Positions 1 through 64,000 of a stretch of DNA of 64,000 nucleotides are shown piece by piece (positions within the stretch are counted from its first letter, which is position 1; each line of letters starts with the position of its first letter). Both the position numbers and the translations under genes were made by a program. Origin of the DNA: Hyphomicrobiales bacterium (GTDB lineage Bacteria > Pseudomonadota > Alphaproteobacteria > Rhizobiales > Rhizobiaceae). Under the pieces are notes generated by a model, which did no database searches, was not told the DNA's origin, and was given only the letters and a program-made list of their open reading frames with translations. The stretch spans positions 34,435 to 98,434 of the forward strand of contig JAPLOZ010000092.1 of assembly GCA_026400435.1 (NCBI GenBank). Reading direction: 5' to 3'.

Positions 1-2
1 AT

Positions 3-1634
3 CGGCTGCGCGCGTCGCTGAAGGGCGTTGCCGACATGCCGCGGGCGCTGACCCGGCTGGCGCTTAACCGCGGCGGCCCGCGCGACCTCGGCGCAATCAG
101 CGCCGGCTTCGCCGCAGCGGCCGAAATCGCCGACACGTTTGCCGGCGTGGAGTTATCGCAGGAACTGGCGGAGGCCATGCAGGCGATCGCCATGCTGCCG
201 AAGGATTTCGCGCGGCATCTGCGGGCGGCGCTTGCCGACGAACTGCCGCTGCTCAAGCGCGACGGCGGTTTCCTGCGCCACGGCTACGACCGCGACCTCG
301 ACGACGCGCGGAGCCTGCGAGACGAATCGCGGCGGGTGATCCTCGGGCTGGAGCGCGGGCTGATCGAGGAGACCGGCATACGGTCGCTCAAGATCCGGCA
401 CAACAATGTGCTTGGCTATTACATCGAGGTGACCGCCAACCACGCGGCGATCATGACCGGCACCGACGAGGCCAAGGGGCGTTTCATCCACCGCCAGACG
501 ATGGCCAGCGCGATGCGTTTCACCACCACCGAGCTTGCCGGGCTGGAGAGCAAGATCGCCAATGCGGCAGACCGGGCGCTGTCGATCGAACTGGCGGCCT
601 TCGACCGGCTGGTCGCAGAGGCGGTGGCTTCGGCCGATGCGATCCGTGCCGGCGCAGACGCGCTCGGCGTGCTTGACGTGTCATCGGCACTGGCCTGCCT
701 GGCGCTGGCCGACGATTACTGCCGGCCGGTGGTGGACGACAGCCTTGCCTTCGCGATCAAGGCCGGCCGGCATCCCGTCGTAGAGCAGGCGCTGCGGCGG
801 CAGGCCGAAACTCCGTTCGTCGCCAACGACTGCGACCTCTCGCCGGAGGACGGTGGGAGGAGCGGCGCGATCTGGCTGCTGACCGGCCCCAACATGGGCG
901 GCAAGTCGACCTTCCTGCGCCAGAACGCGCTGATTGCGATGCTCGCCCAGGTCGGCAGCTATGTGCCGGCGCGCGCGGCCCACATCGGCGTAGTTGACCG
1001 GCTTTTCAGCAGGGTTGGCGCTTCGGACGATCTGGCGCGCGGGCGCTCGACCTTCATGGTCGAGATGGTGGAGACCGCCGCGATCCTCAACCAGGCGGGC
1101 GAAAGGAGCCTTGTGATCCTCGACGAGATCGGGCGCGGCACGGCGACCTTCGACGGCCTGTCGATCGCCTGGGCGGCGGTCGAGTATTTGCACGAGGAGA
1201 ACCGCGCCAGGGCGATCTTCGCCACGCATTTCCACGAGATGACTGCGCTGTCGACGAAACTTAGCCGGCTGCGCAATGTGACGATGCGGGTCAAGGAATG
1301 GGAAGGCGACGTGGTCTTCCTGCACGAGGTAGCGAAGGGCGCGGCGGACCGGAGCTACGGCGTGCAGGTGGCGCGGCTGGCCGGCCTGCCCGCTGCCGTG
1401 GTGAACCGCGCAAAGGACGTGCTGGCGCAACTCGAGAGCGGCGAGACGGCGGGCAAGGCCGAAAAGCTGATCGACGACCTCCCGCTGTTTTCAGCGGCAC
1501 TGAAACGCGAGACGCCGGTGGCTGCCAAGACCGACCCGGTGGGCGCGGCGCTTGCTGGTATCAACCCCGACGAGCTGACGCCGAAAGAAGCGTTGGAAGC
1601 GCTGTACCGCCTGAAGGGGCTGGGTGGTGGGTGA
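3..1634 (+). CDS. mutS: DNA mismatch repair protein MutS, C-terminal part (5' end outside window)
   Basis: Frame is open to the window edge; Walker [14 protein letters not shown] and [26 protein letters not shown] typical of MutS domain V. Confidence 0.97.
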
Positions 1635-2613
1635 GGCCGCACGCCTCGTTCTCACTCTCTCCAGGGTGTGCCTGACGCTCCGGCATCCGCTCCTGATCTG
1701 GCGATTTGCGAGAAGGCTAAGGTATTTTCCCAATCTGGCACTGCCGCGGACGTATCATGAAAAGATGCTCTGGCGAAAAGTGGTTGATCGAAACCCGCTT
1801 TTCGTACGCCTGACCGACAAGATCCTTTGCAAGGAGTGGGTGAGGGTCAAGGCACCGCATCTCGCTGTCCCGATCACGGAATGGACGGGGCTGGACGCCC
1901 GGGACATACCCGGTCGGCTGCTCGAAGGTGATGTCGTCGTGAAACTCAATGCGGGCTGCAACATGAACGCGTTCTTGTCGGCAGGTCAGCCTTCACGCGA
2001 CGAAATCCATCGCCTGAGCCAACAGTGGTTCAGCAAGCGCCACGGAAGGCGCCACGGCGAGTGGGCCTACGGTCCTATCGTTCGGCGACTGCTTGTTGAG
2101 CAACGGCTGGTCCTCGGCGGGGACCGACTGCCGACTGACATCAAAGTTCATGTTTGCGGGGGACAAGTTTGCCACGTCTGGGTCGAAGATCGCATTGGTC
2201 GGCGATCGCTGTTGCTTGACTCACGGGGCGCCGCGCTTGCCGGACGTGACTCGGACTACCCAGGCGAAGATCAGGCGCTTCCATTCAGCGAACGGCTTTC
2301 GAAACTTGTTCGCGAAGCGGTCGCGAACGCCGCTCTGCTTGCTTCGGACATGGACTATATCCGGGTTGACTTTCTGGTAGCCGAGAACAAGCTCTTTGTG
2401 GGGGAACTGACTGTCTATTCGGCTTCCGGCTACGGCACCTGGTCTAATCCAGCCATAGCCCAGAATGCTGCAAGGATGTGGGATTTGAAGAAGTCTCACT
2501 TCCTGCGGGAAAGGCGGAAGGGACTGTCGGGTTTCTATGCGAAAGCACTGTTGGCGGCGCTGGAGGCCCGATCGGCCGACACATCCGATTCATGCGCGGC
2601 CGGAAATGCTTGA
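1624..2613 (+). CDS. TupA-like ATP-grasp family protein
   Basis: Sequence pattern ([18 protein letters not shown]...TDK...VRVDF...[12 protein letters not shown]) typical of ATP-grasp proteins associated with polysaccharide biosynthesis. Confidence 0.7.
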
Positions 2614-2634
2614 AGTAGAAATGTCTCGCAGCGG

Positions 2635-3735
2635 ATGGACGAATTGACGCTGGCACAGAACGTGAAACGCGCGTTGTATCGTCTGATCGCCGCATCGATG
2701 ATGATGTCCGCCGTGGCCGGCTGCACCAGCATCTCTTACTATGTGCAATCGTTGCAGGGCCACGCCGAGATCATGGCGGCGCGCAAGAGCGTCGCCGGGC
2801 TGGTCGACAATCCCGCGACACCCGAGCCATTGCGCGCCCGGTTGGAGGAAGCTAGCGCCATCAGGCAGTTTGCCACCGACAGTCTGGGACTGCCTGACAA
2901 CAACAGCTACCGCAGCTACGTCGACGTTGGGCGCGACTATGTGACCTTGGCTGTGTTCGCGGCGCCTGAATTCTCGCTTGCGCCCATGACTTGGTGCGTC
3001 CCGGTCTATGGCTGTGTTCCCTACCGGGGATATTTTTCCAAGCAGGGTGCGGTCGAAACTGCAACCGGGCTGAAAGCGCAGGGTCTCGACGTGCATGTCA
3101 GCGGCGTCACCGCCTACTCCACACTTGGCTGGTCGAGTGACCCGCTGTTGAACACGATGCTGCGGCAGGACGATACCTACCTCGCGGGACTTGTCTTTCA
3201 CGAGCTGGCCCACCAGCGGGTCTATGTGAACGGCGACTCCGCGTTCAACGAGGCCTTCGCGGTCGCCGTCGAAACGAGCGGCGTCAAAAGATGGCTGCGT
3301 GAGACGGGCAACCTGGCGGGATTGCGCGGCTATGAGGCCGAGATCAAGCGCGGCAACGATTTTTACGCGCTGGTGGCTCAGGCCCGGTCAGACCTGGCTC
3401 AGATCTATGACGGACCCGCAAGCATACAGAGCAAGCGGACAGCCAAGGCAGCAGCGATCGAACGGCTCCGCACGCGTTACCGGATCACGCGCGACCGGCG
3501 CTGGGGCGGATACCGCGGATACGACGCGTGGTTCGATAGCCCGATCAACAACGCCAAGCTGGCCGCCACAACCGTCTACAGCGATCAGGTTCCGGCGTTC
3601 CTGCACCTGTTCGACCTCTGTTCCGGCAACTACGCGCGCTTCTATGCGGCGGTCCGGCGGCTCGGCGCATTGGAAAGGGAACAGCGGGAGGACGCGCTCA
3701 AGGCGACGAATGGATGTGGAGCCGCGTCTCGCTAG
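2635..3735 (+). CDS. Predicted aminopeptidase (lipoprotein, zinc metallopeptidase)
   Basis: Lipobox-like VAGC near N-terminus; HELAHQRVYV (HExxH) followed by NEAFAVAVE. Confidence 0.75.
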   Translation: MDELTLAQNVKRALYRLIAASMMMSAVAGCTSISYYVQSLQGHAEIMAARKSVAGLVDNPATPEPLRARLEEASAIRQFATDSLGLPDNNSYRSYVDVGRDYVTLAVFAAPEFSLAPMTWCVPVYGCVPYRGYFSKQGAVETATGLKAQGLDVHVSGVTAYSTLGWSSDPLLNTMLRQDDTYLAGLVFHELAHQRVYVNGDSAFNEAFAVAVETSGVKRWLRETGNLAGLRGYEAEIKRGNDFYALVAQARSDLAQIYDGPASIQSKRTAKAAAIERLRTRYRITRDRRWGGYRGYDAWFDSPINNAKLAATTVYSDQVPAFLHLFDLCSGNYARFYAAVRRLGALEREQREDALKATNGCGAASR

Positions 3736-3829
3736 GTTCTGACTGCATCTTCGTCGGCAGTCCGGCAGGCTGAAGGGCGAAATGGCCGATGGGCCACGCC
3801 ATCGTGCCGAGCATGGATGGGTTCGCCGG

Positions 3830-5563
3830 TCAGACTGCTGTCTTGCGGAGCATATTGCCGACTGCCGCCCGCAGCTTGCCACTGGAGAGTGGCTTGTGCA
3901 GCAACACAAAGCCGCTGGCGTGAGCTTCGGCGATGCGGTCGGGGGCAGTGTCGCCTGTCAGAATGATCGCAGGGATTGTCGTGGAAAAATGCTGTCGCAG
4001 TGCCGCAATTGACGTAAGTCCGGTTTCCTGCCCCGAGAGCCGGTAGTCGCAGATGATGAGGTCGGGGCACTGCCCAGGTTGCGGGTACCGCATGACGATC
4101 TCGCTCGCCGATCCTGCGACTGCAACTGTATGCCCCCAGCCTGTCAGCAAACTGTACATCGCGTCGCGGATGGCGGCATCGTCGTCGACTACGCAAATCA
4201 GAGAGCTTGTGACTGCAGGAACAATGGGATCGGCGACCACGGCGGCGCTGGTGGCCTTGGGGACTGCCACCCGGAACACGCTGCCGCTTCCGGGAACGGA
4301 CCTAAAAGTAGTCTCGACTCCCAAGAGATCGGCAGACCGTCGCACGATAGCGAGGCCCAGACCCACTCCCTTCGACCGGTCGCGTTCTGGATTGTCGATC
4401 TGATAGAATTCCTGAAAGATCCGGTCATGCTCCGCTTCCGGGATGCCGCGGCCCGTGTCCCAAATCTCGATCGACACATCGGCGCCACGCCGCCGACACC
4501 CGATCAGGACGCCGCCCTTGTCGGTATAGCGCACGGCGTTGGAGAGGATATTGCGCAGTATGCGATCCAGCATCACCGGGTCGCTATCGACCAGCATGGA
4601 ACACGGATGCTGGCGCAAGGTGATCTGCTTGGCGGCGGCCTCGTCGGCATGGTCACGGATCAGGCGATCGAGCATTGCCGACATGGCGACCGGCTCCCGG
4701 TGAACCTGCACCGCGCCGGCATCAAGCTTTGAGATGTCGAGCAGCCCTACGAACAACTCGTCCAGCGCGGCGACTGACTTGACGATCTGTTCCAGGAGGC
4801 GGCGCGACACGGCATCCATCTTGCGCCCGCTGAGCGCACCCACGAACAGGCCAAGAGCATGCACCGGTTGGCGAAGGTCGTGGCTGGCGGCGGCCAGAAA
4901 CTGCGACTTTGCCAAATTGGCTTGTTCAGCGACAAGTTTCTGCCGGCTGAGGTCGCTGGCCAAGTCGAGATTGGCAAATCCGAGGCGCAGACTCGCGATC
5001 AGTTGCCGGCTGTACTGCAGCGCGATCAATGGCATCGCCATCAAAAACATGGTCTCCAATCCGGCCAGAAGCTCGAAATGAGGATAACGGTGATACAGCG
5101 CTAGAAAGACATGCGGGGACATCATCGGAAACAGGAAAATCAGGTAGGTCGGCAGGTACGCGCCAAATACGATGGCACCCGCCGAACCTAGCCCTGCCCA
5201 CGCGACGATAAGTACCAATGCCTGGGTGACATCGTCAGCCGAACTCAACAGCAAGGCGCCGCAGCCCCAGGCAATGCCTTCGATAAGCGCCATCGCGGTG
5301 AACAGCGCCATCCAGAGGCGCCAGGCAGCATCAACGGGTGAAGCGCGTCGATAGGCGACGATCAGCGCGAAATGTACAACAGCCAGGCCGACAATGCTCA
5401 GGCCCCAGCCAACGGCCCGGATTTGCGGGGTCTCGGCGCTGTGCCCCACTGTCGCGATCAACACGGCGACACAGGCAGCGCTGAACAGGCCCACCGGCGT
5501 TTGCCGGTAGAGCGACCGGATCTGAGCGGCCCTGATACGGTCGATGTCTGCCAACGCTTTCAA
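3830..5563 (-). CDS. Membrane hybrid sensor histidine kinase with C-terminal receiver domain
   Basis: N-terminal hydrophobic helices; ASHDLRQPVHALG H-box; NAVRYTDKGG, DTGRGIPE, GVGLGLAIV ATPase boxes; VVDDDAAIRD...LIICDYRL receiver. Confidence 0.93.
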   Translation of the reverse strand: MKALADIDRIRAAQIRSLYRQTPVGLFSAACVAVLIATVGHSAETPQIRAVGWGLSIVGLAVVHFALIVAYRRASPVDAAWRLWMALFTAMALIEGIAWGCGALLLSSADDVTQALVLIVAWAGLGSAGAIVFGAYLPTYLIFLFPMMSPHVFLALYHRYPHFELLAGLETMFLMAMPLIALQYSRQLIASLRLGFANLDLASDLSRQKLVAEQANLAKSQFLAAASHDLRQPVHALGLFVGALSGRKMDAVSRRLLEQIVKSVAALDELFVGLLDISKLDAGAVQVHREPVAMSAMLDRLIRDHADEAAAKQITLRQHPCSMLVDSDPVMLDRILRNILSNAVRYTDKGGVLIGCRRRGADVSIEIWDTGRGIPEAEHDRIFQEFYQIDNPERDRSKGVGLGLAIVRRSADLLGVETTFRSVPGSGSVFRVAVPKATSAAVVADPIVPAVTSSLICVVDDDAAIRDAMYSLLTGWGHTVAVAGSASEIVMRYPQPGQCPDLIICDYRLSGQETGLTSIAALRQHFSTTIPAIILTGDTAPDRIAEAHASGFVLLHKPLSSGKLRAAVGNMLRKTAV

Positions 5564-5644
5564 AAGCTCCGAGGCAAGCGTGTCTCGCCTCAGAGCTATT
5601 CCTGTATGATTGTCCCCACAAGCGGGACCCCGCGATGGCCCCGA

Positions 5645-6283
5645 CTACTGTCCGGCCGTGACGGAAAATCCTGTAATCTTCACGGTCACCGGCGGATCAG
5701 CCGGCAGGCTGGCCTGAGCAAAAATGCCGAATTGCAGCGGTCCGGGCGGCATCTGGGCGCGGACCGACTTGACCTTTATCCCGTCCACGGAAAGGGTCAG
5801 CACCCCGGCCTTGGCCTGCACCAGAAGCGTATGCACCGTACCCGGTGCGGTGTTGAAGCCGTCAACCTTCACGCCGGTAAAGATTGCGCTCCAGACGTTG
5901 TTCACCTTTTTGTAGAGCGCAGCATTGGCGTCATCGCCAACGAGGAACATGAACAGGTTGCTGGCGTCGAGGCCCCAGAATTGGATTCCACTGCTCAAAG
6001 GATTGCCGGCTACGGGGGGAGGGAACACCACCTCCTGACAATAATCGCCATTGTTGGCGTTGAAGGTCAGGTTCATGGTCGCTCCCGCGGAAATGTCCTT
6101 GTTCAGCTCGATCTGCATGGCGGGCGGGACAATCTTTATATTGCTGAACGACATGTCCCATCCGCCGCTGTCATCGGCAAACTTGTCCTCGAAAATAGAA
6201 ACGCCACTTTGGCCTTCACAGGCCAGGGCGGCGGTTGCAAATGCCACCTGCAAGGCGGCGGCGATCATCAATCTGCGGGTCAT
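5645..6283 (-). CDS. Secreted protein of unknown function (beta-sandwich/LamG-like)
   Basis: Signal peptide MTRRLMIAAALQVAFATAALA from Met at 6283; no recognised catalytic motif. Confidence 0.6.
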   Translation of the reverse strand: MTRRLMIAAALQVAFATAALACEGQSGVSIFEDKFADDSGGWDMSFSNIKIVPPAMQIELNKDISAGATMNLTFNANNGDYCQEVVFPPPVAGNPLSSGIQFWGLDASNLFMFLVGDDANAALYKKVNNVWSAIFTGVKVDGFNTAPGTVHTLLVQAKAGVLTLSVDGIKVKSVRAQMPPGPLQFGIFAQASLPADPPVTVKITGFSVTAGQ

Positions 6284-6358
6284 GTCCAAGCTCCGTTGCG
6301 ATCCATGGGTTCCAAGGATCGGCAAATCAGGACCTGTCGTAAATTGGACAGAGGTCCG

Positions 6359-6388
6359 CCGGGGTCCCGGGATGTCTCGGGACCCCGG
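6359..6388. other. 11-bp perfect inverted repeat (CCGGGGTCCCG / CGGGACCCCGG), 8-nt loop
   Basis: Read directly: left arm 6359-6369, right arm 6378-6388; intergenic between divergent genes. Confidence 0.8.
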
Positions 6389-6447
6389 GGTTCAGGTAGG
6401 AACTATGGCCCATTGCCCCGTTCGGGCTTCGCCGCAATACTTGTCGG

Positions 6448-7077
6448 ATGAAAATCCTGATTGTCGATGATCACCCTGTCTTGCGCGCCGGCCTTGCGGC
6501 ACTTCTTGGTCAGGCTCGGGCGGGATCAACCATCATTGAGGCGGGCAATGCAGCCGAAGCTTTCAAGCAAGTCGATCTCTACCCCGACCTTGACATCGTG
6601 ATTCTCGATCTCGTGCTGCCCGACATGGGCGGGCTCTCGGTACTGGCAGAATTTGGCAGGCGCTGTCCTGGCCTGCCGGTGATCGTCCTGTCGTCGTCTG
6701 AAGATCCGCAAGGGGCACGGCGCGCCCTGTCCCAGGGGGCGCTTGGCTATGTTCCCAAATCGGCCAGCCAGAATACCCTGTCCGCTGCCATCGAACTGGT
6801 CATGTCGGGCGAAATCTATGTGCCGCCGATGCTGCTGAACGAAGTTGCCGGGGTGCACAGGAATGCATCCTCGGAGTCGATGCCGCCACTATTGACCGAG
6901 CGCCAGATACAGGTGCTGCGCCACCTTGACCTTGGCCAGCCCAACAAGACGATCGCGTTCAAGCTGGGTTTGTCGGAAAAGACCGTAAAGGCGCACATCA
7001 CCGCCATACTGAAGGCGCTGCACGCCCGCAACAGGACCCACGCCGTTTCCCTTGGCCGGCTTGCGGGGCTGATCTGA
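6448..7077 (+). CDS. LuxR/NarL-family response regulator
   Basis: MKILIVDDHPVLRAGL...DIVILDLVLPDMGG receiver; LTERQIQVLRHLDLGQPNKTIAFKLGLSEKTVKAHI LuxR HTH. Confidence 0.95.
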   Translation: MKILIVDDHPVLRAGLAALLGQARAGSTIIEAGNAAEAFKQVDLYPDLDIVILDLVLPDMGGLSVLAEFGRRCPGLPVIVLSSSEDPQGARRALSQGALGYVPKSASQNTLSAAIELVMSGEIYVPPMLLNEVAGVHRNASSESMPPLLTERQIQVLRHLDLGQPNKTIAFKLGLSEKTVKAHITAILKALHARNRTHAVSLGRLAGLI

Positions 7078-7094
7078 CATATCCCGCGTCAGCG

Positions 7095-7748
7095 TTACAC
7101 TCGCCCGCTGCCCCGCAACCCGCGCACCGCACTCGCCGCTCTTCTCGCCACGGTCACGCCCGCGCCGAGCGTCACCAGCCACAGCGCGGCGAGCAGGGTC
7201 TCGTTGCGGCCGTTCCAGAGCGGCTCGAGCATCGAGGCGAGTGCTGCGAAGGTCATCACGGCCATGCGATGCTGCTTTGCCATCGGGCCGGAGAAATCTG
7301 CTGGCAGCCCGCAGCTGCGGCCAAGCTCGCGGACATAGGCAGTGAGGATGGCAAGCGCCGCGGCGGCCCAGCCGAGCGCGGGATGGCCGATGCCGTAGCC
7401 TGCGCCAATGAAGATCAGCAGGTCGGAAACGCGATCGGGGAACTCGTTCCAGAAGCCGCCGTCGGGCGCGCTCTTGCCGGCTTCGATCGCCACCATGCCG
7501 TCGAAGAGGTTGCAGAGCAGCCTGAGCTGGCAGAACGCCGCGGCCGCAATCAGAAAGAGCGCGCGGGACGCGGCGCCTTCGCTGGATCCGGCGCACCAGA
7601 AAGCCGCGCCCGATAGTGCCGCGAAAACCATGCTGGCGATGGAAATCTGGTTTGGCGTGATGCGCGTCCGGGCAAGCCAGCCTGTGATGGCGCCGGCCCA
7701 TCCGGTCTGCCGGCTGGCGAGCGGGCGGCGGTTCTCAAGGTTAGCCAT
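7095..7748 (-). CDS. CDP-alcohol phosphatidyltransferase family protein
   Basis: LCNLFDGMVAIEAGK...GGFWNEFPDRVSD matches the DG...AR/G...G...D...D CDP-OH-P motif. Confidence 0.85.
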   Translation of the reverse strand: MANLENRRPLASRQTGWAGAITGWLARTRITPNQISIASMVFAALSGAAFWCAGSSEGAASRALFLIAAAAFCQLRLLCNLFDGMVAIEAGKSAPDGGFWNEFPDRVSDLLIFIGAGYGIGHPALGWAAAALAILTAYVRELGRSCGLPADFSGPMAKQHRMAVMTFAALASMLEPLWNGRNETLLAALWLVTLGAGVTVARRAASAVRGLRGSGRV

Positions 7749-8136
7749 GACTTACCTTCTGGCGCCACAGCGCCGCGGCGTAGATGGTGGAATAAAGTGC
7801 GGTGACACCGGCGGGCAGCGCGATTGTGGCGAGGATCTCGGGCGTGCCTGCGAGCGTGTGGACCGTGGTGAGGATGGCAAGCGACAGAGCGATGGCGACG
7901 AGCGGCGGCAGGACCAGTGCCGCGATGCCGCTGAAACGCACCGCCAGAAATTCGATCATGCGCTTAAGGACCAACGTGATGGCAGCCGACAGGGCGCCCT
8001 GCACCATGCCGGCGACGAGCGGTTGCGGAAATGCGTGCGCGCGGTTGGCGAAGACGGCCCAGCCGCCCATTGCAAGGAAGGCGACGGCGACATGGACGAT
8101 CGAACGCTGCGCCAGGCTCTGTGTGGCTCCTGCCAT
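7741..8136 (-). CDS. Small integral membrane protein in lipid operon
   Basis: ATG at 8136 overlaps the stop of the upstream gene; multiple hydrophobic helices; the longer ORF to 8361 overlaps the cdsA-like gene. Confidence 0.65.
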   Translation of the reverse strand: MAGATQSLAQRSIVHVAVAFLAMGGWAVFANRAHAFPQPLVAGMVQGALSAAITLVLKRMIEFLAVRFSGIAALVLPPLVAIALSLAILTTVHTLAGTPEILATIALPAGVTALYSTIYAAALWRQKVSHG

Positions 8137-9080
8137 CAGGTCCACCAGAAGCGCACCAGGTGGAAGAAGATCGGTGCGGAAAAGACGACCGAGTCGAGCC
8201 GGTCGATGAAACCGCCATGGCCGGCGATCGTGTGGCCCCAGTCCTTGACGCCGCGGTCGCGCTTGATGGCCGACATGACGAGGCCGCCGCAGAAGCCGAG
8301 CAATGCGATGACCAGCGCAAGCAGGCCCGCCTGGAACACCGTGAACGGCGTCATCCACCACAGCCCGGCGCCAACCAGCGTCGCGGAGAGAACGCCGCCC
8401 GCGAAACCCTCGACGGTCTTGGACGGCGACAGGCGCGGCGCGATCTTACGCCTGCCGATGAGCTTGCCCCAGACATATTGCAGCACGTCCGAAAGCTGCA
8501 CGACGACGATCAGGAAGGCGATGAGCAGCACGTTGCGGCCGTCGTAGCCCGGTATGTGCAGGTTGAGCAGCGCCGCCACATGCGAGGCGCAGAACACCGT
8601 GATCATCAGCGCCCACTGCATCTCGGCGATGCGCACGAGGTAGTCCTCGGTTTCTCCGCGCAGCGCCGAAAGGATCGGCAACAGCAGGAACACATAGACC
8701 GGAATGAAGATCGCGTAGAGCCCGTACCAGTCGATCCAGATCAGGTAGTACTGGTAGGGCAAGACGATGAAGAAGGAAGCGACCAGCGACCAGTGGTCGG
8801 CGCGCCGCGCGTGGGTCAGCGTCATGAATTCGCGCAGCGCCGCGAACGAGCAGAAGCCGAACAGCAGCACCACGCCGGTCTTGCCGCCGATGAAGGCGAT
8901 GGCGAGCAGCACCGCCATCACCCACCACGCCCGGATGCGGTCGTTGAGGTTCTCGATCGCCAGGTTGGCGCCGTCGGGCGAGTAGCGGCGCTGCAGCGCG
9001 TAGCCAACCAGGGAGGCGAACACCAGGACGGCGGCGATGCCGTATAGCAGATGGATGAGGTCGGGGTGGATTCGCATCAT
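8136..9080 (-). CDS. Phosphatidate cytidylyltransferase (CdsA-like)
   Basis: Many TM helices; C-terminal KRDRGVKDWGHTIAGHGGFIDRLDSVVFSAP is the CdsA signature; start chosen at MMRIHPD. Confidence 0.92.
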   Translation of the reverse strand: MMRIHPDLIHLLYGIAAVLVFASLVGYALQRRYSPDGANLAIENLNDRIRAWWVMAVLLAIAFIGGKTGVVLLFGFCSFAALREFMTLTHARRADHWSLVASFFIVLPYQYYLIWIDWYGLYAIFIPVYVFLLLPILSALRGETEDYLVRIAEMQWALMITVFCASHVAALLNLHIPGYDGRNVLLIAFLIVVVQLSDVLQYVWGKLIGRRKIAPRLSPSKTVEGFAGGVLSATLVGAGLWWMTPFTVFQAGLLALVIALLGFCGGLVMSAIKRDRGVKDWGHTIAGHGGFIDRLDSVVFSAPIFFHLVRFWWT

Positions 9081-9748
9081 GCCGCGCCACCGTTGCGGGC
9101 CGGCCTCAGCGCAAGCAGCGCATCGCGCGCCCGGGCAAGGAACGGCTCCGCCGCCTCGCCGTGGGCAACCTTGAGCGAGGGTCCGAAGCTGACCGTGCAC
9201 ATCAGCGGCACGGGGATGAACTCGCCCTTCGGCATGACACGGTTGAGGTTCTCGATCCAGACCGGCACGAGTTCGACATCGGGGCGGGCGAGCGCCAGTT
9301 TGTAGAGGCCGGCCCTGAATGGCAGCAGCGGCTCGTCGGTCATGTTGCGCGTGCCTTCCGGGAACAGAATGAGCGATGCGCCGCCGGCGATCGCCTCCTG
9401 CATCACCTCGATCGGGTCGCGGGTGCGCGCCTCGCGGTCGCGGTCGATCAGCACGGCATTGAACACGTCGCGGCCGATGAAGCGCCGGAGCGGCGATTTC
9501 ATCCAGTAGTCAGCGCCTGCCACCGGGCGCGTCTTGCGACGCAGGCGTGGCGGCAAGACGATCCAGATCAGGATGAAGTCGCCGTGGCTGGCATGGTTGG
9601 CGAAATAGATCCGCCGCTTGCGCGAGGGCTCATTGCCGACCCAGATGCCGCGCACCGCGGTTACGAACCGGGCAAACAGGGTGATGACGACCGCAAAGGA
9701 ACTGGCGAGCGCACTCTTGGGCAGGCTGGACGCGGAATGATCCGACAT
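9077..9748 (-). CDS. Lysophospholipid/1-acyl-glycerol-3-phosphate acyltransferase (PlsC-like)
   Basis: NHASHGDFILIW (HX4D) and LFPEGTRN motifs. Confidence 0.92.
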   Translation of the reverse strand: MSDHSASSLPKSALASSFAVVITLFARFVTAVRGIWVGNEPSRKRRIYFANHASHGDFILIWIVLPPRLRRKTRPVAGADYWMKSPLRRFIGRDVFNAVLIDRDREARTRDPIEVMQEAIAGGASLILFPEGTRNMTDEPLLPFRAGLYKLALARPDVELVPVWIENLNRVMPKGEFIPVPLMCTVSFGPSLKVAHGEAAEPFLARARDALLALRPARNGGAA

Positions 9749-9906
9749 GGTTCGTGCTCGACGCTCACTGCGGGCGTCAAGATGCAGACTCTGCGCCCGG
9801 GCCCCGGTACATCATGTGAAGGAAATTTTGTGAAGCGCAATGCCCCGCCCCGATTCCTAAGCTGCAACGAACAGGCTAGTCTGGACCGGTCCAAGAAGGG
9901 GAATTC

Positions 9907-10896
9907 ATGGCGCTCACGCGATTTTCCGGCATCAACAGGCGCCATCTGCTGCGCGGCGGGCTCGCCGTCGGGGCGAGCCTGATCGCCGCCGAGACGGTCG
10001 GCCAGGAGGTTCTCAAGGAGATCGCCGACCTGAAGCCCGGCGAATTCACCTGGCACCCGGACCGCCAGCCCGCAGGCCCGGTCGCCGTCGTCGTCTCGCT
10101 GCCCGAGCAGCTGGTGCATGTCTATCGAAACGGCATCCGCGTGGCGGTGTCGACCTGTTCGTCCGGCAAGCCCGGACATGATACGCCGACCGGCGTGTTC
10201 GTGGTGCTGCAGAAGGACAAGAACCACCATTCCTCGACCTATAACGACGCTTCGATGCCGAACACCGAGCGCCTGACATGGTCGGGCGTGGCATTGCATG
10301 CAGGCGGGCTGCCGGGATATCCGTCCTCGCACGGCTGCGTGCACCTGCCGCTCGACTTCTCGGCCAAGCTGTTCACGATCACGCATCTCGGTACCCCCGT
10401 CATCATCGCCGACAGCCATTCCGATCCCTGGGAACTGACGCATCCAGGCATGGTGCTGGCTGGCTACGCGGAAAGCGAGTTTGCCCAGGTCGAATCGGGA
10501 CTGCAGGGCAAGAAGGCGCCCTCGGACTGGGCCGAGGCGGAAACCAACCCGGTGATTTCGGTGATCGCCTCCTCGGCGGGCAGGACGATCGAGCTGGTGC
10601 AGGATTCCGACGTCATCGCGACCTCAGCCCTGACGATCAAGGGCGACGGACCGCTGGGCAGCCATGTCTTCGTGCTGCAGGGGCCCGATGCCGGCATCAA
10701 GGGCATGAAATGGATTGCCATCACGCATGGCGTCGACGCCCAGCCGGACACCGCCGCGCTCGGCAGGCTGACCGCCGACACGGCGTTCATCGAACAGATG
10801 AAGCAGAAGATGCATCCGGGCATGGTCATGATCCTGACCGACGCGCCGCTGTCGCCCGACACCAAGACAGGCAAGGATTTCGTGATCATGTCCTGA
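9907..10896 (+). CDS. L,D-transpeptidase (YkuD family)
   Basis: N-terminal twin-arginine-like RRHLLRGGLAVGAS; HAGGLPGYPSSHGCVHLP catalytic motif. Confidence 0.88.
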   Translation: MALTRFSGINRRHLLRGGLAVGASLIAAETVGQEVLKEIADLKPGEFTWHPDRQPAGPVAVVVSLPEQLVHVYRNGIRVAVSTCSSGKPGHDTPTGVFVVLQKDKNHHSSTYNDASMPNTERLTWSGVALHAGGLPGYPSSHGCVHLPLDFSAKLFTITHLGTPVIIADSHSDPWELTHPGMVLAGYAESEFAQVESGLQGKKAPSDWAEAETNPVISVIASSAGRTIELVQDSDVIATSALTIKGDGPLGSHVFVLQGPDAGIKGMKWIAITHGVDAQPDTAALGRLTADTAFIEQMKQKMHPGMVMILTDAPLSPDTKTGKDFVIMS

Positions 10897-11221
10897 TGGG
10901 GACGACAAAGGACCGGGCGCCCCTCGCATTGCCCTCAATATTGCGTAAGCCAGAAATATGCGTGAGGGAAAGCAGTCTTTCACCAGCTGGAGCGCGGTCG
11001 AACAGGTTGTGAAAGCCGGCGCGAAAGCTTCCGCAAGGTCACAGCCGACACGACATATTTCCCGGCCGGCCAACCAGCCGCGGATGTGATGATTATCCGG
11101 CAATTTGTTAGCCGGAGCAGCGGGTTTCGAAAGATATCAAGGCGTTTCGCCTGCAATTCGCAGAATTCGCTGCTCATCTTAAGACCGTGTTTAAACAGTA
11201 TATCATAGCGTCCATTCGAAT

Positions 11222-13945
11222 ATGCACCTTGGCCGTTCTGGTGCGGATGGAACATTGGAAACAATTTTCTACCCCTTGCGCCGCGCGCTGCGGCTGATCT
11301 GGAAGCCGACCAACGTGCCGGCAGGGCTGGCGCTGCTCGTCGTGGCGGCGGTCGGCCTGCTTGCCGAGTATCAGAACCGGGGCGCTTACGTTGAACGCCA
11401 ACGCACCGAAGTGCTCGGCCATGTCAGCCTGATCCGCGCCAAGCTCGAGGGCGACATCAACAGCAACATCCAGCTGGTTCGCGGGCTGGTCGCGACGCTG
11501 GCGACGGAGCCGTTCATGGACCAGCGGCGCTTTTCCGCGCTTGCCGGCAACCTGCTCTCGGAAAAATCGCAGATCAGGAACATCGCGGGCGCGCCCGACC
11601 TCGTCATCACGCTCATCCACCCGATGGCGGGGAACGAGCGGGCGCTTGGACTGGACTATCGCAAGAGCGCGCCGCAGCGCGAGGCTGCCATGCGCGCCCG
11701 CGACACTGGCGAACTCGTCCTGGCCGGCCCGGTCGATCTGGTGCAGGGCGGCAAGGGAATCGTCGGCCGGTTTCCCGTCTTCGTGAATGACGGCCGTGAG
11801 GGCAAACGTTTCTGGGGCATCGTCTCCGCCGTCGTCGATATGGAAACGCTTTACCGCGACAGCGGGCTGCTCGACCCCGGTCTGCCGATCGAACTCAGCA
11901 TCGTCGGCAGGGACGGCAAGGGGGAACACGGCGAACTGTTCTACGGCCGCGCCGCCGTGGTTGCCAATCACCCCGTGACGGCCGACGTCCTGCTTCCGGC
12001 CGGATACTGGCGGATTGCCGCTGTTCCGCGCGGCGGGTGGAACAACATTCCGCCCAATGCCTGGGCTCTGCGGTTGCTGATCCTGGCAGGAGGACTGCTG
12101 ATCATGATACCGGCCGTCGCGACCGGGCGCCTGATCGAGGAGCGGCTCAAGAACGTCGACGAACTGCGCCGCCGCGAGGTGCAACTCGAACGCATGTCGC
12201 GGCGCCTCAGCCTCGCGTTGGACAGTTCGAGAATCGGCGTCTGGGAGTTGAACGCCGAGACCAACGAACTGTTCTGGGACGACCGCGTCAACGAACTCTA
12301 CGGCTATCCCGCCGATGGCGGTCCGCGCAACTACGGGCACTGGGAGCGCGCAATCCACCCGGACGACCTGGAGCGTGTGCTGCGCGATTCAGGCCATGTC
12401 GCGGCCACGGGCGACGCTTTCCAGACCCAGTACCGTCTGGTACTGCCCAACGGCAGGGTAAGGCATGTCCGCGAAAGCGCGATGGCCTATCAGGATCCGG
12501 GTGGGCCGCTGAGGATCGTCGGCGTCAACTGGGACGTCACCGACGATGTCCTGCTCGCCGAAAAGCTGCAGCGCGCCAACACCGACAGCGAGGCGCGCAA
12601 TTTCGAACTGGAAGCGGCCAAGGAACGCATCGAATATAACGCGCTCCATGATTCTCTGACCGGGCTTCCGAACCGCCGCTACCTCGACGACGTGTTGGCC
12701 AGGCATATTGCGAAGTTCGCAAGCGGGACCGAACGCGCGGGGTTGCTGCATCTCGATCTCGACCGCTTCAAGCAGATCAACGACACGCTCGGCCACGCAG
12801 CCGGCGACGCGATGCTGGTGCATGCCGCCAGGGTGCTGAAATCCAACCTGCGCTTTGGCGATTTCGTCGCACGCGTTGGCGGCGACGAGTTCGTCGTGCT
12901 GTGCAGGATCGAGGAACAGGACCGCGCGCGCTGGAGCGAAGTGCTGGCCGGCCTGGCCGACCGCATCATCGAGGAGATGCATCAGCCGGTTCCTTACCAG
13001 GGGCATGAATGCCGGTTCGGCGTGTCCATCGGGATAGCCTGCGATCTCGACAACGTCGGCGATCCCACCCGCCTGCTGGTCAACGCCGACCTTGCGCTCT
13101 ATCGCGCCAAGAGCCGGGGCCGCAACCGGCACCAGTTCTTCAACGACGCGTTGCAGGCCGAGATCACCACCACCAAGCGCGTCGCCGACGAGATCCTGTC
13201 CGGCCTCGAGCGCAACGAGTTTGTCGCCTACTACCAGCCGCAGTTCGACGCGGTGACGCATGCCATTGTCGGGGTCGAGGCGCTGGCGCGCTGGAAACAC
13301 CCAACAGCAGGCATCCTTCCGCCGAGCGAGTTCATCAAGATCGCCGAGGAACTGAACGTCGTCGCCACCATCGACCGCATGATCCTCGAACAGGCGCTGC
13401 GCGACCTCAAGGACTGGGCCGCCGGCGGCCTGCGCATCCCCAAGGCGTCGGTGAACGTTTCGGCCAAGCGCCTGCACGACGAGGAGCTGATCCGCAGCCT
13501 GCGCGAACTGTCGATCAAGCCCGGAACGATAGCCTTCGAACTGGTGGAGTCGATCTTCCTAGACGAGAACGACGACCAGTTCACCTGGAACGTCGAGCAG
13601 ATCAAGGCGCTTGGCATTGAAATCGAGATCGACGATTTCGGCACCGGCTACGCCTCGATCGTCAGCCTGCTGAAGCTCAAGCCGCGCCGTCTCAAGATCG
13701 ACCGCCAGCTGGTGACGCCCATCCTGGGGTCGCCTCCGCAGCGCCATCTGGTCGGCTCGATCATCGACATCGGCAAATCCCTCGGCATCGAGGTGCTGGC
13801 GGAAGGCGTCGAGACGATGGAGCATGCCAGGGTGTTGAAGTCGCTCGGCTGCCACGCATTGCAGGGCCATGCCTTCGCACAGGCCATGAGCGCGACAGAC
13901 CTCAAGGAATTCGCCAACGCAAGGCAGTTGCGCGCCGCCTCCTAG
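11222..13945 (+). CDS. CHASE-PAS-GGDEF-EAL domain protein (diguanylate cyclase/phosphodiesterase)
   Basis: VARVGGDEFVVL, RFGD (RxxD I-site) five residues before GGDEF, VGVEALARW, IDDFGTGYAS, LAEGVET. Confidence 0.95.
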   Translation: MHLGRSGADGTLETIFYPLRRALRLIWKPTNVPAGLALLVVAAVGLLAEYQNRGAYVERQRTEVLGHVSLIRAKLEGDINSNIQLVRGLVATLATEPFMDQRRFSALAGNLLSEKSQIRNIAGAPDLVITLIHPMAGNERALGLDYRKSAPQREAAMRARDTGELVLAGPVDLVQGGKGIVGRFPVFVNDGREGKRFWGIVSAVVDMETLYRDSGLLDPGLPIELSIVGRDGKGEHGELFYGRAAVVANHPVTADVLLPAGYWRIAAVPRGGWNNIPPNAWALRLLILAGGLLIMIPAVATGRLIEERLKNVDELRRREVQLERMSRRLSLALDSSRIGVWELNAETNELFWDDRVNELYGYPADGGPRNYGHWERAIHPDDLERVLRDSGHVAATGDAFQTQYRLVLPNGRVRHVRESAMAYQDPGGPLRIVGVNWDVTDDVLLAEKLQRANTDSEARNFELEAAKERIEYNALHDSLTGLPNRRYLDDVLARHIAKFASGTERAGLLHLDLDRFKQINDTLGHAAGDAMLVHAARVLKSNLRFGDFVARVGGDEFVVLCRIEEQDRARWSEVLAGLADRIIEEMHQPVPYQGHECRFGVSIGIACDLDNVGDPTRLLVNADLALYRAKSRGRNRHQFFNDALQAEITTTKRVADEILSGLERNEFVAYYQPQFDAVTHAIVGVEALARWKHPTAGILPPSEFIKIAEELNVVATIDRMILEQALRDLKDWAAGGLRIPKASVNVSAKRLHDEELIRSLRELSIKPGTIAFELVESIFLDENDDQFTWNVEQIKALGIEIEIDDFGTGYASIVSLLKLKPRRLKIDRQLVTPILGSPPQRHLVGSIIDIGKSLGIEVLAEGVETMEHARVLKSLGCHALQGHAFAQAMSATDLKEFANARQLRAAS

Positions 13946-14026
13946 AAGTGTTGCCGACGGCTTGCCCGATACCATATTCATTGCCGGCAAATCGCGCTAT
14001 AGACGCCGCCGTGACGGCGAGGGCCA

Positions 14027-16819
14027 ATGGCTAGGATACCCTTGAAACTGGAAGACGTGATCGACGGCGCGGCCCTGCGCCGCAAGCTTGACGCGCTTGC
14101 TCGCAAGGCTGACCTCAAGCCCGACGAAAAGCGCTTGAAGGCGCTCGCCCTGTTCAAGCAGGCGCTGTCCGACGGCCGCCAGACAGCCGAGGCAATGCTG
14201 ATGGAGGACGGCGGCGGCACGACATGCGCCATGCGCCTGTCGCACCTGATGGATGAGATCATCCGCGCCCTCCATGACTTCGCGGTGAAGCAGCTGCAGC
14301 CGTCCGGCAAGCAGGCGCCCGTACGCATGGCGGTGGTCGCCACCGGCGGCTACGGCCGCGGGACGCTGGCGCCGGGCTCCGACATCGATCTTCTGTTCCT
14401 GCTGCCGGCCAAACAGACGCCGCTCGGCGAGCAGGTCGTCGAGTACATGCTCTACATGCTCTGGGACATGGGGCTGAAAGTCGGCCACGCCACCCGCAAC
14501 GTCGACGAATGCGTCAGGCAGTCGCGCGCCGACATAACGATCCGCACATCGATCCTGGAAGCGCGTTTCCTGTGGGCCGACCAGGGCCTGTTCGATTTGC
14601 TGATGGCCCGCTTCGACAAGGAAGTGGTGAAGGATACCGGCGCCGAATACGTCCAGTCGAAGCTCGCCGAGCGCGACGAGCGCCACGCAAAGGCCGGCGA
14701 CACCCGCTATCTGGTCGAGCCCAACATCAAGGAAGGCAAGGGCGGCCTGCGCGACCTCCAGACGCTGTTCTGGATCGGCAAGTACTATTATCGCGTGCGC
14801 AGCGCGGAAGAACTGGTCGAGAAGGGCGTATTCTCGCAAGCCGAATTCGACCAGTTCCGCAAGGCCGAGGACTTCCTGTGGGCGGTGCGTTGCCACATGC
14901 ATTTCGCCACCGGCAAGGCCGAGGAGCGGCTGCATTTCGACATCCAGCGTGAGATCGCCGGGCGGCTCGGCTACACCAGCCATCCCGGCCTGTCCGCCGT
15001 CGAGCGCTTCATGAAGCACTACTTCCTGATCGCCAAGAATGTCGGCGACCTGACCCGCATCTTCTGCGCCGCGCTGGAGGAGGAGCAGGCAAAGCACGTC
15101 CCGGGCTTCAACCGCATCTTCCAGACTTTCCAGCGGAGACGGCGCAAGCTGGCCGGCACCGGCGACTTCATGGTCGACAACAATCGCATCAACATTGCCG
15201 ACGACAAGGTCTTCGAGCGCGACCCGGTCAACTTGCTCCGGCTGTTCTGGCTCGCCGACAAGCACGGGCTTGAATACCATCCTGACGCACTGAAGCTGTT
15301 GACGCGTTCCCTGGGCCTCGTGGACAAGAACCTCAGGCGCGATCCCGAGGCCAACCGGCTGTTCCTCGAAGTGCTGACCTCCGACCGCAATCCCGAACTG
15401 AACCTGCGGCGCATGAACGAGGCCGGATTGCTCGGCAGGCTGATACCCGACTTCGGCAAGATCGTCGCCATGATGCAGTTCTCGATGTACCACCACTACA
15501 CGGTCGACGAGCATCTGATCCGCTGCGTCGGCGTGCTGAGCGAGATCGAACATGGCGGCGGCGAGAAGGTACATCCTCTGTCGCACTCGCTGACACCCGG
15601 CCTCAAGAAGAGCCGCGAGGTGCTTTACGTCGCCGTGCTTCTGCACGACATCGCCAAGGGCCGCCCCGAGGATCATTCGATGGCCGGCGCCAAGATTGCC
15701 CGGCGCATCTGTCCGCACATGGGTCTCTCGGCCGCCGACACCGAGACGGTGGCGTGGCTGGTCGAAAACCATCTCGTGATGTCGATGACCGCGCAGACGC
15801 GCGACCTGAACGACCGCAAGACGATCGACGACTTCGCATCCCTCGTGCAATCGGTCGAGCGGCTGAAGCTGCTGCTGGTGCTGACCGTGTGCGACATACG
15901 CGGTGTCGGCCCGGGCGTCTGGAACGGCTGGAAGGGCCAGCTGCTGCGCACGCTCTACTACGAGACGGAGCTGCTGCTGACCGGCGGGTTCTCGGAGGTG
16001 ACGCGCGCCGAGCGCATCGTCGAGGCGCGCGAGCGGCTGGCGCAGGGGCTGACGGACTGGCCGGAAAAGCTGCGCCGCAAATATGTCCGGCTTCACTACG
16101 AGAACTACCTGCTGACGGTCGATCTGGGAGACCAGCTGCGCCACGCCGAATTCATTCGCGATGCCGACCAGGCGAACAAGCAGTTCGCCACCATGGTCAA
16201 GACGCACGGCTTCGAGGCCGTTACGGAAATCACCGTGCTCGCGCAGGACCATCCGCGCCTGCTGTCGATCATTGCTGGCGCCTGCGCCGCCGCCGGCGGC
16301 AACATCGTCGATGCGCAGATCTTCACGACGTCCGACGGACGGGCGCTCGACAGCATCCTCATCAGCCGCGAATTCGACCGCGACGAGGACGAGCGCCGCC
16401 GCGCCGAGCGTGTCGGCAAGCTGATAGAGGACGTGCTGTCGGGCCGGCTGTGGCTGCCCGAGATGATCGCCAAGCGCGCCAAGCCGAGGCGCGGCCAGAA
16501 GGCCTTCAAGATCGAGCCGCGCGTCGACATCGGCAACACCCTGTCCAACCGCTTCTCGGTCATCGAGGTCGAGGGCCTCGACCGGCCCGGGCTGCTGTCG
16601 GAAATCACGGGCAGGCTTTCCGACCTGTCGCTCGACATCGCGTCGGCCCACATCACCACCTTCGGCGAGAAGGTGATCGACACCTTCTACGTGACCGACC
16701 TGACCGGGTCGAAGATCGAGAACCCGACCAGGCAGGAGACGGTGAGGAAGCGGCTGATCGCGGCTCTGGAGGGCGATCAACCGGAACGCCCGGCCAAGGC
16801 AAAGATCGCGGCGGAGTAA
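14027..16819 (+). CDS. glnD: Bifunctional uridylyltransferase/uridylyl-removing enzyme GlnD
   Basis: [24 protein letters not shown] nucleotidyltransferase, HD domain [15 protein letters not shown]-terminal ACT repeats. Confidence 0.97.
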
Positions 16820-16830
16820 GAACCAGCCCG

Positions 16831-18423
16831 ATGAGCCTCATCAGGAAGTTCGCAACCGTTGCCTCGGGCACGCTGATGAGCCGCCTGCTCGGCTTCACGC
16901 GCGAGATGCTGATGGCGGCGGCGGTCGGCACCGGTCCGATCGCCGATGCCTTCTATGCGGCGTTCCAGTTTCCCAACACCTTCCGCAGGCTGTTCGCCGA
17001 GGGCGCGTTCAACGCCGCCTTCGTGCCGCTCTTCGCAAAGGAGATCGAGGCCAACGGCGTCGACGGCGCCAAGCGGTTTTCGGAAGAGGTGTTCGGCGTG
17101 CTGTTCACCGTGCTTCTGGCGCTCACCATCGTCATGGAACTGTCGATGCCGCTGCTGGTGCGCTACGCCATCGCGCCGGGCTTCAGCGACCAGCCCGAAA
17201 AGCTGGCGGTGACCGTGTCGCTGGCCACCATCATGTTCCCCTACCTCATCTGCATGTCGCTCGGTGCCATGATGGCCGGCATGCTGAATTCGCTGCGCCG
17301 CTACTTCGCGGCGGCGATCGCGCCGGTTTTTCTCAACGTCATCCTGATCGGCGTGCTGGCCTATGCCTGGTACGAGGGCAAGGACGGACCGGCGGTTGGC
17401 TACGCGCTTGCCTGGGGAGTTCTGGCGGCGGGCATCGTCCAGCTTGCCATCGTGTGGATCGCGGTTCGCCATGCCGGCGTGTCGATCGGCCTGCGCCGGC
17501 CGCGCCTGACGCCCAACGTCAAGCGGCTTCTCTGGCTTGCGCTGCCTGCCGCGATCACCGGCGGCATCACCCAGATCAACCAGCTGATCGGCACGGCGAT
17601 CGCCTCGTCGCGCGCCGGCGCCGTGTCCTCTCTCAACCTCGCCGACCGCGTGTACCAGCTTCCGCTCGGCGTGGTGGGCATCGCGGTGGCGATCGTGCTT
17701 TTGCCGGAACTGGCGCGCGCGCTGCGCGCCGGCAACGCAACGGAGGCGTCCAACCTTCAGAACCGCTCGGTCGAGTTCACGCTGTTCCTGACGCTGCCGG
17801 CGGCGGCGGCGCTTCTCACCATGTCGGAGCCGATCGTGCGCGTGCTCTACGAGCGCGGCGCCTTCACGCCCGACGACACCGTGCTGGTGGCCAAGGTGCT
17901 CGCGATCTTCGGGCTTGGCCTGCCGGCCTTCGTGCTGATCAAGGCGTTCACGCCGGGCTATTTCGCCCGCGAGGACACGCGCACGCCGATGATCTTCGCG
18001 GCAATCTCGGTGGTGGTGAACGTGTCGCTGGCGCTCTGGCTCTTTCCCTCCATGGGAGCGCCGGGGATCGCCACGGCATCCGCGGTGGCGGGATGGGTCA
18101 ACGCCGCCATGCTACTCGGCGTGCTGGTCAGGCGGGGCCACTGGGGCGGCGACGCCGGCCTGATGAAACGGACGCCGCGGCTGGTGGTGGCGTCGGCCAT
18201 CATGGCCGCCGCGATCTGGTACGCTGCGTCCTATCTCGAGCCACAGCTTGCCTCGGCTTCGCCGACCCACACGCAGGCTGCCGCGCTCGGCGCGATCGTG
18301 CTGTGCGCGACCGTGCTTTATTTCGCGGCGGCTTTCGGGCTTGGCGGCGCCGACATCGGCATGCTGCGCCGAAGCATCAGGCGCAAGGGCGGCGCCGCCG
18401 CCGCCCCGCCCGATCCGGATTGA
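16831..18423 (+). CDS. murJ: Lipid II flippase MurJ (MviN)
   Basis: [68 protein letters not shown]; start at 16831 12 bp after glnD. Confidence 0.96.
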
Positions 18424-18502
18424 CGCACTTGATCCGGCGCGCGGCCTCGTCCATAAGCGCGCCTCGGCAAGGCACGGCCCTCCACAAGCCAGGGAAAACA
18501 GA

Positions 18503-19570
18503 ATGTCCAGCTTCAAGCCGCTCGTCTTCTCGGGCGTACAGCCGACCGGCAACCTGCACCTCGGCAACTATCTCGGCGCAATCAAGAAGTTCGTCGCCCT
18601 GCAGGAAACGTCCGAATGCATCTATTGCGTCGTCGACCTGCATTCGCTGACCGCGCAACTCGTCCACCAGGACCTCGCCGAGCAGACGCGCTCGATCACC
18701 GCCGCATTTCTTGCTTCCGGCATCGACCCCATGAAGCACATCGTCTTCAACCAGAGCCGCGTGATGCAGCACGCCGAGCTTGCCTGGATATTCAACTGCG
18801 TGGCGCGCATCGGCTGGATGAACCGCATGACGCAATTCAAGGACAAGGCCGGCAAGGACCGCGAGAACGCCTCGCTCGGCCTGCTCGCCTATCCGAGCCT
18901 GATGGCCGCCGACATCCTCGTCTATCGCGCCACCCATGTGCCCGTGGGCGAAGACCAGAAGCAGCACCTGGAACTCACGCGCGACATCGCCCAGAAATTC
19001 AACAATGACTTTTCGCCACGCATCGCCGATCTCGGCGTCGGCGTGGAGATGCGGATCGGCGAAGAGACGGTGCACGGCTTCTTTCCGCTCACCGAACCGG
19101 TGATCGGCGGCCCGGCCGCCCGCATCATGAGCCTGCGCGACGGCTCCAAGAAGATGTCGAAGTCCGACCCCTCGGACCTGTCGCGCATCAACCTGACCGA
19201 TGACGCCGACACGATCTCGAAGAAGATCCGCAAGGCCAAGACCGATCCCGCCGCGCTGCCGAGCGAGGCCGACGGCCTCGAGGGACGGCCGGAGGCGGAA
19301 AACCTCGTCGGCATCTATGCCGGCCTGGCCGACGTCACCGCCGAGGCGGTGCTGAAGGAGTTCGGCGGCCGGCAGTTTTCCGAGTTCAAGCCGGCGCTGG
19401 CCGACCTGGCGGTCGAGAAGCTCGCGCCGATCGCCGGCGAGATGCGGCGGATCTCGGCGGACCAGGCCTATGTCGATGCCGTGCTGCGCGATGGCGGCGA
19501 ACGTGCCGGCGCAAAGGCCGAAGCCACGATGAAGACCGTGCGCGAGATCATCGGGTTGCTCGGCAACTGA
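18503..19570 (+). CDS. trpS: Tryptophan--tRNA ligase
   Basis: [17 protein letters not shown] and KMSKS motif ([10 protein letters not shown]). Confidence 0.97.
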
Positions 19571-19679
19571 ACGTCGCATTGGCGGGAGGCCGACGCTGGG
19601 TCAACCGGCGCCGGCTTGCCGCCCGGCCACGCCAATGGCAGATTGCGGGTCGTCGACCGTGACCGCGAGGGAGTAGTCC

Positions 19680-20171
19680 ATGGTCTCCAGACGTCTGAGC
19701 CGCGAGGCCGGCCATCGCCGCAAATTCCTGGCGATCATCGACGATACGCCCGAATGCGAGCGCGCGGTCGCCTATGCGGCGAAGCGCGCAAAGAGCACAG
19801 GCGGCGTGCTGGTCCTGCTCTACGTGATCGAACCCGGCGACTTCCAGCACTGGCTTGGCGTCGAGAAGATCATGCGCGACGAGGCGATGCAGGCGGCGGG
19901 TGCGGCACTGGACATTCATGCGAGCAAGGTGCGCGAACAGATCGGTATTGAGCCGGAGCCTGTTGTCCGCGAGGGCAAGCCGGCGGAGGAAATCCACAAG
20001 CTGATCGAGGACGACCAGGACATCGCGATCCTTGTGCTGGCAGCGGGCGCCGGCAAGGAGGGTCCAGGACCGCTGGTAGCCTCGATCGCCGGCAAGGCCG
20101 CCGCGTTTCCGATTCCCGTCACCGTGGTGCCGCAGAACCTCTCGGACGAGGACATCGATAGCCTGGCTTGA
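19680..20171 (+). CDS. Universal stress protein (UspA family)
   Basis: KFLAIIDDTPECERAVAYAAKRAKSTGG...LYVIEPG Usp fold pattern. Confidence 0.85.
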   Translation: MVSRRLSREAGHRRKFLAIIDDTPECERAVAYAAKRAKSTGGVLVLLYVIEPGDFQHWLGVEKIMRDEAMQAAGAALDIHASKVREQIGIEPEPVVREGKPAEEIHKLIEDDQDIAILVLAAGAGKEGPGPLVASIAGKAAAFPIPVTVVPQNLSDEDIDSLA

Positions 20172-20275
20172 GTTCGACGGCGCCCTCTCGCAACGGCCGG
20201 TTTGTGGAAAACCATTTCGCGGCGCCTTGAAAAGCGTTGTCTCCTTTCGCTTGAATGCGCCAGCAAACAGGCCTA

Positions 20276-20292
20276 TTTAGAACTATTCCAAA
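20276..20292. promoter_or_regulatory. Irr/ICE-like box TTTAGAActaTTCCAAA upstream of nfuA-type gene
   Basis: Inverted 7-mer with one mismatch and 3-bp spacer, 38 bp before the ATG at 20331; same half-site as the palindrome at 26675. Confidence 0.6.
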
Positions 20293-20330
20293 GAACGGCC
20301 TGTTGATCGTTGCGGGCCACGGAGAAGCCA

Positions 20331-20906
20331 ATGTTCATCCAGACCGAGGCGACGCCGAACCCGGCGACCCTGAAGTTTCTGCCCGGCAAGGAAGTTTTGC
20401 GCGACGGCACCGCCGATTTCCGCGACGCTGACAGCGCCGCCGCCGCCTCGCCGCTCGCCGGCAAGCTGTTTTCGATTCACGGCGTGACGGGCGTGTTCTT
20501 CGGCTACGATTTCGTCACCGTGACCAAGAACGACAGTCTCGAATGGCAGCACCTCAAGCCGGCCATTCTGGGCGCCATCATGGAGCATTTCATGACCGGC
20601 GCGCCGGTCATGGCCAATGGCAAGGCAAATGACGATGCGGGCGACCTTGCCGAAGAGTTCTACGACAAGGCCGACGCGGAGATCGTCGTCACCATCAAGG
20701 AACTGCTCGACACCCGCGTGCGCCCGGCGGTGGCGCAGGACGGCGGCGACATCACGTTCCGTGGCTACGAGAATGGAACGGTGTTCCTGAACATGAAGGG
20801 ATCGTGCGCTGGCTGCCCATCGTCGACGGCGACGCTGAAGCACGGCATCCAGAACCTCTTGCGGCACTTCGTGCCCGAGGTCCAGCAGGTCGAGCAGATC
20901 GCCTGA
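20331..20906 (+). CDS. NifU-domain Fe-S scaffold protein (NfuA/Nfu1-type)
   Basis: MFIQTEATPNPATLKFLPG Nfu N-domain; GSCAGCPSSTATLKHGIQNLL (CxxC) NifU C-terminal domain. Confidence 0.95.
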   Translation: MFIQTEATPNPATLKFLPGKEVLRDGTADFRDADSAAAASPLAGKLFSIHGVTGVFFGYDFVTVTKNDSLEWQHLKPAILGAIMEHFMTGAPVMANGKANDDAGDLAEEFYDKADAEIVVTIKELLDTRVRPAVAQDGGDITFRGYENGTVFLNMKGSCAGCPSSTATLKHGIQNLLRHFVPEVQQVEQIA

Positions 20907-20931
20907 CCGGCGCTACAGAACACCCTGAAAG

Positions 20932-20957
20932 AGCCGGCGATCGGCCGGCTTTTTTTA
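20932..20957 (+). terminator. Rho-independent terminator of nfuA-type gene
   Basis: AGCCGGC-GATCG-GCCGGCT followed by a run of T. Confidence 0.85.
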
Positions 20958-22064
20958 CGCCTCGATCCTGAGCGCATGGTTGTCCCAGACGTGGTCGGCG
21001 TCTTCCGACGACCGGCCGTCAGGCTCGACGATCGAGCCGGTTCCGGTGGTGACAAGGAAGCCTGAACGGTCGGGGGCCACGCCGCACACCTCGGTCAGCA
21101 GCCGCGTTGCGACGACCTTCGCGGTCGCCGCGTCGATGATGGAGAATGCATTGCCCTGCGGCGAGGTCACCGCGATCGTTCCCGCCTTGCGGTTTGCCGC
21201 CACCGAGCCGATGTAGTTGCGGAAGCCTGAAAGCACCGGCTCCGGCATCTCGATCAGCTCCAGCTCCTTCCCGCGCACCGCCCGGCCAACGAGCGCCGGC
21301 CGCTCCGTCGCCGGACCCTCGTGCTGGCAGCCGAACCACACCGCGCCTGTCTGGTCGGTGTCCATGTGGCGGATCGAAAGCTGGTGCAGCGCGGACGGCA
21401 GCTCATGCTTCTCGATGAGATCGCCGGTCATGCGGTCGACCAGCGCGTAGGATGGCTTCATGGTCGGCAGGTTGAGCTTGGCGCGTCCGAAATCGGGATG
21501 CGTCTCAATGCCGCCGTTGGCAACCGCGATGGTGCGGCCGTCGCCGAGCAGCAAAAGTTCGTGCGGGCCGACGCCATGGGTCGGAAATTCACCGAGACGC
21601 GCAAAGCCGGCTCCGGCGTCATAGACGCCGATCATGCCTGCGGCGTTGTCGAAGTCGTTCTCCGTGGCGTAGAGCAGCGCTCCGTCGGACGAAAAGACGC
21701 CGTGGCCGAAGAAGTGCCGGCCGGCCACGCTCTGGACTGTCACAGGTTGCATCTTCCCGGCATGGTCGAAGACGACGAAAAAAGTGCCGGGCTGGCGGGC
21801 GAAGACGACAGAACGGCCCGAAACAGGGTCGAAGGTGATGTCGTGGCCGCGGTCGGGCAGTTCGACGACGCGCAGTATTTGGCCGGCTTCCGAGAGGATC
21901 GCCGCGCCATAGGCGCCATCGCGGCGCTGGTAGGCAGTGGCGAACACGGCGTCGGTCTCGAGCGTTGCGGCAAGCGCCGCCGGCGCCAGCGACGACAAAT
22001 AGACGGCGCCCGCCGCCGTGAGGAAGTCCCTGCGGTCGATGAGCCGGCGGCGGTCCGTCATCAT
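20955..22064 (-). CDS. DUF1513 domain-containing protein (COG3490-like), Tat-type signal
   Basis: RRDFLTAAGAVYLSSLAPAALA leader; GHDITFDPVSGRSVVFARQPGTF, TENDFDNAAGMIGVYD pattern; next to imelysin genes. Confidence 0.85.
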   Translation of the reverse strand: MMTDRRRLIDRRDFLTAAGAVYLSSLAPAALAATLETDAVFATAYQRRDGAYGAAILSEAGQILRVVELPDRGHDITFDPVSGRSVVFARQPGTFFVVFDHAGKMQPVTVQSVAGRHFFGHGVFSSDGALLYATENDFDNAAGMIGVYDAGAGFARLGEFPTHGVGPHELLLLGDGRTIAVANGGIETHPDFGRAKLNLPTMKPSYALVDRMTGDLIEKHELPSALHQLSIRHMDTDQTGAVWFGCQHEGPATERPALVGRAVRGKELELIEMPEPVLSGFRNYIGSVAANRKAGTIAVTSPQGNAFSIIDAATAKVVATRLLTEVCGVAPDRSGFLVTTGTGSIVEPDGRSSEDADHVWDNHALRIEA

Positions 22065-23154
22065 CAGTCTCCGTCTAGCGACGAAAAGCCGGCCGTGAGG
22101 CCAAGCGCGCCCGACATCTGCGTGCCGAAGATGTCGGACAGGCTCGATGTGACGAGGCCGAAATAGGCAAGCTTGGCGCGCCTGTCCGGATCGGCGAGCA
22201 CGGCCGCGATGGGTCCGTCGGCGCCCTTCGCGGCGCTTGCCGCATTGGCGAATTCAAACAGCGCCGACTTGCCCATGTAGCTCGCTTCGGCGGGCAGGGC
22301 GTCGGCAAGATGCGAGGCCTCCAGCAGGTCGCGCATGCCGGCAAGATTTCCTGCCAGCGCATCGACGGTCTTGTTCGAGCGCCAGAACAGCGCCTGCCGG
22401 GGCTTGTCGGCGGCCGCGTCCTTGCCGAGGAAGCCGCCGAGCCGCACGTCGCGCACCAGCTCGGTGCCGGTTACGAAAACGCCCATCAGTTCGGTGACAG
22501 CCTCGGTGCCGTCGCGGTATTGCGGATTTTGCGCGGATGGATTGGCCCAGATTGCTGCGAAACCGTCAGGCGCCGCCCATGCCGTCTCCAGCTCCTGGGC
22601 AATCGCGTCGAGATTGCCGGATATCGCCGCGCCATAGGCGCAGCGATGCTCGTCGCCGGTCGCAAGGGCCTCCGAGCCGGCGCCGTAAAGCACGAACTCA
22701 AGCGCGCCGAGCCCCTGCATGGCGACGCTTTTGCCAGCCAGTCCCGTGGCGTCCGTGACGGTCGGGTCCTTGTCGGCCAGCGCAGCCTGCACCTGCCTGA
22801 GGCCGGTGGCTTTTCGATCGGGCCAGAACAGGATGCGCTCGAGCCTGCTCTGTTCGGCCACCGGTCCGAAGCGGATGGTTTCGATGCGCGACCAGGCATC
22901 CACGGTTTTGGCGAATGTGGCACGGTCGGCGTCGAGCGCGGCCTGCGATGGCGCCGTGCAGAGTGCTTTGCCGGCTTCATAAAGTGCCGACGTCGATTGG
23001 TGGAAGGCGCGGTAGCCCGGCCGGATGAAGCCGTCGATCGATCGGGTGACGATGTCCGTCGCCTTGCTTGCCGACGCCGGACCGCCGCAAAGACAGACGA
23101 CGGTCGCCAGCGCCACCGCGGCAGCGACGGCAGAGGGGTGGTGCAGGATTTTCA

Positions 23155-23158
<4 letters not shown>
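22064..23158 (-). CDS. Imelysin family protein (COG3489-like)
   Basis: Signal peptide; IRFGPVAEQSRLERILFWPDRK, LGALEFVLYG; overlaps neighbours on both sides. Confidence 0.85.
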
Positions 23159-24744
<1,586 letters not shown>

Positions 24745-24756
24745 GGTCTCATGGTC

Positions 24757-25050
24757 CTAGTGGCTCTCGGCCTCGTCGACGCAGTCGGCATCGAGTTGCT
24801 TGTAACTGGGCGCGGTACGGTGTGAAACGATGTCCGGCCCGCCCGCATGCGCGCCGGAATGGTAGTGTTGGGTTACCCGAATGATGGTTTCGACCACTTT
24901 GGGGAAGCAGCCGCAACAGCGGCCGCGCTTCTCCAGTGCATGGTACACCTTGGCCGGCACGATGAGGTGCCAGGGGTCTTGCTTGAGCAACTGGATGATC
25001 GTCTGCTCGACTTCCCTCTCCGTTATCATGTTGCAGTGGCAGACAAGCAT
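24757..25050 (-). CDS. Bacterioferritin-associated ferredoxin-like (2Fe-2S)-binding protein with His-rich tail
   Basis: MLVCHCNMITEREVEQTI (CxC) and GRCCGCFPKVVETII (CxxC) of the Bfd/Fer2_BFD family. Confidence 0.85.
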   Translation of the reverse strand: MLVCHCNMITEREVEQTIIQLLKQDPWHLIVPAKVYHALEKRGRCCGCFPKVVETIIRVTQHYHSGAHAGGPDIVSHRTAPSYKQLDADCVDEAESH

Positions 25051-25110
25051 GTGAGGCTCTGGTTGACTGACGGCGCCCTCAGCGCGCGCTCTGGTTGAAG
25101 CTCGTAGCCT

Positions 25111-26412
25111 TTATTCGAAGACCTTGTCGGGCGAATCGAGGCTGTCGGAGCCCTCGAAGGCGATAGCGTCCAGATTGAGTGCGGAAACCGCCCGCTCGAT
25201 CGACTTGGTCTGGTCTACAAGCGCGTCGATGGCCGCCTGCACGGCGGCATTGCCGGCCGCATTGCCTTCGCCGATCTGCTGGTCGTAGGCCTCGCCGGCG
25301 AGGGCGCGCGCCTCGATGGCTTCCATCGCCGCGACGGTAGCGTCGAGCTTGCCCGACAGTTCGGCGTCGGTCGCCGGGTCGGCGGCCTTGACGAGGTCGG
25401 CGACCGCGGGGCCTTCCACCTTGGAGCCGTCGATGCGCGTGTAGCTGCCATGATAGGCGTTGCGGATGCCGACGGCGTCGTAGAGATGCGAGATGTGTGT
25501 GTTGTCGGAGAAGCAGTCTTGTTCCTCCTCCGGATCGTGCAGCAAGAGGCCAAGCTTCATGCGCTCGCCTGCAAGCTCGCCATAGGAGAGCGAACCCATG
25601 CCGGTAAGTATGGTCGAGACGCCGGCCTGCGGCGTGCCTTCGAGAAGAGCCTTGCGGGCTTCGCCGTCGGCCGCCCAGTCGCCGACCATCTCCTGCAGGT
25701 CGGACACCAGGAGGTGGGACGCGGCGGCGAGGTACTGCGCGCGGCGGTCGCAGTGGCCGCCGGTGCAGTTGGCGGCGTCGTAGTCCGTGTAGGGGCGGTT
25801 GCCGGCGCCGGGACCCGTGCCGTTCAGGTCTTGGCCCCACAGCAGGAACTCGATCGCATGGTAGCCGGTCGCGACGTTGGCTTCGATATCGCCGGCCTCC
25901 TGCAGCGTTCCGGAAAGGAACTCCGGCGTGATGGTCGTGGCGTCGACCTTCTGGCCGTTGATTTCGATGGAGGTGTTGGCGATGACGTTGGCCGTGTAAA
26001 GCGTGTTTTCGTCGGATTCGGCGCCGTAGGAAGGGTCGACGTAGTCGATCAGTCCCTCATCCAGCGGCCAGGAATTCACGCGTCCTTCCCAGTCGTCGAC
26101 GATAGGGTTGCCGAAGCGGTACACTTCCGTCTGCTGATAGGGGATGCGGGCAGCCTTCCAAGCCTCGCGCGCGGTGGCGAGCGCTTCGGCGGAGGGCTTC
26201 GCAATCAGCGCAGCTACCGCCTGCTCCAGCGCCTGGGCGGTTGTCAGGGAATCCTCGTATTTGGCGAGCGCGATGTCGGCATAGGCGGCGATCACCGCGT
26301 TGGGGTCGGAGTCGGCCGAAGCAGGCGCCGCGCAAAACACCGCCGCCGCGGCAAGCGCCGCCCGCATGCCCGGCAACTTCCAGACGGGGCGCTGATTGCT
26401 GGCTCGGTTCAT
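25111..26412 (-). CDS. Imelysin family iron-regulated periplasmic protein (IrpA/M75-like)
   Basis: Signal peptide; GYHAIEFLLWGQDLNGTGPGAGNRPYTDY containing the GxHxxE motif. Confidence 0.92.
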   Translation of the reverse strand: MNRASNQRPVWKLPGMRAALAAAAVFCAAPASADSDPNAVIAAYADIALAKYEDSLTTAQALEQAVAALIAKPSAEALATAREAWKAARIPYQQTEVYRFGNPIVDDWEGRVNSWPLDEGLIDYVDPSYGAESDENTLYTANVIANTSIEINGQKVDATTITPEFLSGTLQEAGDIEANVATGYHAIEFLLWGQDLNGTGPGAGNRPYTDYDAANCTGGHCDRRAQYLAAASHLLVSDLQEMVGDWAADGEARKALLEGTPQAGVSTILTGMGSLSYGELAGERMKLGLLLHDPEEEQDCFSDNTHISHLYDAVGIRNAYHGSYTRIDGSKVEGPAVADLVKAADPATDAELSGKLDATVAAMEAIEARALAGEAYDQQIGEGNAAGNAAVQAAIDALVDQTKSIERAVSALNLDAIAFEGSDSLDSPDKVFE

Positions 26413-26674
26413 GTCGTCTCCTCAAAATGGCGCCGCGGCGGCGCACACAAACGGTTTCTGCGGGACTGGAGAAGCGAAATTTCCTGCAGCGCCCCTGTCC
26501 TCGTGGCACTCCACAGCGTGGCGGCGGACAGGCGGGAAAGTCACCGGAAATCCTCCAATCGAACGGGTTCAAGGCCCAGTCATCAAAGGGAATTGCCTTG
26601 GCAGGCGCCAGACTGATAGGCCGCGCGCCGCCATCGAGTCAATCCGGTTTCACGAAAAACCTAATCCGATCAAT

Positions 26675-26695
26675 AGTTTAGAATTATTCTAAACT
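26675..26695. promoter_or_regulatory. Perfect 21-bp palindrome AGTTTAGAATTATTCTAAACT, Irr/ICE-like box
   Basis: Two perfect 10-bp arms around a central T, in the divergent irpA-like/FAD oxidoreductase intergenic region. Confidence 0.75.
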
Positions 26696-26824
26696 GCAAC
26701 ACTCAGGTTTTACGCGCCTGCTACGGCTTGACACTTCGCTGCGCGGGATGCGACCCGATCGCGCCTGGGCGTGCCGCTCAGGGACATTCCGCTCAAGCGA
26801 CATTGTATTAGCTGTTGCAGGATC

Positions 26825-28087
26825 ATGAAGAACGGCGTTGTCATCATCGGTGCGGGCCACGCAGGCGTGCAGGCAGCCGCCAGCCTGCGCGACGAGGGCT
26901 ATGACGGACCGGTCCGGCTGATCGGCGACGAGGCCGAGCTTCCCTATCACAAGCCGCCTCTGTCGAAGACGTTCATCAAGGATGTCGACGCCAGGCCGCA
27001 GATCCTGCGCGCGGATTCATTCTACTCCGGCGCCGGCGTCGATCTTCTGCTTGGCGAACGCGCGATCAGGCTCGACCCGGCGGCGGGCAGGCTCGAACTG
27101 GCGTCCGGCGCGAGCCTCGCCTACGACAAGGCGATCCTCGCCACCGGTGCCCGCCCGCGCGTGCTTGCCATAGAAGGCGGGCTGCTCGCCGGCGTGCTGT
27201 CGCTGCGCTCCATCGCCGACGCGCGCGCCATCCGCGTGCTTGCCGCGACGGTCGAGGACGTCGTTATCCTCGGTGGCGGGTTCATCGGGCTTGAGATCGC
27301 CGCGACGCTGGTCGCCAGCAGACGCCGCGTCACTGTAGTCGAGGCGCAGGACCGGCTGCTGGCGCGCGTCGTCGCCCCCGCGATCTCCGCGCATGTCGCC
27401 GGACGGCTTGCCGCTTCGGGCGTGCGCGTGATGACGCGCACCACGGTGAGCCGGATCGAGGGCGACGACGGACATGTCAGCGCCGTCATCACCTCGGCGG
27501 GCGAGCGCATCGCGGCGCGCATGCTGATCGTCGGCATCGGCGTGGTGCCGAACGTCGAACTCGCCGCCGACGCGGGCCTGGCAATCGCCAACGGCATTCG
27601 CGTTGACGGCCAGTTGCGCAGCAGCGCGCCCAACATCTTCGCGATCGGCGACATCGCCAGCTACCGCCACTGGCTGACGGGCGGCGACGTGCGGCTGGAA
27701 TCGGTGCAGAACGCCACTGATCACGCCAAGCTCGCCGCGCGCGCCATCGTGGGACATGGCGACAGCTACGCCGCCGTGCCGTGGTTCTGGTCCGACATCG
27801 GCGACATGAAGCTGCAGATGGTCGGGCTGACCGGCGGCAGCGACCGCCAGATTGTCTCGGGCGAGCCGACCGACAACAGGTTCTCGGTGTTCCACTACAA
27901 AGGCGGCCGGCTGATCGGCGTCGAATCGGTCAACCGCCCGGCCGACCACATGCTTGGCCGCAGGATGCTTGCCGCCGGTTTTTCTCCGAGCCCCGAAGTC
28001 GTCGCGGCAGGAGACGGCAGCCTGAAGGCCGCGCTCGCGGCGTGGCAGGCCGCCCAGCCCCACCCGGACTCAGGTCGAGACGGCTGA
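26825..28087 (+). CDS. FAD-dependent NAD(P) oxidoreductase (ferredoxin/rhodocoxin reductase-type)
   Basis: VVIIGAGHAGVQAAASLRDEGYDGPVRLIGDEAELPYHKPPLSK, ILGGGFIGLEIAATL, APNIFAIGDIA. Confidence 0.92.
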   Translation: MKNGVVIIGAGHAGVQAAASLRDEGYDGPVRLIGDEAELPYHKPPLSKTFIKDVDARPQILRADSFYSGAGVDLLLGERAIRLDPAAGRLELASGASLAYDKAILATGARPRVLAIEGGLLAGVLSLRSIADARAIRVLAATVEDVVILGGGFIGLEIAATLVASRRRVTVVEAQDRLLARVVAPAISAHVAGRLAASGVRVMTRTTVSRIEGDDGHVSAVITSAGERIAARMLIVGIGVVPNVELAADAGLAIANGIRVDGQLRSSAPNIFAIGDIASYRHWLTGGDVRLESVQNATDHAKLAARAIVGHGDSYAAVPWFWSDIGDMKLQMVGLTGGSDRQIVSGEPTDNRFSVFHYKGGRLIGVESVNRPADHMLGRRMLAAGFSPSPEVVAAGDGSLKAALAAWQAAQPHPDSGRDG

Positions 28088-28660
28088 TGCGTCGGGTTCG
28101 CGCATCGGCTTGAGAGCCACCGCCCATTTGTGCAGTTCGGCAAGCAGTGCCTGGGCTCCATCCCCGGTTGACGGCTCGGGCCGGAAAACGCCGTCATCGC
28201 CGATGTGCTGGCGGACGAAAGGCACCGGGACCGGCTGGGTCACGGCGACCATGTTCAGATTGCCAAGCAGCGAGCGCAATACCTGCGCCGAGCGCAATCC
28301 GCCGGACACACCGCCGTAACTCACCACGGCCGCGGGTTTGTATGCCCATTCGCGAAACAGGCACTGGATTGCGTTCACCAGGGCGGCGGGCGCGAAATAG
28401 TCGTATTCCGGCGTCACGAACAGGAACGCGTCGGCAGACGCCGCGCTGCGGCTCCAGCGCTTGGTGTGTTCATGCTCGTATTTGTGCATGGCAGGGTGCG
28501 CCGCCTCGTCCAGCAGGGGAAGGTCGAAGTCGGCAAGGTCGACCAGATCGACGTCGAACTGGCCATTCTCCAGCGCCAACTCGTGAACCCACCGCGCAAC
28601 CGTCGGGCCGATACGCCCGGGGCGGGTGCTGCCAATGATGATGTTGAGTTTCAGTGCCAT
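28070..28660 (-). CDS. NADPH-dependent FMN reductase family protein
   Basis: MALKLNIIIGSTRPGRIGPTVARW, FVTPEYDYFAPAALVNAI, VSYGGVSGGLRSAQ. Confidence 0.92.
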   Translation of the reverse strand: MALKLNIIIGSTRPGRIGPTVARWVHELALENGQFDVDLVDLADFDLPLLDEAAHPAMHKYEHEHTKRWSRSAASADAFLFVTPEYDYFAPAALVNAIQCLFREWAYKPAAVVSYGGVSGGLRSAQVLRSLLGNLNMVAVTQPVPVPFVRQHIGDDGVFRPEPSTGDGAQALLAELHKWAVALKPMREPDASAVST

Positions 28661-28725
28661 CTGCCAGAGGTCTCCGAGGAGTAAGGACCGCAAAACCCTT
28701 GGGCGGCAGTCCAGGTTTCGTTGAA

Positions 28726-28737
28726 ATACCATGGTAT
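28726..28737. promoter_or_regulatory. Candidate HxlR operator ATACCATGGTAT
   Basis: Perfect 12-bp palindrome in the divergent FMN reductase/HxlR intergenic region, with an extra ATACC at 28745-28749. Confidence 0.5.
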
Positions 28738-28812
28738 CCGTGCGATACCTGCATCTATCTATGCCATCGCGCGGCTGGTGCAAGACGGCACCTTTTGCCT
28801 ACGGAGGTTTCC

Positions 28813-29214
28813 TTGAGTAAACCGCATCTTCGGTCCGAGACGCCCAATTGCAGGGCAATCCGGGATCTACTGTCCACCGTCGGCAGCAAATGGACGGTCG
28901 TGCTGATCGAACTCCTGGCGGAACGCCCAAAACGGTTTTCCGAACTGAAGCGGGAGGTTGGCGAGATCACCCAGAAGTCGCTCACCACGGTGCTACGCGA
29001 ACTGGAGCGAGGGGGCATCGTGAGGCGCACGGTTACGCCGATCATCCCGCCTCGGGTGGACTACGAGTTGACGCCGCTTGGCGTCTCGCTGTCGCAGTCG
29101 CTGGCCGTCCTGATAAACTGGGCTATCGAGAATGAGACGTCCGTGAGCGCGGCGCGGCAGCGTTTCGCGGATACGACCGGCCAGACGGCCGGGCCTGCGT
29201 CAACACCGTCTTAA
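28813..29214 (+). CDS. HxlR family transcriptional regulator
   Basis: NCRAIRDLLSTVGSKWTVVLIELLAERPKRFSELKREV..QKSLTTVLRELERGGIVRRTV; TTG start with GGAGG upstream. Confidence 0.92.
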   Translation: MSKPHLRSETPNCRAIRDLLSTVGSKWTVVLIELLAERPKRFSELKREVGEITQKSLTTVLRELERGGIVRRTVTPIIPPRVDYELTPLGVSLSQSLAVLINWAIENETSVSAARQRFADTTGQTAGPASTPS

Positions 29215-29237
29215 AGTCTTGCCGTCATTCTGGCGGC

Positions 29238-29822
29238 ATGGCTCTGGGGCTTCCAAAATTCAGGTGGCTGATCATCGGCGCGATCGCCGCCGGCGCGTGG
29301 GCGATGCATGAGGACATGCAGGGTCCGCGTCCGCCCGGGCGCGTCCAGCCAGCGAAGTCCGAGCGCAAGGCGCATTCCACGCCTAAGCCGTCGAAGCCTC
29401 TGACTGCAAAGCCTGCTGTCGCGTCATCGGACGAGCGGCCGGTCCCGCCGAAGCCGGTCGGCGGCAACGCCGCGGCCCTGGGCGCATCGGCAAAGACGGC
29501 GCTGGCGCTGCCGAAGACGGTCGAGCCGCCGCCTGTCAAGCCGCAGAAGATCGTCACCGGCTCCATAGCGAAGCCGGACAAGCCGATCTTCATGCAGACG
29601 AAAGCGCAGGTGCATCTGCGCGCGCAGGCGCGGCCGGGCGCTGCTGTCATCGCGACGCTGGAGCCGCGCACGGTGATGCGCGAACTGGCGCGGTCGGGCG
29701 AATGGCGGCTGGTGATGGGCGATGGACGCAAGGGCTGGGTCAGGGCCGACTATCTTGTCGCGCCGACATTCCTGCCGCGCCGCCCGAAACTTCCTGTCGC
29801 CGAGGTCGGCCAGACGAAGTGA
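29238..29822 (+). CDS. SH3 domain-containing protein
   Basis: C-terminal TKAQVHLRAQARPGAAVIATLEPRTVMRELARSGEWRLVMGDGRKGWVRADYL bacterial SH3 pattern. Confidence 0.8.
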   Translation: MALGLPKFRWLIIGAIAAGAWAMHEDMQGPRPPGRVQPAKSERKAHSTPKPSKPLTAKPAVASSDERPVPPKPVGGNAAALGASAKTALALPKTVEPPPVKPQKIVTGSIAKPDKPIFMQTKAQVHLRAQARPGAAVIATLEPRTVMRELARSGEWRLVMGDGRKGWVRADYLVAPTFLPRRPKLPVAEVGQTK

Positions 29823-29856
29823 GCCGCCGCGCCGGGCAGGGCGCAGGAGGGCAGTC

Positions 29857-30093
29857 CTAGAAAGCCTTGAAGGTCAGCGTCGTCAGCGAACGCACGATGC
29901 CCGGCACATTGGCGATGTGTTCGTTGACGAACTTGCCGATGTCGTCTTCGGTCTCGATGTAGATCTTCATCAAGAGATCGTATTCGCCGCTGGTCGAGTA
30001 GAGCTCGGAGACGATCTCGCGCTCGAACAGCTCGCCAGCGACTTCATAGGTCTTGCCGGGCTGGCACTGGAGCTGCACAAAAACGGCTCTCAT
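29857..30093 (-). CDS. Stand-alone Lrp/AsnC ligand-binding (RAM) domain protein
   Basis: MRAVFVQLQCQPGKTYEVAGEL...YSTSGEYDLLMKIYIE, no HTH. Confidence 0.85.
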   Translation of the reverse strand: MRAVFVQLQCQPGKTYEVAGELFEREIVSELYSTSGEYDLLMKIYIETEDDIGKFVNEHIANVPGIVRSLTTLTFKAF

Positions 30094-30177
30094 CGCGGGT
30101 CTTTCCGTTCTGCGGGACGCCCAGAAGGCGTACAATTGTCTGTCAGGGCCCGTCGATAGCCCTTTAGCCGTCTGCTA

Positions 30178-31008
30178 TCAATCCGCCAGCAGCGTGCGCG
30201 TCAAGGGGTGAGGCGGATCGGCCAGCCCGTCGATGATGTTGAAATGATGCCGGTCAGGCTCGACAACCAGCGCGGTGGCGCCGCCGACCCCGATCCAAGC
30301 ATTGGCCAGCAATTCGCTGTGGCGGATGAATTCCGAGCGCTCGCCGCCGCCCACCCAGCACGTTGTGCGCGGCCCATCGAAGGGTTCCAGGAAAACAGGG
30401 CTTTCGGTCATCGCCTCCGCATGGTCGACCTTCAGCGTGGCGTTCATGGCGGTCCGCATCATGGGCCTGAGGTCGTGCAAGCCGGATATGGAGACGACAT
30501 TGCCGATGCGCCGCCGCACCGCCCCCGAAAGGGGACTGTCCGCGCAGGCCATGCGCGTCGCGAGGTGCCCGCCCGCCGAATGGCCGGTCAGGTGGATCGG
30601 GCCCTCGATCAGAGGCGCGATCTTCTCGACCGCCTGAGCAATCTCGGCGACGATGCCGGCGATTCTGATATCAGGGCACAGCGTGTAGGTAGGCATCGCC
30701 ACCGCATAACCGTGTTCAACCGGTCCGCGCGCCAGATGCGACCAGGAGGTCTGGTCGAACTTCATCCAGTAGCCGCCATGGATGAAGATGACGAGACCCT
30801 TCGGTTCGGCGTCAGGCAGGAACAGGTCGAAGCGGTTGCGCTCCTCGGGGCCGTAGGGCAGGCCGAGCCGGGCCTTCCCTACCGCCCCGCGCGCATCCCG
30901 GTAAGCCTTGGCAGGCGCGACCCACGCCTCTGGCCAGCGGTCGCCGCCGGGTATGTTGGCGCCGTTTGTATAGGCGTCGTTCCAGTCCGCTATGCGACGA
31001 TGGTACAT
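30178..31008 (-). CDS. Alpha/beta hydrolase (arylformamidase/kynurenine formamidase-like)
   Basis: VIFIHGGYWMKFDQTSWSHLA and LTGHSAGGHLATRM nucleophile elbow. Confidence 0.85.
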   Translation of the reverse strand: MYHRRIADWNDAYTNGANIPGGDRWPEAWVAPAKAYRDARGAVGKARLGLPYGPEERNRFDLFLPDAEPKGLVIFIHGGYWMKFDQTSWSHLARGPVEHGYAVAMPTYTLCPDIRIAGIVAEIAQAVEKIAPLIEGPIHLTGHSAGGHLATRMACADSPLSGAVRRRIGNVVSISGLHDLRPMMRTAMNATLKVDHAEAMTESPVFLEPFDGPRTTCWVGGGERSEFIRHSELLANAWIGVGGATALVVEPDRHHFNIIDGLADPPHPLTRTLLAD

Positions 31009-31174
31009 GTTGTCCTCCGAAAGCGTTCCATAGCGTCGCGCGGGCGCGCTGTCATCCCGCCGCTTGGCCAGTTCCGGCCATGCGGCTCTTCGACACGATC
31101 GAGCGAAGCGGTTGGCAAGAGCGCCTCACATGGCGCATGATCGGCCCGACACTATCCGCATGGCTGGCATTTTC

Positions 31175-31783
31175 ATGAAACTTTCCCTCAACGCCGACTT
31201 CACGAAATTTCCGCGCGCGACCTCCATTGCGCCGGCTGGCGTGGCCGGGGAAATCAGCGGGCGGGCGGTGCTGCCGCATGACGAACGCCACCTGCGCCGC
31301 CGCGCAATAGAGCTCGTCGGAGGCGGCAAGGTGCTTGTCGACCTGCTTGAACCGGTGACGCTGGCAGACGGCGACCGGCTGGTGCTCGAAGACGGCCGGC
31401 TTGTCGAAATCGGCGCTGCTGCAGAAGAACTCTACGACATCCGCGCGCGCGACTCAGTCCATCTCGCCGAGTTGGCCTGGCACATCGGCAACAGGCATCT
31501 CGCCGCGTCAATCCAGTCCGGCCGCATCCTGATCCTGCGCGACCATGTCATCAAGGCGATGCTGCAAGGGCTGGGCGCAACGGTGGCCGATGTGGTGGAG
31601 CCTTTCACGCCGGTGCGCGGCGCCTATTCTGGCCACGGGCAGGACCATGATGATGGGCACGGCCACGGCCACGGCCACGGCCACGATCATGGGCACGATC
31701 ATGGGCACGGCCACGATCACGGCGAACGCGACGCCTTCGGCCGCAGGCCCGGCGATCCCCATTACGGCCACAACCATGGCTGA
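31175..31783 (+). CDS. ureE: Urease accessory protein UreE with His-rich C-terminus
   Basis: [28 protein letters not shown]...[13 protein letters not shown]; His-rich tail; start could also be 31160. Confidence 0.93.
31634..31725 (+). repeat. GGCCAC/GATCAT short-period repeat encoding a Gly/Asp-His tract
   Basis: Repeated ggccac and gatcatgggcac units inside ureE. Confidence 0.8.
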
Positions 31784-32444
31784 AGCCCGTGCGGCGGCAG
31801 CGCAGCTCAGGCTGATGGCCTTCCTGTCGCCGTCCTTCCCGGTCGGCGGATTTTCCTACAGCCACGGGCTTGAGCGCGCGGCGCATGACGGCCTGCTGCC
31901 CGACGCCGACGCGCTCATGGAATGGCTGTCCGACCTGATAGTCTCCGGCTCCGGCTGGAACGACGCGGTGCTTTTTGCCGAAGCCCATCGGCGGGCAGAA
32001 GGCGGCGACCTCCGCGAAATCGCCGAACTTGCCGAGGCGCTTTCCGGGTCGCAGGAACGGCACCGCGAATCCATGCTGCAGGGCGCGGCGTTCGTGACGG
32101 CGGCGCGCGCCTGGCCACATGACGTACTCGACCGCCTGCCCGCCGAGTGCGCCTATTGCGTGGCGGCGGGCGCAATCCTCGGCGCGCACGGCGTTCCGCT
32201 CGAAGCGGCGCTCGCAGCCTGGCTTCAGGCCTTCACGATGAACCTCGTGCAGGCCGGCATAAGGCTGGGCGTCACCGGCCAGCAGGGCGCGATGGCCGTG
32301 GTCGCCACGCTGGAGCCGTCCGTCCTCGCCGCGGCGCGAGGCGCTGCAGGCTCGACGCTCGACGATCTCGGCTCCGCCACGGTGCTGTCCGACATCATGG
32401 CTATGCAGCACGAGACTCAGCATTCCAGGCTGTTCCGCTCATGA
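31776..32444 (+). CDS. ureF: Urease accessory protein UreF
   Basis: [23 protein letters not shown]. Confidence 0.95.
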
Positions 32445-32884
32445 TGATGCTGGCGTCCCTCGTCGCGCTCGCGCTCCTGGCAATCGCCCTGCTGCACGCC
32501 TACTGGGGCGGCGGCGGGGTGTGGCCGGGATCCGATCCCGCCGACCTGGCGCGCCGCGTCGCGGGTTTCCGCGACAGCGCGGGCTCGACGCAGTCGCCGG
32601 TCGCCTGCTTCCTGGTCGCGGCCGCGCTCGGTTTTTGCGCGGTCGTTGCGCTGGTGCTGGGCGGGATGATACCCAGCCCGTTCCCGTTCTTCATCCTTGG
32701 GCCGGCCGCGCTGCTCATCACGATCGTCTTCCTCGGCAGGGGTATCGCCGGCTACACGCCAGCCTGGCGTCGGCTCACGCCCATCGAGCCGTTCGCGCGG
32801 CTGGATCGCCTCTACTATTCACCGCTCTGCCTGCTCATTGGCGCGGCCTTCTTCACGCTCGGCATCAGGGGATTTTCCGCATGA
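32441..32884 (+). CDS. DUF3995-like integral membrane protein
   Basis: About 147 aa, four hydrophobic helices ([13 protein letters not shown]...[11 protein letters not shown]); ATGA overlaps at both ends. Confidence 0.75.
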
Positions 32885-33516
32885 CATCGAACAACGGCCC
32901 GCTTCGCGTCGGCATCGGCGGCCCGGTCGGCTCCGGTAAGACAACGCTTACCGAAAAGCTCTGCAAGGCGCTGCGCGACAGCTACTCCATCGCGGTCGTG
33001 ACCAACGACATCTACACCAAGGAGGACGCCATGATGCTGGCGCGGCTGCAGGCGCTGCCGGAAGACCGCATCATGGGAGTGGAGACCGGCGGCTGCCCGC
33101 ACACGGCGATCCGCGAGGACGCGTCGATCAACCTGCAGGCGATCGCCGAGATGAACAAAAAATTCCCCGACCTCGACATCGTCTTCATCGAGTCGGGCGG
33201 CGACAATCTCGCTGCGACCTTCTCGCCCGATCTCGCCGACCTGACGCTCTATGTCATCTCGGTCTGCCAGGGCGAGGAGATCCCGAGGAAGGGCGGGCCG
33301 GGCATCACGCGCTCGGACTACCTCGTCATCAACAAGAGCGACCTCGCGCCCTATGTGAACGTCAACCTCGAAATCATGGAACGCGACGCCGCGAGGCAGC
33401 GGGGAAAACGCCCGTTCGGCTTCACCGACCTGTCGCGCGGCAAGGGACTGGACGAGGTGATCGCCTACATCGTCGAGAATGGCGGGCTGGACAGCGCGCG
33501 CGTCGCGGCGGAGTAA
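32881..33516 (+). CDS. ureG: Urease accessory GTPase UreG
   Basis: [36 protein letters not shown]. Confidence 0.98.
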
Positions 33517-33578
33517 ATTTTCGGATTGCACCGCCGCGAGCGGCGGGAGCATCTTTTGTCCTTTACAGGGAACCTGCC

Positions 33579-34349
33579 ATGACCGTCGCCCATCTCAAGA
33601 CCGGCCAGTTGACCAACCTGCCATTCTACGAGGAGCGTGTCGACCTCGCCTGCGCGTTCCGCTGGACGGCCAGGCTCAACATGCACGAGGCGGTGGCCAA
33701 CCATTTCTCGCTGGCGGTGAACGACGACGGCACCAAATTCCTGATGAACCCGAACCAGGTGCATTTTTCGCGCGTCAAGGCGAGCGACCTGCTCTTGATC
33801 GACGCCAAAGATCCTGCGGCGCTGACTGGCCCCGACGCGCCGGACCCGACCGCATGGGGCCTGCACGGCGCGATCCACCGCCACGTGCCGCATGCGCGCT
33901 GCGTGATGCATGTGCATTCCATCCATGCGACGGTGCTTGCCTCGCTCGCCGACTCGCGGCTGCCGCCGGTCGACCAGAACTCGACCATGTTCTACGGACC
34001 GCGCCAGGTGATCGACGAGAATTATGGCGGGCTGGCTTTCGAGGAGGAGGGCGAGCGCTGCTCCAAGCTGCTCGCTGACCCCCGCGTCCAGGTCATGATC
34101 ATGGGCAATCATGGCATACTGGTCATCGGTGCGACGGTCGCCGAGGCCTTCAACCGCATGTTCTATTTCGAGCGCGCGGCCGAGACCTACGTCAAGTCGC
34201 TGTGGACCGGAAAGCCGCTGCGCATGCTCTCCGATGAGATCGCCGAGAAGACCGCCGCCGAACTGGACAACTATCCCGGCCAGGCCGATCGGCACCTGTC
34301 GGAACTGAAGGCGATCCTCGACGAGCAGGAGCCCGCCTACCGGAGCTGA
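33579..34349 (+). CDS. Class II aldolase/adducin family protein
   Basis: IHRHVPHARCVMHVHSIHATVLA and GNHGILVIGATVAEAF. Confidence 0.92.
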   Translation: MTVAHLKTGQLTNLPFYEERVDLACAFRWTARLNMHEAVANHFSLAVNDDGTKFLMNPNQVHFSRVKASDLLLIDAKDPAALTGPDAPDPTAWGLHGAIHRHVPHARCVMHVHSIHATVLASLADSRLPPVDQNSTMFYGPRQVIDENYGGLAFEEEGERCSKLLADPRVQVMIMGNHGILVIGATVAEAFNRMFYFERAAETYVKSLWTGKPLRMLSDEIAEKTAAELDNYPGQADRHLSELKAILDEQEPAYRS

Positions 34350-34350
34350 A

Positions 34351-34394
34351 GCAATTCCAGCAAAAGTGCAGCGCGGTCTTGCGTTCGGAATTGC
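34351..34394. repeat. REP-like inverted repeat (GCAATTCC ... GGAATTGC)
   Basis: gcaattccagcaaaagtgcagcgcggtcttgcgttcggaattgc; resembles a dispersed intergenic repeat seen in rhizobia. Confidence 0.55.
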
Positions 34395-34407
34395 GCAAAG
34401 GAAATGC

Positions 34408-35808
34408 TCAGTTGGCAGTTCTCGCCAGCCCGTTGCGGTCGCGCCGCAGCCAGCGGGCGAGCAGCAGCGCCGACACCACCGCCAGCCCGGCGGACAAGCC
34501 GATCCAGATGCCGTTGCCTTCAAGGCCGGCCTGGAAAGCAAGGACTACTCCAAGGGGCAGGCCGACGCCCCAGTAGCCGATGAGGGCATAGACCATCGGC
34601 ACTGTGGTGTCGTGCAGCCCCCGCAGCATGCCGCCTGCAACCGCCTGCGCACCGTCGAAGATCTGGAACAGCCCAGCAAAGGCGAGGAAGCCGACGGCCA
34701 GCGGCACGACGGCGGCGTTCTCCGGCGCGTCCAGGTCGATGAAGGCGGAGATCAGCGTGTAAGGCGCAAGGATCATCATTGCAGCCGTCATGGACATGAA
34801 GCCGACGCCCATCGCGTAGGCCGTCCAGCCGGCCCGTGTGACCGCATGACGGTCGCCCGCGCCGAACGCCCTGCCGACTCGGACCGTCACCGCCTGCCCA
34901 AGGCCAAGCGGCACCATGAAGGTGACCGAAGTAATCTGGATCGCTATGGCATAGGCGGCGATCGACTGGGTGTTGATCAGCCCCATCAGGAATGCCGCCA
35001 AGGCGAAGATCGAGACCTCGAACAACAGCAGCGCCGCGACCGGCATGCCGAGCCTGAGCAACGCCCGGAAACGCGGCCAGTCGGCGCGCCAGAAGCGACC
35101 GAACAGGCGGTAGCGCCGGAAGCGCTTCTCCAAGGTGACCACGGCGGCCATGCCGGCAAACATCAGCACAGACGACAAGGTCGTCGCCAGGCCCGATCCC
35201 GGCAGGCCGAGCCCTGGAAAGCCCAGATTGCCGTACATGAGGCACCAGTTTCCCAGCACGTTGAAGACGATTGCGCAAAACACGATCGCCAGCGCCCAGC
35301 CGGGCCGCTCCAGCGCCGAGATGAAGGAGCGGAGCACGATGTAGCCATAAAACGGCAGGCTGGCCCACATCAGCGTGCGGACATAGGAGCCGGCGAGCGC
35401 GGCCAGCCGGGGCTCCTGCCGCATCGCCAGCATGATCGCTTCGCTGTGCCAGAGCACGAACCAGATCGGCACCGACACCATGATGGCGATCCACAGGCCC
35501 TGCCGCACCGTGCGTCGCACGTCGCGCACCGAATGGCGCCGGCGGCCCAGTTCGGTCGCCATCATCGGAGATGTCGCGATCATCAGACCGAGCCCGAAGA
35601 TCAGCGGGATGAAGTAGAGGTTCGCGCCGAGCGACCCGGCGGCAATGGCATCCGGCCCGAGCCTGCCCATCATGAGCACGTCCGTGGTGGTCATCGCCGT
35701 CTGGCCGAGATTGGTCAGAATCATCGGCCAGCTGAGCTGCAGCATCGCGCGGATTTCCTCGCGCCATGGATTTCCCGGGGCGTGCGCTCCGGCCTCGATC
35801 GCAGACAT
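34408..35808 (-). CDS. MATE family efflux transporter
   Basis: About 12 TM helices; SWPMILTNLGQTAMTTTDVLMMGRLGPDAIAA. Confidence 0.93.
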   Translation of the reverse strand: MSAIEAGAHAPGNPWREEIRAMLQLSWPMILTNLGQTAMTTTDVLMMGRLGPDAIAAGSLGANLYFIPLIFGLGLMIATSPMMATELGRRRHSVRDVRRTVRQGLWIAIMVSVPIWFVLWHSEAIMLAMRQEPRLAALAGSYVRTLMWASLPFYGYIVLRSFISALERPGWALAIVFCAIVFNVLGNWCLMYGNLGFPGLGLPGSGLATTLSSVLMFAGMAAVVTLEKRFRRYRLFGRFWRADWPRFRALLRLGMPVAALLLFEVSIFALAAFLMGLINTQSIAAYAIAIQITSVTFMVPLGLGQAVTVRVGRAFGAGDRHAVTRAGWTAYAMGVGFMSMTAAMMILAPYTLISAFIDLDAPENAAVVPLAVGFLAFAGLFQIFDGAQAVAGGMLRGLHDTTVPMVYALIGYWGVGLPLGVVLAFQAGLEGNGIWIGLSAGLAVVSALLLARWLRRDRNGLARTAN

Positions 35809-35966
35809 GTCCTCGCCTGTCCGTTCGCGGTGCTTCGCCTGGACAAGCCAGCCGGAAACCGCAACTGCCGCGCCGGTCCTGGCGGGGAGCACGCTGTTTC
35901 GGTCAGCCACCGCATAAATGCAAGAGGCCGGTCGGCCGGGAGTGCTGGTCCAGCCTGCTTCTCCAG

Positions 35967-36680
35967 TCAGCTTCGACGGCGCGCGAGGCCGTTCCTGATG
36001 CTGCCATGCTCGCCGATCATCTCGATCCAGTCGCATCGAAGTTTCGGCAGCGCCTTGTGCAGGGCGACGAACTCCCTATCAGGAAAATAGGCGCCGCAGG
36101 TCAGGTGGACGAGGTGCTTGAAGTCATGCAGCGGCGCCAGGCTTTTGTCGGCGACCCGCGACGCGGCGAGGAACAGATAGCGCAGATCGGAAAGCCCGCG
36201 CAGCGGCTCGAGGCTTGCAAGTTCCAGCTTGCGGTCCATGCCGCCCTCCCAGCCCAGCGTCCTCAATCCAGTCAATCGACCGAGCGGCGCGATGTCGGTT
36301 GCGCGAAAGAAACCTTCGAGAAACAGCACTTCAAGGCCAGGCGAAAGTCCGCGGGTCCATTCCATGTCCGCAACCTTGCCGCCGCCATGGATGATCAGCC
36401 GCTTCAGCTTCCGGCATTTGGCCCGCGGCTCGAGCGACGTCGCCGACATGGTCTTGATACGCAGGATTTCGAGCGCGGGCAGGCTGGCGATCGCTTCCAG
36501 CATCTCCTGGTTGACCCTGCCGGCCCAAAGGTGCCTCAGGCGCTTCAGCCGGCTAAGATCGCGATACGACTTGTCCTTTCTGAGCAGCGTGAGCTGCTCG
36601 ACGTCTTCCGTCACCGCGTCGAGCGTCACCCGCAGCGGTGGCGCCGCGCCGCTGTCGAATGCGACGCCCGCATCGATCAT
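35967..36680 (-). CDS. Leucine-rich-repeat-like protein
   Basis: Repeated L..L..L pattern (LSRLKRLRHLWAG, LPALEILRIKTM, LTGLRTLGWEGG, LRGLSDLRYLFLA); start uncertain (ORF extends to 36911). Confidence 0.6.
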   Translation of the reverse strand: MIDAGVAFDSGAAPPLRVTLDAVTEDVEQLTLLRKDKSYRDLSRLKRLRHLWAGRVNQEMLEAIASLPALEILRIKTMSATSLEPRAKCRKLKRLIIHGGGKVADMEWTRGLSPGLEVLFLEGFFRATDIAPLGRLTGLRTLGWEGGMDRKLELASLEPLRGLSDLRYLFLAASRVADKSLAPLHDFKHLVHLTCGAYFPDREFVALHKALPKLRCDWIEMIGEHGSIRNGLARRRS

Positions 36681-36859
36681 TGTGCTGAGCCCGCTATCCA
36701 ACCAGCTTCTCCGGGATGCGTTCGAAAAACCGACTGTCCGACCATTGGCGCGCGGCTGTCGAGCGCAATCGCGGCGTCTCCAGCCGCGGTAGTCTCGCCG
36801 GCCCCATGTCCCGTGCATCGCCGGACAGGCATTGAAGCGCGGCGTCGTCCCTGCCAAAC

Positions 36860-38620
36860 ATGCGGCATGGAAAATCGGTCGTCGGTTCCCGCATGACAGC
36901 AATTCAGCCAACGCCCCCCGCTCCTCGGCGGCCTTCCGAACGCATGCTGCGCACGGCGAGGCTGGTTTCCGGCCTGATCCTGATGGTCTTCGTCATCATG
37001 CATGTCGGCAATCTCGCCTTGAACCTGATCTCGATCGAGACGGCCGACAGCGCCATCGTCTGGCTGACTGCGCCATGGCTGACGCTGCCGGGCGTGGTCG
37101 TGCTTTACGGCGCGGCAACGGTTCACGTGGGGCTGACCCTGCGCGCGCTCTTTCTCAGGCGGACCCTCAGGATGCCCGTCAAGGAAGCGGCACAGATCCT
37201 GCTTGGCCTGCTGATCCCCGTGCTGGTAGCCGAGCATGCGCTGGGAACCCGCGTGTACGAGGCGGTGACAGGCCATTCGCCGGACTATGAATTTGTGGTC
37301 CGCTCGCTGTGGGTCGATTCGCCGGTGACCGGGTTCAAGCAGGTCGTGGCGCTGCTGGTGATCTGGGCGCACGGCTGTCTCGGGCTGCATTTCTGGCTTC
37401 GCTACCGGCCGTGGTACCCGGCCGCGGCGCCGTTGCTCCTGATCGCGGCCGTGTTGCTGCCGGTGCTCGGCCTGCTGGGTTTCGCCGACGCAGGCAAGGC
37501 GATCGTAGCCATGGCGCAGCCAACGTTTCCTGCCGACGTCACGCCACAGCGCATTGCGCAGGTGATTGCAACCAAGACGACCTTCCTCAATCTTACCTAC
37601 GCGGTTGCCTTTTGCACGGTCGGCGCAACGCTCGTCCTGCGCGCGGTGCGCCAGCTTCAGGCGCGGCGCAACCTGATTGCGGTCCGCTATGAGAGCGGGC
37701 AGGTGGTGCGGGTCCCCAGGGGTTCGACGGTGCTTGAAGCAAGCCGCGTCGGCGGCATCCCGCACTATTCGGTCTGCGGCGGGAAGGGACGCTGCTCCAC
37801 CTGTCGCGTCAGGGTGACCGGAGGCGCCGCCGATCTGCCAGCCCCCGGTCCGCTGGAGCGCATCACGCTTTCGCGCATCCATGCCGGTCCCGACGTGCGC
37901 CTCGCCTGCCAGATAAGGCCGACCCACGACGTCACCGTTCTGCCGCTGCTCGCGGCCAGCATCGAGCGTGTTCTGCCGGGCGGCGGGCGGCAGCCGGCGC
38001 CGGGGCGGGAGCAGGAGATTGCCGTGCTGTTCTGCGATATCAGAAGCTTCACCGCGCTCGCCGACCACCGCCTTCCCTACGATATCGTGTTCCTGCTCAA
38101 CCGCTATTTCGCGATCGTCGGCAAGGCGGTCGAACAGTCGGGCGGGCGGCTCGACAAATTCATCGGCGACGGCGCCATGGCGCTGTTCGGACTGGAAAGC
38201 TCTACCGCCGAGGCGTGCCGGCAGGCGCTGGCGGCATCCGCGGCGATCCTCGCAGACCTCGACCGGCTGAGTGAGGAGCTTGCGGCCGAAATCCCTGCTC
38301 CGCTCAAGGTCGCGATCGGCATCCATGCCGGTCCGGCGATCGTCGGCGCCATGGGATATGGCGGCGTTATGAACGTCACCGCCATAGGCGATACGGTGAA
38401 TGTGGCAAGCCGCCTCGAATCGGCGGCCAAGGAATTCAACGCCGCGATCGTGGTCTCTGACGCGGTGGTGGCGCTGTCGGGTCTCGATCTGTCGGACTAC
38501 GAGGCGCGCGAGATCGACATACGCGGAAGCACCCGGCCATTGCATGTCCGCGTTGTGCCCCAGGACGCGCTGCTTGGCGGCGGCTTTCCCCTCGCCCGTG
38601 TCGCCCAATCGGCCGCGTGA
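36860..38620 (+). CDS. Membrane cytochrome-b-like/[2Fe-2S] ferredoxin/class III adenylate cyclase fusion (CyaC-like)
   Basis: N-terminal TM helices with several His; SVCGGKGRCSTCRVRV...LAC ferredoxin ligands; VLFCDIRSFTALAD...DKFIGDGAMALFG cyclase catalytic core. Start may be the internal Met at 36893. Confidence 0.9.
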   Translation: MRHGKSVVGSRMTAIQPTPPAPRRPSERMLRTARLVSGLILMVFVIMHVGNLALNLISIETADSAIVWLTAPWLTLPGVVVLYGAATVHVGLTLRALFLRRTLRMPVKEAAQILLGLLIPVLVAEHALGTRVYEAVTGHSPDYEFVVRSLWVDSPVTGFKQVVALLVIWAHGCLGLHFWLRYRPWYPAAAPLLLIAAVLLPVLGLLGFADAGKAIVAMAQPTFPADVTPQRIAQVIATKTTFLNLTYAVAFCTVGATLVLRAVRQLQARRNLIAVRYESGQVVRVPRGSTVLEASRVGGIPHYSVCGGKGRCSTCRVRVTGGAADLPAPGPLERITLSRIHAGPDVRLACQIRPTHDVTVLPLLAASIERVLPGGGRQPAPGREQEIAVLFCDIRSFTALADHRLPYDIVFLLNRYFAIVGKAVEQSGGRLDKFIGDGAMALFGLESSTAEACRQALAASAAILADLDRLSEELAAEIPAPLKVAIGIHAGPAIVGAMGYGGVMNVTAIGDTVNVASRLESAAKEFNAAIVVSDAVVALSGLDLSDYEAREIDIRGSTRPLHVRVVPQDALLGGGFPLARVAQSAA

Positions 38621-38660
38621 CCTGAAGCTAGCCCTGCCCTCACCCCCCCGGCTGCCCCGA

Positions 38661-38689
38661 GGCGCCGCCCTGCCTGCAGGGTCGGCGCC
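38661..38689. terminator. Candidate hairpin between convergent genes
   Basis: GGCGCCGCCCTGC-CT-GCAGGG-T-CGGCGCC, 13-bp stem with one bulge; no T tract. Confidence 0.35.
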
Positions 38690-38700
38690 GGCGCGGCGAT

Positions 38701-39834
38701 TCAGGCGAGCAGCGCGCGCGCCTCCTTGGGGCCGAGCGCCGCCGGCCGCTCGCAGGTCGTCTGCATGGCGACGAATTTTCCGGTCTCGCCCGACTTTAGG
38801 ATCGCCGTCATCACGTCGACGGCATGCAGCGCGAGCTCCATCGAGCAGCGGTGCGGACGACCCGACTGGATGGCCAGCGCCATGTCGGACAGCCCGGCGG
38901 TGCGGTAGTTGGCCATCATGCCCTGGCTGTGCTTCTGGTTGGGCACCCCGAACGGGTGGTGCCAGGCCGGCAGTTTCTTCACGTCCTTGGCGCCCTGCGT
39001 GTAGCGAACCGTGCCGCCGAAGAAATTCGGGTCGGGCACATAGACTGTGCCCGCCTCGCCGTAGAGCTCCATCGGCGCGTGGCCGTTCTGCCAGACGTCC
39101 CAGCTCGTGCCGAGCGTTACCAACGCCCCGCTCTCGAACTTGAGCAGCGCGTGGATGGTGGTGGGAGTCTTCACCGGAACCTTCTCGCCGTTGCGCGGTC
39201 CGTTGGCGATGATGCGTTCCTTGCGCGGCGTCGACGACAGGGCCGCCACGCTGGCGACCGGACCGAGCAGCTGGATCAGGTTGGTGATGTAGTAAGGCCC
39301 GATGTCGAGCACAGGTCCGGCGCCGGGCAGGAAAAAGAAGTCCGGGTTGGGATGCCAGTGCTCCATGCCGCGCCCCATGACGTGGCACGTACCGCCGGTA
39401 ATCGCACCCAGCTTGCCGGTGTCGATCAGGTTGCGCACGAGCTGGTGGGAACCGCCGAGGAAGGTGTCCGGCGCCGAGCCGATGCGCAGCTTCTTCTTGC
39501 CCGCGCGCTTCTTGAGATCGAGCCCTTCCTTTACGGAAAGCACGAAGGGCTTCTCCGAATAGACGTGCTTGCCGGCATCGAGCGCTTGGCGCGAAATGTC
39601 GTAGTGCACCGCCGGGACCGTCAGGTTGACGACGATGTCGACGTCGCCGGCCTCAAGCAGGCCTTCGACGCTCAGCGCGCGGACGCCGTACTCCTTGGCC
39701 CTGGCTTTCGCGGCCGCCGGGTTGATGTCGGCGCAGGCTTTGACCTCGATGCCCTTGAACAGCGGGGCGAAGGTGAAATAGGTGGTTGAAATGTTGCCGC
39801 ATCCGATGATGCCGACACCAAGCTTGCGTGCCAT
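38701..39834 (-). CDS. Gfo/Idh/MocA family oxidoreductase
   Basis: LGVGIIGCGNISTTYF, YSEKPFVLSVKEG (EKP motif). Confidence 0.95.
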   Translation of the reverse strand: MARKLGVGIIGCGNISTTYFTFAPLFKGIEVKACADINPAAAKARAKEYGVRALSVEGLLEAGDVDIVVNLTVPAVHYDISRQALDAGKHVYSEKPFVLSVKEGLDLKKRAGKKKLRIGSAPDTFLGGSHQLVRNLIDTGKLGAITGGTCHVMGRGMEHWHPNPDFFFLPGAGPVLDIGPYYITNLIQLLGPVASVAALSSTPRKERIIANGPRNGEKVPVKTPTTIHALLKFESGALVTLGTSWDVWQNGHAPMELYGEAGTVYVPDPNFFGGTVRYTQGAKDVKKLPAWHHPFGVPNQKHSQGMMANYRTAGLSDMALAIQSGRPHRCSMELALHAVDVMTAILKSGETGKFVAMQTTCERPAALGPKEARALLA

Positions 39835-39854
39835 GTCGATTGCTCCTGATGCGT

Positions 39855-40604
39855 TCAGTACTTGCTGACAGACTCGATCGAGCGGCGCGCGAAGCGCTCG
39901 AAATCGTTCGGGTTGTCCTGTTCCATGATGAAATACTTAGCCGGCGTCTTCGAGCGCAGGGCAGGGACGAGCTTTGCCCAGTCGATCGTGCCGTGGCCGA
40001 CATCCGACCAGCCGTCCTCATCCTTGCCTTCGCCCGGCTTGGCGATGTCCTTGACGTGGACGGCGACCACGCGTTTGCCATGACGGTCGAGCCACGGCAA
40101 GGGGTCCGCGCCGCCGCGCACGATCCAGGCCACGTCCATCTCCCAGCCCACGTCGGGCGCGGCGGACAGGATGTGCTCCTGCGGTACGGAGCCGTCGGCG
40201 AGCGCCTTGAATTCGAAGTCGTGATTGTGCCACGCGAAGCCGTAGCCGCCCTTCTTCGCGCGCGCGCCGACGGCGGCGAGCCGCTCGCCAAATCCGCGCC
40301 AGCCTGCAGCCGAAGCTTGCGGCCGCGCTTCGGGATTGAGGTAGGGGCAGACCATCGTCGTTACGCCCAGCGCATCGGCGATTTTGTGCGCGCCGTCGAA
40401 ATCGGTCTCAAGCATGTCGATCGAAAAATGCGCGGTCGGCATCGACAGGCCGTTCTTGTCGAGTTCCTTGCGGAAGGCAGCCGGGTCCGCATAGACGCCG
40501 CCGAAGCCTTCAACTTCCTTGTAGCCGGCTTGCCCGAGCAGCTTCAGCACCTTGTCCCACGGCTGGAAGTTGCGGGCGCTGTAGAGCTGCATTGACCAGT
40601 TCAT
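39855..40604 (-). CDS. Sugar phosphate isomerase/epimerase (AP endonuclease 2 TIM barrel)
   Basis: MNWSMQLYSARNFQPW, YGFAWHNHDFEF, MDVAWIVRGGADP. Confidence 0.92.
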   Translation of the reverse strand: MNWSMQLYSARNFQPWDKVLKLLGQAGYKEVEGFGGVYADPAAFRKELDKNGLSMPTAHFSIDMLETDFDGAHKIADALGVTTMVCPYLNPEARPQASAAGWRGFGERLAAVGARAKKGGYGFAWHNHDFEFKALADGSVPQEHILSAAPDVGWEMDVAWIVRGGADPLPWLDRHGKRVVAVHVKDIAKPGEGKDEDGWSDVGHGTIDWAKLVPALRSKTPAKYFIMEQDNPNDFERFARRSIESVSKY

Positions 40605-40678
40605 GTCGTTTTCCTTTCAGGATGCCGGGCGCTTGGGACGCCCGAAGTTTTCGAATTTCAAGATCGGCGTAATCCGTC

Positions 40679-41758
40679 CTATAGCCGCACGCCGGACGCA
40701 GCGTCGAACAAGGACGCGTTCATCGGGTCGAAGCCGACGCTGACCTGGTCGCCGGTGCGCGGAGCGCGTTCCGAGGAAACGCGGATCGTCAGGTTCTGGC
40801 CGCCGAGCCGGGTCCAGACCAGCGTGTCGGAACCCATCGGCTCGACGATCTCGACGGACGCCGCGGCCGAGAACGGCCAGTCATCGCCAGAGTTGATGCC
40901 GATATGCTCTGGCCGGATGCCGAAGACTGCGGCACCGGGGCGCGCATTTTCGAAGCGGTAGTTGTCGAGCGGGATGTCGATGCCCTCGGCCTTGAAGCGC
41001 GGCGCTCCGGTGTCCGTGCTCACCGCACCATCGAGGAAATTCATGCCCGGCGATCCGATAAAACCGGCTACGTAGCGGTTGACCGGACGTTTGTAAATTT
41101 CCTGCGGGTGGTCGAGCTGCTGGATCAGCCCGCCCTTCATGACCGCGATGCGATCCGCCAAGGTCATGGCCTCGATCTGGTCGTGGGTGACATAGATCAT
41201 CGTGTTGGCCAGCTTCTGGTGCAGCCGCTTGATCTCGACGCGCAGTTCCGAGCGCAGCTTGGCGTCGAGGTTGGAAAGCGGCTCGTCGAACAGGAACACG
41301 TCCACGTCGCGCACCAGCGCGCGGCCGATGGCGACGCGCTGCCGCTGGCCGCCGGAAAGCTGCGCGGGCTTGCGGTCAAGCAGCGGCTCGATCTGCAGGA
41401 TTTCGGCGGTGCGCGCGATGCGCCGTGCGATCTCGTCCCTCGCCACTCCGGCGTTCTTGAGGCCGAAGGTCAGGTTGCCCTTCACGGTCATCTGCGGATA
41501 GAGCGCGTAGGACTGGAACACCATGCCGATGCCGCGGTCCTTGGGCTCCTCCCAGGTGACGTTCTTGCCCTTGATGAAAATCTGGCCGTCCGAGACGTCG
41601 AGCAGGCCGGCGATGCAATTGAGCAGGGTCGACTTGCCGCAGCCCGACGGCCCCAGCAGCACGAGGAACTCGCCCTCCTCGATGTCCAGGTCGAGGTTCT
41701 TCAGCACCGGCACGGCGCCGAAATTCAGCGACAGGTTCCTGACGGCTACGCTCGGCAT
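40679..41758 (-). CDS. Carbohydrate ABC transporter ATP-binding protein (UgpC/MsmK-type)
   Basis: LLGPSGCGKSTLLNCIAGL, LSGGQRQRVAIGRALVRD, LFDEPLSNLDAKLR. Confidence 0.96.
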   Translation of the reverse strand: MPSVAVRNLSLNFGAVPVLKNLDLDIEEGEFLVLLGPSGCGKSTLLNCIAGLLDVSDGQIFIKGKNVTWEEPKDRGIGMVFQSYALYPQMTVKGNLTFGLKNAGVARDEIARRIARTAEILQIEPLLDRKPAQLSGGQRQRVAIGRALVRDVDVFLFDEPLSNLDAKLRSELRVEIKRLHQKLANTMIYVTHDQIEAMTLADRIAVMKGGLIQQLDHPQEIYKRPVNRYVAGFIGSPGMNFLDGAVSTDTGAPRFKAEGIDIPLDNYRFENARPGAAVFGIRPEHIGINSGDDWPFSAAASVEIVEPMGSDTLVWTRLGGQNLTIRVSSERAPRTGDQVSVGFDPMNASLFDAASGVRL

Positions 41759-41767
41759 GGCCCCGTC

Positions 41768-42709
41768 CTAACCCTTTACCGCGCCGGCGGCGATGCCGCG
41801 CACGAACAGTTTTCCGGAAACGAAATACACGATCAGCGGCACGAGGCCGGTAAGAATGGTCGCCGCCATGTTGACGTTGTACTCCTTCACGCCCTGCACT
41901 GAATTGACGATGTTGTTGAGCTGCACGGTCATCGGGTAGGTGTCGGGCTTGGTGTAGATCACGCCGAACAGGAAGTCGTTCCAGATGCCCGTGATCTGCA
42001 GGATTATGGCGACCACGAAGATCGGCAGCGCCATCGGCAGCATGATGACGAAATAGATGCGCCAGAAACCGGCGCCGTCGACGCGCGCCGCCTTGAACAG
42101 CTCTTCGGGCACCGAGGCGAAATAGTTGCGGAACAGCAGCGTCAGGATCGGCATGCCGAAGATGGAATGCACGATGATGAGACCCCAAAGCGTTCCGTAG
42201 AGGCCGATCTCCCGCAGCAGGATGACGATTGGGTAGATCATGACCTGGTAGGGAATGAAGGCGCCGACGATCAGGATCGTGAAGAACGTGTCGGCGCCCT
42301 TGAAGCGCCAGTTTGCCAGCGCATAGCCGTTCACCGAGGCGACGGCGATCGAGAAAATGACCGACGGCACGGTGATGCGCACCGAGTTCCAGAAGCCGCG
42401 GCTGAGCCCGTCGCAGTTCAACCCGGTGCAGGCCGTCGCCCACGCCTTGACCCACGGCTCGAAGGTGATCTCGACCGGCGGCGCGAAGATGTTGCCGAGG
42501 CGAATTTCCGGCATGCCCTTCAGCGAGGTCACGATCATCACGTAAAGCGGCACGAGGTAGTAGAGAGCGACGACGATGAGCGTGCCGTAAAGGAATATGT
42601 TGCGGCGCGACAGGGCGCGCCGCGGCCTTGCGCCGCGCGGGCCTTCGAGCGGTGCCCTGAAAGCATCGGCGCCAACGACCGCCGCGGCGAGCGTTCCGGG
42701 GTTGGACAT
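41768..42709 (-). CDS. Carbohydrate ABC transporter permease
   Basis: EELFKAARVDGAGFWRIYFVIMLPMALP (EAA motif), TM helices. Confidence 0.95.
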   Translation of the reverse strand: MSNPGTLAAAVVGADAFRAPLEGPRGARPRRALSRRNIFLYGTLIVVALYYLVPLYVMIVTSLKGMPEIRLGNIFAPPVEITFEPWVKAWATACTGLNCDGLSRGFWNSVRITVPSVIFSIAVASVNGYALANWRFKGADTFFTILIVGAFIPYQVMIYPIVILLREIGLYGTLWGLIIVHSIFGMPILTLLFRNYFASVPEELFKAARVDGAGFWRIYFVIMLPMALPIFVVAIILQITGIWNDFLFGVIYTKPDTYPMTVQLNNIVNSVQGVKEYNVNMAATILTGLVPLIVYFVSGKLFVRGIAAGAVKG

Positions 42710-43608
42710 CAGCGCCTCCGCCCGAATTCGAGATAGGCCCACGGAACAACGACGATCGCCACCGTCACGAGCATCATGGTCGACGCGGCAAACCCCTGAC
42801 CCAGGTTCTGGGCGAGGAACATGTAGTCATAGACATATTTCGCCGGCACCTCCGACGCCCCTCCCGGTCCGCCGCTGGTCTGCGCCACGACGAGATCGTA
42901 GAGGCGAACGATGCCCGAGGCGATGATGACCAGCGTGGTGATGAAGACCGGACGCATCATCGGAATGACGATGAACATGTAGGTCTTCCACATCGGGATG
43001 CCGTCGACGCGCGCGGCTTTCCAGATGTCCTCGTCTATGCCGCGCAACCCTGCGAGCATGAGGCACATCACCAACCCGGTGCCCTGCCAGAGCCCGGCGA
43101 TCAGGATGCCGTAGATGACGATGCGCTGGTCGTAGAGCGGGTTGAAGGTGAAGCTTTCCCAGCCGGCATTGCGCACGAGGCGCTGGACGCCGAAATCAGG
43201 ATTGAGGATCCATTGCCAGGTCAGCCCGGTGACCACGAAGGAAAGCGCGAAGGGATAGAGGAAGATCGTCCTGAAGACGCCCTCGAACCGGATCTTCTGG
43301 TCGAGCAGCGCCGCGAGCAGGAAACCGATGACGAGCGAGAAGATCAGGGAAAGGACGCCGTAGACGAGCAGGTTCTCGATCGAGGTTAGCCAGCGTGGCG
43401 CCGACCACAGGCGTTCATACTGGTCGAGCCCGACGAATTTCAGGCGCGGCAGGAGCTTGGAGTTGGTGAAGGAGTAGAGAACCGTCCACAACGTGCCGCC
43501 CAGGAATACGAACAGCGCCGTGAGGATCATCGGAATCGAAGCGATCTTGGCGCTCAGGTTCCTGAACAGGCGGCTGGGGCGGCGGACCTCGTTCCCGCTG
43601 ATGCTCAT
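42709..43608 (-). CDS. Sugar ABC transporter permease
   Basis: EDIWKAARVDGIPMWKTYMFIVIPMMRP (EAA motif), TM helices. Confidence 0.95.
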   Translation of the reverse strand: MSISGNEVRRPSRLFRNLSAKIASIPMILTALFVFLGGTLWTVLYSFTNSKLLPRLKFVGLDQYERLWSAPRWLTSIENLLVYGVLSLIFSLVIGFLLAALLDQKIRFEGVFRTIFLYPFALSFVVTGLTWQWILNPDFGVQRLVRNAGWESFTFNPLYDQRIVIYGILIAGLWQGTGLVMCLMLAGLRGIDEDIWKAARVDGIPMWKTYMFIVIPMMRPVFITTLVIIASGIVRLYDLVVAQTSGGPGGASEVPAKYVYDYMFLAQNLGQGFAASTMMLVTVAIVVVPWAYLEFGRRR

Positions 43609-43626
43609 CTTGGGCTCCGGCTGAAA

Positions 43627-43663
43627 ACGGACAGGCCGATCCGTTGCGGAAAGGCCTGTCCGT
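43627..43663. promoter_or_regulatory. 11-bp perfect hairpin between SBP and permease genes
   Basis: ACGGACAGGCC 43627-43637 / GGCCTGTCCGT 43653-43663, 15-nt loop. Confidence 0.75.
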
Positions 43664-43675
43664 CTGGAGATGCTG

Positions 43676-44914
43676 TCAGTCGGCGGCCGCTATGATTGCA
43701 GCGTAGCGCTTCTGGGCTTCTTCCGGGGTCAGCGATGGCGTCTTGAAGAACTCGACGAACAGGTCGTTGAGCTGGTTGTTGGTGTCTTCCGTCATCAGCT
43801 GGTTGGTGTCGGGGATGATGTCGCCCTTGGCGAGGATGTCGAGCCCCTTCTTCATGCAGTCGTTGGCGGCCGACACGTCAACATCGCCACGCACCGGCAC
43901 GGAGCCCTTCTTCAGGTTGAAGGCAACCTGCGTGGCGGGGCTCAGCATGGTCGAGGCAAGCACTTCCTGCGCGGCTGTCTTGTCCGCGTCGTCGAGCTTC
44001 GGGAAGTAGAAGGAATCGCCGCCCGTCGAGATCAACTCGTTGACGCCAAGACCTGGCAGGCAGGTGTAATCCTTGCCGGCCACCTGGCCGGCGACCTGGA
44101 ACTCGCCCTGCGCCCAGTCGCCCATGATCTGGCCGCCAGCCTGGCCGGTGATGACCAGATTGGTCGCCTGGTTCCAGTCTTGCACGTTCGACTTCGCCGA
44201 CATCTTGCGGGCGTCGTCGGCAGCCTTGAACACCTTGGCGATCTCGGGTCCGGCCGCGACGTCGGCATCCTTGTCCTTGTACACCTTCAGGAAGATATCC
44301 TTGCCGGCGATGGCCGGGATGAGGACGTTGAAGGCGCCGGTCGTCTGCCAGGACTGGCCGCCGATCGCGAGCGGGATCTTACCCGCCTTCTCGAGTGCCG
44401 GGCCTGCCGCGACGAACTCGTCCCAGTTGGTAGGTACTGGCACGCCGGCGTCCTCGAACGCCTTGTTGGACAGCCAGAGCCACTGCCACGAGTGAATGTT
44501 GACGGGGACGCAATAGACCTTGCCGTCCACCGTGCAGCCTTCAAGCAGGCTGGCCGGACGGATGAAGTCCTTCCAGTGCTCTTTCTCGGCAAGGTCGGTG
44601 AAGTCGCGCATCAGTCCCGCCTCGACCAGTTCCTCGGCCTGGCGGCCGGTGTTGAACTGTGTCGCGGCCATTGGCGATCCGCCCGTAATGCGGCTGACCA
44701 TGACCGGGCGGGCGGTGCTGCCGCCGCCGGCAATCGCGCCGTCGATCCATTTGTTGCCCGTGGCGTCGAACGCCTTGGCGAATTCCGCAACCGCGGCGGC
44801 CTCGCCACCCGACGTCCACCAATGCGTGACCTCAAGCTCGGCTGCGCCGGCCGGCGCGACGAAAGGCAGTGCGACCGTCGCGGCGAAGGCAGCGGTCAAA
44901 AGCTTATAACGCAT
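43676..44914 (-). CDS. Sugar ABC transporter substrate-binding protein
   Basis: Signal peptide MRYKLLTAAFAATVALPFVAPAGAA, ELEVTHWWTSGGE family-1 SBP pattern. Confidence 0.94.
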   Translation of the reverse strand: MRYKLLTAAFAATVALPFVAPAGAAELEVTHWWTSGGEAAAVAEFAKAFDATGNKWIDGAIAGGGSTARPVMVSRITGGSPMAATQFNTGRQAEELVEAGLMRDFTDLAEKEHWKDFIRPASLLEGCTVDGKVYCVPVNIHSWQWLWLSNKAFEDAGVPVPTNWDEFVAAGPALEKAGKIPLAIGGQSWQTTGAFNVLIPAIAGKDIFLKVYKDKDADVAAGPEIAKVFKAADDARKMSAKSNVQDWNQATNLVITGQAGGQIMGDWAQGEFQVAGQVAGKDYTCLPGLGVNELISTGGDSFYFPKLDDADKTAAQEVLASTMLSPATQVAFNLKKGSVPVRGDVDVSAANDCMKKGLDILAKGDIIPDTNQLMTEDTNNQLNDLFVEFFKTPSLTPEEAQKRYAAIIAAAD

Positions 44915-44929
44915 GTAGTTCCTCCCGAA

Positions 44930-44947
44930 ATCTGAAACGTTACAGAT
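44930..44947. promoter_or_regulatory. LacI-type operator O1 ATCTGAAACGTTACAGAT
   Basis: Near-perfect palindrome centred on CG, 16 bp upstream of the SBP start codon. Confidence 0.75.
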
Positions 44948-45052
44948 TGAGAGGATACGGCAGCCACCGGACTTAGGCAATGCTCCTTAGGTCGGATGCG
45001 TGGATTTTTCCGGACGCCGAATTTATTAGCTGACGCCCGGATTGGTTGCGCG

Positions 45053-45078
45053 GCACTGCAGCAAGCCTGCTGCAGTGC
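45053..45078. other. 11-bp perfect hairpin GCACTGCAGCA-AGCC-TGCTGCAGTGC
   Basis: Inverted repeat between the two operators. Confidence 0.75.
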
Positions 45079-45216
45079 AACAAGAACAAAGCAATTCCCC
45101 AGACAATCGTCTGATTCCATTGGTGCTGCAATGCGGCAAGGGGCGGTATGCCGGGCGGCCCGCCGGCCAACCTGCGCGCATCCCTGTCGGGGCCAGGCCG
45201 AAGCAGACCACGCTGG

Positions 45217-45234
45217 AGCTGTAACGTTACAGCT
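45217..45234. promoter_or_regulatory. LacI-type operator O2 AGCTGTAACGTTACAGCT
   Basis: Perfect 18-bp palindrome sharing the core of O1; upstream of the LacI gene. Confidence 0.8.
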
Positions 45235-45310
45235 TGCGCAAAAATGTCTTGAGGTTCACACTGTTGCCGGTTGCCGTCGCGTCCGAAAAGCACGATGTAG
45301 GGGCAGGGAC

Positions 45311-46375
45311 ATGGACGAGCCTGCAGATACCGTGAAACAACAGATCGCCGCGGCGGAACCGCTCTCGGGGGCTCTCGGTCGCCCGACGCTGAAGACGATC
45401 GCCTTCATGACCGGGCTTGGCGTTACCACCGTCTCGCGGGCGCTGAAGGATGCGCCGGAAATTGGCGAGGAAACGCGCCGCCGCGTGCAGCTTGTCGCCC
45501 GGCAGGTTGGCTACCGGCCCAACCGCGCCGGCGTGCGCCTGAGGACAGGCAAGACCAACGTCATCAGCCTTGTGCTCAATACCGAGGAGCAGATCGGCGG
45601 CTTCGTTTCGGACATGATCTACGGCATTTCGGAACATCTCGCGCAAACGCCCTATCACCTGATCGTGACGCCCTACTCGCGAAACAACGACCCGCTGGAG
45701 CCGGTGCGCTACGTGGTGGAGACGGGTTCGGCGGACGGCATCATCATCTCGCGCACCGAACCCGACGACAAGCGCGTGCGCTACATGCTGGAGCGCGGTT
45801 TTCCGTTTGTCACCCACGGGAGAACCGAGGTCGACACGGGCCACGCTTTCCACGACTTCGACAACTACGCCTTTGCCCGCGACGCCGTCAGGAAGCTCGC
45901 CGAGCTGGGTCGCAGGCGGCTGGCGCTGCTCGGGCCGCCGTCCACGCTCTCCTACCATCATCACATGCGCAACGGCTTCCTCGACACCATGGGCGAGCTG
46001 GGCTTTGCGGAAATGCCGTTCAACGCCGTCACCGTGGATCACTCGATCGAGCAGATCCGCGCCCGCACCCTGCAGCTGATGCAGCGGCCCAATCGTCCGG
46101 ACGGCATCGTCAGCGGGGCTGGCGGGGCGACCTTCGCGCTTGTCGCGGGCATCGAGGATGCCGGGCTCAGGGTGGGCAGGGACGTCGAGATCGTGTCCAA
46201 GCAGTCGGCCAAGCTGCTGCACATGTTCCGCCCGGAGATCCATGTCGTCAACGAGGACGTCCGCAAGGCCGGCCGTGAACTGGCGCGCTCCATCATCGCA
46301 CTCATCGGCGGCGCGCCCGCCGCCTCGCTGCAAAGCCTCAGCCAGCCCGGTCCGGTGCTGGCAAGAGGGGAGTAG
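45311..46375 (+). CDS. LacI family transcriptional regulator
   Basis: PTLKTIAFMTGLGVTTVSRALKDAPEIGEETRRRVQLVARQVGYRPNRAGVRLRTGKT. Confidence 0.95.
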   Translation: MDEPADTVKQQIAAAEPLSGALGRPTLKTIAFMTGLGVTTVSRALKDAPEIGEETRRRVQLVARQVGYRPNRAGVRLRTGKTNVISLVLNTEEQIGGFVSDMIYGISEHLAQTPYHLIVTPYSRNNDPLEPVRYVVETGSADGIIISRTEPDDKRVRYMLERGFPFVTHGRTEVDTGHAFHDFDNYAFARDAVRKLAELGRRRLALLGPPSTLSYHHHMRNGFLDTMGELGFAEMPFNAVTVDHSIEQIRARTLQLMQRPNRPDGIVSGAGGATFALVAGIEDAGLRVGRDVEIVSKQSAKLLHMFRPEIHVVNEDVRKAGRELARSIIALIGGAPAASLQSLSQPGPVLARGE

Positions 46376-47111
46376 GATCGCGCGAAGCCGGATCGGCCTT
46401 CAGCGCACTGAGCTTCGAGTGCTCCAGCGCCAAAGAGTCGGAGAATCGCTTTCCAGCCTCCTGCCGGAATGTCCGCCCGAGATCGCTTGCGCTGTCGATG
46501 CGGTCGAGCCGGAGATGCCGAAAATCCTGAGATCGCTCACACCAGATCGTCAACAGCCAGCTCTCGTCAAAGGCCGTCAGCCCCAGGGGACGGGCCTCCC
46601 GTGAGGAGCGCACACCGACAAGGTTGACATACCCGATCCGGAGCATTCTGCGCTTTCTGATCGCGTCACGCAGATCATCATGAAGCGAGCTTGCCTTGAC
46701 TGACGAGGCCACGGTGCTCGGTCCCGCTTCCAGTGGCGTCGAAAACAGGTCCTGGCGCGCCTTGGGATCCAGTGTCGACGAGATTTTCGCCGCGACGCGC
46801 CCCGCGGCATGCGACAAGCGTTCACCGGATCGTTCAGCGACTAGACGCATGCCGAGAGCGACCGCATCCAGCTCGTCCGCTTCGAGGCGCAGAGACGGCA
46901 TAAAATAGCCGCGCTCCATCAGGTAGCCAATTCCGCCCTCTCCGCGGATCGGCGCTCCCATTCCCTGCAAATCCGCAATATCGCGATAGATCGATCTTAC
47001 GGAGACGCCGGTGAGCTGAGCGAGGTCGCGCGCCGTCACGGGGGTCATTCGGGCTCGGAGATGGTCCATGAGAGTAAAGAGCCGAAACAGACGCAAGAAG
47101 CCACACTCCAC
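46338..47111 (-). CDS. HTH/WYL-domain transcriptional regulator (YafY family)
   Basis: MTPVTARDLAQLTGVSVRSIYRDIADLQGMGAPIRGEGGIGYLMERGY and C-terminal WYL-like region. Confidence 0.9.
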   Translation of the reverse strand: MECGFLRLFRLFTLMDHLRARMTPVTARDLAQLTGVSVRSIYRDIADLQGMGAPIRGEGGIGYLMERGYFMPSLRLEADELDAVALGMRLVAERSGERLSHAAGRVAAKISSTLDPKARQDLFSTPLEAGPSTVASSVKASSLHDDLRDAIRKRRMLRIGYVNLVGVRSSREARPLGLTAFDESWLLTIWCERSQDFRHLRLDRIDSASDLGRTFRQEAGKRFSDSLALEHSKLSALKADPASRDPTPLLPAPDRAG

Positions 47112-47251
47112 TGACGGAAACTGTCACTGACCTTGGTCACATAGCATGCTTTCCAACCGGACCGGAGGACCAATGAGAGGACTGATCTTGGCCGTGGCCG
47201 CCACTCTGTGGTGCGCAAACTCTAACGCACATGTCGCAGGAGGACAGACAA

Positions 47252-47629
47252 ATGGACGAAAACAACATCATCCGCACGATCGAAACCATGACCGGCGCGT
47301 TCGCGAAGGGCGACATCGACGCAGTCATGTCCACCTACGAGAAGGGAGCGGTCGTCGTTGGCGCACCGGGCATGAACGTCACTGGCGACTTGGCGCTGCG
47401 CCGGATGTTTTCCGACTTCGTAGCCGCCGGAGCGACGTTCGCTTACGGCCGACATGAAGTCGTCGTGTCGGATGATGTGGGGCTTCACCTTATGAAGTGG
47501 ACGGCGCCCGGCCCGGAAGGGCCGCAGTCTGCTTTGTCAGTGGCGGTCTTGCGCCGGCAGCCGGACGGATCCTGGAAGATGGTCATAGATCATCCTTTCG
47601 GAGACGGGGTGATGTCCGGCAGCCAATGA
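47252..47629 (+). CDS. NTF2-like/SnoaL-type (DUF4440-like) protein
   Basis: IETMTGAFAKGDIDAVMSTYEKGAVVVG...; AGGAGG Shine-Dalgarno before 47252. Confidence 0.75.
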   Translation: MDENNIIRTIETMTGAFAKGDIDAVMSTYEKGAVVVGAPGMNVTGDLALRRMFSDFVAAGATFAYGRHEVVVSDDVGLHLMKWTAPGPEGPQSALSVAVLRRQPDGSWKMVIDHPFGDGVMSGSQ

Positions 47630-47725
47630 AAGCTTTTGCGGCCGCGGGACAACGGGTGGTCCGGCGGCCGCTTCAGGATGGGCCGCGATACCCGCCCGAA
47701 TCCGCCGAGCCTGAACAGCGAACGC

Positions 47726-48115
47726 TCAAGCCGGCCCGACGATGCCCCATGTCACGCCGAAGGCGTCCTTAACCTGTCGGTATTTGTCGCCCCAGAAGGC
47801 AACTTCCAGCGGCACCACGACTTCCGCTCCCGCTTCGGTCGCCCGTTTCCACCAGGCGTCGGCGTCGTCGACGATGATGTGCAGCGTGACGTTCTTCTTC
47901 GGTTCGTCGGGCGTACCGTGTTCGGGGAACGGGTCGTTGAACATCATCGCGCCGCCGTTGATCTCGACATGCACATGCATCGAGCGGCCGTCCGGTGTCT
48001 CCCTGCGGTCGATGAGTTTGGCGCCGAACGCCTTCTCGTAGAAGGCTGTCGCCGCCCTCGTGTCGCTCACCGTGAAATAGGCGATCACGCCGGGAATCTT
48101 CATAGTCTCTGCCAT
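47726..48115 (-). CDS. VOC family (PhnB/glyoxalase-like) protein
   Basis: VIAYFTVSDTRAATAFYEKAFGAKLIDRRETPDGRSMHVHVEINGGAMMFNDPFPE. Confidence 0.92.
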   Translation of the reverse strand: MAETMKIPGVIAYFTVSDTRAATAFYEKAFGAKLIDRRETPDGRSMHVHVEINGGAMMFNDPFPEHGTPDEPKKNVTLHIIVDDADAWWKRATEAGAEVVVPLEVAFWGDKYRQVKDAFGVTWGIVGPA

Positions 48116-48128
48116 TGTCGTTGCACCT

Positions 48129-48620
48129 TCAGAGTGTCTTCAAGAGGTCGGCCAGCTGGTCGGCGCATTGGCCCCAGCCTTCGTGGAAGTCCATCTTTTC
48201 GTGGGCTTCGCGATCCTCCACCGTCCAGTGGCGCACGCGAGCCGTGTAGCGCGTCTTGCCGACATCAACGGTTTCAAACGAGACGATCGCCACCATGAAG
48301 GGTTTCGGCGAGGGTTCCCATGGCGAGGTAAAGGCGTCGGTGAAGACCAGCTTTTCGTTCTTCACCACATCGAGATAGATGCCCTGGCTGGGATGGTCGC
48401 CGCCTTCGGGATCGCGCATCACGATCAGGCTTGTCCCGCCAGGCCTGACGTCGAGGGCGGCGCCGGGCGTCGTCCAGGGCAGCGGTGCGAACCATTGCTT
48501 CAACAGCTTGGGTTCGGTCCAGGCGCGATACACCTTGTCGCGCGGCGCATCGAAAATGCGCTCCAGAACCAGTTCCCGCTCGGCTGGAAACACCGCGCTG
48601 ACATCGGCCCGTATGTTCAT
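48129..48620 (-). CDS. SRPBCC/AHSA1 family protein
   Basis: ERELVLERIFDAPRDKVYRAWTEPKLLKQWFAP; start approximate. Confidence 0.92.
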   Translation of the reverse strand: MNIRADVSAVFPAERELVLERIFDAPRDKVYRAWTEPKLLKQWFAPLPWTTPGAALDVRPGGTSLIVMRDPEGGDHPSQGIYLDVVKNEKLVFTDAFTSPWEPSPKPFMVAIVSFETVDVGKTRYTARVRHWTVEDREAHEKMDFHEGWGQCADQLADLLKTL

Positions 48621-48716
48621 CATTCCCTCCGTGTTCTCTGTGTCCATGGTTCTATGACGAACGGGCAAGGTCCGTTTCGACAGGACGGGAAGGCTTTTTC
48701 GTCGGCTCCAGCTGTC

Positions 48717-49964
48717 TCACGCAGCGGGTGTCGACAGCCTGTCGAGATGCATGCGGATATGCGCGGCATCGGCCGGCGAATTGGCGAGCGCAATCGCGCG
48801 GCAGAAGGCTTCGCGTGCTTCGTCATGGCGACCAAGCTGCATCAGCAGGCCACCCTTGACGCCGAAATAGTGGAAATAGCCTGACAGCTTCGGTTCCAGC
48901 GGCTCGATCATGGCGAGCGCGGCTTCCGGCCCGCGCGACTTGGACACCGCGACGGCGCGGTTCAGCGTGATGACCGGCGACGGTTGCATGGCTTCGAGCG
49001 CGCCGTAGAGCAGGTCAATCTGCTGCCAGTCGGTGTCCTCCGCACGGGCGGCGCGGTCATGAAGCGCTGCGATTGCCGCCTGGATCTGGTAGGGTCCGGG
49101 CCTGCCGTGGCGCATCGCCTTGTCGATCAGGGCGAGCCCCTCTGCGATCATCTTGGCGCTCCACAACCCGCGATCCTGATCCTCCAGTAGAACCACCGCG
49201 CCATCGGCGTCGAAGCGGGCGCGGGAGCGAGCATGCTGCAAGAGCAGCAGCGCTGTGAGCCCCATGATCTCGGGCTCGGAGGGAAACAGCCGCAGCAGCA
49301 GGCGCGACTGCCGGATCGCTTCGTCGCAGAGCGGGATGCGCATGGCGACATCGCCGCCGCTCGCCGAATAGCCCTCGTTGAAGACGAGATAGACCATGGC
49401 CGCCACCGCGCCCAGCCGCTCGGCGCGCTCGACCGGACCGGGTGTCTCGAACGGTACGTTGGCGGCGGCGATCCTCGCCTTGGCGCGGGTGATGCGCTGC
49501 TCCATCGCGCTTTCGCTGACCAGGAAGGCCCGGGCGATCTGCTTCACCGACAGGCCCGACACGATGCGCAGCGCCAACGCCACTTGCTGAGTCGCCGGCA
49601 GGTCGGGATGGCAGCAGACGAACAGCAGCCGCAAAATGTCGTCGCGGTAGTCGGCGCCGTCCAGTCGCTCGACCAGCGCGGCTTCGGCGTCCTCCAGGTC
49701 TGACAGCACCCGCTCGTCCGGCAGCGGAGCGGTTTTCGAGCGGCGTCGCACCATGTCGATCGCGGCGTTGCGCCCGACGAAGATCAGCCACGCGGCCGGG
49801 TCGCGCGGCGGGCCGTTCTGCGGCCAGTTCTTCAGCGCGCGCAGGCAGGCATCCTGGAAAGCCTCTTCGGCGAGGTCGAGGTCGCGAAAGTAGCGCAGCA
49901 GCGCCGCCACTGCCTGCGGCCTCGCCGCCGCGACAAGCGGGTCTATCCAGGAGATGTCGCTCAC
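48717..49964 (-). CDS. ECF42-type RNA polymerase sigma factor with C-terminal extension
   Basis: LDLAEEAFQDACLRALKNWPQNGPPRDPAAWLIFVGRNAAID..., long TPR-like C-terminus, adjacent DGPF protein. Confidence 0.92.
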   Translation of the reverse strand: MSDISWIDPLVAAARPQAVAALLRYFRDLDLAEEAFQDACLRALKNWPQNGPPRDPAAWLIFVGRNAAIDMVRRRSKTAPLPDERVLSDLEDAEAALVERLDGADYRDDILRLLFVCCHPDLPATQQVALALRIVSGLSVKQIARAFLVSESAMEQRITRAKARIAAANVPFETPGPVERAERLGAVAAMVYLVFNEGYSASGGDVAMRIPLCDEAIRQSRLLLRLFPSEPEIMGLTALLLLQHARSRARFDADGAVVLLEDQDRGLWSAKMIAEGLALIDKAMRHGRPGPYQIQAAIAALHDRAARAEDTDWQQIDLLYGALEAMQPSPVITLNRAVAVSKSRGPEAALAMIEPLEPKLSGYFHYFGVKGGLLMQLGRHDEAREAFCRAIALANSPADAAHIRMHLDRLSTPAA

Positions 49965-50335
49965 AGGGTCGCCGCGACCGGATTGAGCACGCCGACGGGG
50001 CGTATTTCATAGCCGCCGCCGGATGGATTCGCCGCGCAAAGCTCACGCGCGAAGGCGACGGCTTCTTCGAGATTGTCGCAGTTGACGGTATAAAAGCCGA
50101 GCAACTGTTCCTTGGTCTCGGCGAACGGCCCGTCGAGAACCAGCGTCTCGCCCCTGACCTGGCGCAGCGTTGTTGCAGCGGTTGTCGGCAGCAGCCGCGC
50201 GACCGGGCCGAGTTTGCCGGCCCTGGCATATTTCTCCTGCACGACAGCGAGCCTTTGCATGACAGCGTCGTCCTGATCCTTGGTCCACGACGATACGGCG
50301 TCTTCCTGGGCGTAGCAGAGAATGGCGTAAAGCAT
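49961..50335 (-). CDS. YciI/DGPF-motif family protein
   Basis: MLYAILCYAQED...LVLDGPFAETKEQLLGFY. Confidence 0.94.
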   Translation of the reverse strand: MLYAILCYAQEDAVSSWTKDQDDAVMQRLAVVQEKYARAGKLGPVARLLPTTAATTLRQVRGETLVLDGPFAETKEQLLGFYTVNCDNLEEAVAFARELCAANPSGGGYEIRPVGVLNPVAATL

Positions 50336-50357
50336 TCGGTTGTCTCCCTGTCATGAG

Positions 50358-50384
50358 GACGAAAGATTATGGCCTACGCCGACA
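50358..50384 (-). promoter_or_regulatory. Candidate ECF42-type promoter TGTCGG-N17-CGTC
   Basis: Minus strand TGTCGGCGTAGGCCATAATCTTTCGTC, 22 bp before the DGPF gene start. Confidence 0.35.
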
Positions 50385-50744
50385 TGGCGTCGACAACAAA
50401 TCCGACAAGCGCTCCCTCCGGTGAACCTTTTCCGGTTGCGCCGCGACTGACGCCAAGGCGCCGCAATTCTGCGGGCCGAAGTGGAAGAGGATATACCCAT
50501 GACCAGACACGCTTTGTGCGGGTCGGCTGGATCGGGCGCGCTGCGCGGCAAAGGACCAGGCCAAGAGCCCGGCATGCCGGGCAGCGCGTCGGCGCGGTTG
50601 ACCCAACGTAAGACGGCAGGTAGTTTCCACGCTAGGGGTTCAATGGTGAAAGCCATGGGAGAAAGTGCCGGTATTGCGCGCTTCCATCCTTTTGGCGCGC
50701 CCAGGCCGGCAGTTTCCCCCGCCCCATCAGGGAGGGAAACGGCC

Positions 50745-52736
50745 ATGCTACGCGGCTACGACGTACTGCGTTCGCTTCATTGCAAATTAAGCCGGCAAAG
50801 GACCGACGGCCTGCGTCGGAGGCTTGCCGGCGGCAGCGCGCTGCTGGCGCTGGCATTTGCCGCGAACTTCGTCTCCCTCGCACCCGCGTCTGCCCAGGAA
50901 ACCAGCATCATCAATCCGGGCGCTATGGCGGTCACCGGCTTTTCCGGCACCGTCATTCCAGGGATAGACGAGGGCCTGCCGCCCGGCGTCGATCCGGTCG
51001 ACGAGACCTTCATCGATGCCGAACGCGCCTCCCTGCGCGTCTTCGACGTGTCGGCGCTTGGCGGACCACCTTCGGGCCAGCTCGTCTATACGCCGCAGCC
51101 CTTCGAAGTCCTGGCCAGCCAGATCGGACAGGTCTTCGCTCTCACCTATGACGACGGCGTCCGCGACGGCGCAACCTCGGACGTGCCCAACCTCTATGCC
51201 GGCGCAACATCGCTGCATGGCATCCGCATCATCACCCCTGACGCCGACGGCGATGGAAGGCCCGAGCGCGAGCGCCGCGGCAAATCCGGCGCCGCCTTCA
51301 TGGCCGGCCAGTTCGGCGAGGAGAACGGCGGCGGGCCTGGCTCGATCTGGAAGGTCGACGGGCTAACCGGCGAGGTGTCGCTGTTCGCCACCATCGACGG
51401 CAACAGCGGGCCTGGCATCGGCGATGTCAGCTTCGACAAGGCGCATCGCGAGTTCTTCGCCTCCGACCTCGACAGCGGCCTGATCCACCGCATCGCCGCC
51501 GACGGCACGCTGGTTGACACGTTCGACCACGGCGTCGCCGGGCGTCCGGCCCGCAGCCTGGACCCGATCGCGGACGACGGCTCGGTGATGGACATCCAGG
51601 GCGCGGCCTTCGACAGTGAGGACCCCGACACCTGGGGCTTCACGCAGGACGAGCGCCGCGTCTGGGGCGTCGCCGCGCATGGCGGCCGCGTCTACTACGC
51701 GGTCGGTGACAAGGCCGAGATATGGTCGGTTGGCATCGCCAGCGACGGTTCTTTCGCCGCCGACGCGCGCTGGGAGCTGACCGTCGACGCCGAGGAAGAC
51801 CTGCCTGTCACCGACATCGCCTTCGACAGCAAGGGCTTCATGTATCTCGCCCAGCGCGGCGAGACGGAAAACCGTTACGACTATTCGCAGTTTGCCGATT
51901 CCGGCGACGGCGAGGTGCTGCGCTACTGGCGCGAGAGCCCGGACGATCCCGCGACGGAATCGATCTGGGTTCCCGTGCCGCAGGAATATGCGATCGGCTT
52001 CCCGGAGAAGCATCGCCAGTCGGCCGGCGGCATCGACCTGCAATATGGCTACGACGCTGAGGGAAACTTCAACCCCAACGCCTGCTCGGCTACGCTGGTT
52101 GCGACCGGCGACAAGCTGCGCGACAACCCTGAACTCGCCGAACAGCTCGCCGCCGGCGGGCCGCTCGCGGTGCACGGCGTGCAGATCACCGCGACATCTT
52201 TGGTGCGCCCGCAGAACGAGCCGCCATTCGGCTCATGGTTCGTCGACTTCGACGGCCTCTTCGAGGATCCCGAGGTCGAGGGTCATGTCGGCGACGTCGA
52301 GGTCTGGCACCCCTGCGAGGGCCGCGCCGGGTACTATGAACGGATTCCCTATCCCGGGGGCTATCCGGATCCTTACTGGCCGCCGGAATTTCCACCTCCT
52401 GGCAACTATCCGCCCTGCATCGACGTCGATGCGGTCGAGTATTACTGCACTCCGGCCGGGCTCGAGGCCGATATCTATGTGCGTGACGTCGCGGGTATCG
52501 GCGGCGATTCCGTCAAGGCCGATTCCAGGTCGCCAGGCGTGGGCATTGGCCCGCTCCAGCAGACCCGGATACCGGGCGCTCCTTTCACCATCGGAATGAG
52601 CGGCTTCTTCCCGGGCGATACGGTGAATGTCGGCCTCTGCTTCTACAGGCAGTCCGACGCTGACGCTGGCGGCTACTATCCTTGCTGCAAAGTCGTGGTC
52701 CCGCTCGCTACCCCCCCTGTCAGCTGCGAACCGTGA
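50745..52736 (+). CDS. Large secreted protein of unknown function (propeller-like N-terminus, Cys module C-terminus)
   Basis: GGAGGGAAACGGCC-ATG; hydrophobic leader LAGGSALLALAFAANFVSLAPASA; repeated GxIWKV/LIHRIAADGTLV/AEIWSVGI strand patterns; no known catalytic motif. Confidence 0.75.
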   Translation: MLRGYDVLRSLHCKLSRQRTDGLRRRLAGGSALLALAFAANFVSLAPASAQETSIINPGAMAVTGFSGTVIPGIDEGLPPGVDPVDETFIDAERASLRVFDVSALGGPPSGQLVYTPQPFEVLASQIGQVFALTYDDGVRDGATSDVPNLYAGATSLHGIRIITPDADGDGRPERERRGKSGAAFMAGQFGEENGGGPGSIWKVDGLTGEVSLFATIDGNSGPGIGDVSFDKAHREFFASDLDSGLIHRIAADGTLVDTFDHGVAGRPARSLDPIADDGSVMDIQGAAFDSEDPDTWGFTQDERRVWGVAAHGGRVYYAVGDKAEIWSVGIASDGSFAADARWELTVDAEEDLPVTDIAFDSKGFMYLAQRGETENRYDYSQFADSGDGEVLRYWRESPDDPATESIWVPVPQEYAIGFPEKHRQSAGGIDLQYGYDAEGNFNPNACSATLVATGDKLRDNPELAEQLAAGGPLAVHGVQITATSLVRPQNEPPFGSWFVDFDGLFEDPEVEGHVGDVEVWHPCEGRAGYYERIPYPGGYPDPYWPPEFPPPGNYPPCIDVDAVEYYCTPAGLEADIYVRDVAGIGGDSVKADSRSPGVGIGPLQQTRIPGAPFTIGMSGFFPGDTVNVGLCFYRQSDADAGGYYPCCKVVVPLATPPVSCEP

Positions 52737-52747
52737 GGGAGGGAACG

Positions 52748-55700
52748 ATGACAAACGCTGATTTCCCGCTCGCGACGAGCAGAACCGCAACGCTCATGGA
52801 GACGATCATGAAACCCCTGTCATACGCCGGGCGCCCCGTGCGCTGGCTGATGGCGGCCGGGCTCGCGCTCGCCGCCATGCAGGCAGTGCCGGCAAGAACC
52901 CAGCCGGCCGCCGATGTTCCACTGGGCCTCGATCTCGATCCCGGTCCGACGCACCACCCAAGGCCCGGAGAAGCCGAACCGTTCTTCACCAAGACCGGCG
53001 AGCAGCTCAACTGTGACTATGTCAGATACACCCTCCGCTTCGGCGCTGCGGGCGATCCGGCGAAATTCCTCGATCCTGCCTTCATCGCCGAGATGCAGAA
53101 TGTGCGGCTGGATTTCCGCGACACGCTGCCGGCCGGTCTCGAGATCGTCGACGTAAAGGTGTCGGGCGACGGCACCGATGCCGCCGGCGGACCACTGCCC
53201 GCGCCGACCGTATCGACGACGACCAACCCCAACGACACGGTCAAGCTGGATGATTTCCGGCTGTCGACCAGCGACCTCGACGGCTCCGGCGAAATCGGCA
53301 GCCGCTACGTCGACTTCGTCATTGCGGCCAGGATCGACCATGCGGCCTTCCCGGCGCCGAAGATCGTCGTCAACCAGGGCTTTGTCGGCATCATTCTGGT
53401 GGGTGGCCCCGCAATCTTGGTGCCTTCGCATGATCCTGAGCTGCCGGACGACGGCGACTTCAGGACCGGCGAGCCAACCAAGATCCTGATCGATGTCGAG
53501 CGCTGCGATCGCCCGCCCCCGCCTCCACCGGGCGAGGCATGCTTCAAGGTCGAAACCGGCACGGTCGACTGCGTGCCGGGCGGCGGCGCCTTCATCTACC
53601 ACATGCCGGTCGGGCCTGACCTCGGCGGCAAGTGGGTGCAGTTGAGGACAACCACGCCCGGCGTCACTGTCGCGCCTCTCTCGCAGCTCGCCCCGATCGG
53701 CGGCGGCGTGCTCAACTGGACAATCACCGGCGCTTCGCCCGGCGATGTCGTGCAACTCGTCGTCACCGGCGTCGAAACCTACGCCGGGCCGGAGGAAGGC
53801 GTCGGACTCTGCTGTTCGCAGACCGTCGACATCGTCATCCCGCGCGACCTCAGGTGCCCGCCGCAGCATCACGAACCCGACATCAAGGTCGAGAAGCGGG
53901 CCGACGTCGCGCGCTGCACACCGGAAGGCGGCTGCGACTTCACCATCCGCGTCACCAATGTCGGCGACGGCCCTTACAACGGACCGATCGTGCTCGACGA
54001 GGTGACGGCGCCCGGCAGCGCGGCAGTCGTTTCGGGACCGAACCCGCCCTGGGCCTGTGCGCCCATGGCGAGCCCGATGAGCTGCACGCATCCGGCGACC
54101 ACGCTGGACCCCGGCGAATGGGTCGAGCTCAAGCTCGGCTTTGCGCCCGGACCCGGCTGGGACTGGAACGTCATCCGCAACTGCGCCGAGTACGACTACA
54201 CGGCCAGCGGCAAGCCCGACGTGTTCGGTTCCACCGCCAACGACAAGGCCTGTGCCTCGATCCCGATCTGCCGTCGCGGCGACCCCCGCTGCGATCCGCC
54301 GGTCGAGAAAAAGGTCGACCTGCGCATCACCAAGGACTCGCGTTCAGTCGCCTGCACCGCCGACGGCGTCTGCTGGTTCAACATCCGCGTGTTCAACAAC
54401 GGCAGCGAGAACTATGTCGGTCCGCTGACCGTGGTCGACGAATACCCGACGGGCGTACCCGCTGCGTCGACTTTCGGGCCAAACCCGCCCTGGACCTGCG
54501 GTCCGATCGGCGGCGGCCAGTTCCAGTGCGACCATCCGGGCGTCAATCTCGCGCCGGGGGCATTCATCCCGATCACCGTGCGGGCGGTCGTCAACGACGA
54601 CTATCCGGGCGACATTATTCGCAACTGCGCGCAAGTGAATGCGATAACGGGCGAAGCCGACCTCGCCAACAACCGGGCATGCGCGCAGATGCGCATTCCC
54701 AACCGCGAACCCGGCCAGCCGGCGCTGCGCATCACCAAGACCTGCGAGGACACGGCGGGCGCGGCGGCGGTATCCTGCCGGATCACGGTGACAAGCGTGG
54801 GCACTGCCACGCCCACCGGTCCGGTCCGTGTCGCCGATGCAGCCACGATCCTCGGCACGGCGACACCGGTCCAGATACTCACTGTCACCCCTGACGGTGG
54901 AGAATGGGCCTGCGGTCCGGTGCCGGCAAACGCACTGTCGTGCCAGATCCCCGGCGCGGTCATGACGCCCGGAACGAGCCGTCACTTCGACGTGACCGTC
55001 CAGGATTCCGGATATGCCCGTTTCGAGAACTGCGCGCGGGGGTCGTGGGGTCCTGCCCCCGGCAACGACATCGTCTATCCTTTCGGCGAGGCGTGCGCCC
55101 AGGGCGGCACCACGATCCACGTCGAGAAAACCGGCGACAAGGAGTGCACGGCGGGCATGCCCTGCACGTTCGAGATCACGATCACCAATGACGGCCCGAC
55201 CGGTTTCTCCGGCCCGGTCCGCATAGGTGACGCGATCGGCGTGGGCGGCACGCGGCTGGAAGGGGTTGAGATCACCGAGATCTCCCCGCCCTTCGGCTGC
55301 TCGCCGGAACCGACGACGCTGCCCATGTCCTGCGTCGCCACCTTGTCACTCGGCCCCGGCGAATCGCGCGTCCACCAGGTGACGGTCGTCATTCCGGAAG
55401 GGCCGTTCGCCAACAACAGGCAACCGGTGCCGGCGCGCAATTGCGTCGGCGTCGTGTCCCCCGATACGCCGGTGGCTTCGGCCGAACGGATGATGTCATC
55501 CGGCGCGGCCACCACCGGCCGTCCGGGCGCCGAGCCCTATGCCTGCCACGACTTCACCGTAGGCAAACCGGTGGTGGAAGAGTGCTCGAAGGGCTTCGTC
55601 ATGAACGACGCCGGCCGTTGCGTCTGCCCGCAGGGAACCAGCTTCCGCAACGGGCAGTGCAGGCCGACCGGTGGCGAGCCGCCACCTCCGCCTCCCCCGC

Positions 55701-56146
55701 CGCCTGGCGTCGGGCTATGCAAGCTGCTGCCGGGCCAGATCCGGACGCAGGACGGACGTTGCGTGTGCCCGCGCGGCACGGAGCTGGTGCGTGGCGAGTG
55801 CCGCAGGCTGCCTCCGCCGCAGTGCGAACTGCTGCCGGGCCAGATCCGCACCAAGGACGGACGCTGCGTCTGCCCACGCGGCACCAGCCTCATCAAGGGG
55901 CAGTGCCGTGAGGTGGAGGTCGAGTGTCCGCGCGGCACGGTGCTGCGCAAAGGCCGGTGCGTGAACATCGAGCTGGAATGCCCACGGGGCAGCGTGCTGA
56001 GCAACGGGCGCTGCGTGAAGATAGAGCGTGAAACCTGCCCGCGCGGCTTCGTCGGCACACCGCCGAACTGCCGCCGGATACAGATCGACCAGCAACTTCA
56101 GCAGCTGATAGACCCGAAGCAGCGGCAAAAGCTTCAGATCCAGTAG
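52748..56146 (+). CDS. Large secreted DUF11-like repeat protein with Cys-rich C-terminal repeats
   Basis: GGGAGGGAACG-ATG; signal-like LMAAGLALAAMQAVPARTQ; four ITK/VEK...FTIRVTNVG...PPWACGP...NCA units; CPRGTxLxxGxC tail repeats. Confidence 0.8.
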   Translation: MTNADFPLATSRTATLMETIMKPLSYAGRPVRWLMAAGLALAAMQAVPARTQPAADVPLGLDLDPGPTHHPRPGEAEPFFTKTGEQLNCDYVRYTLRFGAAGDPAKFLDPAFIAEMQNVRLDFRDTLPAGLEIVDVKVSGDGTDAAGGPLPAPTVSTTTNPNDTVKLDDFRLSTSDLDGSGEIGSRYVDFVIAARIDHAAFPAPKIVVNQGFVGIILVGGPAILVPSHDPELPDDGDFRTGEPTKILIDVERCDRPPPPPPGEACFKVETGTVDCVPGGGAFIYHMPVGPDLGGKWVQLRTTTPGVTVAPLSQLAPIGGGVLNWTITGASPGDVVQLVVTGVETYAGPEEGVGLCCSQTVDIVIPRDLRCPPQHHEPDIKVEKRADVARCTPEGGCDFTIRVTNVGDGPYNGPIVLDEVTAPGSAAVVSGPNPPWACAPMASPMSCTHPATTLDPGEWVELKLGFAPGPGWDWNVIRNCAEYDYTASGKPDVFGSTANDKACASIPICRRGDPRCDPPVEKKVDLRITKDSRSVACTADGVCWFNIRVFNNGSENYVGPLTVVDEYPTGVPAASTFGPNPPWTCGPIGGGQFQCDHPGVNLAPGAFIPITVRAVVNDDYPGDIIRNCAQVNAITGEADLANNRACAQMRIPNREPGQPALRITKTCEDTAGAAAVSCRITVTSVGTATPTGPVRVADAATILGTATPVQILTVTPDGGEWACGPVPANALSCQIPGAVMTPGTSRHFDVTVQDSGYARFENCARGSWGPAPGNDIVYPFGEACAQGGTTIHVEKTGDKECTAGMPCTFEITITNDGPTGFSGPVRIGDAIGVGGTRLEGVEITEISPPFGCSPEPTTLPMSCVATLSLGPGESRVHQVTVVIPEGPFANNRQPVPARNCVGVVSPDTPVASAERMMSSGAATTGRPGAEPYACHDFTVGKPVVEECSKGFVMNDAGRCVCPQGTSFRNGQCRPTGGEPPPPPPPPPGVGLCKLLPGQIRTQDGRCVCPRGTELVRGECRRLPPPQCELLPGQIRTKDGRCVCPRGTSLIKGQCREVEVECPRGTVLRKGRCVNIELECPRGSVLSNGRCVKIERETCPRGFVGTPPNCRRIQIDQQLQQLIDPKQRQKLQIQ
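55718..55927 (+). repeat. Two tandem 105-bp (35-aa) repeats in the Cys-rich tail
   Basis: CKLLPGQIRTQDGRCVCPRGTELVRGEC / CELLPGQIRTKDGRCVCPRGTSLIKGQC; units begin 55718 and 55823. Confidence 0.85.
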
Positions 56147-56164
56147 GATCGTCACCATGAGAAT

Positions 56165-56197
56165 GCCCCGCCGGTTCGCCGGCGGGGCTCTTTCTTT
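56165..56197 (+). terminator. Rho-independent terminator with UUCG tetraloop
   Basis: GCCCCGCCGG-TTCG-CCGGCGGGGC then TCTTTCTTT. Confidence 0.88.
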
Positions 56198-56224
56198 AGC
56201 CTCAGGGAAGCACCATTCTCGCCG

Positions 56225-57382
56225 CTACGCGTTCCGGAAGACCCGCTGGCCGTCGATCCACACAGCGGAGACGTCGAGCCTATGCGACAGCGCAACGAAA
56301 CTGGCGGCCGAACCGGGTGTCAGCGCACCAAGCCTCATGGTGCCCCCAAGCGCACGAGCGGGATAGAGAGAGGCCATGCGAATGGCCTCGCCAAGCTCGA
56401 TGCCGATACGCCGGTGCGCAAACAGCACTGCCGAGATCATGTCCAGATCGGCGCCCGCCAGCGTACCGTCGTCGAGCGTCAGCCTGCCATCCTTGCGATG
56501 GATGGTGCGGCCGTTAAGCGTGAAGGAGCGCATGCCGGTGCCGATGGTCGCCATCGCATCGGTAACCAGCAGGATGGTTCCCGGGCCGCGCTTGGCGCGC
56601 ACCGCGATCCCGACAGTGGCAGGATCGACATGAATGCCGTCGGCAATCAGTCCGGCCGACATTCGGCCGTCGTCGAGTGCCGCTCCAGCCAGGCCCGGCT
56701 CGCGGTTCCCAATCTGGCTCATCGCGTTGAACAGATGCGTCGCCATCGTGGCGCCGGCATCGGCATAGGCGCAGGCGGTGGCGTAGCTCGCCTCGGTATG
56801 GCCGAGGCTGACGACGATGCCGGCGCCAGCCAGCGCCGCGACCTGCCCGGTCGTGACCGATTCCGGGGCGACCGTTGTCAGCAGCGCCGGCAGCCCGGCG
56901 CGCGCTGCGATCAGCGCCGACAGGTCGGCGTCGGTCATCGGCCTGATCAGTTTCGGGTCGTGCGCGCCCTTGCGGGCGACCGAGAGATGAGGACCTTCGA
57001 GATGCAGCCCCGCGAAGCCTGGCACCTTGCTTCGCGCGGCCTCGATACCGGCGGCGACCGCTGCCGCGGTGACCTCGGGCGTGTCGGTGATCAGCGTGGG
57101 CAGCAGCGCGGTGGTGCCAAATCGCGCATGCGCCCGGCAGATCGTCGCGATGCCCTCGACATCGGGATGGTCATTGAGCATGACGCCGCCGCCGCCATTG
57201 ACCTGCAGGTCGACAAAGCCTGGCGCCAGCAGGTCGCCGGCCTCGACGCTTTCGGCGCCGGCCGCAACTGCGCCGCGCGGGACAATCGCCTCGACAGTCG
57301 CGCCACGCGCGAGCAGCGCCGCGTCGTCGTGCCAGCGTTCACCGTCGAATATGCGGTGTGCCCGGTAGGCGATCGTATTCAT
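56225..57382 (-). CDS. nagA: N-acetylglucosamine-6-phosphate deacetylase
   Basis: LAPGFVDLQVNGGGGVMLND, GLHLEGPHLS, VSLGHTEASY, HLFNAMSQ. Confidence 0.95.
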   Translation of the reverse strand: MNTIAYRAHRIFDGERWHDDAALLARGATVEAIVPRGAVAAGAESVEAGDLLAPGFVDLQVNGGGGVMLNDHPDVEGIATICRAHARFGTTALLPTLITDTPEVTAAAVAAGIEAARSKVPGFAGLHLEGPHLSVARKGAHDPKLIRPMTDADLSALIAARAGLPALLTTVAPESVTTGQVAALAGAGIVVSLGHTEASYATACAYADAGATMATHLFNAMSQIGNREPGLAGAALDDGRMSAGLIADGIHVDPATVGIAVRAKRGPGTILLVTDAMATIGTGMRSFTLNGRTIHRKDGRLTLDDGTLAGADLDMISAVLFAHRRIGIELGEAIRMASLYPARALGGTMRLGALTPGSAASFVALSHRLDVSAVWIDGQRVFRNA

Positions 57383-58419
57383 ACGGTCTCCGTGACCTTG
57401 CGCAGGTTGGGGGGCTGGTCCGGATCGAGGCCGCGCCGCCGCGCATACGCCTCGACGAAGGCGTAGAACGACACGATCAGCGTCAGCGGGTCGGTCAGCG
57501 GATGGCCGGTCGCCGCATGCGGCAGCAGGCTAGACTTCGACGCCAGCGCCGATGTGATGAACACCGATGCGCCTTTGCCGGACAGGATGTCGGCGGTCTC
57601 GGCCATCGACGGTTCCGAGGCGTCGCGCGCGGCGAGCGCCACGACGGGAAAGCCCGGTCCGACCAGCGCCAGCGGCCCGTGCATCACCTCGGCTGCGCTG
57701 TAGGCCTCGGCATGCATGGCGCAGGTTTCCTTGAATTTCAGCGCCGCCTCGTTGGCGATAGCAACCGATGGCCCGCGCCCCAGGATGAAGAGCGAGTTTT
57801 CACCAGCCGAGGCTTCGCTCGCCAGCGCATCGGCGATGCCGATCCAGTCACAGCCTATCGCCTTGCGAAAATGCTCCGGCAGGTCGCGCAACGCCGACAG
57901 CAGGTCCCGGTCGTCCGTCCAGTGCGCCAGAAGCAGCAGCCCGGCGACCGCCGAATTGACGAAGCTTTTGGTCGCCGCCACGCTCCTTTCCACGCCGGCC
58001 AGCATGTCGATGGCGTGGTCGGAGGCTTCGGCCAGCGGGGAGCCGGCCGTGTTGGTAATGGCGATGGAGAGCGCGCCGGCAGCCCGCGCGGACTGCGCCA
58101 TTGCGACGATATCGGGGCTCTTGCCCGACTGCGAGATCGCAAGGCAGGCGGCGCCGTCGAGCTTGAGCTTCGCCTTGTAGATCGAGGCGATCGAGGGTCC
58201 AAGCGAGGCGACCGGGACGCCGGCGGTGAGTTCCGTAGCGTATTTGAGGAACGACGCGGCGTGGTCGGACGAACCGCGCGCCACCGTCGCCACGACGCGC
58301 GGCGACAGGGCGCGCAGCGCCCTACCTGCCGTGCCCAGCGCGCCGTCGGAGGCGTCGAGCAGCCGCGCCGCCGCGTCGGGAATCTCCAGTATTTCGCGCC
58401 GCATGTGGGTTTCGGTCAC
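57379..58419 (-). CDS. SIS domain protein (GlcN-6-P deaminase/GlmS-isomerase-like)
   Basis: TVARGSSDHAASFLKYATEL, CLAISQSGKSPDIV, LGRGPSVAIANEAALKFKETC, two SIS domains. Confidence 0.93.
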   Translation of the reverse strand: MTETHMRREILEIPDAAARLLDASDGALGTAGRALRALSPRVVATVARGSSDHAASFLKYATELTAGVPVASLGPSIASIYKAKLKLDGAACLAISQSGKSPDIVAMAQSARAAGALSIAITNTAGSPLAEASDHAIDMLAGVERSVAATKSFVNSAVAGLLLLAHWTDDRDLLSALRDLPEHFRKAIGCDWIGIADALASEASAGENSLFILGRGPSVAIANEAALKFKETCAMHAEAYSAAEVMHGPLALVGPGFPVVALAARDASEPSMAETADILSGKGASVFITSALASKSSLLPHAATGHPLTDPLTLIVSFYAFVEAYARRRGLDPDQPPNLRKVTETV

Positions 58420-59201
58420 GCCTGGGCAGCTCCTTCATGCGTATCGGCAAGCCTCAGCTCGACGACAAAATCATAGGCATCGCCCCTGTAGACGGAGCGG
58501 GTGAACTCGATGACCTTGCCGCTCGCCAGATAGGAGATGCGCTCGATCGTCAGGCTGGCCGAGCCGGGCGCGGCGCCCAGCAGCGCCGCCTCGGCCTCGT
58601 TCAGGTTCTTGGCAGACAGGCGCTGGATCGCGCGCACCGGGCGATGGCCTGTTTGCTCCAGGGCGGCATAAAGGGATGCTCCGACCGCCTGCGGATCGGG
58701 CAGGGTTGTCGCGGCGAGCGACGCGCGTTCGATGGCGAGCGGCGTGTCGTCGGCGATGCGCAATCGCGCCACCCGCGCCACCCGTTCGCTGGGCGACAGG
58801 CCAAGCGTCATCATCTCCTCCGGCGACGGCGAGTAGAGGCCGCGGTCGAGCCATTGCGAGCGCACCTTCATGCCGCGCCGCGCCATGTCTTCGGTGAACG
58901 ATGTGAGCCGCGACAGCGGCTGCTCCACGCGGTTGACGCGCGGCGCCACGAAGGTGCCGGATCCATGCCGTTGCACCAGGATGCCGCCACGCACCAGGTC
59001 TTGCACCGCCTTGCGCACGGTGACGCGCGATACGTCGGCCTTGACCGCGATGTCGCGTTCGGACGGCAGCGCATCGCCGGGGCCGATGACGCCGGAGTTG
59101 ACCGCCTCCTCGATGCTCTTCCTCAGCTGCAGATAGAGCGGTGCGCCCTTCTGGGGCGCATCGCGGACAGAATGGAAAATGCGTTCGGCCGCGTCAGCCA
59201 T
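58416..59201 (-). CDS. GntR family (HutC-type) transcriptional regulator
   Basis: PLYLQLRKSIEEAVNSGVIGPGDALPSERDIAVKADVSRVTVRKAVQDLVRGGIL; UTRA-like C-terminus. Confidence 0.95.
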   Translation of the reverse strand: MADAAERIFHSVRDAPQKGAPLYLQLRKSIEEAVNSGVIGPGDALPSERDIAVKADVSRVTVRKAVQDLVRGGILVQRHGSGTFVAPRVNRVEQPLSRLTSFTEDMARRGMKVRSQWLDRGLYSPSPEEMMTLGLSPSERVARVARLRIADDTPLAIERASLAATTLPDPQAVGASLYAALEQTGHRPVRAIQRLSAKNLNEAEAALLGAAPGSASLTIERISYLASGKVIEFTRSVYRGDAYDFVVELRLADTHEGAAQA

Positions 59202-60093
59202 CGACGTGGTCCTGCCCGGCGTCGCCGGCCTCTGCGAAAAGCCGCGCTGCCATGGCGACGGCGCCGCCGAGCGCGTCGCTGCGTGGCGGAGCCAGCATCG
59301 TGCGAAGCGGCGCCGACAACCGATCGGCGTAAAGCGGCGCCAGTCCGCCAAGCAGTGAGAGGGGGGAGGTTCCGTCGAGCTCAAGCGCCGCGAGCGAGGC
59401 TTCCACGGCCAGAACCGCGCGCGCGAGAATTGCCTTGGCGACCGGATCGCCTTTCGCCTCATATTCGAAAACCTTGGGCGCGAAGCCGCCGAAGTCGCCT
59501 GGCCGCGCGGTGATTGTGAACTCGACGACATCCTGTGGATTGCCGCGAAACACGGCAAGCATGGCATCGGTCAGCGGCGATGCCGGCAGGATGCCGTCAT
59601 GCGCCAGCAGCGTCTCCTCCAAGAGGTCGCGGCCGATGCGTCCGCCGCCGCCCTGGTCGCCGACCTGGAAGCCCCACCCACCGATGGCGCGCGCCACGCC
59701 GTTGCGGCGCACCAGATAGGCGGTGCCGGTGCCAAGAATGGCGATCGCGCCGTCGCCGTCATTGCCGATCGCGCCTTCGAGCGCGATCAGCGCGTCGGTC
59801 ACGACACGGCTCGTTGCGAAGGGCAGGATGGTTTCCAGCTGCCGCGCGTAGGTGCCGACATTCGTCCCGGCCAGGCCGAGCACCGCCGACGTCCCGGCGA
59901 TCAGCGCAGCATCCTTGCCGGCGTCGGCAAACGCCTGCCGCGCGGCGTCCACGATGTTCGCGCGTGCGCCGGTCAGGTCGGTGCGGATGTTGGCGGGGCC
60001 GCTCTTGCCGCGGCCAATGATTTCGCCGGCCTCAGTCGCGAGCGCAGCCCTGCAACCGGTACCTCCACCATCGATTCCCAGCAAGAACGTCAA
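59194..60093 (-). CDS. BadF/BadG/BcrA/BcrD ATPase family kinase (GlcNAc/MurNAc kinase-like)
   Basis: LLGIDGGGTGCRAALAT, GTGTAYLVRRNG, GWGFQVGDQGGGGRIGRDLLE; TTG start at 60093 preceded by GGAGGAAGG. Confidence 0.88.
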   Translation of the reverse strand: MTFLLGIDGGGTGCRAALATEAGEIIGRGKSGPANIRTDLTGARANIVDAARQAFADAGKDAALIAGTSAVLGLAGTNVGTYARQLETILPFATSRVVTDALIALEGAIGNDGDGAIAILGTGTAYLVRRNGVARAIGGWGFQVGDQGGGGRIGRDLLEETLLAHDGILPASPLTDAMLAVFRGNPQDVVEFTITARPGDFGGFAPKVFEYEAKGDPVAKAILARAVLAVEASLAALELDGTSPLSLLGGLAPLYADRLSAPLRTMLAPPRSDALGGAVAMAARLFAEAGDAGQDHVDG

Positions 60094-60116
60094 GGCCTTC
60101 CTCCGCAAAGTGGATA

Positions 60117-60133
60117 ATACCAATAAAAGACCA
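60117..60133 (-). promoter_or_regulatory. Direct-repeat operator TGGTCT-N5-TGGTAT (kinase side)
   Basis: Minus strand hexamers, 11-bp period, 23 bp before the kinase start. Confidence 0.6.
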
Positions 60134-60252
60134 ATAGCCAAGCCTTAATTTCCGTTGCCAAGATATTAAGGCATATTCGAATGAAGTTTCAATGACTTCA
60201 GTCCCATAAAACGCCTGGACTGCTCCAAAATTCGTTAACGTCACTGGACAAG

Positions 60253-60269
60253 TGGTATTTTTTTGGTAT
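60253..60269 (+). promoter_or_regulatory. Direct-repeat operator TGGTAT-N5-TGGTAT (murQ side)
   Basis: tggtatttttttggtat, 11-bp period, 24 bp before the murQ ATG. Confidence 0.6.
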
Positions 60270-60293
60270 GGTCACTGCGAGGAGACCCGGTTG

Positions 60294-61226
60294 ATGGCGC
60301 AAGCGCGCACGGAAGCACTGCACGAGCATGCCGGAGGGCTGGATCAGCAACCGCCGGCCACTGTGCTCGGCTTCCTGGCGGACGCTCAGGTCGAGGCCGC
60401 GAAAACCGTGCGCGAGGCTATCCCTGCGCTGGTCGAGGCCGCCGCGCTGGTCGCCGCGACGCTCGCCTCGGGCGGCAGGCTCGCCTATGCCGCGGCGGGC
60501 AGCTCCGGCCTGATGGCGCTGGCCGACGCGCTCGAGCTTCCCGGCACATACGGAATTCCAAGGCATCGCATCATCGTCCTTTTCGCCGGGGGCGCCGCCG
60601 CCTTGCAGGACATGGTGGGCGGTCCGGAAGACGATGCCGCCGGCGCCGCCGCCGAAGTCGCCGCCGCCGGGCTTTCGGCGGGCGACTGCCTGATCGCCGT
60701 GTCGGCCAGCGGCTCCACGCCTTATGCAGTTGGCGCCCTTCAGGAAGCGGCGCGGCGCGGCGCCAAGACCATCGCCATCGCCAACAACGAAGGCTCGCAG
60801 TTGTTGGTACTTGCCGACGCGCCGGTCCTGCTCGCCACGCCGCCCGAGGTGATCGCCGGATCGACGCGCATGGGCGCCGGCACCGCGCAAAAGATCGCGC
60901 TCAACATGTTGTCAACAATGGCGGCGGTCCAGCTCGGCCATGTGCACGACGGCTACATGGTCAATCTCCATGCCGACAATCTCAAGCTGAGGGCGCGTGC
61001 CGCGCGCATGGTCGCCGCCATCGCCAGCTGCGACCGGCAGACGGCTGCGGCGGCGTTGGACAAAACAGATGGCCGGGTCAAGCCGGCAGTGTTGATTGCC
61101 GCCGGCGCGGCAGATGTCGCTGCAGCCGAGGCCATGCTCGACGGTGCCGGCGGAAGGCTGCGTGCCGCACTCGGGAAACTCGAAGTTCTGAAGGGTAGCC
61201 GGCAAAAGCTGGCTGCCGCAAAATAG
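60294..61226 (+). CDS. murQ: N-acetylmuramic acid 6-phosphate etherase
   Basis: AAGSSGLMALADALELPGTYG, AVSASGSTPYAVGAL, STRMGAGTAQKIALNMLSTMAAVQLGHVHDGYMVNL. Confidence 0.93.
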   Translation: MAQARTEALHEHAGGLDQQPPATVLGFLADAQVEAAKTVREAIPALVEAAALVAATLASGGRLAYAAAGSSGLMALADALELPGTYGIPRHRIIVLFAGGAAALQDMVGGPEDDAAGAAAEVAAAGLSAGDCLIAVSASGSTPYAVGALQEAARRGAKTIAIANNEGSQLLVLADAPVLLATPPEVIAGSTRMGAGTAQKIALNMLSTMAAVQLGHVHDGYMVNLHADNLKLRARAARMVAAIASCDRQTAAAALDKTDGRVKPAVLIAAGAADVAAAEAMLDGAGGRLRAALGKLEVLKGSRQKLAAAK

Positions 61227-61261
61227 CGAACCTGGAACAGGTCAAACTGGGAGACTAAGAC

Positions 61262-62521
61262 ATGACACGCAAGATGCTTACCGCTCTGCTTCTCGGCACG
61301 AGCGTTCTGGGCGCGGCCGGCACGGCCTTCGCGCAGGACAAGACCATTACCATCGAAAGCTGGCGCAACGACGACCTGCCGATCTGGAACGAAAAGCTGA
61401 TCCCCGCCTTCGAGAAGGCCAATCCCGGCATCAAGGTGGTGTTCGCGCCTTCGGCTCCGACCGAATACAATGCGGCGCTGAACGCCAAGCTTGACGCCGG
61501 ATCGGCCGGCGACCTCATTACCTGCCGTCCGTTCGACGCGTCGCTCGAACTCTACAACAAGGGCCACCTCGCCGACCTCAGCTCGCTTGCCGGCATGGAG
61601 AATTTCTCCGACGTCGCCAAGTCCGCCTGGCAGACCGACGACGGCAAGGCCACCTTCTGCGTGCCGATGGCCTCGGTCATCCACGGCTTCATCTACAACA
61701 AGGACGCCTTCGACGCGCTCGGCATCGCCGTGCCGGCGACGGAAGCGGAGTTCTTCGCCGCCCTCGACAAGATCAAGGCCGACGGCAACTACATCCCGCT
61801 GGCGATGGGCACCAAGGACCTCTGGGAAGCCGCGACGATGGGCTACCAGAACATCGGCCCGACCTACTGGAAGGGCGAGGAAGGCCGCCTGGCGCTGATC
61901 AAGGGCGATCAGAAGCTGACCGATCCGGACTGGGTCGAACCCTATGCAACGCTCGCCAAGTGGAAGGACTACCTCGGCGACGGGTTCGAGGCTCAGTCCT
62001 ATCCGGACAGCCAGAACCTCTTCACGCTCGGCCGCGCCGCCATCTATCCGGCCGGTTCGTGGGAAATCTCGGGCTTCAACACGCAGGCGCAGTTCAAGAT
62101 GGGTGCCTTCCCGCCACCGGTCAGAAACGCCGGCGACACCTGCTACATTTCCGACCACAACGACATCGCGATCGGCCTTAACCCCAAGAGCGCCAACGCC
62201 GATGCGGCCAAGACCTTCCTGTCATGGGTCGCCTCGCCGGAATTCGCCGCCATCTACGCGAACGCGCTGCCGGGCTTCTTCAGCCTGTCCTCGACGCCGG
62301 TGAAGATGGACGATCCGCTGGCCCAGGAATTCGTCTCCTGGCGCGAGAAGTGCAAGCCGACCATCCGCTCGACCTACCAGATCCTGTCGCGCGGCACGCC
62401 CAACCTCGAGAACGAGACCTGGGTCGAATCGGCCAACGTGATCAACGGCACCGATACGCCCGCGATCGCCGCCGAGAAGCTGCAGAAAGGCCTCGACAGC
62501 TGGTACAAGCCGGCCAATTAA
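61262..62521 (+). CDS. Carbohydrate ABC transporter substrate-binding protein
   Basis: Signal peptide ending GTAFAQ; TITIESWRNDDLPIWNEKLIPAFEKANPGIKVVF. Confidence 0.95.
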   Translation: MTRKMLTALLLGTSVLGAAGTAFAQDKTITIESWRNDDLPIWNEKLIPAFEKANPGIKVVFAPSAPTEYNAALNAKLDAGSAGDLITCRPFDASLELYNKGHLADLSSLAGMENFSDVAKSAWQTDDGKATFCVPMASVIHGFIYNKDAFDALGIAVPATEAEFFAALDKIKADGNYIPLAMGTKDLWEAATMGYQNIGPTYWKGEEGRLALIKGDQKLTDPDWVEPYATLAKWKDYLGDGFEAQSYPDSQNLFTLGRAAIYPAGSWEISGFNTQAQFKMGAFPPPVRNAGDTCYISDHNDIAIGLNPKSANADAAKTFLSWVASPEFAAIYANALPGFFSLSSTPVKMDDPLAQEFVSWREKCKPTIRSTYQILSRGTPNLENETWVESANVINGTDTPAIAAEKLQKGLDSWYKPAN

Positions 62522-62533
62522 GGCGCATCGGCA

Positions 62534-62563
62534 AGCGGTGCGGGGCAAGCTCCCCGCACCGCT
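62534..62563 (+). promoter_or_regulatory. 12-bp perfect hairpin after SBP gene
   Basis: AGCGGTGCGGGG 62534-62545 / CCCCGCACCGCT 62552-62563. Confidence 0.75.
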
Positions 62564-62650
62564 CTTGCTTTTCGGGGAAGCTCGGCGAAACTCGGGGCGG
62601 CCCAATCGGGCCGCCGTGCCGAACCGACCCCGTCAAGATTGAGGTGTGCC

Positions 62651-62989
62651 ATGATAATCCGCGTCTATCGTTGCACGGTGGCTGAAGGCAAAGATGCCGA
62701 ATTCCGCCGCTATGCCTTCGACAAGCGCCATCCCTGGTTGCGCGAGCAAGCCGGCCTTGTCGCCTTCTTTGCCGGCAAGCCGCTTCAAGGCGACACCGGA
62801 AGGAGCCGCTGCATAACCCAGATCTGGGAAAGCGAGGAGGCGCTACGCGCGGCCATGGGAGAGACCTGGCGCGATGTTCCGATCCTTCCCGTGGAGGCCC
62901 GTTCATTGATCGAGTCAGCCAGCGTGGAGCATTACGAGCTTGCCGATCACTTTGTCGGCGAAGTGTTCCAGGACCTCTGGTCGATATGA
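62651..62989 (+). CDS. Antibiotic-biosynthesis-monooxygenase-like (dimeric alpha/beta barrel) protein
   Basis: MIIRVYRCTVAEGKDAEFRRY...AFFAGKPL...ITQIWESEEALRAAM; ATGA overlap with permease gene. Confidence 0.7.
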   Translation: MIIRVYRCTVAEGKDAEFRRYAFDKRHPWLREQAGLVAFFAGKPLQGDTGRSRCITQIWESEEALRAAMGETWRDVPILPVEARSLIESASVEHYELADHFVGEVFQDLWSI

Positions 62990-63924
62990 CGAGCGACGCG
63001 ACAGGGACCCCCGCCAGGCGGCCGATCCGCTGGCATATCCTGGTGTTCCTGGCGCCGGCGCTGCTCGTCTATACGGCCGTGATGATCATCCCGCTGTTCG
63101 GCACGCTGCAGCTTTCGCTGTTCAACGCAGAGGAACATCGGCGCTTCTTCGCCGGCCTCGACAATTTCCGCACGCTTTTCTTCGATCAGCGGTGGTCGGC
63201 CACCTTCTGGAACGCGCTCTGGAACAACACCTGGTTCTTCATCATCCACATGGCCGTGCAGAACCCCATCGGCATCGGACTTGCAGCACTTCTGTCGAGC
63301 CCGAGACTGCGCTTCTCGGCCTTCTACCGCACCGCCATCTTCATCCCGACCATCCTGTCCTTTGTCGTCGTCGGCTTTGCCTGGAAGCTCATCCTGTCGC
63401 CGCTCTGGGGCGTTGCGCCCAACCTGCTCGACCTCGTCGGCCTGAAGAGCCTGTTCACGCCGTGGCTCGGCAAGGAAGAATACGCGCTGACCACGCTCGG
63501 CCTGATCTCGGTGTGGCAGTTCGTCGGCATCCCGATGATGCTGATCTACGCGGCGCTCCTGTCGATCCCCGACGAGGTGATAGAGGCGGCCGAATGCGAC
63601 GGCATCACCGGCTGGTCGCAGTTCTGGAAGATCAAGCTGCCGCTGATCCTGCCCTCGATTGGCATCATCTCGGTGCTGACCTTCGTCGGCAACTTCAACG
63701 CCTTCGATCTGATCTATTCGGCGCAGGGCGCGCTGGCGGGGCCGAACTACTCCACCGACATCCTCGGCACCTTCCTTTACCGGACATTCTTCGGCTTCCA
63801 GTTGCAGACTGGCGATCCCTACATGGGCTCGACCATCGCCTCGATGATGTTCCTGATCATCCTGACAGGCGTCTGCATCTTCCTCTTCGCCATCCAGACG
63901 CGGCTGAGAAGGTATCAGTTCTGA
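62986..63924 (+). CDS. Sugar ABC transporter permease
   Basis: TM helices; DEVIEAAECDGITGWSQFWKIKLPLILPSI (EAA motif). Confidence 0.95.
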   Translation: MTSDATGTPARRPIRWHILVFLAPALLVYTAVMIIPLFGTLQLSLFNAEEHRRFFAGLDNFRTLFFDQRWSATFWNALWNNTWFFIIHMAVQNPIGIGLAALLSSPRLRFSAFYRTAIFIPTILSFVVVGFAWKLILSPLWGVAPNLLDLVGLKSLFTPWLGKEEYALTTLGLISVWQFVGIPMMLIYAALLSIPDEVIEAAECDGITGWSQFWKIKLPLILPSIGIISVLTFVGNFNAFDLIYSAQGALAGPNYSTDILGTFLYRTFFGFQLQTGDPYMGSTIASMMFLIILTGVCIFLFAIQTRLRRYQF

Positions 63925-63934
63925 TGGGTGCCCG

Positions 63935-64000
63935 ATGAGCCGCGCGACACATTCGCTGCCCCGCTCGATCGGCGCACATGCCGTGCTGCTCCTCTACACG
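63935..64000 (+). CDS. N-terminus of probable second carbohydrate ABC permease (truncated by window)
   Basis: ATG at 63935, MSRATHSLPRSIGAHAVLLLYT; position after first permease. Confidence 0.6.
   Translation, partial: MSRATHSLPRSIGAHAVLLLYT

Follow-up and report, generated by a model that had tools for sequence, protein, structure and literature searches.

A split head-and-stalk protein pair of Hyphomicrobiales that probably docks through an ancient pair of Ig-like cysteine modules

Why should two adjacent genes, each encoding a protein with an N-terminal leader, carry related cysteine-bearing domains, at the very end of one product and in the interior of the other? We addressed this question for a locus in a 64,000-nucleotide stretch of DNA (the window) from a Hyphomicrobiales draft genome (121 contigs, 88% complete), with Mesorhizobium sp. 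YM1C-6-2 and Aminobacter as close relatives when judged by these two genes. The first gene encodes the head protein and the second, 11 bases downstream, the stalk protein; an inner ATG at 52808 is a possible alternative start of the stalk gene and would give a product of 1112 aa (Table 1). A preliminary description of the locus had reported ribosome-binding sites, leaders and a terminator after the second gene. The motif GGAGGGAA indeed precedes both genes, and both proteins have a leader as judged by eye. A terminator-like hairpin does follow the stalk gene, although such sites are not enriched in the 64-kb stretch over shuffled sequence. The same description called both proteins giant, which is too strong a word for a head protein of 663 aa. 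The flanks appear ordinary by eye from their translations, with a sigma-factor-like gene and small proteins upstream (47726-50335, minus strand) and a nagA-like, SIS-like and GntR-like set downstream (56225-59567, minus strand). Gene-neighbourhood comparison found no third gene conserved with the pair across loci, the neighbours varying by lineage.

Table 1. Features of the head and stalk genes, in positions of the window
Feature	Position	Strand	Evidence
Ribosome-binding site of head gene, GGAGGGAA	50731..50738	+	sequence
Head gene (P0001, 663 aa): leader, beta-propeller, Pro-rich hinge, module 1	50745..52736	+	
Leader of head protein, ending ...LAPASAQ	50745..50897	+	sequence, by eye
Beta-propeller domain, without Pfam family	50907..52325	+	AlphaFold, Foldseek, weak DFPase sequence match
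Calcium-loop-like motif DADGDG (D.D.DG) in propeller	51240..51257	+	sequence
Pro/Tyr/Gly-rich hinge	52326..52415	+	sequence
Module 1: Ig-like, six invariant Cys, C-terminus of head protein	52404..52733	+	
Ribosome-binding site of stalk gene, GGAGGGAA	52738..52745	+	sequence
Stalk gene (P0002, 1132 aa): leader, DUF7929, module 2, DUF11 repeats, Cys-rich tail	52748..56146	+	
DUF7929 (PF25551), residues 78-250, Lys82-Asp125-Asn209 triad, predicted isopeptide bond	52979..53497	+	Pfam E 1.4e-81
Module 2: Ig-like, five Cys, residues 262-371	53531..53860	+	
Cys-Cys pair of module 2; second Cys the best candidate for an unpaired Cys	53810..53815	+	Cys counts and losses in relatives; inference
Four Cys-paired DUF11-type Ig repeats (stalk)	53864..55582	+	PF01345 E 1.2e-16; own profile finds four
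C-terminal tail: CPxG...GRC Cys repeats, basic end	55583..56143	+	sequence
Terminator-like hairpin: 10-bp all-GC stem, T-rich tail, 3' of stalk gene	56165..56188	+	

The preliminary description had aligned the end of the head protein by eye with a stretch inside the stalk protein over about 105 residues, and had named profile comparison and structure prediction as ways to check the match; both confirm that modules 1 and 2 are homologous. In a single BLASTP comparison, the C-terminal 108 residues of the head protein show 29% identity to module 2 over 102 residues (E = 1e-7). Comparison of profiles built from 28 orthologues of module 1 and 26 of module 2 with hhalign gives a probability of 97% and E = 3e-11. 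The real pair scores 62.2; 200 column shuffles reach 21.4 at most and a reversed profile 11.0, and with the DUF7929 and DUF11 domains that lie in the same stalk protein the module profile reaches 11-20. Moreover, the profile of either module retrieves the other in most loci, and AlphaFold places eight strands in the same order in both, as a predicted sandwich (pLDDT mostly 81-92 in module 1, and about 75 with one low-confidence loop in module 2). The cysteine pattern comprises six invariant cysteines in module 1 and five in module 2. The module was rightly called unassigned: no credible Pfam match was obtained for any of 31 modules, and module 2 matches none of the sequences of solved structures. 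We considered whether the modules are divergent DUF11 repeats, and ruled this out since their profiles score 13-20 against DUF11, no better than shuffles.

Beyond the modules, the two proteins differ in architecture, and the earlier proposal of a propeller-like protein paired with a DUF11 stalk is borne out by Foldseek, which matches the head model to propellers and the stalk model to tandem Ig rods, including integrin alpha legs and the pilin BcpA. The head protein has no family in Pfam or NCBIfam. Its AlphaFold model (mean pLDDT 70.6) is good at residues 100-340 and in module 1 and poor at residues 350-490, with pLDDT above 80 across most of the first half. DFPase, SMP-30 and NHL propellers are among its Foldseek matches, with E of about 1e-5 to 1e-6 and with TM-scores (0.2-0.4) kept low by the unreliable part of the head model. 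Against the sequences of solved structures, the head protein gives only weak DFPase matches of about 95 residues (E 0.016).

In the stalk protein, Pfam identifies DUF7929 at 272.9 bits (gathering cut-off 27) and DUF11 at 61.5 bits in three stretches (gathering cut-off 24.6). In a published DUF7929 example, Lys86, Asp129 and Asn213 form the predicted isopeptide triad (PMC12617251); the triad of the stalk protein has the identical offsets of 43 and 127, and all three residues are kept in 24 of 26 relatives. An intramolecular isopeptide bond is thus predicted for this domain from its sequence. Searches of the window's stalk protein against Pfam and NCBIfam found no known surface anchor, PG_binding_1 included, and its tail gives a weak match to the EB module that is under the cut-off (E 0.0014). 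PG_binding_1 does occur in three relatives (L196, L067 and L188, the latter two with head and stalk in one chain), where it sits between stalk and tail; this position suggests that the tail end may lie at the peptidoglycan in some lineages. The stalk partners of two divergent split pairs have a VWA_2 match, above the cut-off in L084 (275-4954, minus strand) and below it in L224 (3322-8490, minus strand).

A survey of relatives reveals that head and stalk exist in two forms. In the split form, module 1 closes the head protein, leaving no more than 22 aa before the stop codon, and a downstream gene on the same strand carries module 2, which stands in front of the DUF11 repeats. This holds in 48/48 split loci, so that head and stalk genes co-occur side by side throughout, which the preliminary description had named as a check. 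In the fused form, a single chain runs on for 286-1806 aa past the propeller, mostly as DUF11 repeats and/or long variable tails; the C-terminal halves of the fused L070, L077 and L065 end in widely differing, strongly basic short repeats (RGSVVHRPKGS, HKKWKS and GKRGKYPNCYTPTCKQQ). With HMMER filters off, we found modules in 0/53 complete fused chains, and no chain carries both. DUF7929 is present in 13 of 101 relatives, all 13 of them from genomes with a split pair. The DxDxDG loop occurs in 45/48 split and 25/60 fused propellers, versus 8/108 shuffled sequences. One further locus, L164 (G118, 498-2615), has an in-frame stop, either real or a sequencing error, that parts the propeller from module 1, now an ORF of its own of 123 aa.

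We also surveyed the pairing across genomes. Among 397 genomes of the order, 29 contain modules. Of these, 28 have exactly two, in most cases separated by about 1.1 kb; in the 29th, a more sensitive search detected a second, weaker copy. Three further genomes with modules came from a survey of 386 genomes of the class: two have both modules, and the contig of the third stops short of where the partner is expected.

The history of these changes can be read from trees of the propellers and of the modules. The tree of 108 propellers contains at least seven changes between split and fused, five of which are forced by strongly supported branches. When the contrasted trait is whether or not a chain stops within 200 aa of its propeller, modules accompany the split in all of the few independent contrasts on supported branches (5/5; sign test p = 0.06), and there are seven such contrast pairs across the whole tree. 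The tree of 104 modules parts 52 copies of module 1 from 52 copies of module 2 by a single change with support of 98, while its few columns and some long branches make details within the clades unsure. Two clades separated by one change indicate a single old duplication, with the pair kept since then as one of each. The tree root is not fixed, and certain fused clades may have been without modules from the outset.

Two Mesorhizobium loci have gone back from split to fused. M. prunaredense (L047, 6158-9907) and M. muleiense (L048, 6806-10594) are nested in a split clade and share flanking genes with split relatives, and in both the propeller is joined to the end of the first DUF11 repeat, the two joins lying about 20 codons apart. 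Both modules and DUF7929 are gone, and the re-fused genes are still under selection (dN/dS 0.24 for the head, 0.39 for stalk and tail). Because one deletion over the gene border would remove both modules, their joint loss here is not independent support. Two more fused loci (L073 and L177) are likewise nested in a split clade and are without both modules.

The opposite reduction is seen in one genome, G173, where the pair (L196 = G173:C531, 338-2862, minus strand) has neither propeller nor DUF7929. Its head-side gene, which begins around ATG 2829 on the L196 minus strand, encodes only a leader and module 1. It overlaps by ATGA with a partner that encodes a leader, module 2 with Cys-Ser in place of Cys-Cys, a DUF11-type repeat, PG_binding_1 (E 1.6e-12) and a Cys-rich tail. 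With propeller and DUF7929 both missing from this pair, the modules emerge as its constant part; we found no further minimal pairs among relatives of G173 and G676.

Overall, the probable explanation for the shared module is that the locus encodes a split fibrillar-adhesin-like protein, the head of which is docked on the stalk by two Ig-like modules that form an ancient heterotypic pair. Head (the beta-propeller) and stalk (DUF7929, the DUF11 Ig rod and the Cys-rich tail) would together make up one protein, which is a single chain in most relatives. Where the protein is split, each half bears one copy of the anciently duplicated module; the two copies would bind each other outside the cytoplasm, and the propeller would thereby be mounted on the rod via the Pro-rich hinge, presumably as the binding end. 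The case for docking is genomic: the modules are homologous, strictly paired in adjacent genes and absent from single chains, they fall into two clades, they are lost on re-fusion, and they persist in the minimal pair. The preliminary description had seen a two-component extracellular or surface system here. The pair of propeller and stalk proteins stands, and a secreted or surface location is suggested by the leaders, the strict pairing of cysteines and PG_binding_1 in some relatives; what that description overlooked is that a protein usually made as a single chain is here divided in two, and that the modules track the split.

Shared modules need not bind each other. They could be independent ligand-binding, adhesive domains through which the two proteins reach a common target, which we regard as unlikely. 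Ig-like sandwiches are common ligand binders, and a distance-matrix test of co-evolution does not single out modules 1 and 2 (partial correlation 0.18, below several other domain pairs), in keeping with this alternative. However, some single chains should then also keep one or both modules, and 0/53 do, and the modules occur as one per clade in adjacent genes. Less probable still, and a reading to which we give little weight, is that the modules are recognized by a common export or assembly factor, or that they act as end caps stabilizing the ends exposed by the split. The constant place of module 1 at the C-terminus of split heads is the usual one for an export tag, and no outer-membrane export signal was seen, but module 2 is internal or near-N-terminal, the single-chain relatives manage the same head and stalk without a module, and the pair has no conserved neighbour gene across loci. 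Finally, it is very improbable that the modules are mere remnants of an old fission that duplicated an Ig domain at the break, and now have no function other than linking: they do sit exactly at the head/stalk break, and their two clades agree with one old duplication, but purifying selection acts on them (dN/dS 0.12-0.26 within the genus of the window), module 2 is better conserved than the adjoining DUF7929 (mean identity 0.65 versus 0.50), and both are retained in the minimal pair.

Returning to docking between the modules, the cysteine counts hint at how the stalk itself might be assembled. From the propeller onward, the number of cysteines is even in 47/47 split heads and in 52/53 fused chains, which contain 4 to 88 cysteines, and it is even past module 2 in 43/43 stalk proteins. 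The whole stalk protein scores as odd by script in 38/43 rows, which share descent, as do the inspected rows, and so represent one conserved state and not 42 independent events. The five remaining rows are the free module 1 of G173, L096 (odd with DUF7929 included), L167 and L173 (a cysteine in the leader) and the G173 partner, which with its Cys-Ser is the only truly even stalk. The odd cysteine maps to module 2, with its five cysteines against six in module 1, and one of these five appears to be without an internal partner. The two class-level partners have lost the second and last cysteines of module 2 together and keep an odd count. We infer that in module 2 the second cysteine pairs with the last and the first with one member of the Cys-Cys pair, leaving the other member free; the counterpart of this free cysteine in module 1 would pair with the extra cysteine there.

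Given the strict evenness elsewhere, a spare cysteine is unlikely to be kept without use. We set back a head-stalk disulfide, as the head protein has an even number of cysteines in 47/47 cases; that number agrees better with a reactive thiol or with a disulfide between stalks. These considerations permit a bolder and more tentative proposal, that the modules form a new family of heterotypic Ig-like docking domains outside Pfam, derived from one duplication, which joins heads to stalks extracellularly, and that the free cysteine of module 2 locks a disulfide-linked dimer of stalks.

Our analysis provides a predicted partner and interface for a widespread, unstudied family of secreted proteins in Hyphomicrobiales, with the module-free single-chain relatives as a natural control. 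If the modules bind, they represent a new pair of docking domains for assembly outside the cell, and also a clear example in which binding between two partners has taken the place of a covalent link. Pfam has no entry for these modules, and the family could be named from the present alignments. We found no paper on propeller and DUF11 together in rhizobia or with fibrillar adhesins, and one that names DUF7929; as far as searches of non-subscription literature reach, a split architecture with a module pair outside Pfam is undescribed.

Among known systems, the general plan resembles that of fibrillar adhesins and fibrillar-adhesin-like proteins. In these long secreted proteins, a distal head sits on a stalk of repeated Ig-like domains, for which DUF11 is a named stalk domain, and the C-terminal region is expected to serve as the anchor (PMC9210967). 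The likeness lies in the repeated Ig-like stalk and in the propeller as a putative head. Here, in contrast, two genes encode the head and the stalk, which 53 relatives combine in a single chain; the propeller that forms the head has no Pfam family, and the hosts are Gram-negative alphaproteobacteria. As head and stalk are not in one chain and the anchor is only putative, we do not class the pair as a fibrillar adhesin without qualification. DUF7929 appears solely as a predicted isopeptide domain in the study that names it, together with DUF11/CLIPPER isopeptide domains (PMC12617251). The DUF7929 of the stalk protein is likewise complete, with its triad spaced as published and DUF11 repeats after it; the domain is located here in the stalk partner of split pairs, adjoining module 2.

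Two further comparisons concern how such a pair would work. The head resembles DFPase, SMP-30 and NHL propellers in its Foldseek matches and its weak, partial sequence match to DFPase. Integrin alpha also places a propeller head with a DxDxDG loop on legs of tandem beta-sandwiches, and these legs are the best PDB match of the stalk model; however, our propeller matches the DFPase, SMP-30 and NHL types and not integrin, there is no beta chain, and the likeness is one of arrangement, without shown sequence homology. Cohesin-dockerin and similar pairs provide the parallel for docking, in that paired modules mount one secreted protein on another. Modules 1 and 2 are distinct from these in being Ig-like and homologous to each other, and a comparison made via Pfam alone finds no sequence relation to them; as expected of a heterotypic docking pair, the two partners always occur together, one of each.
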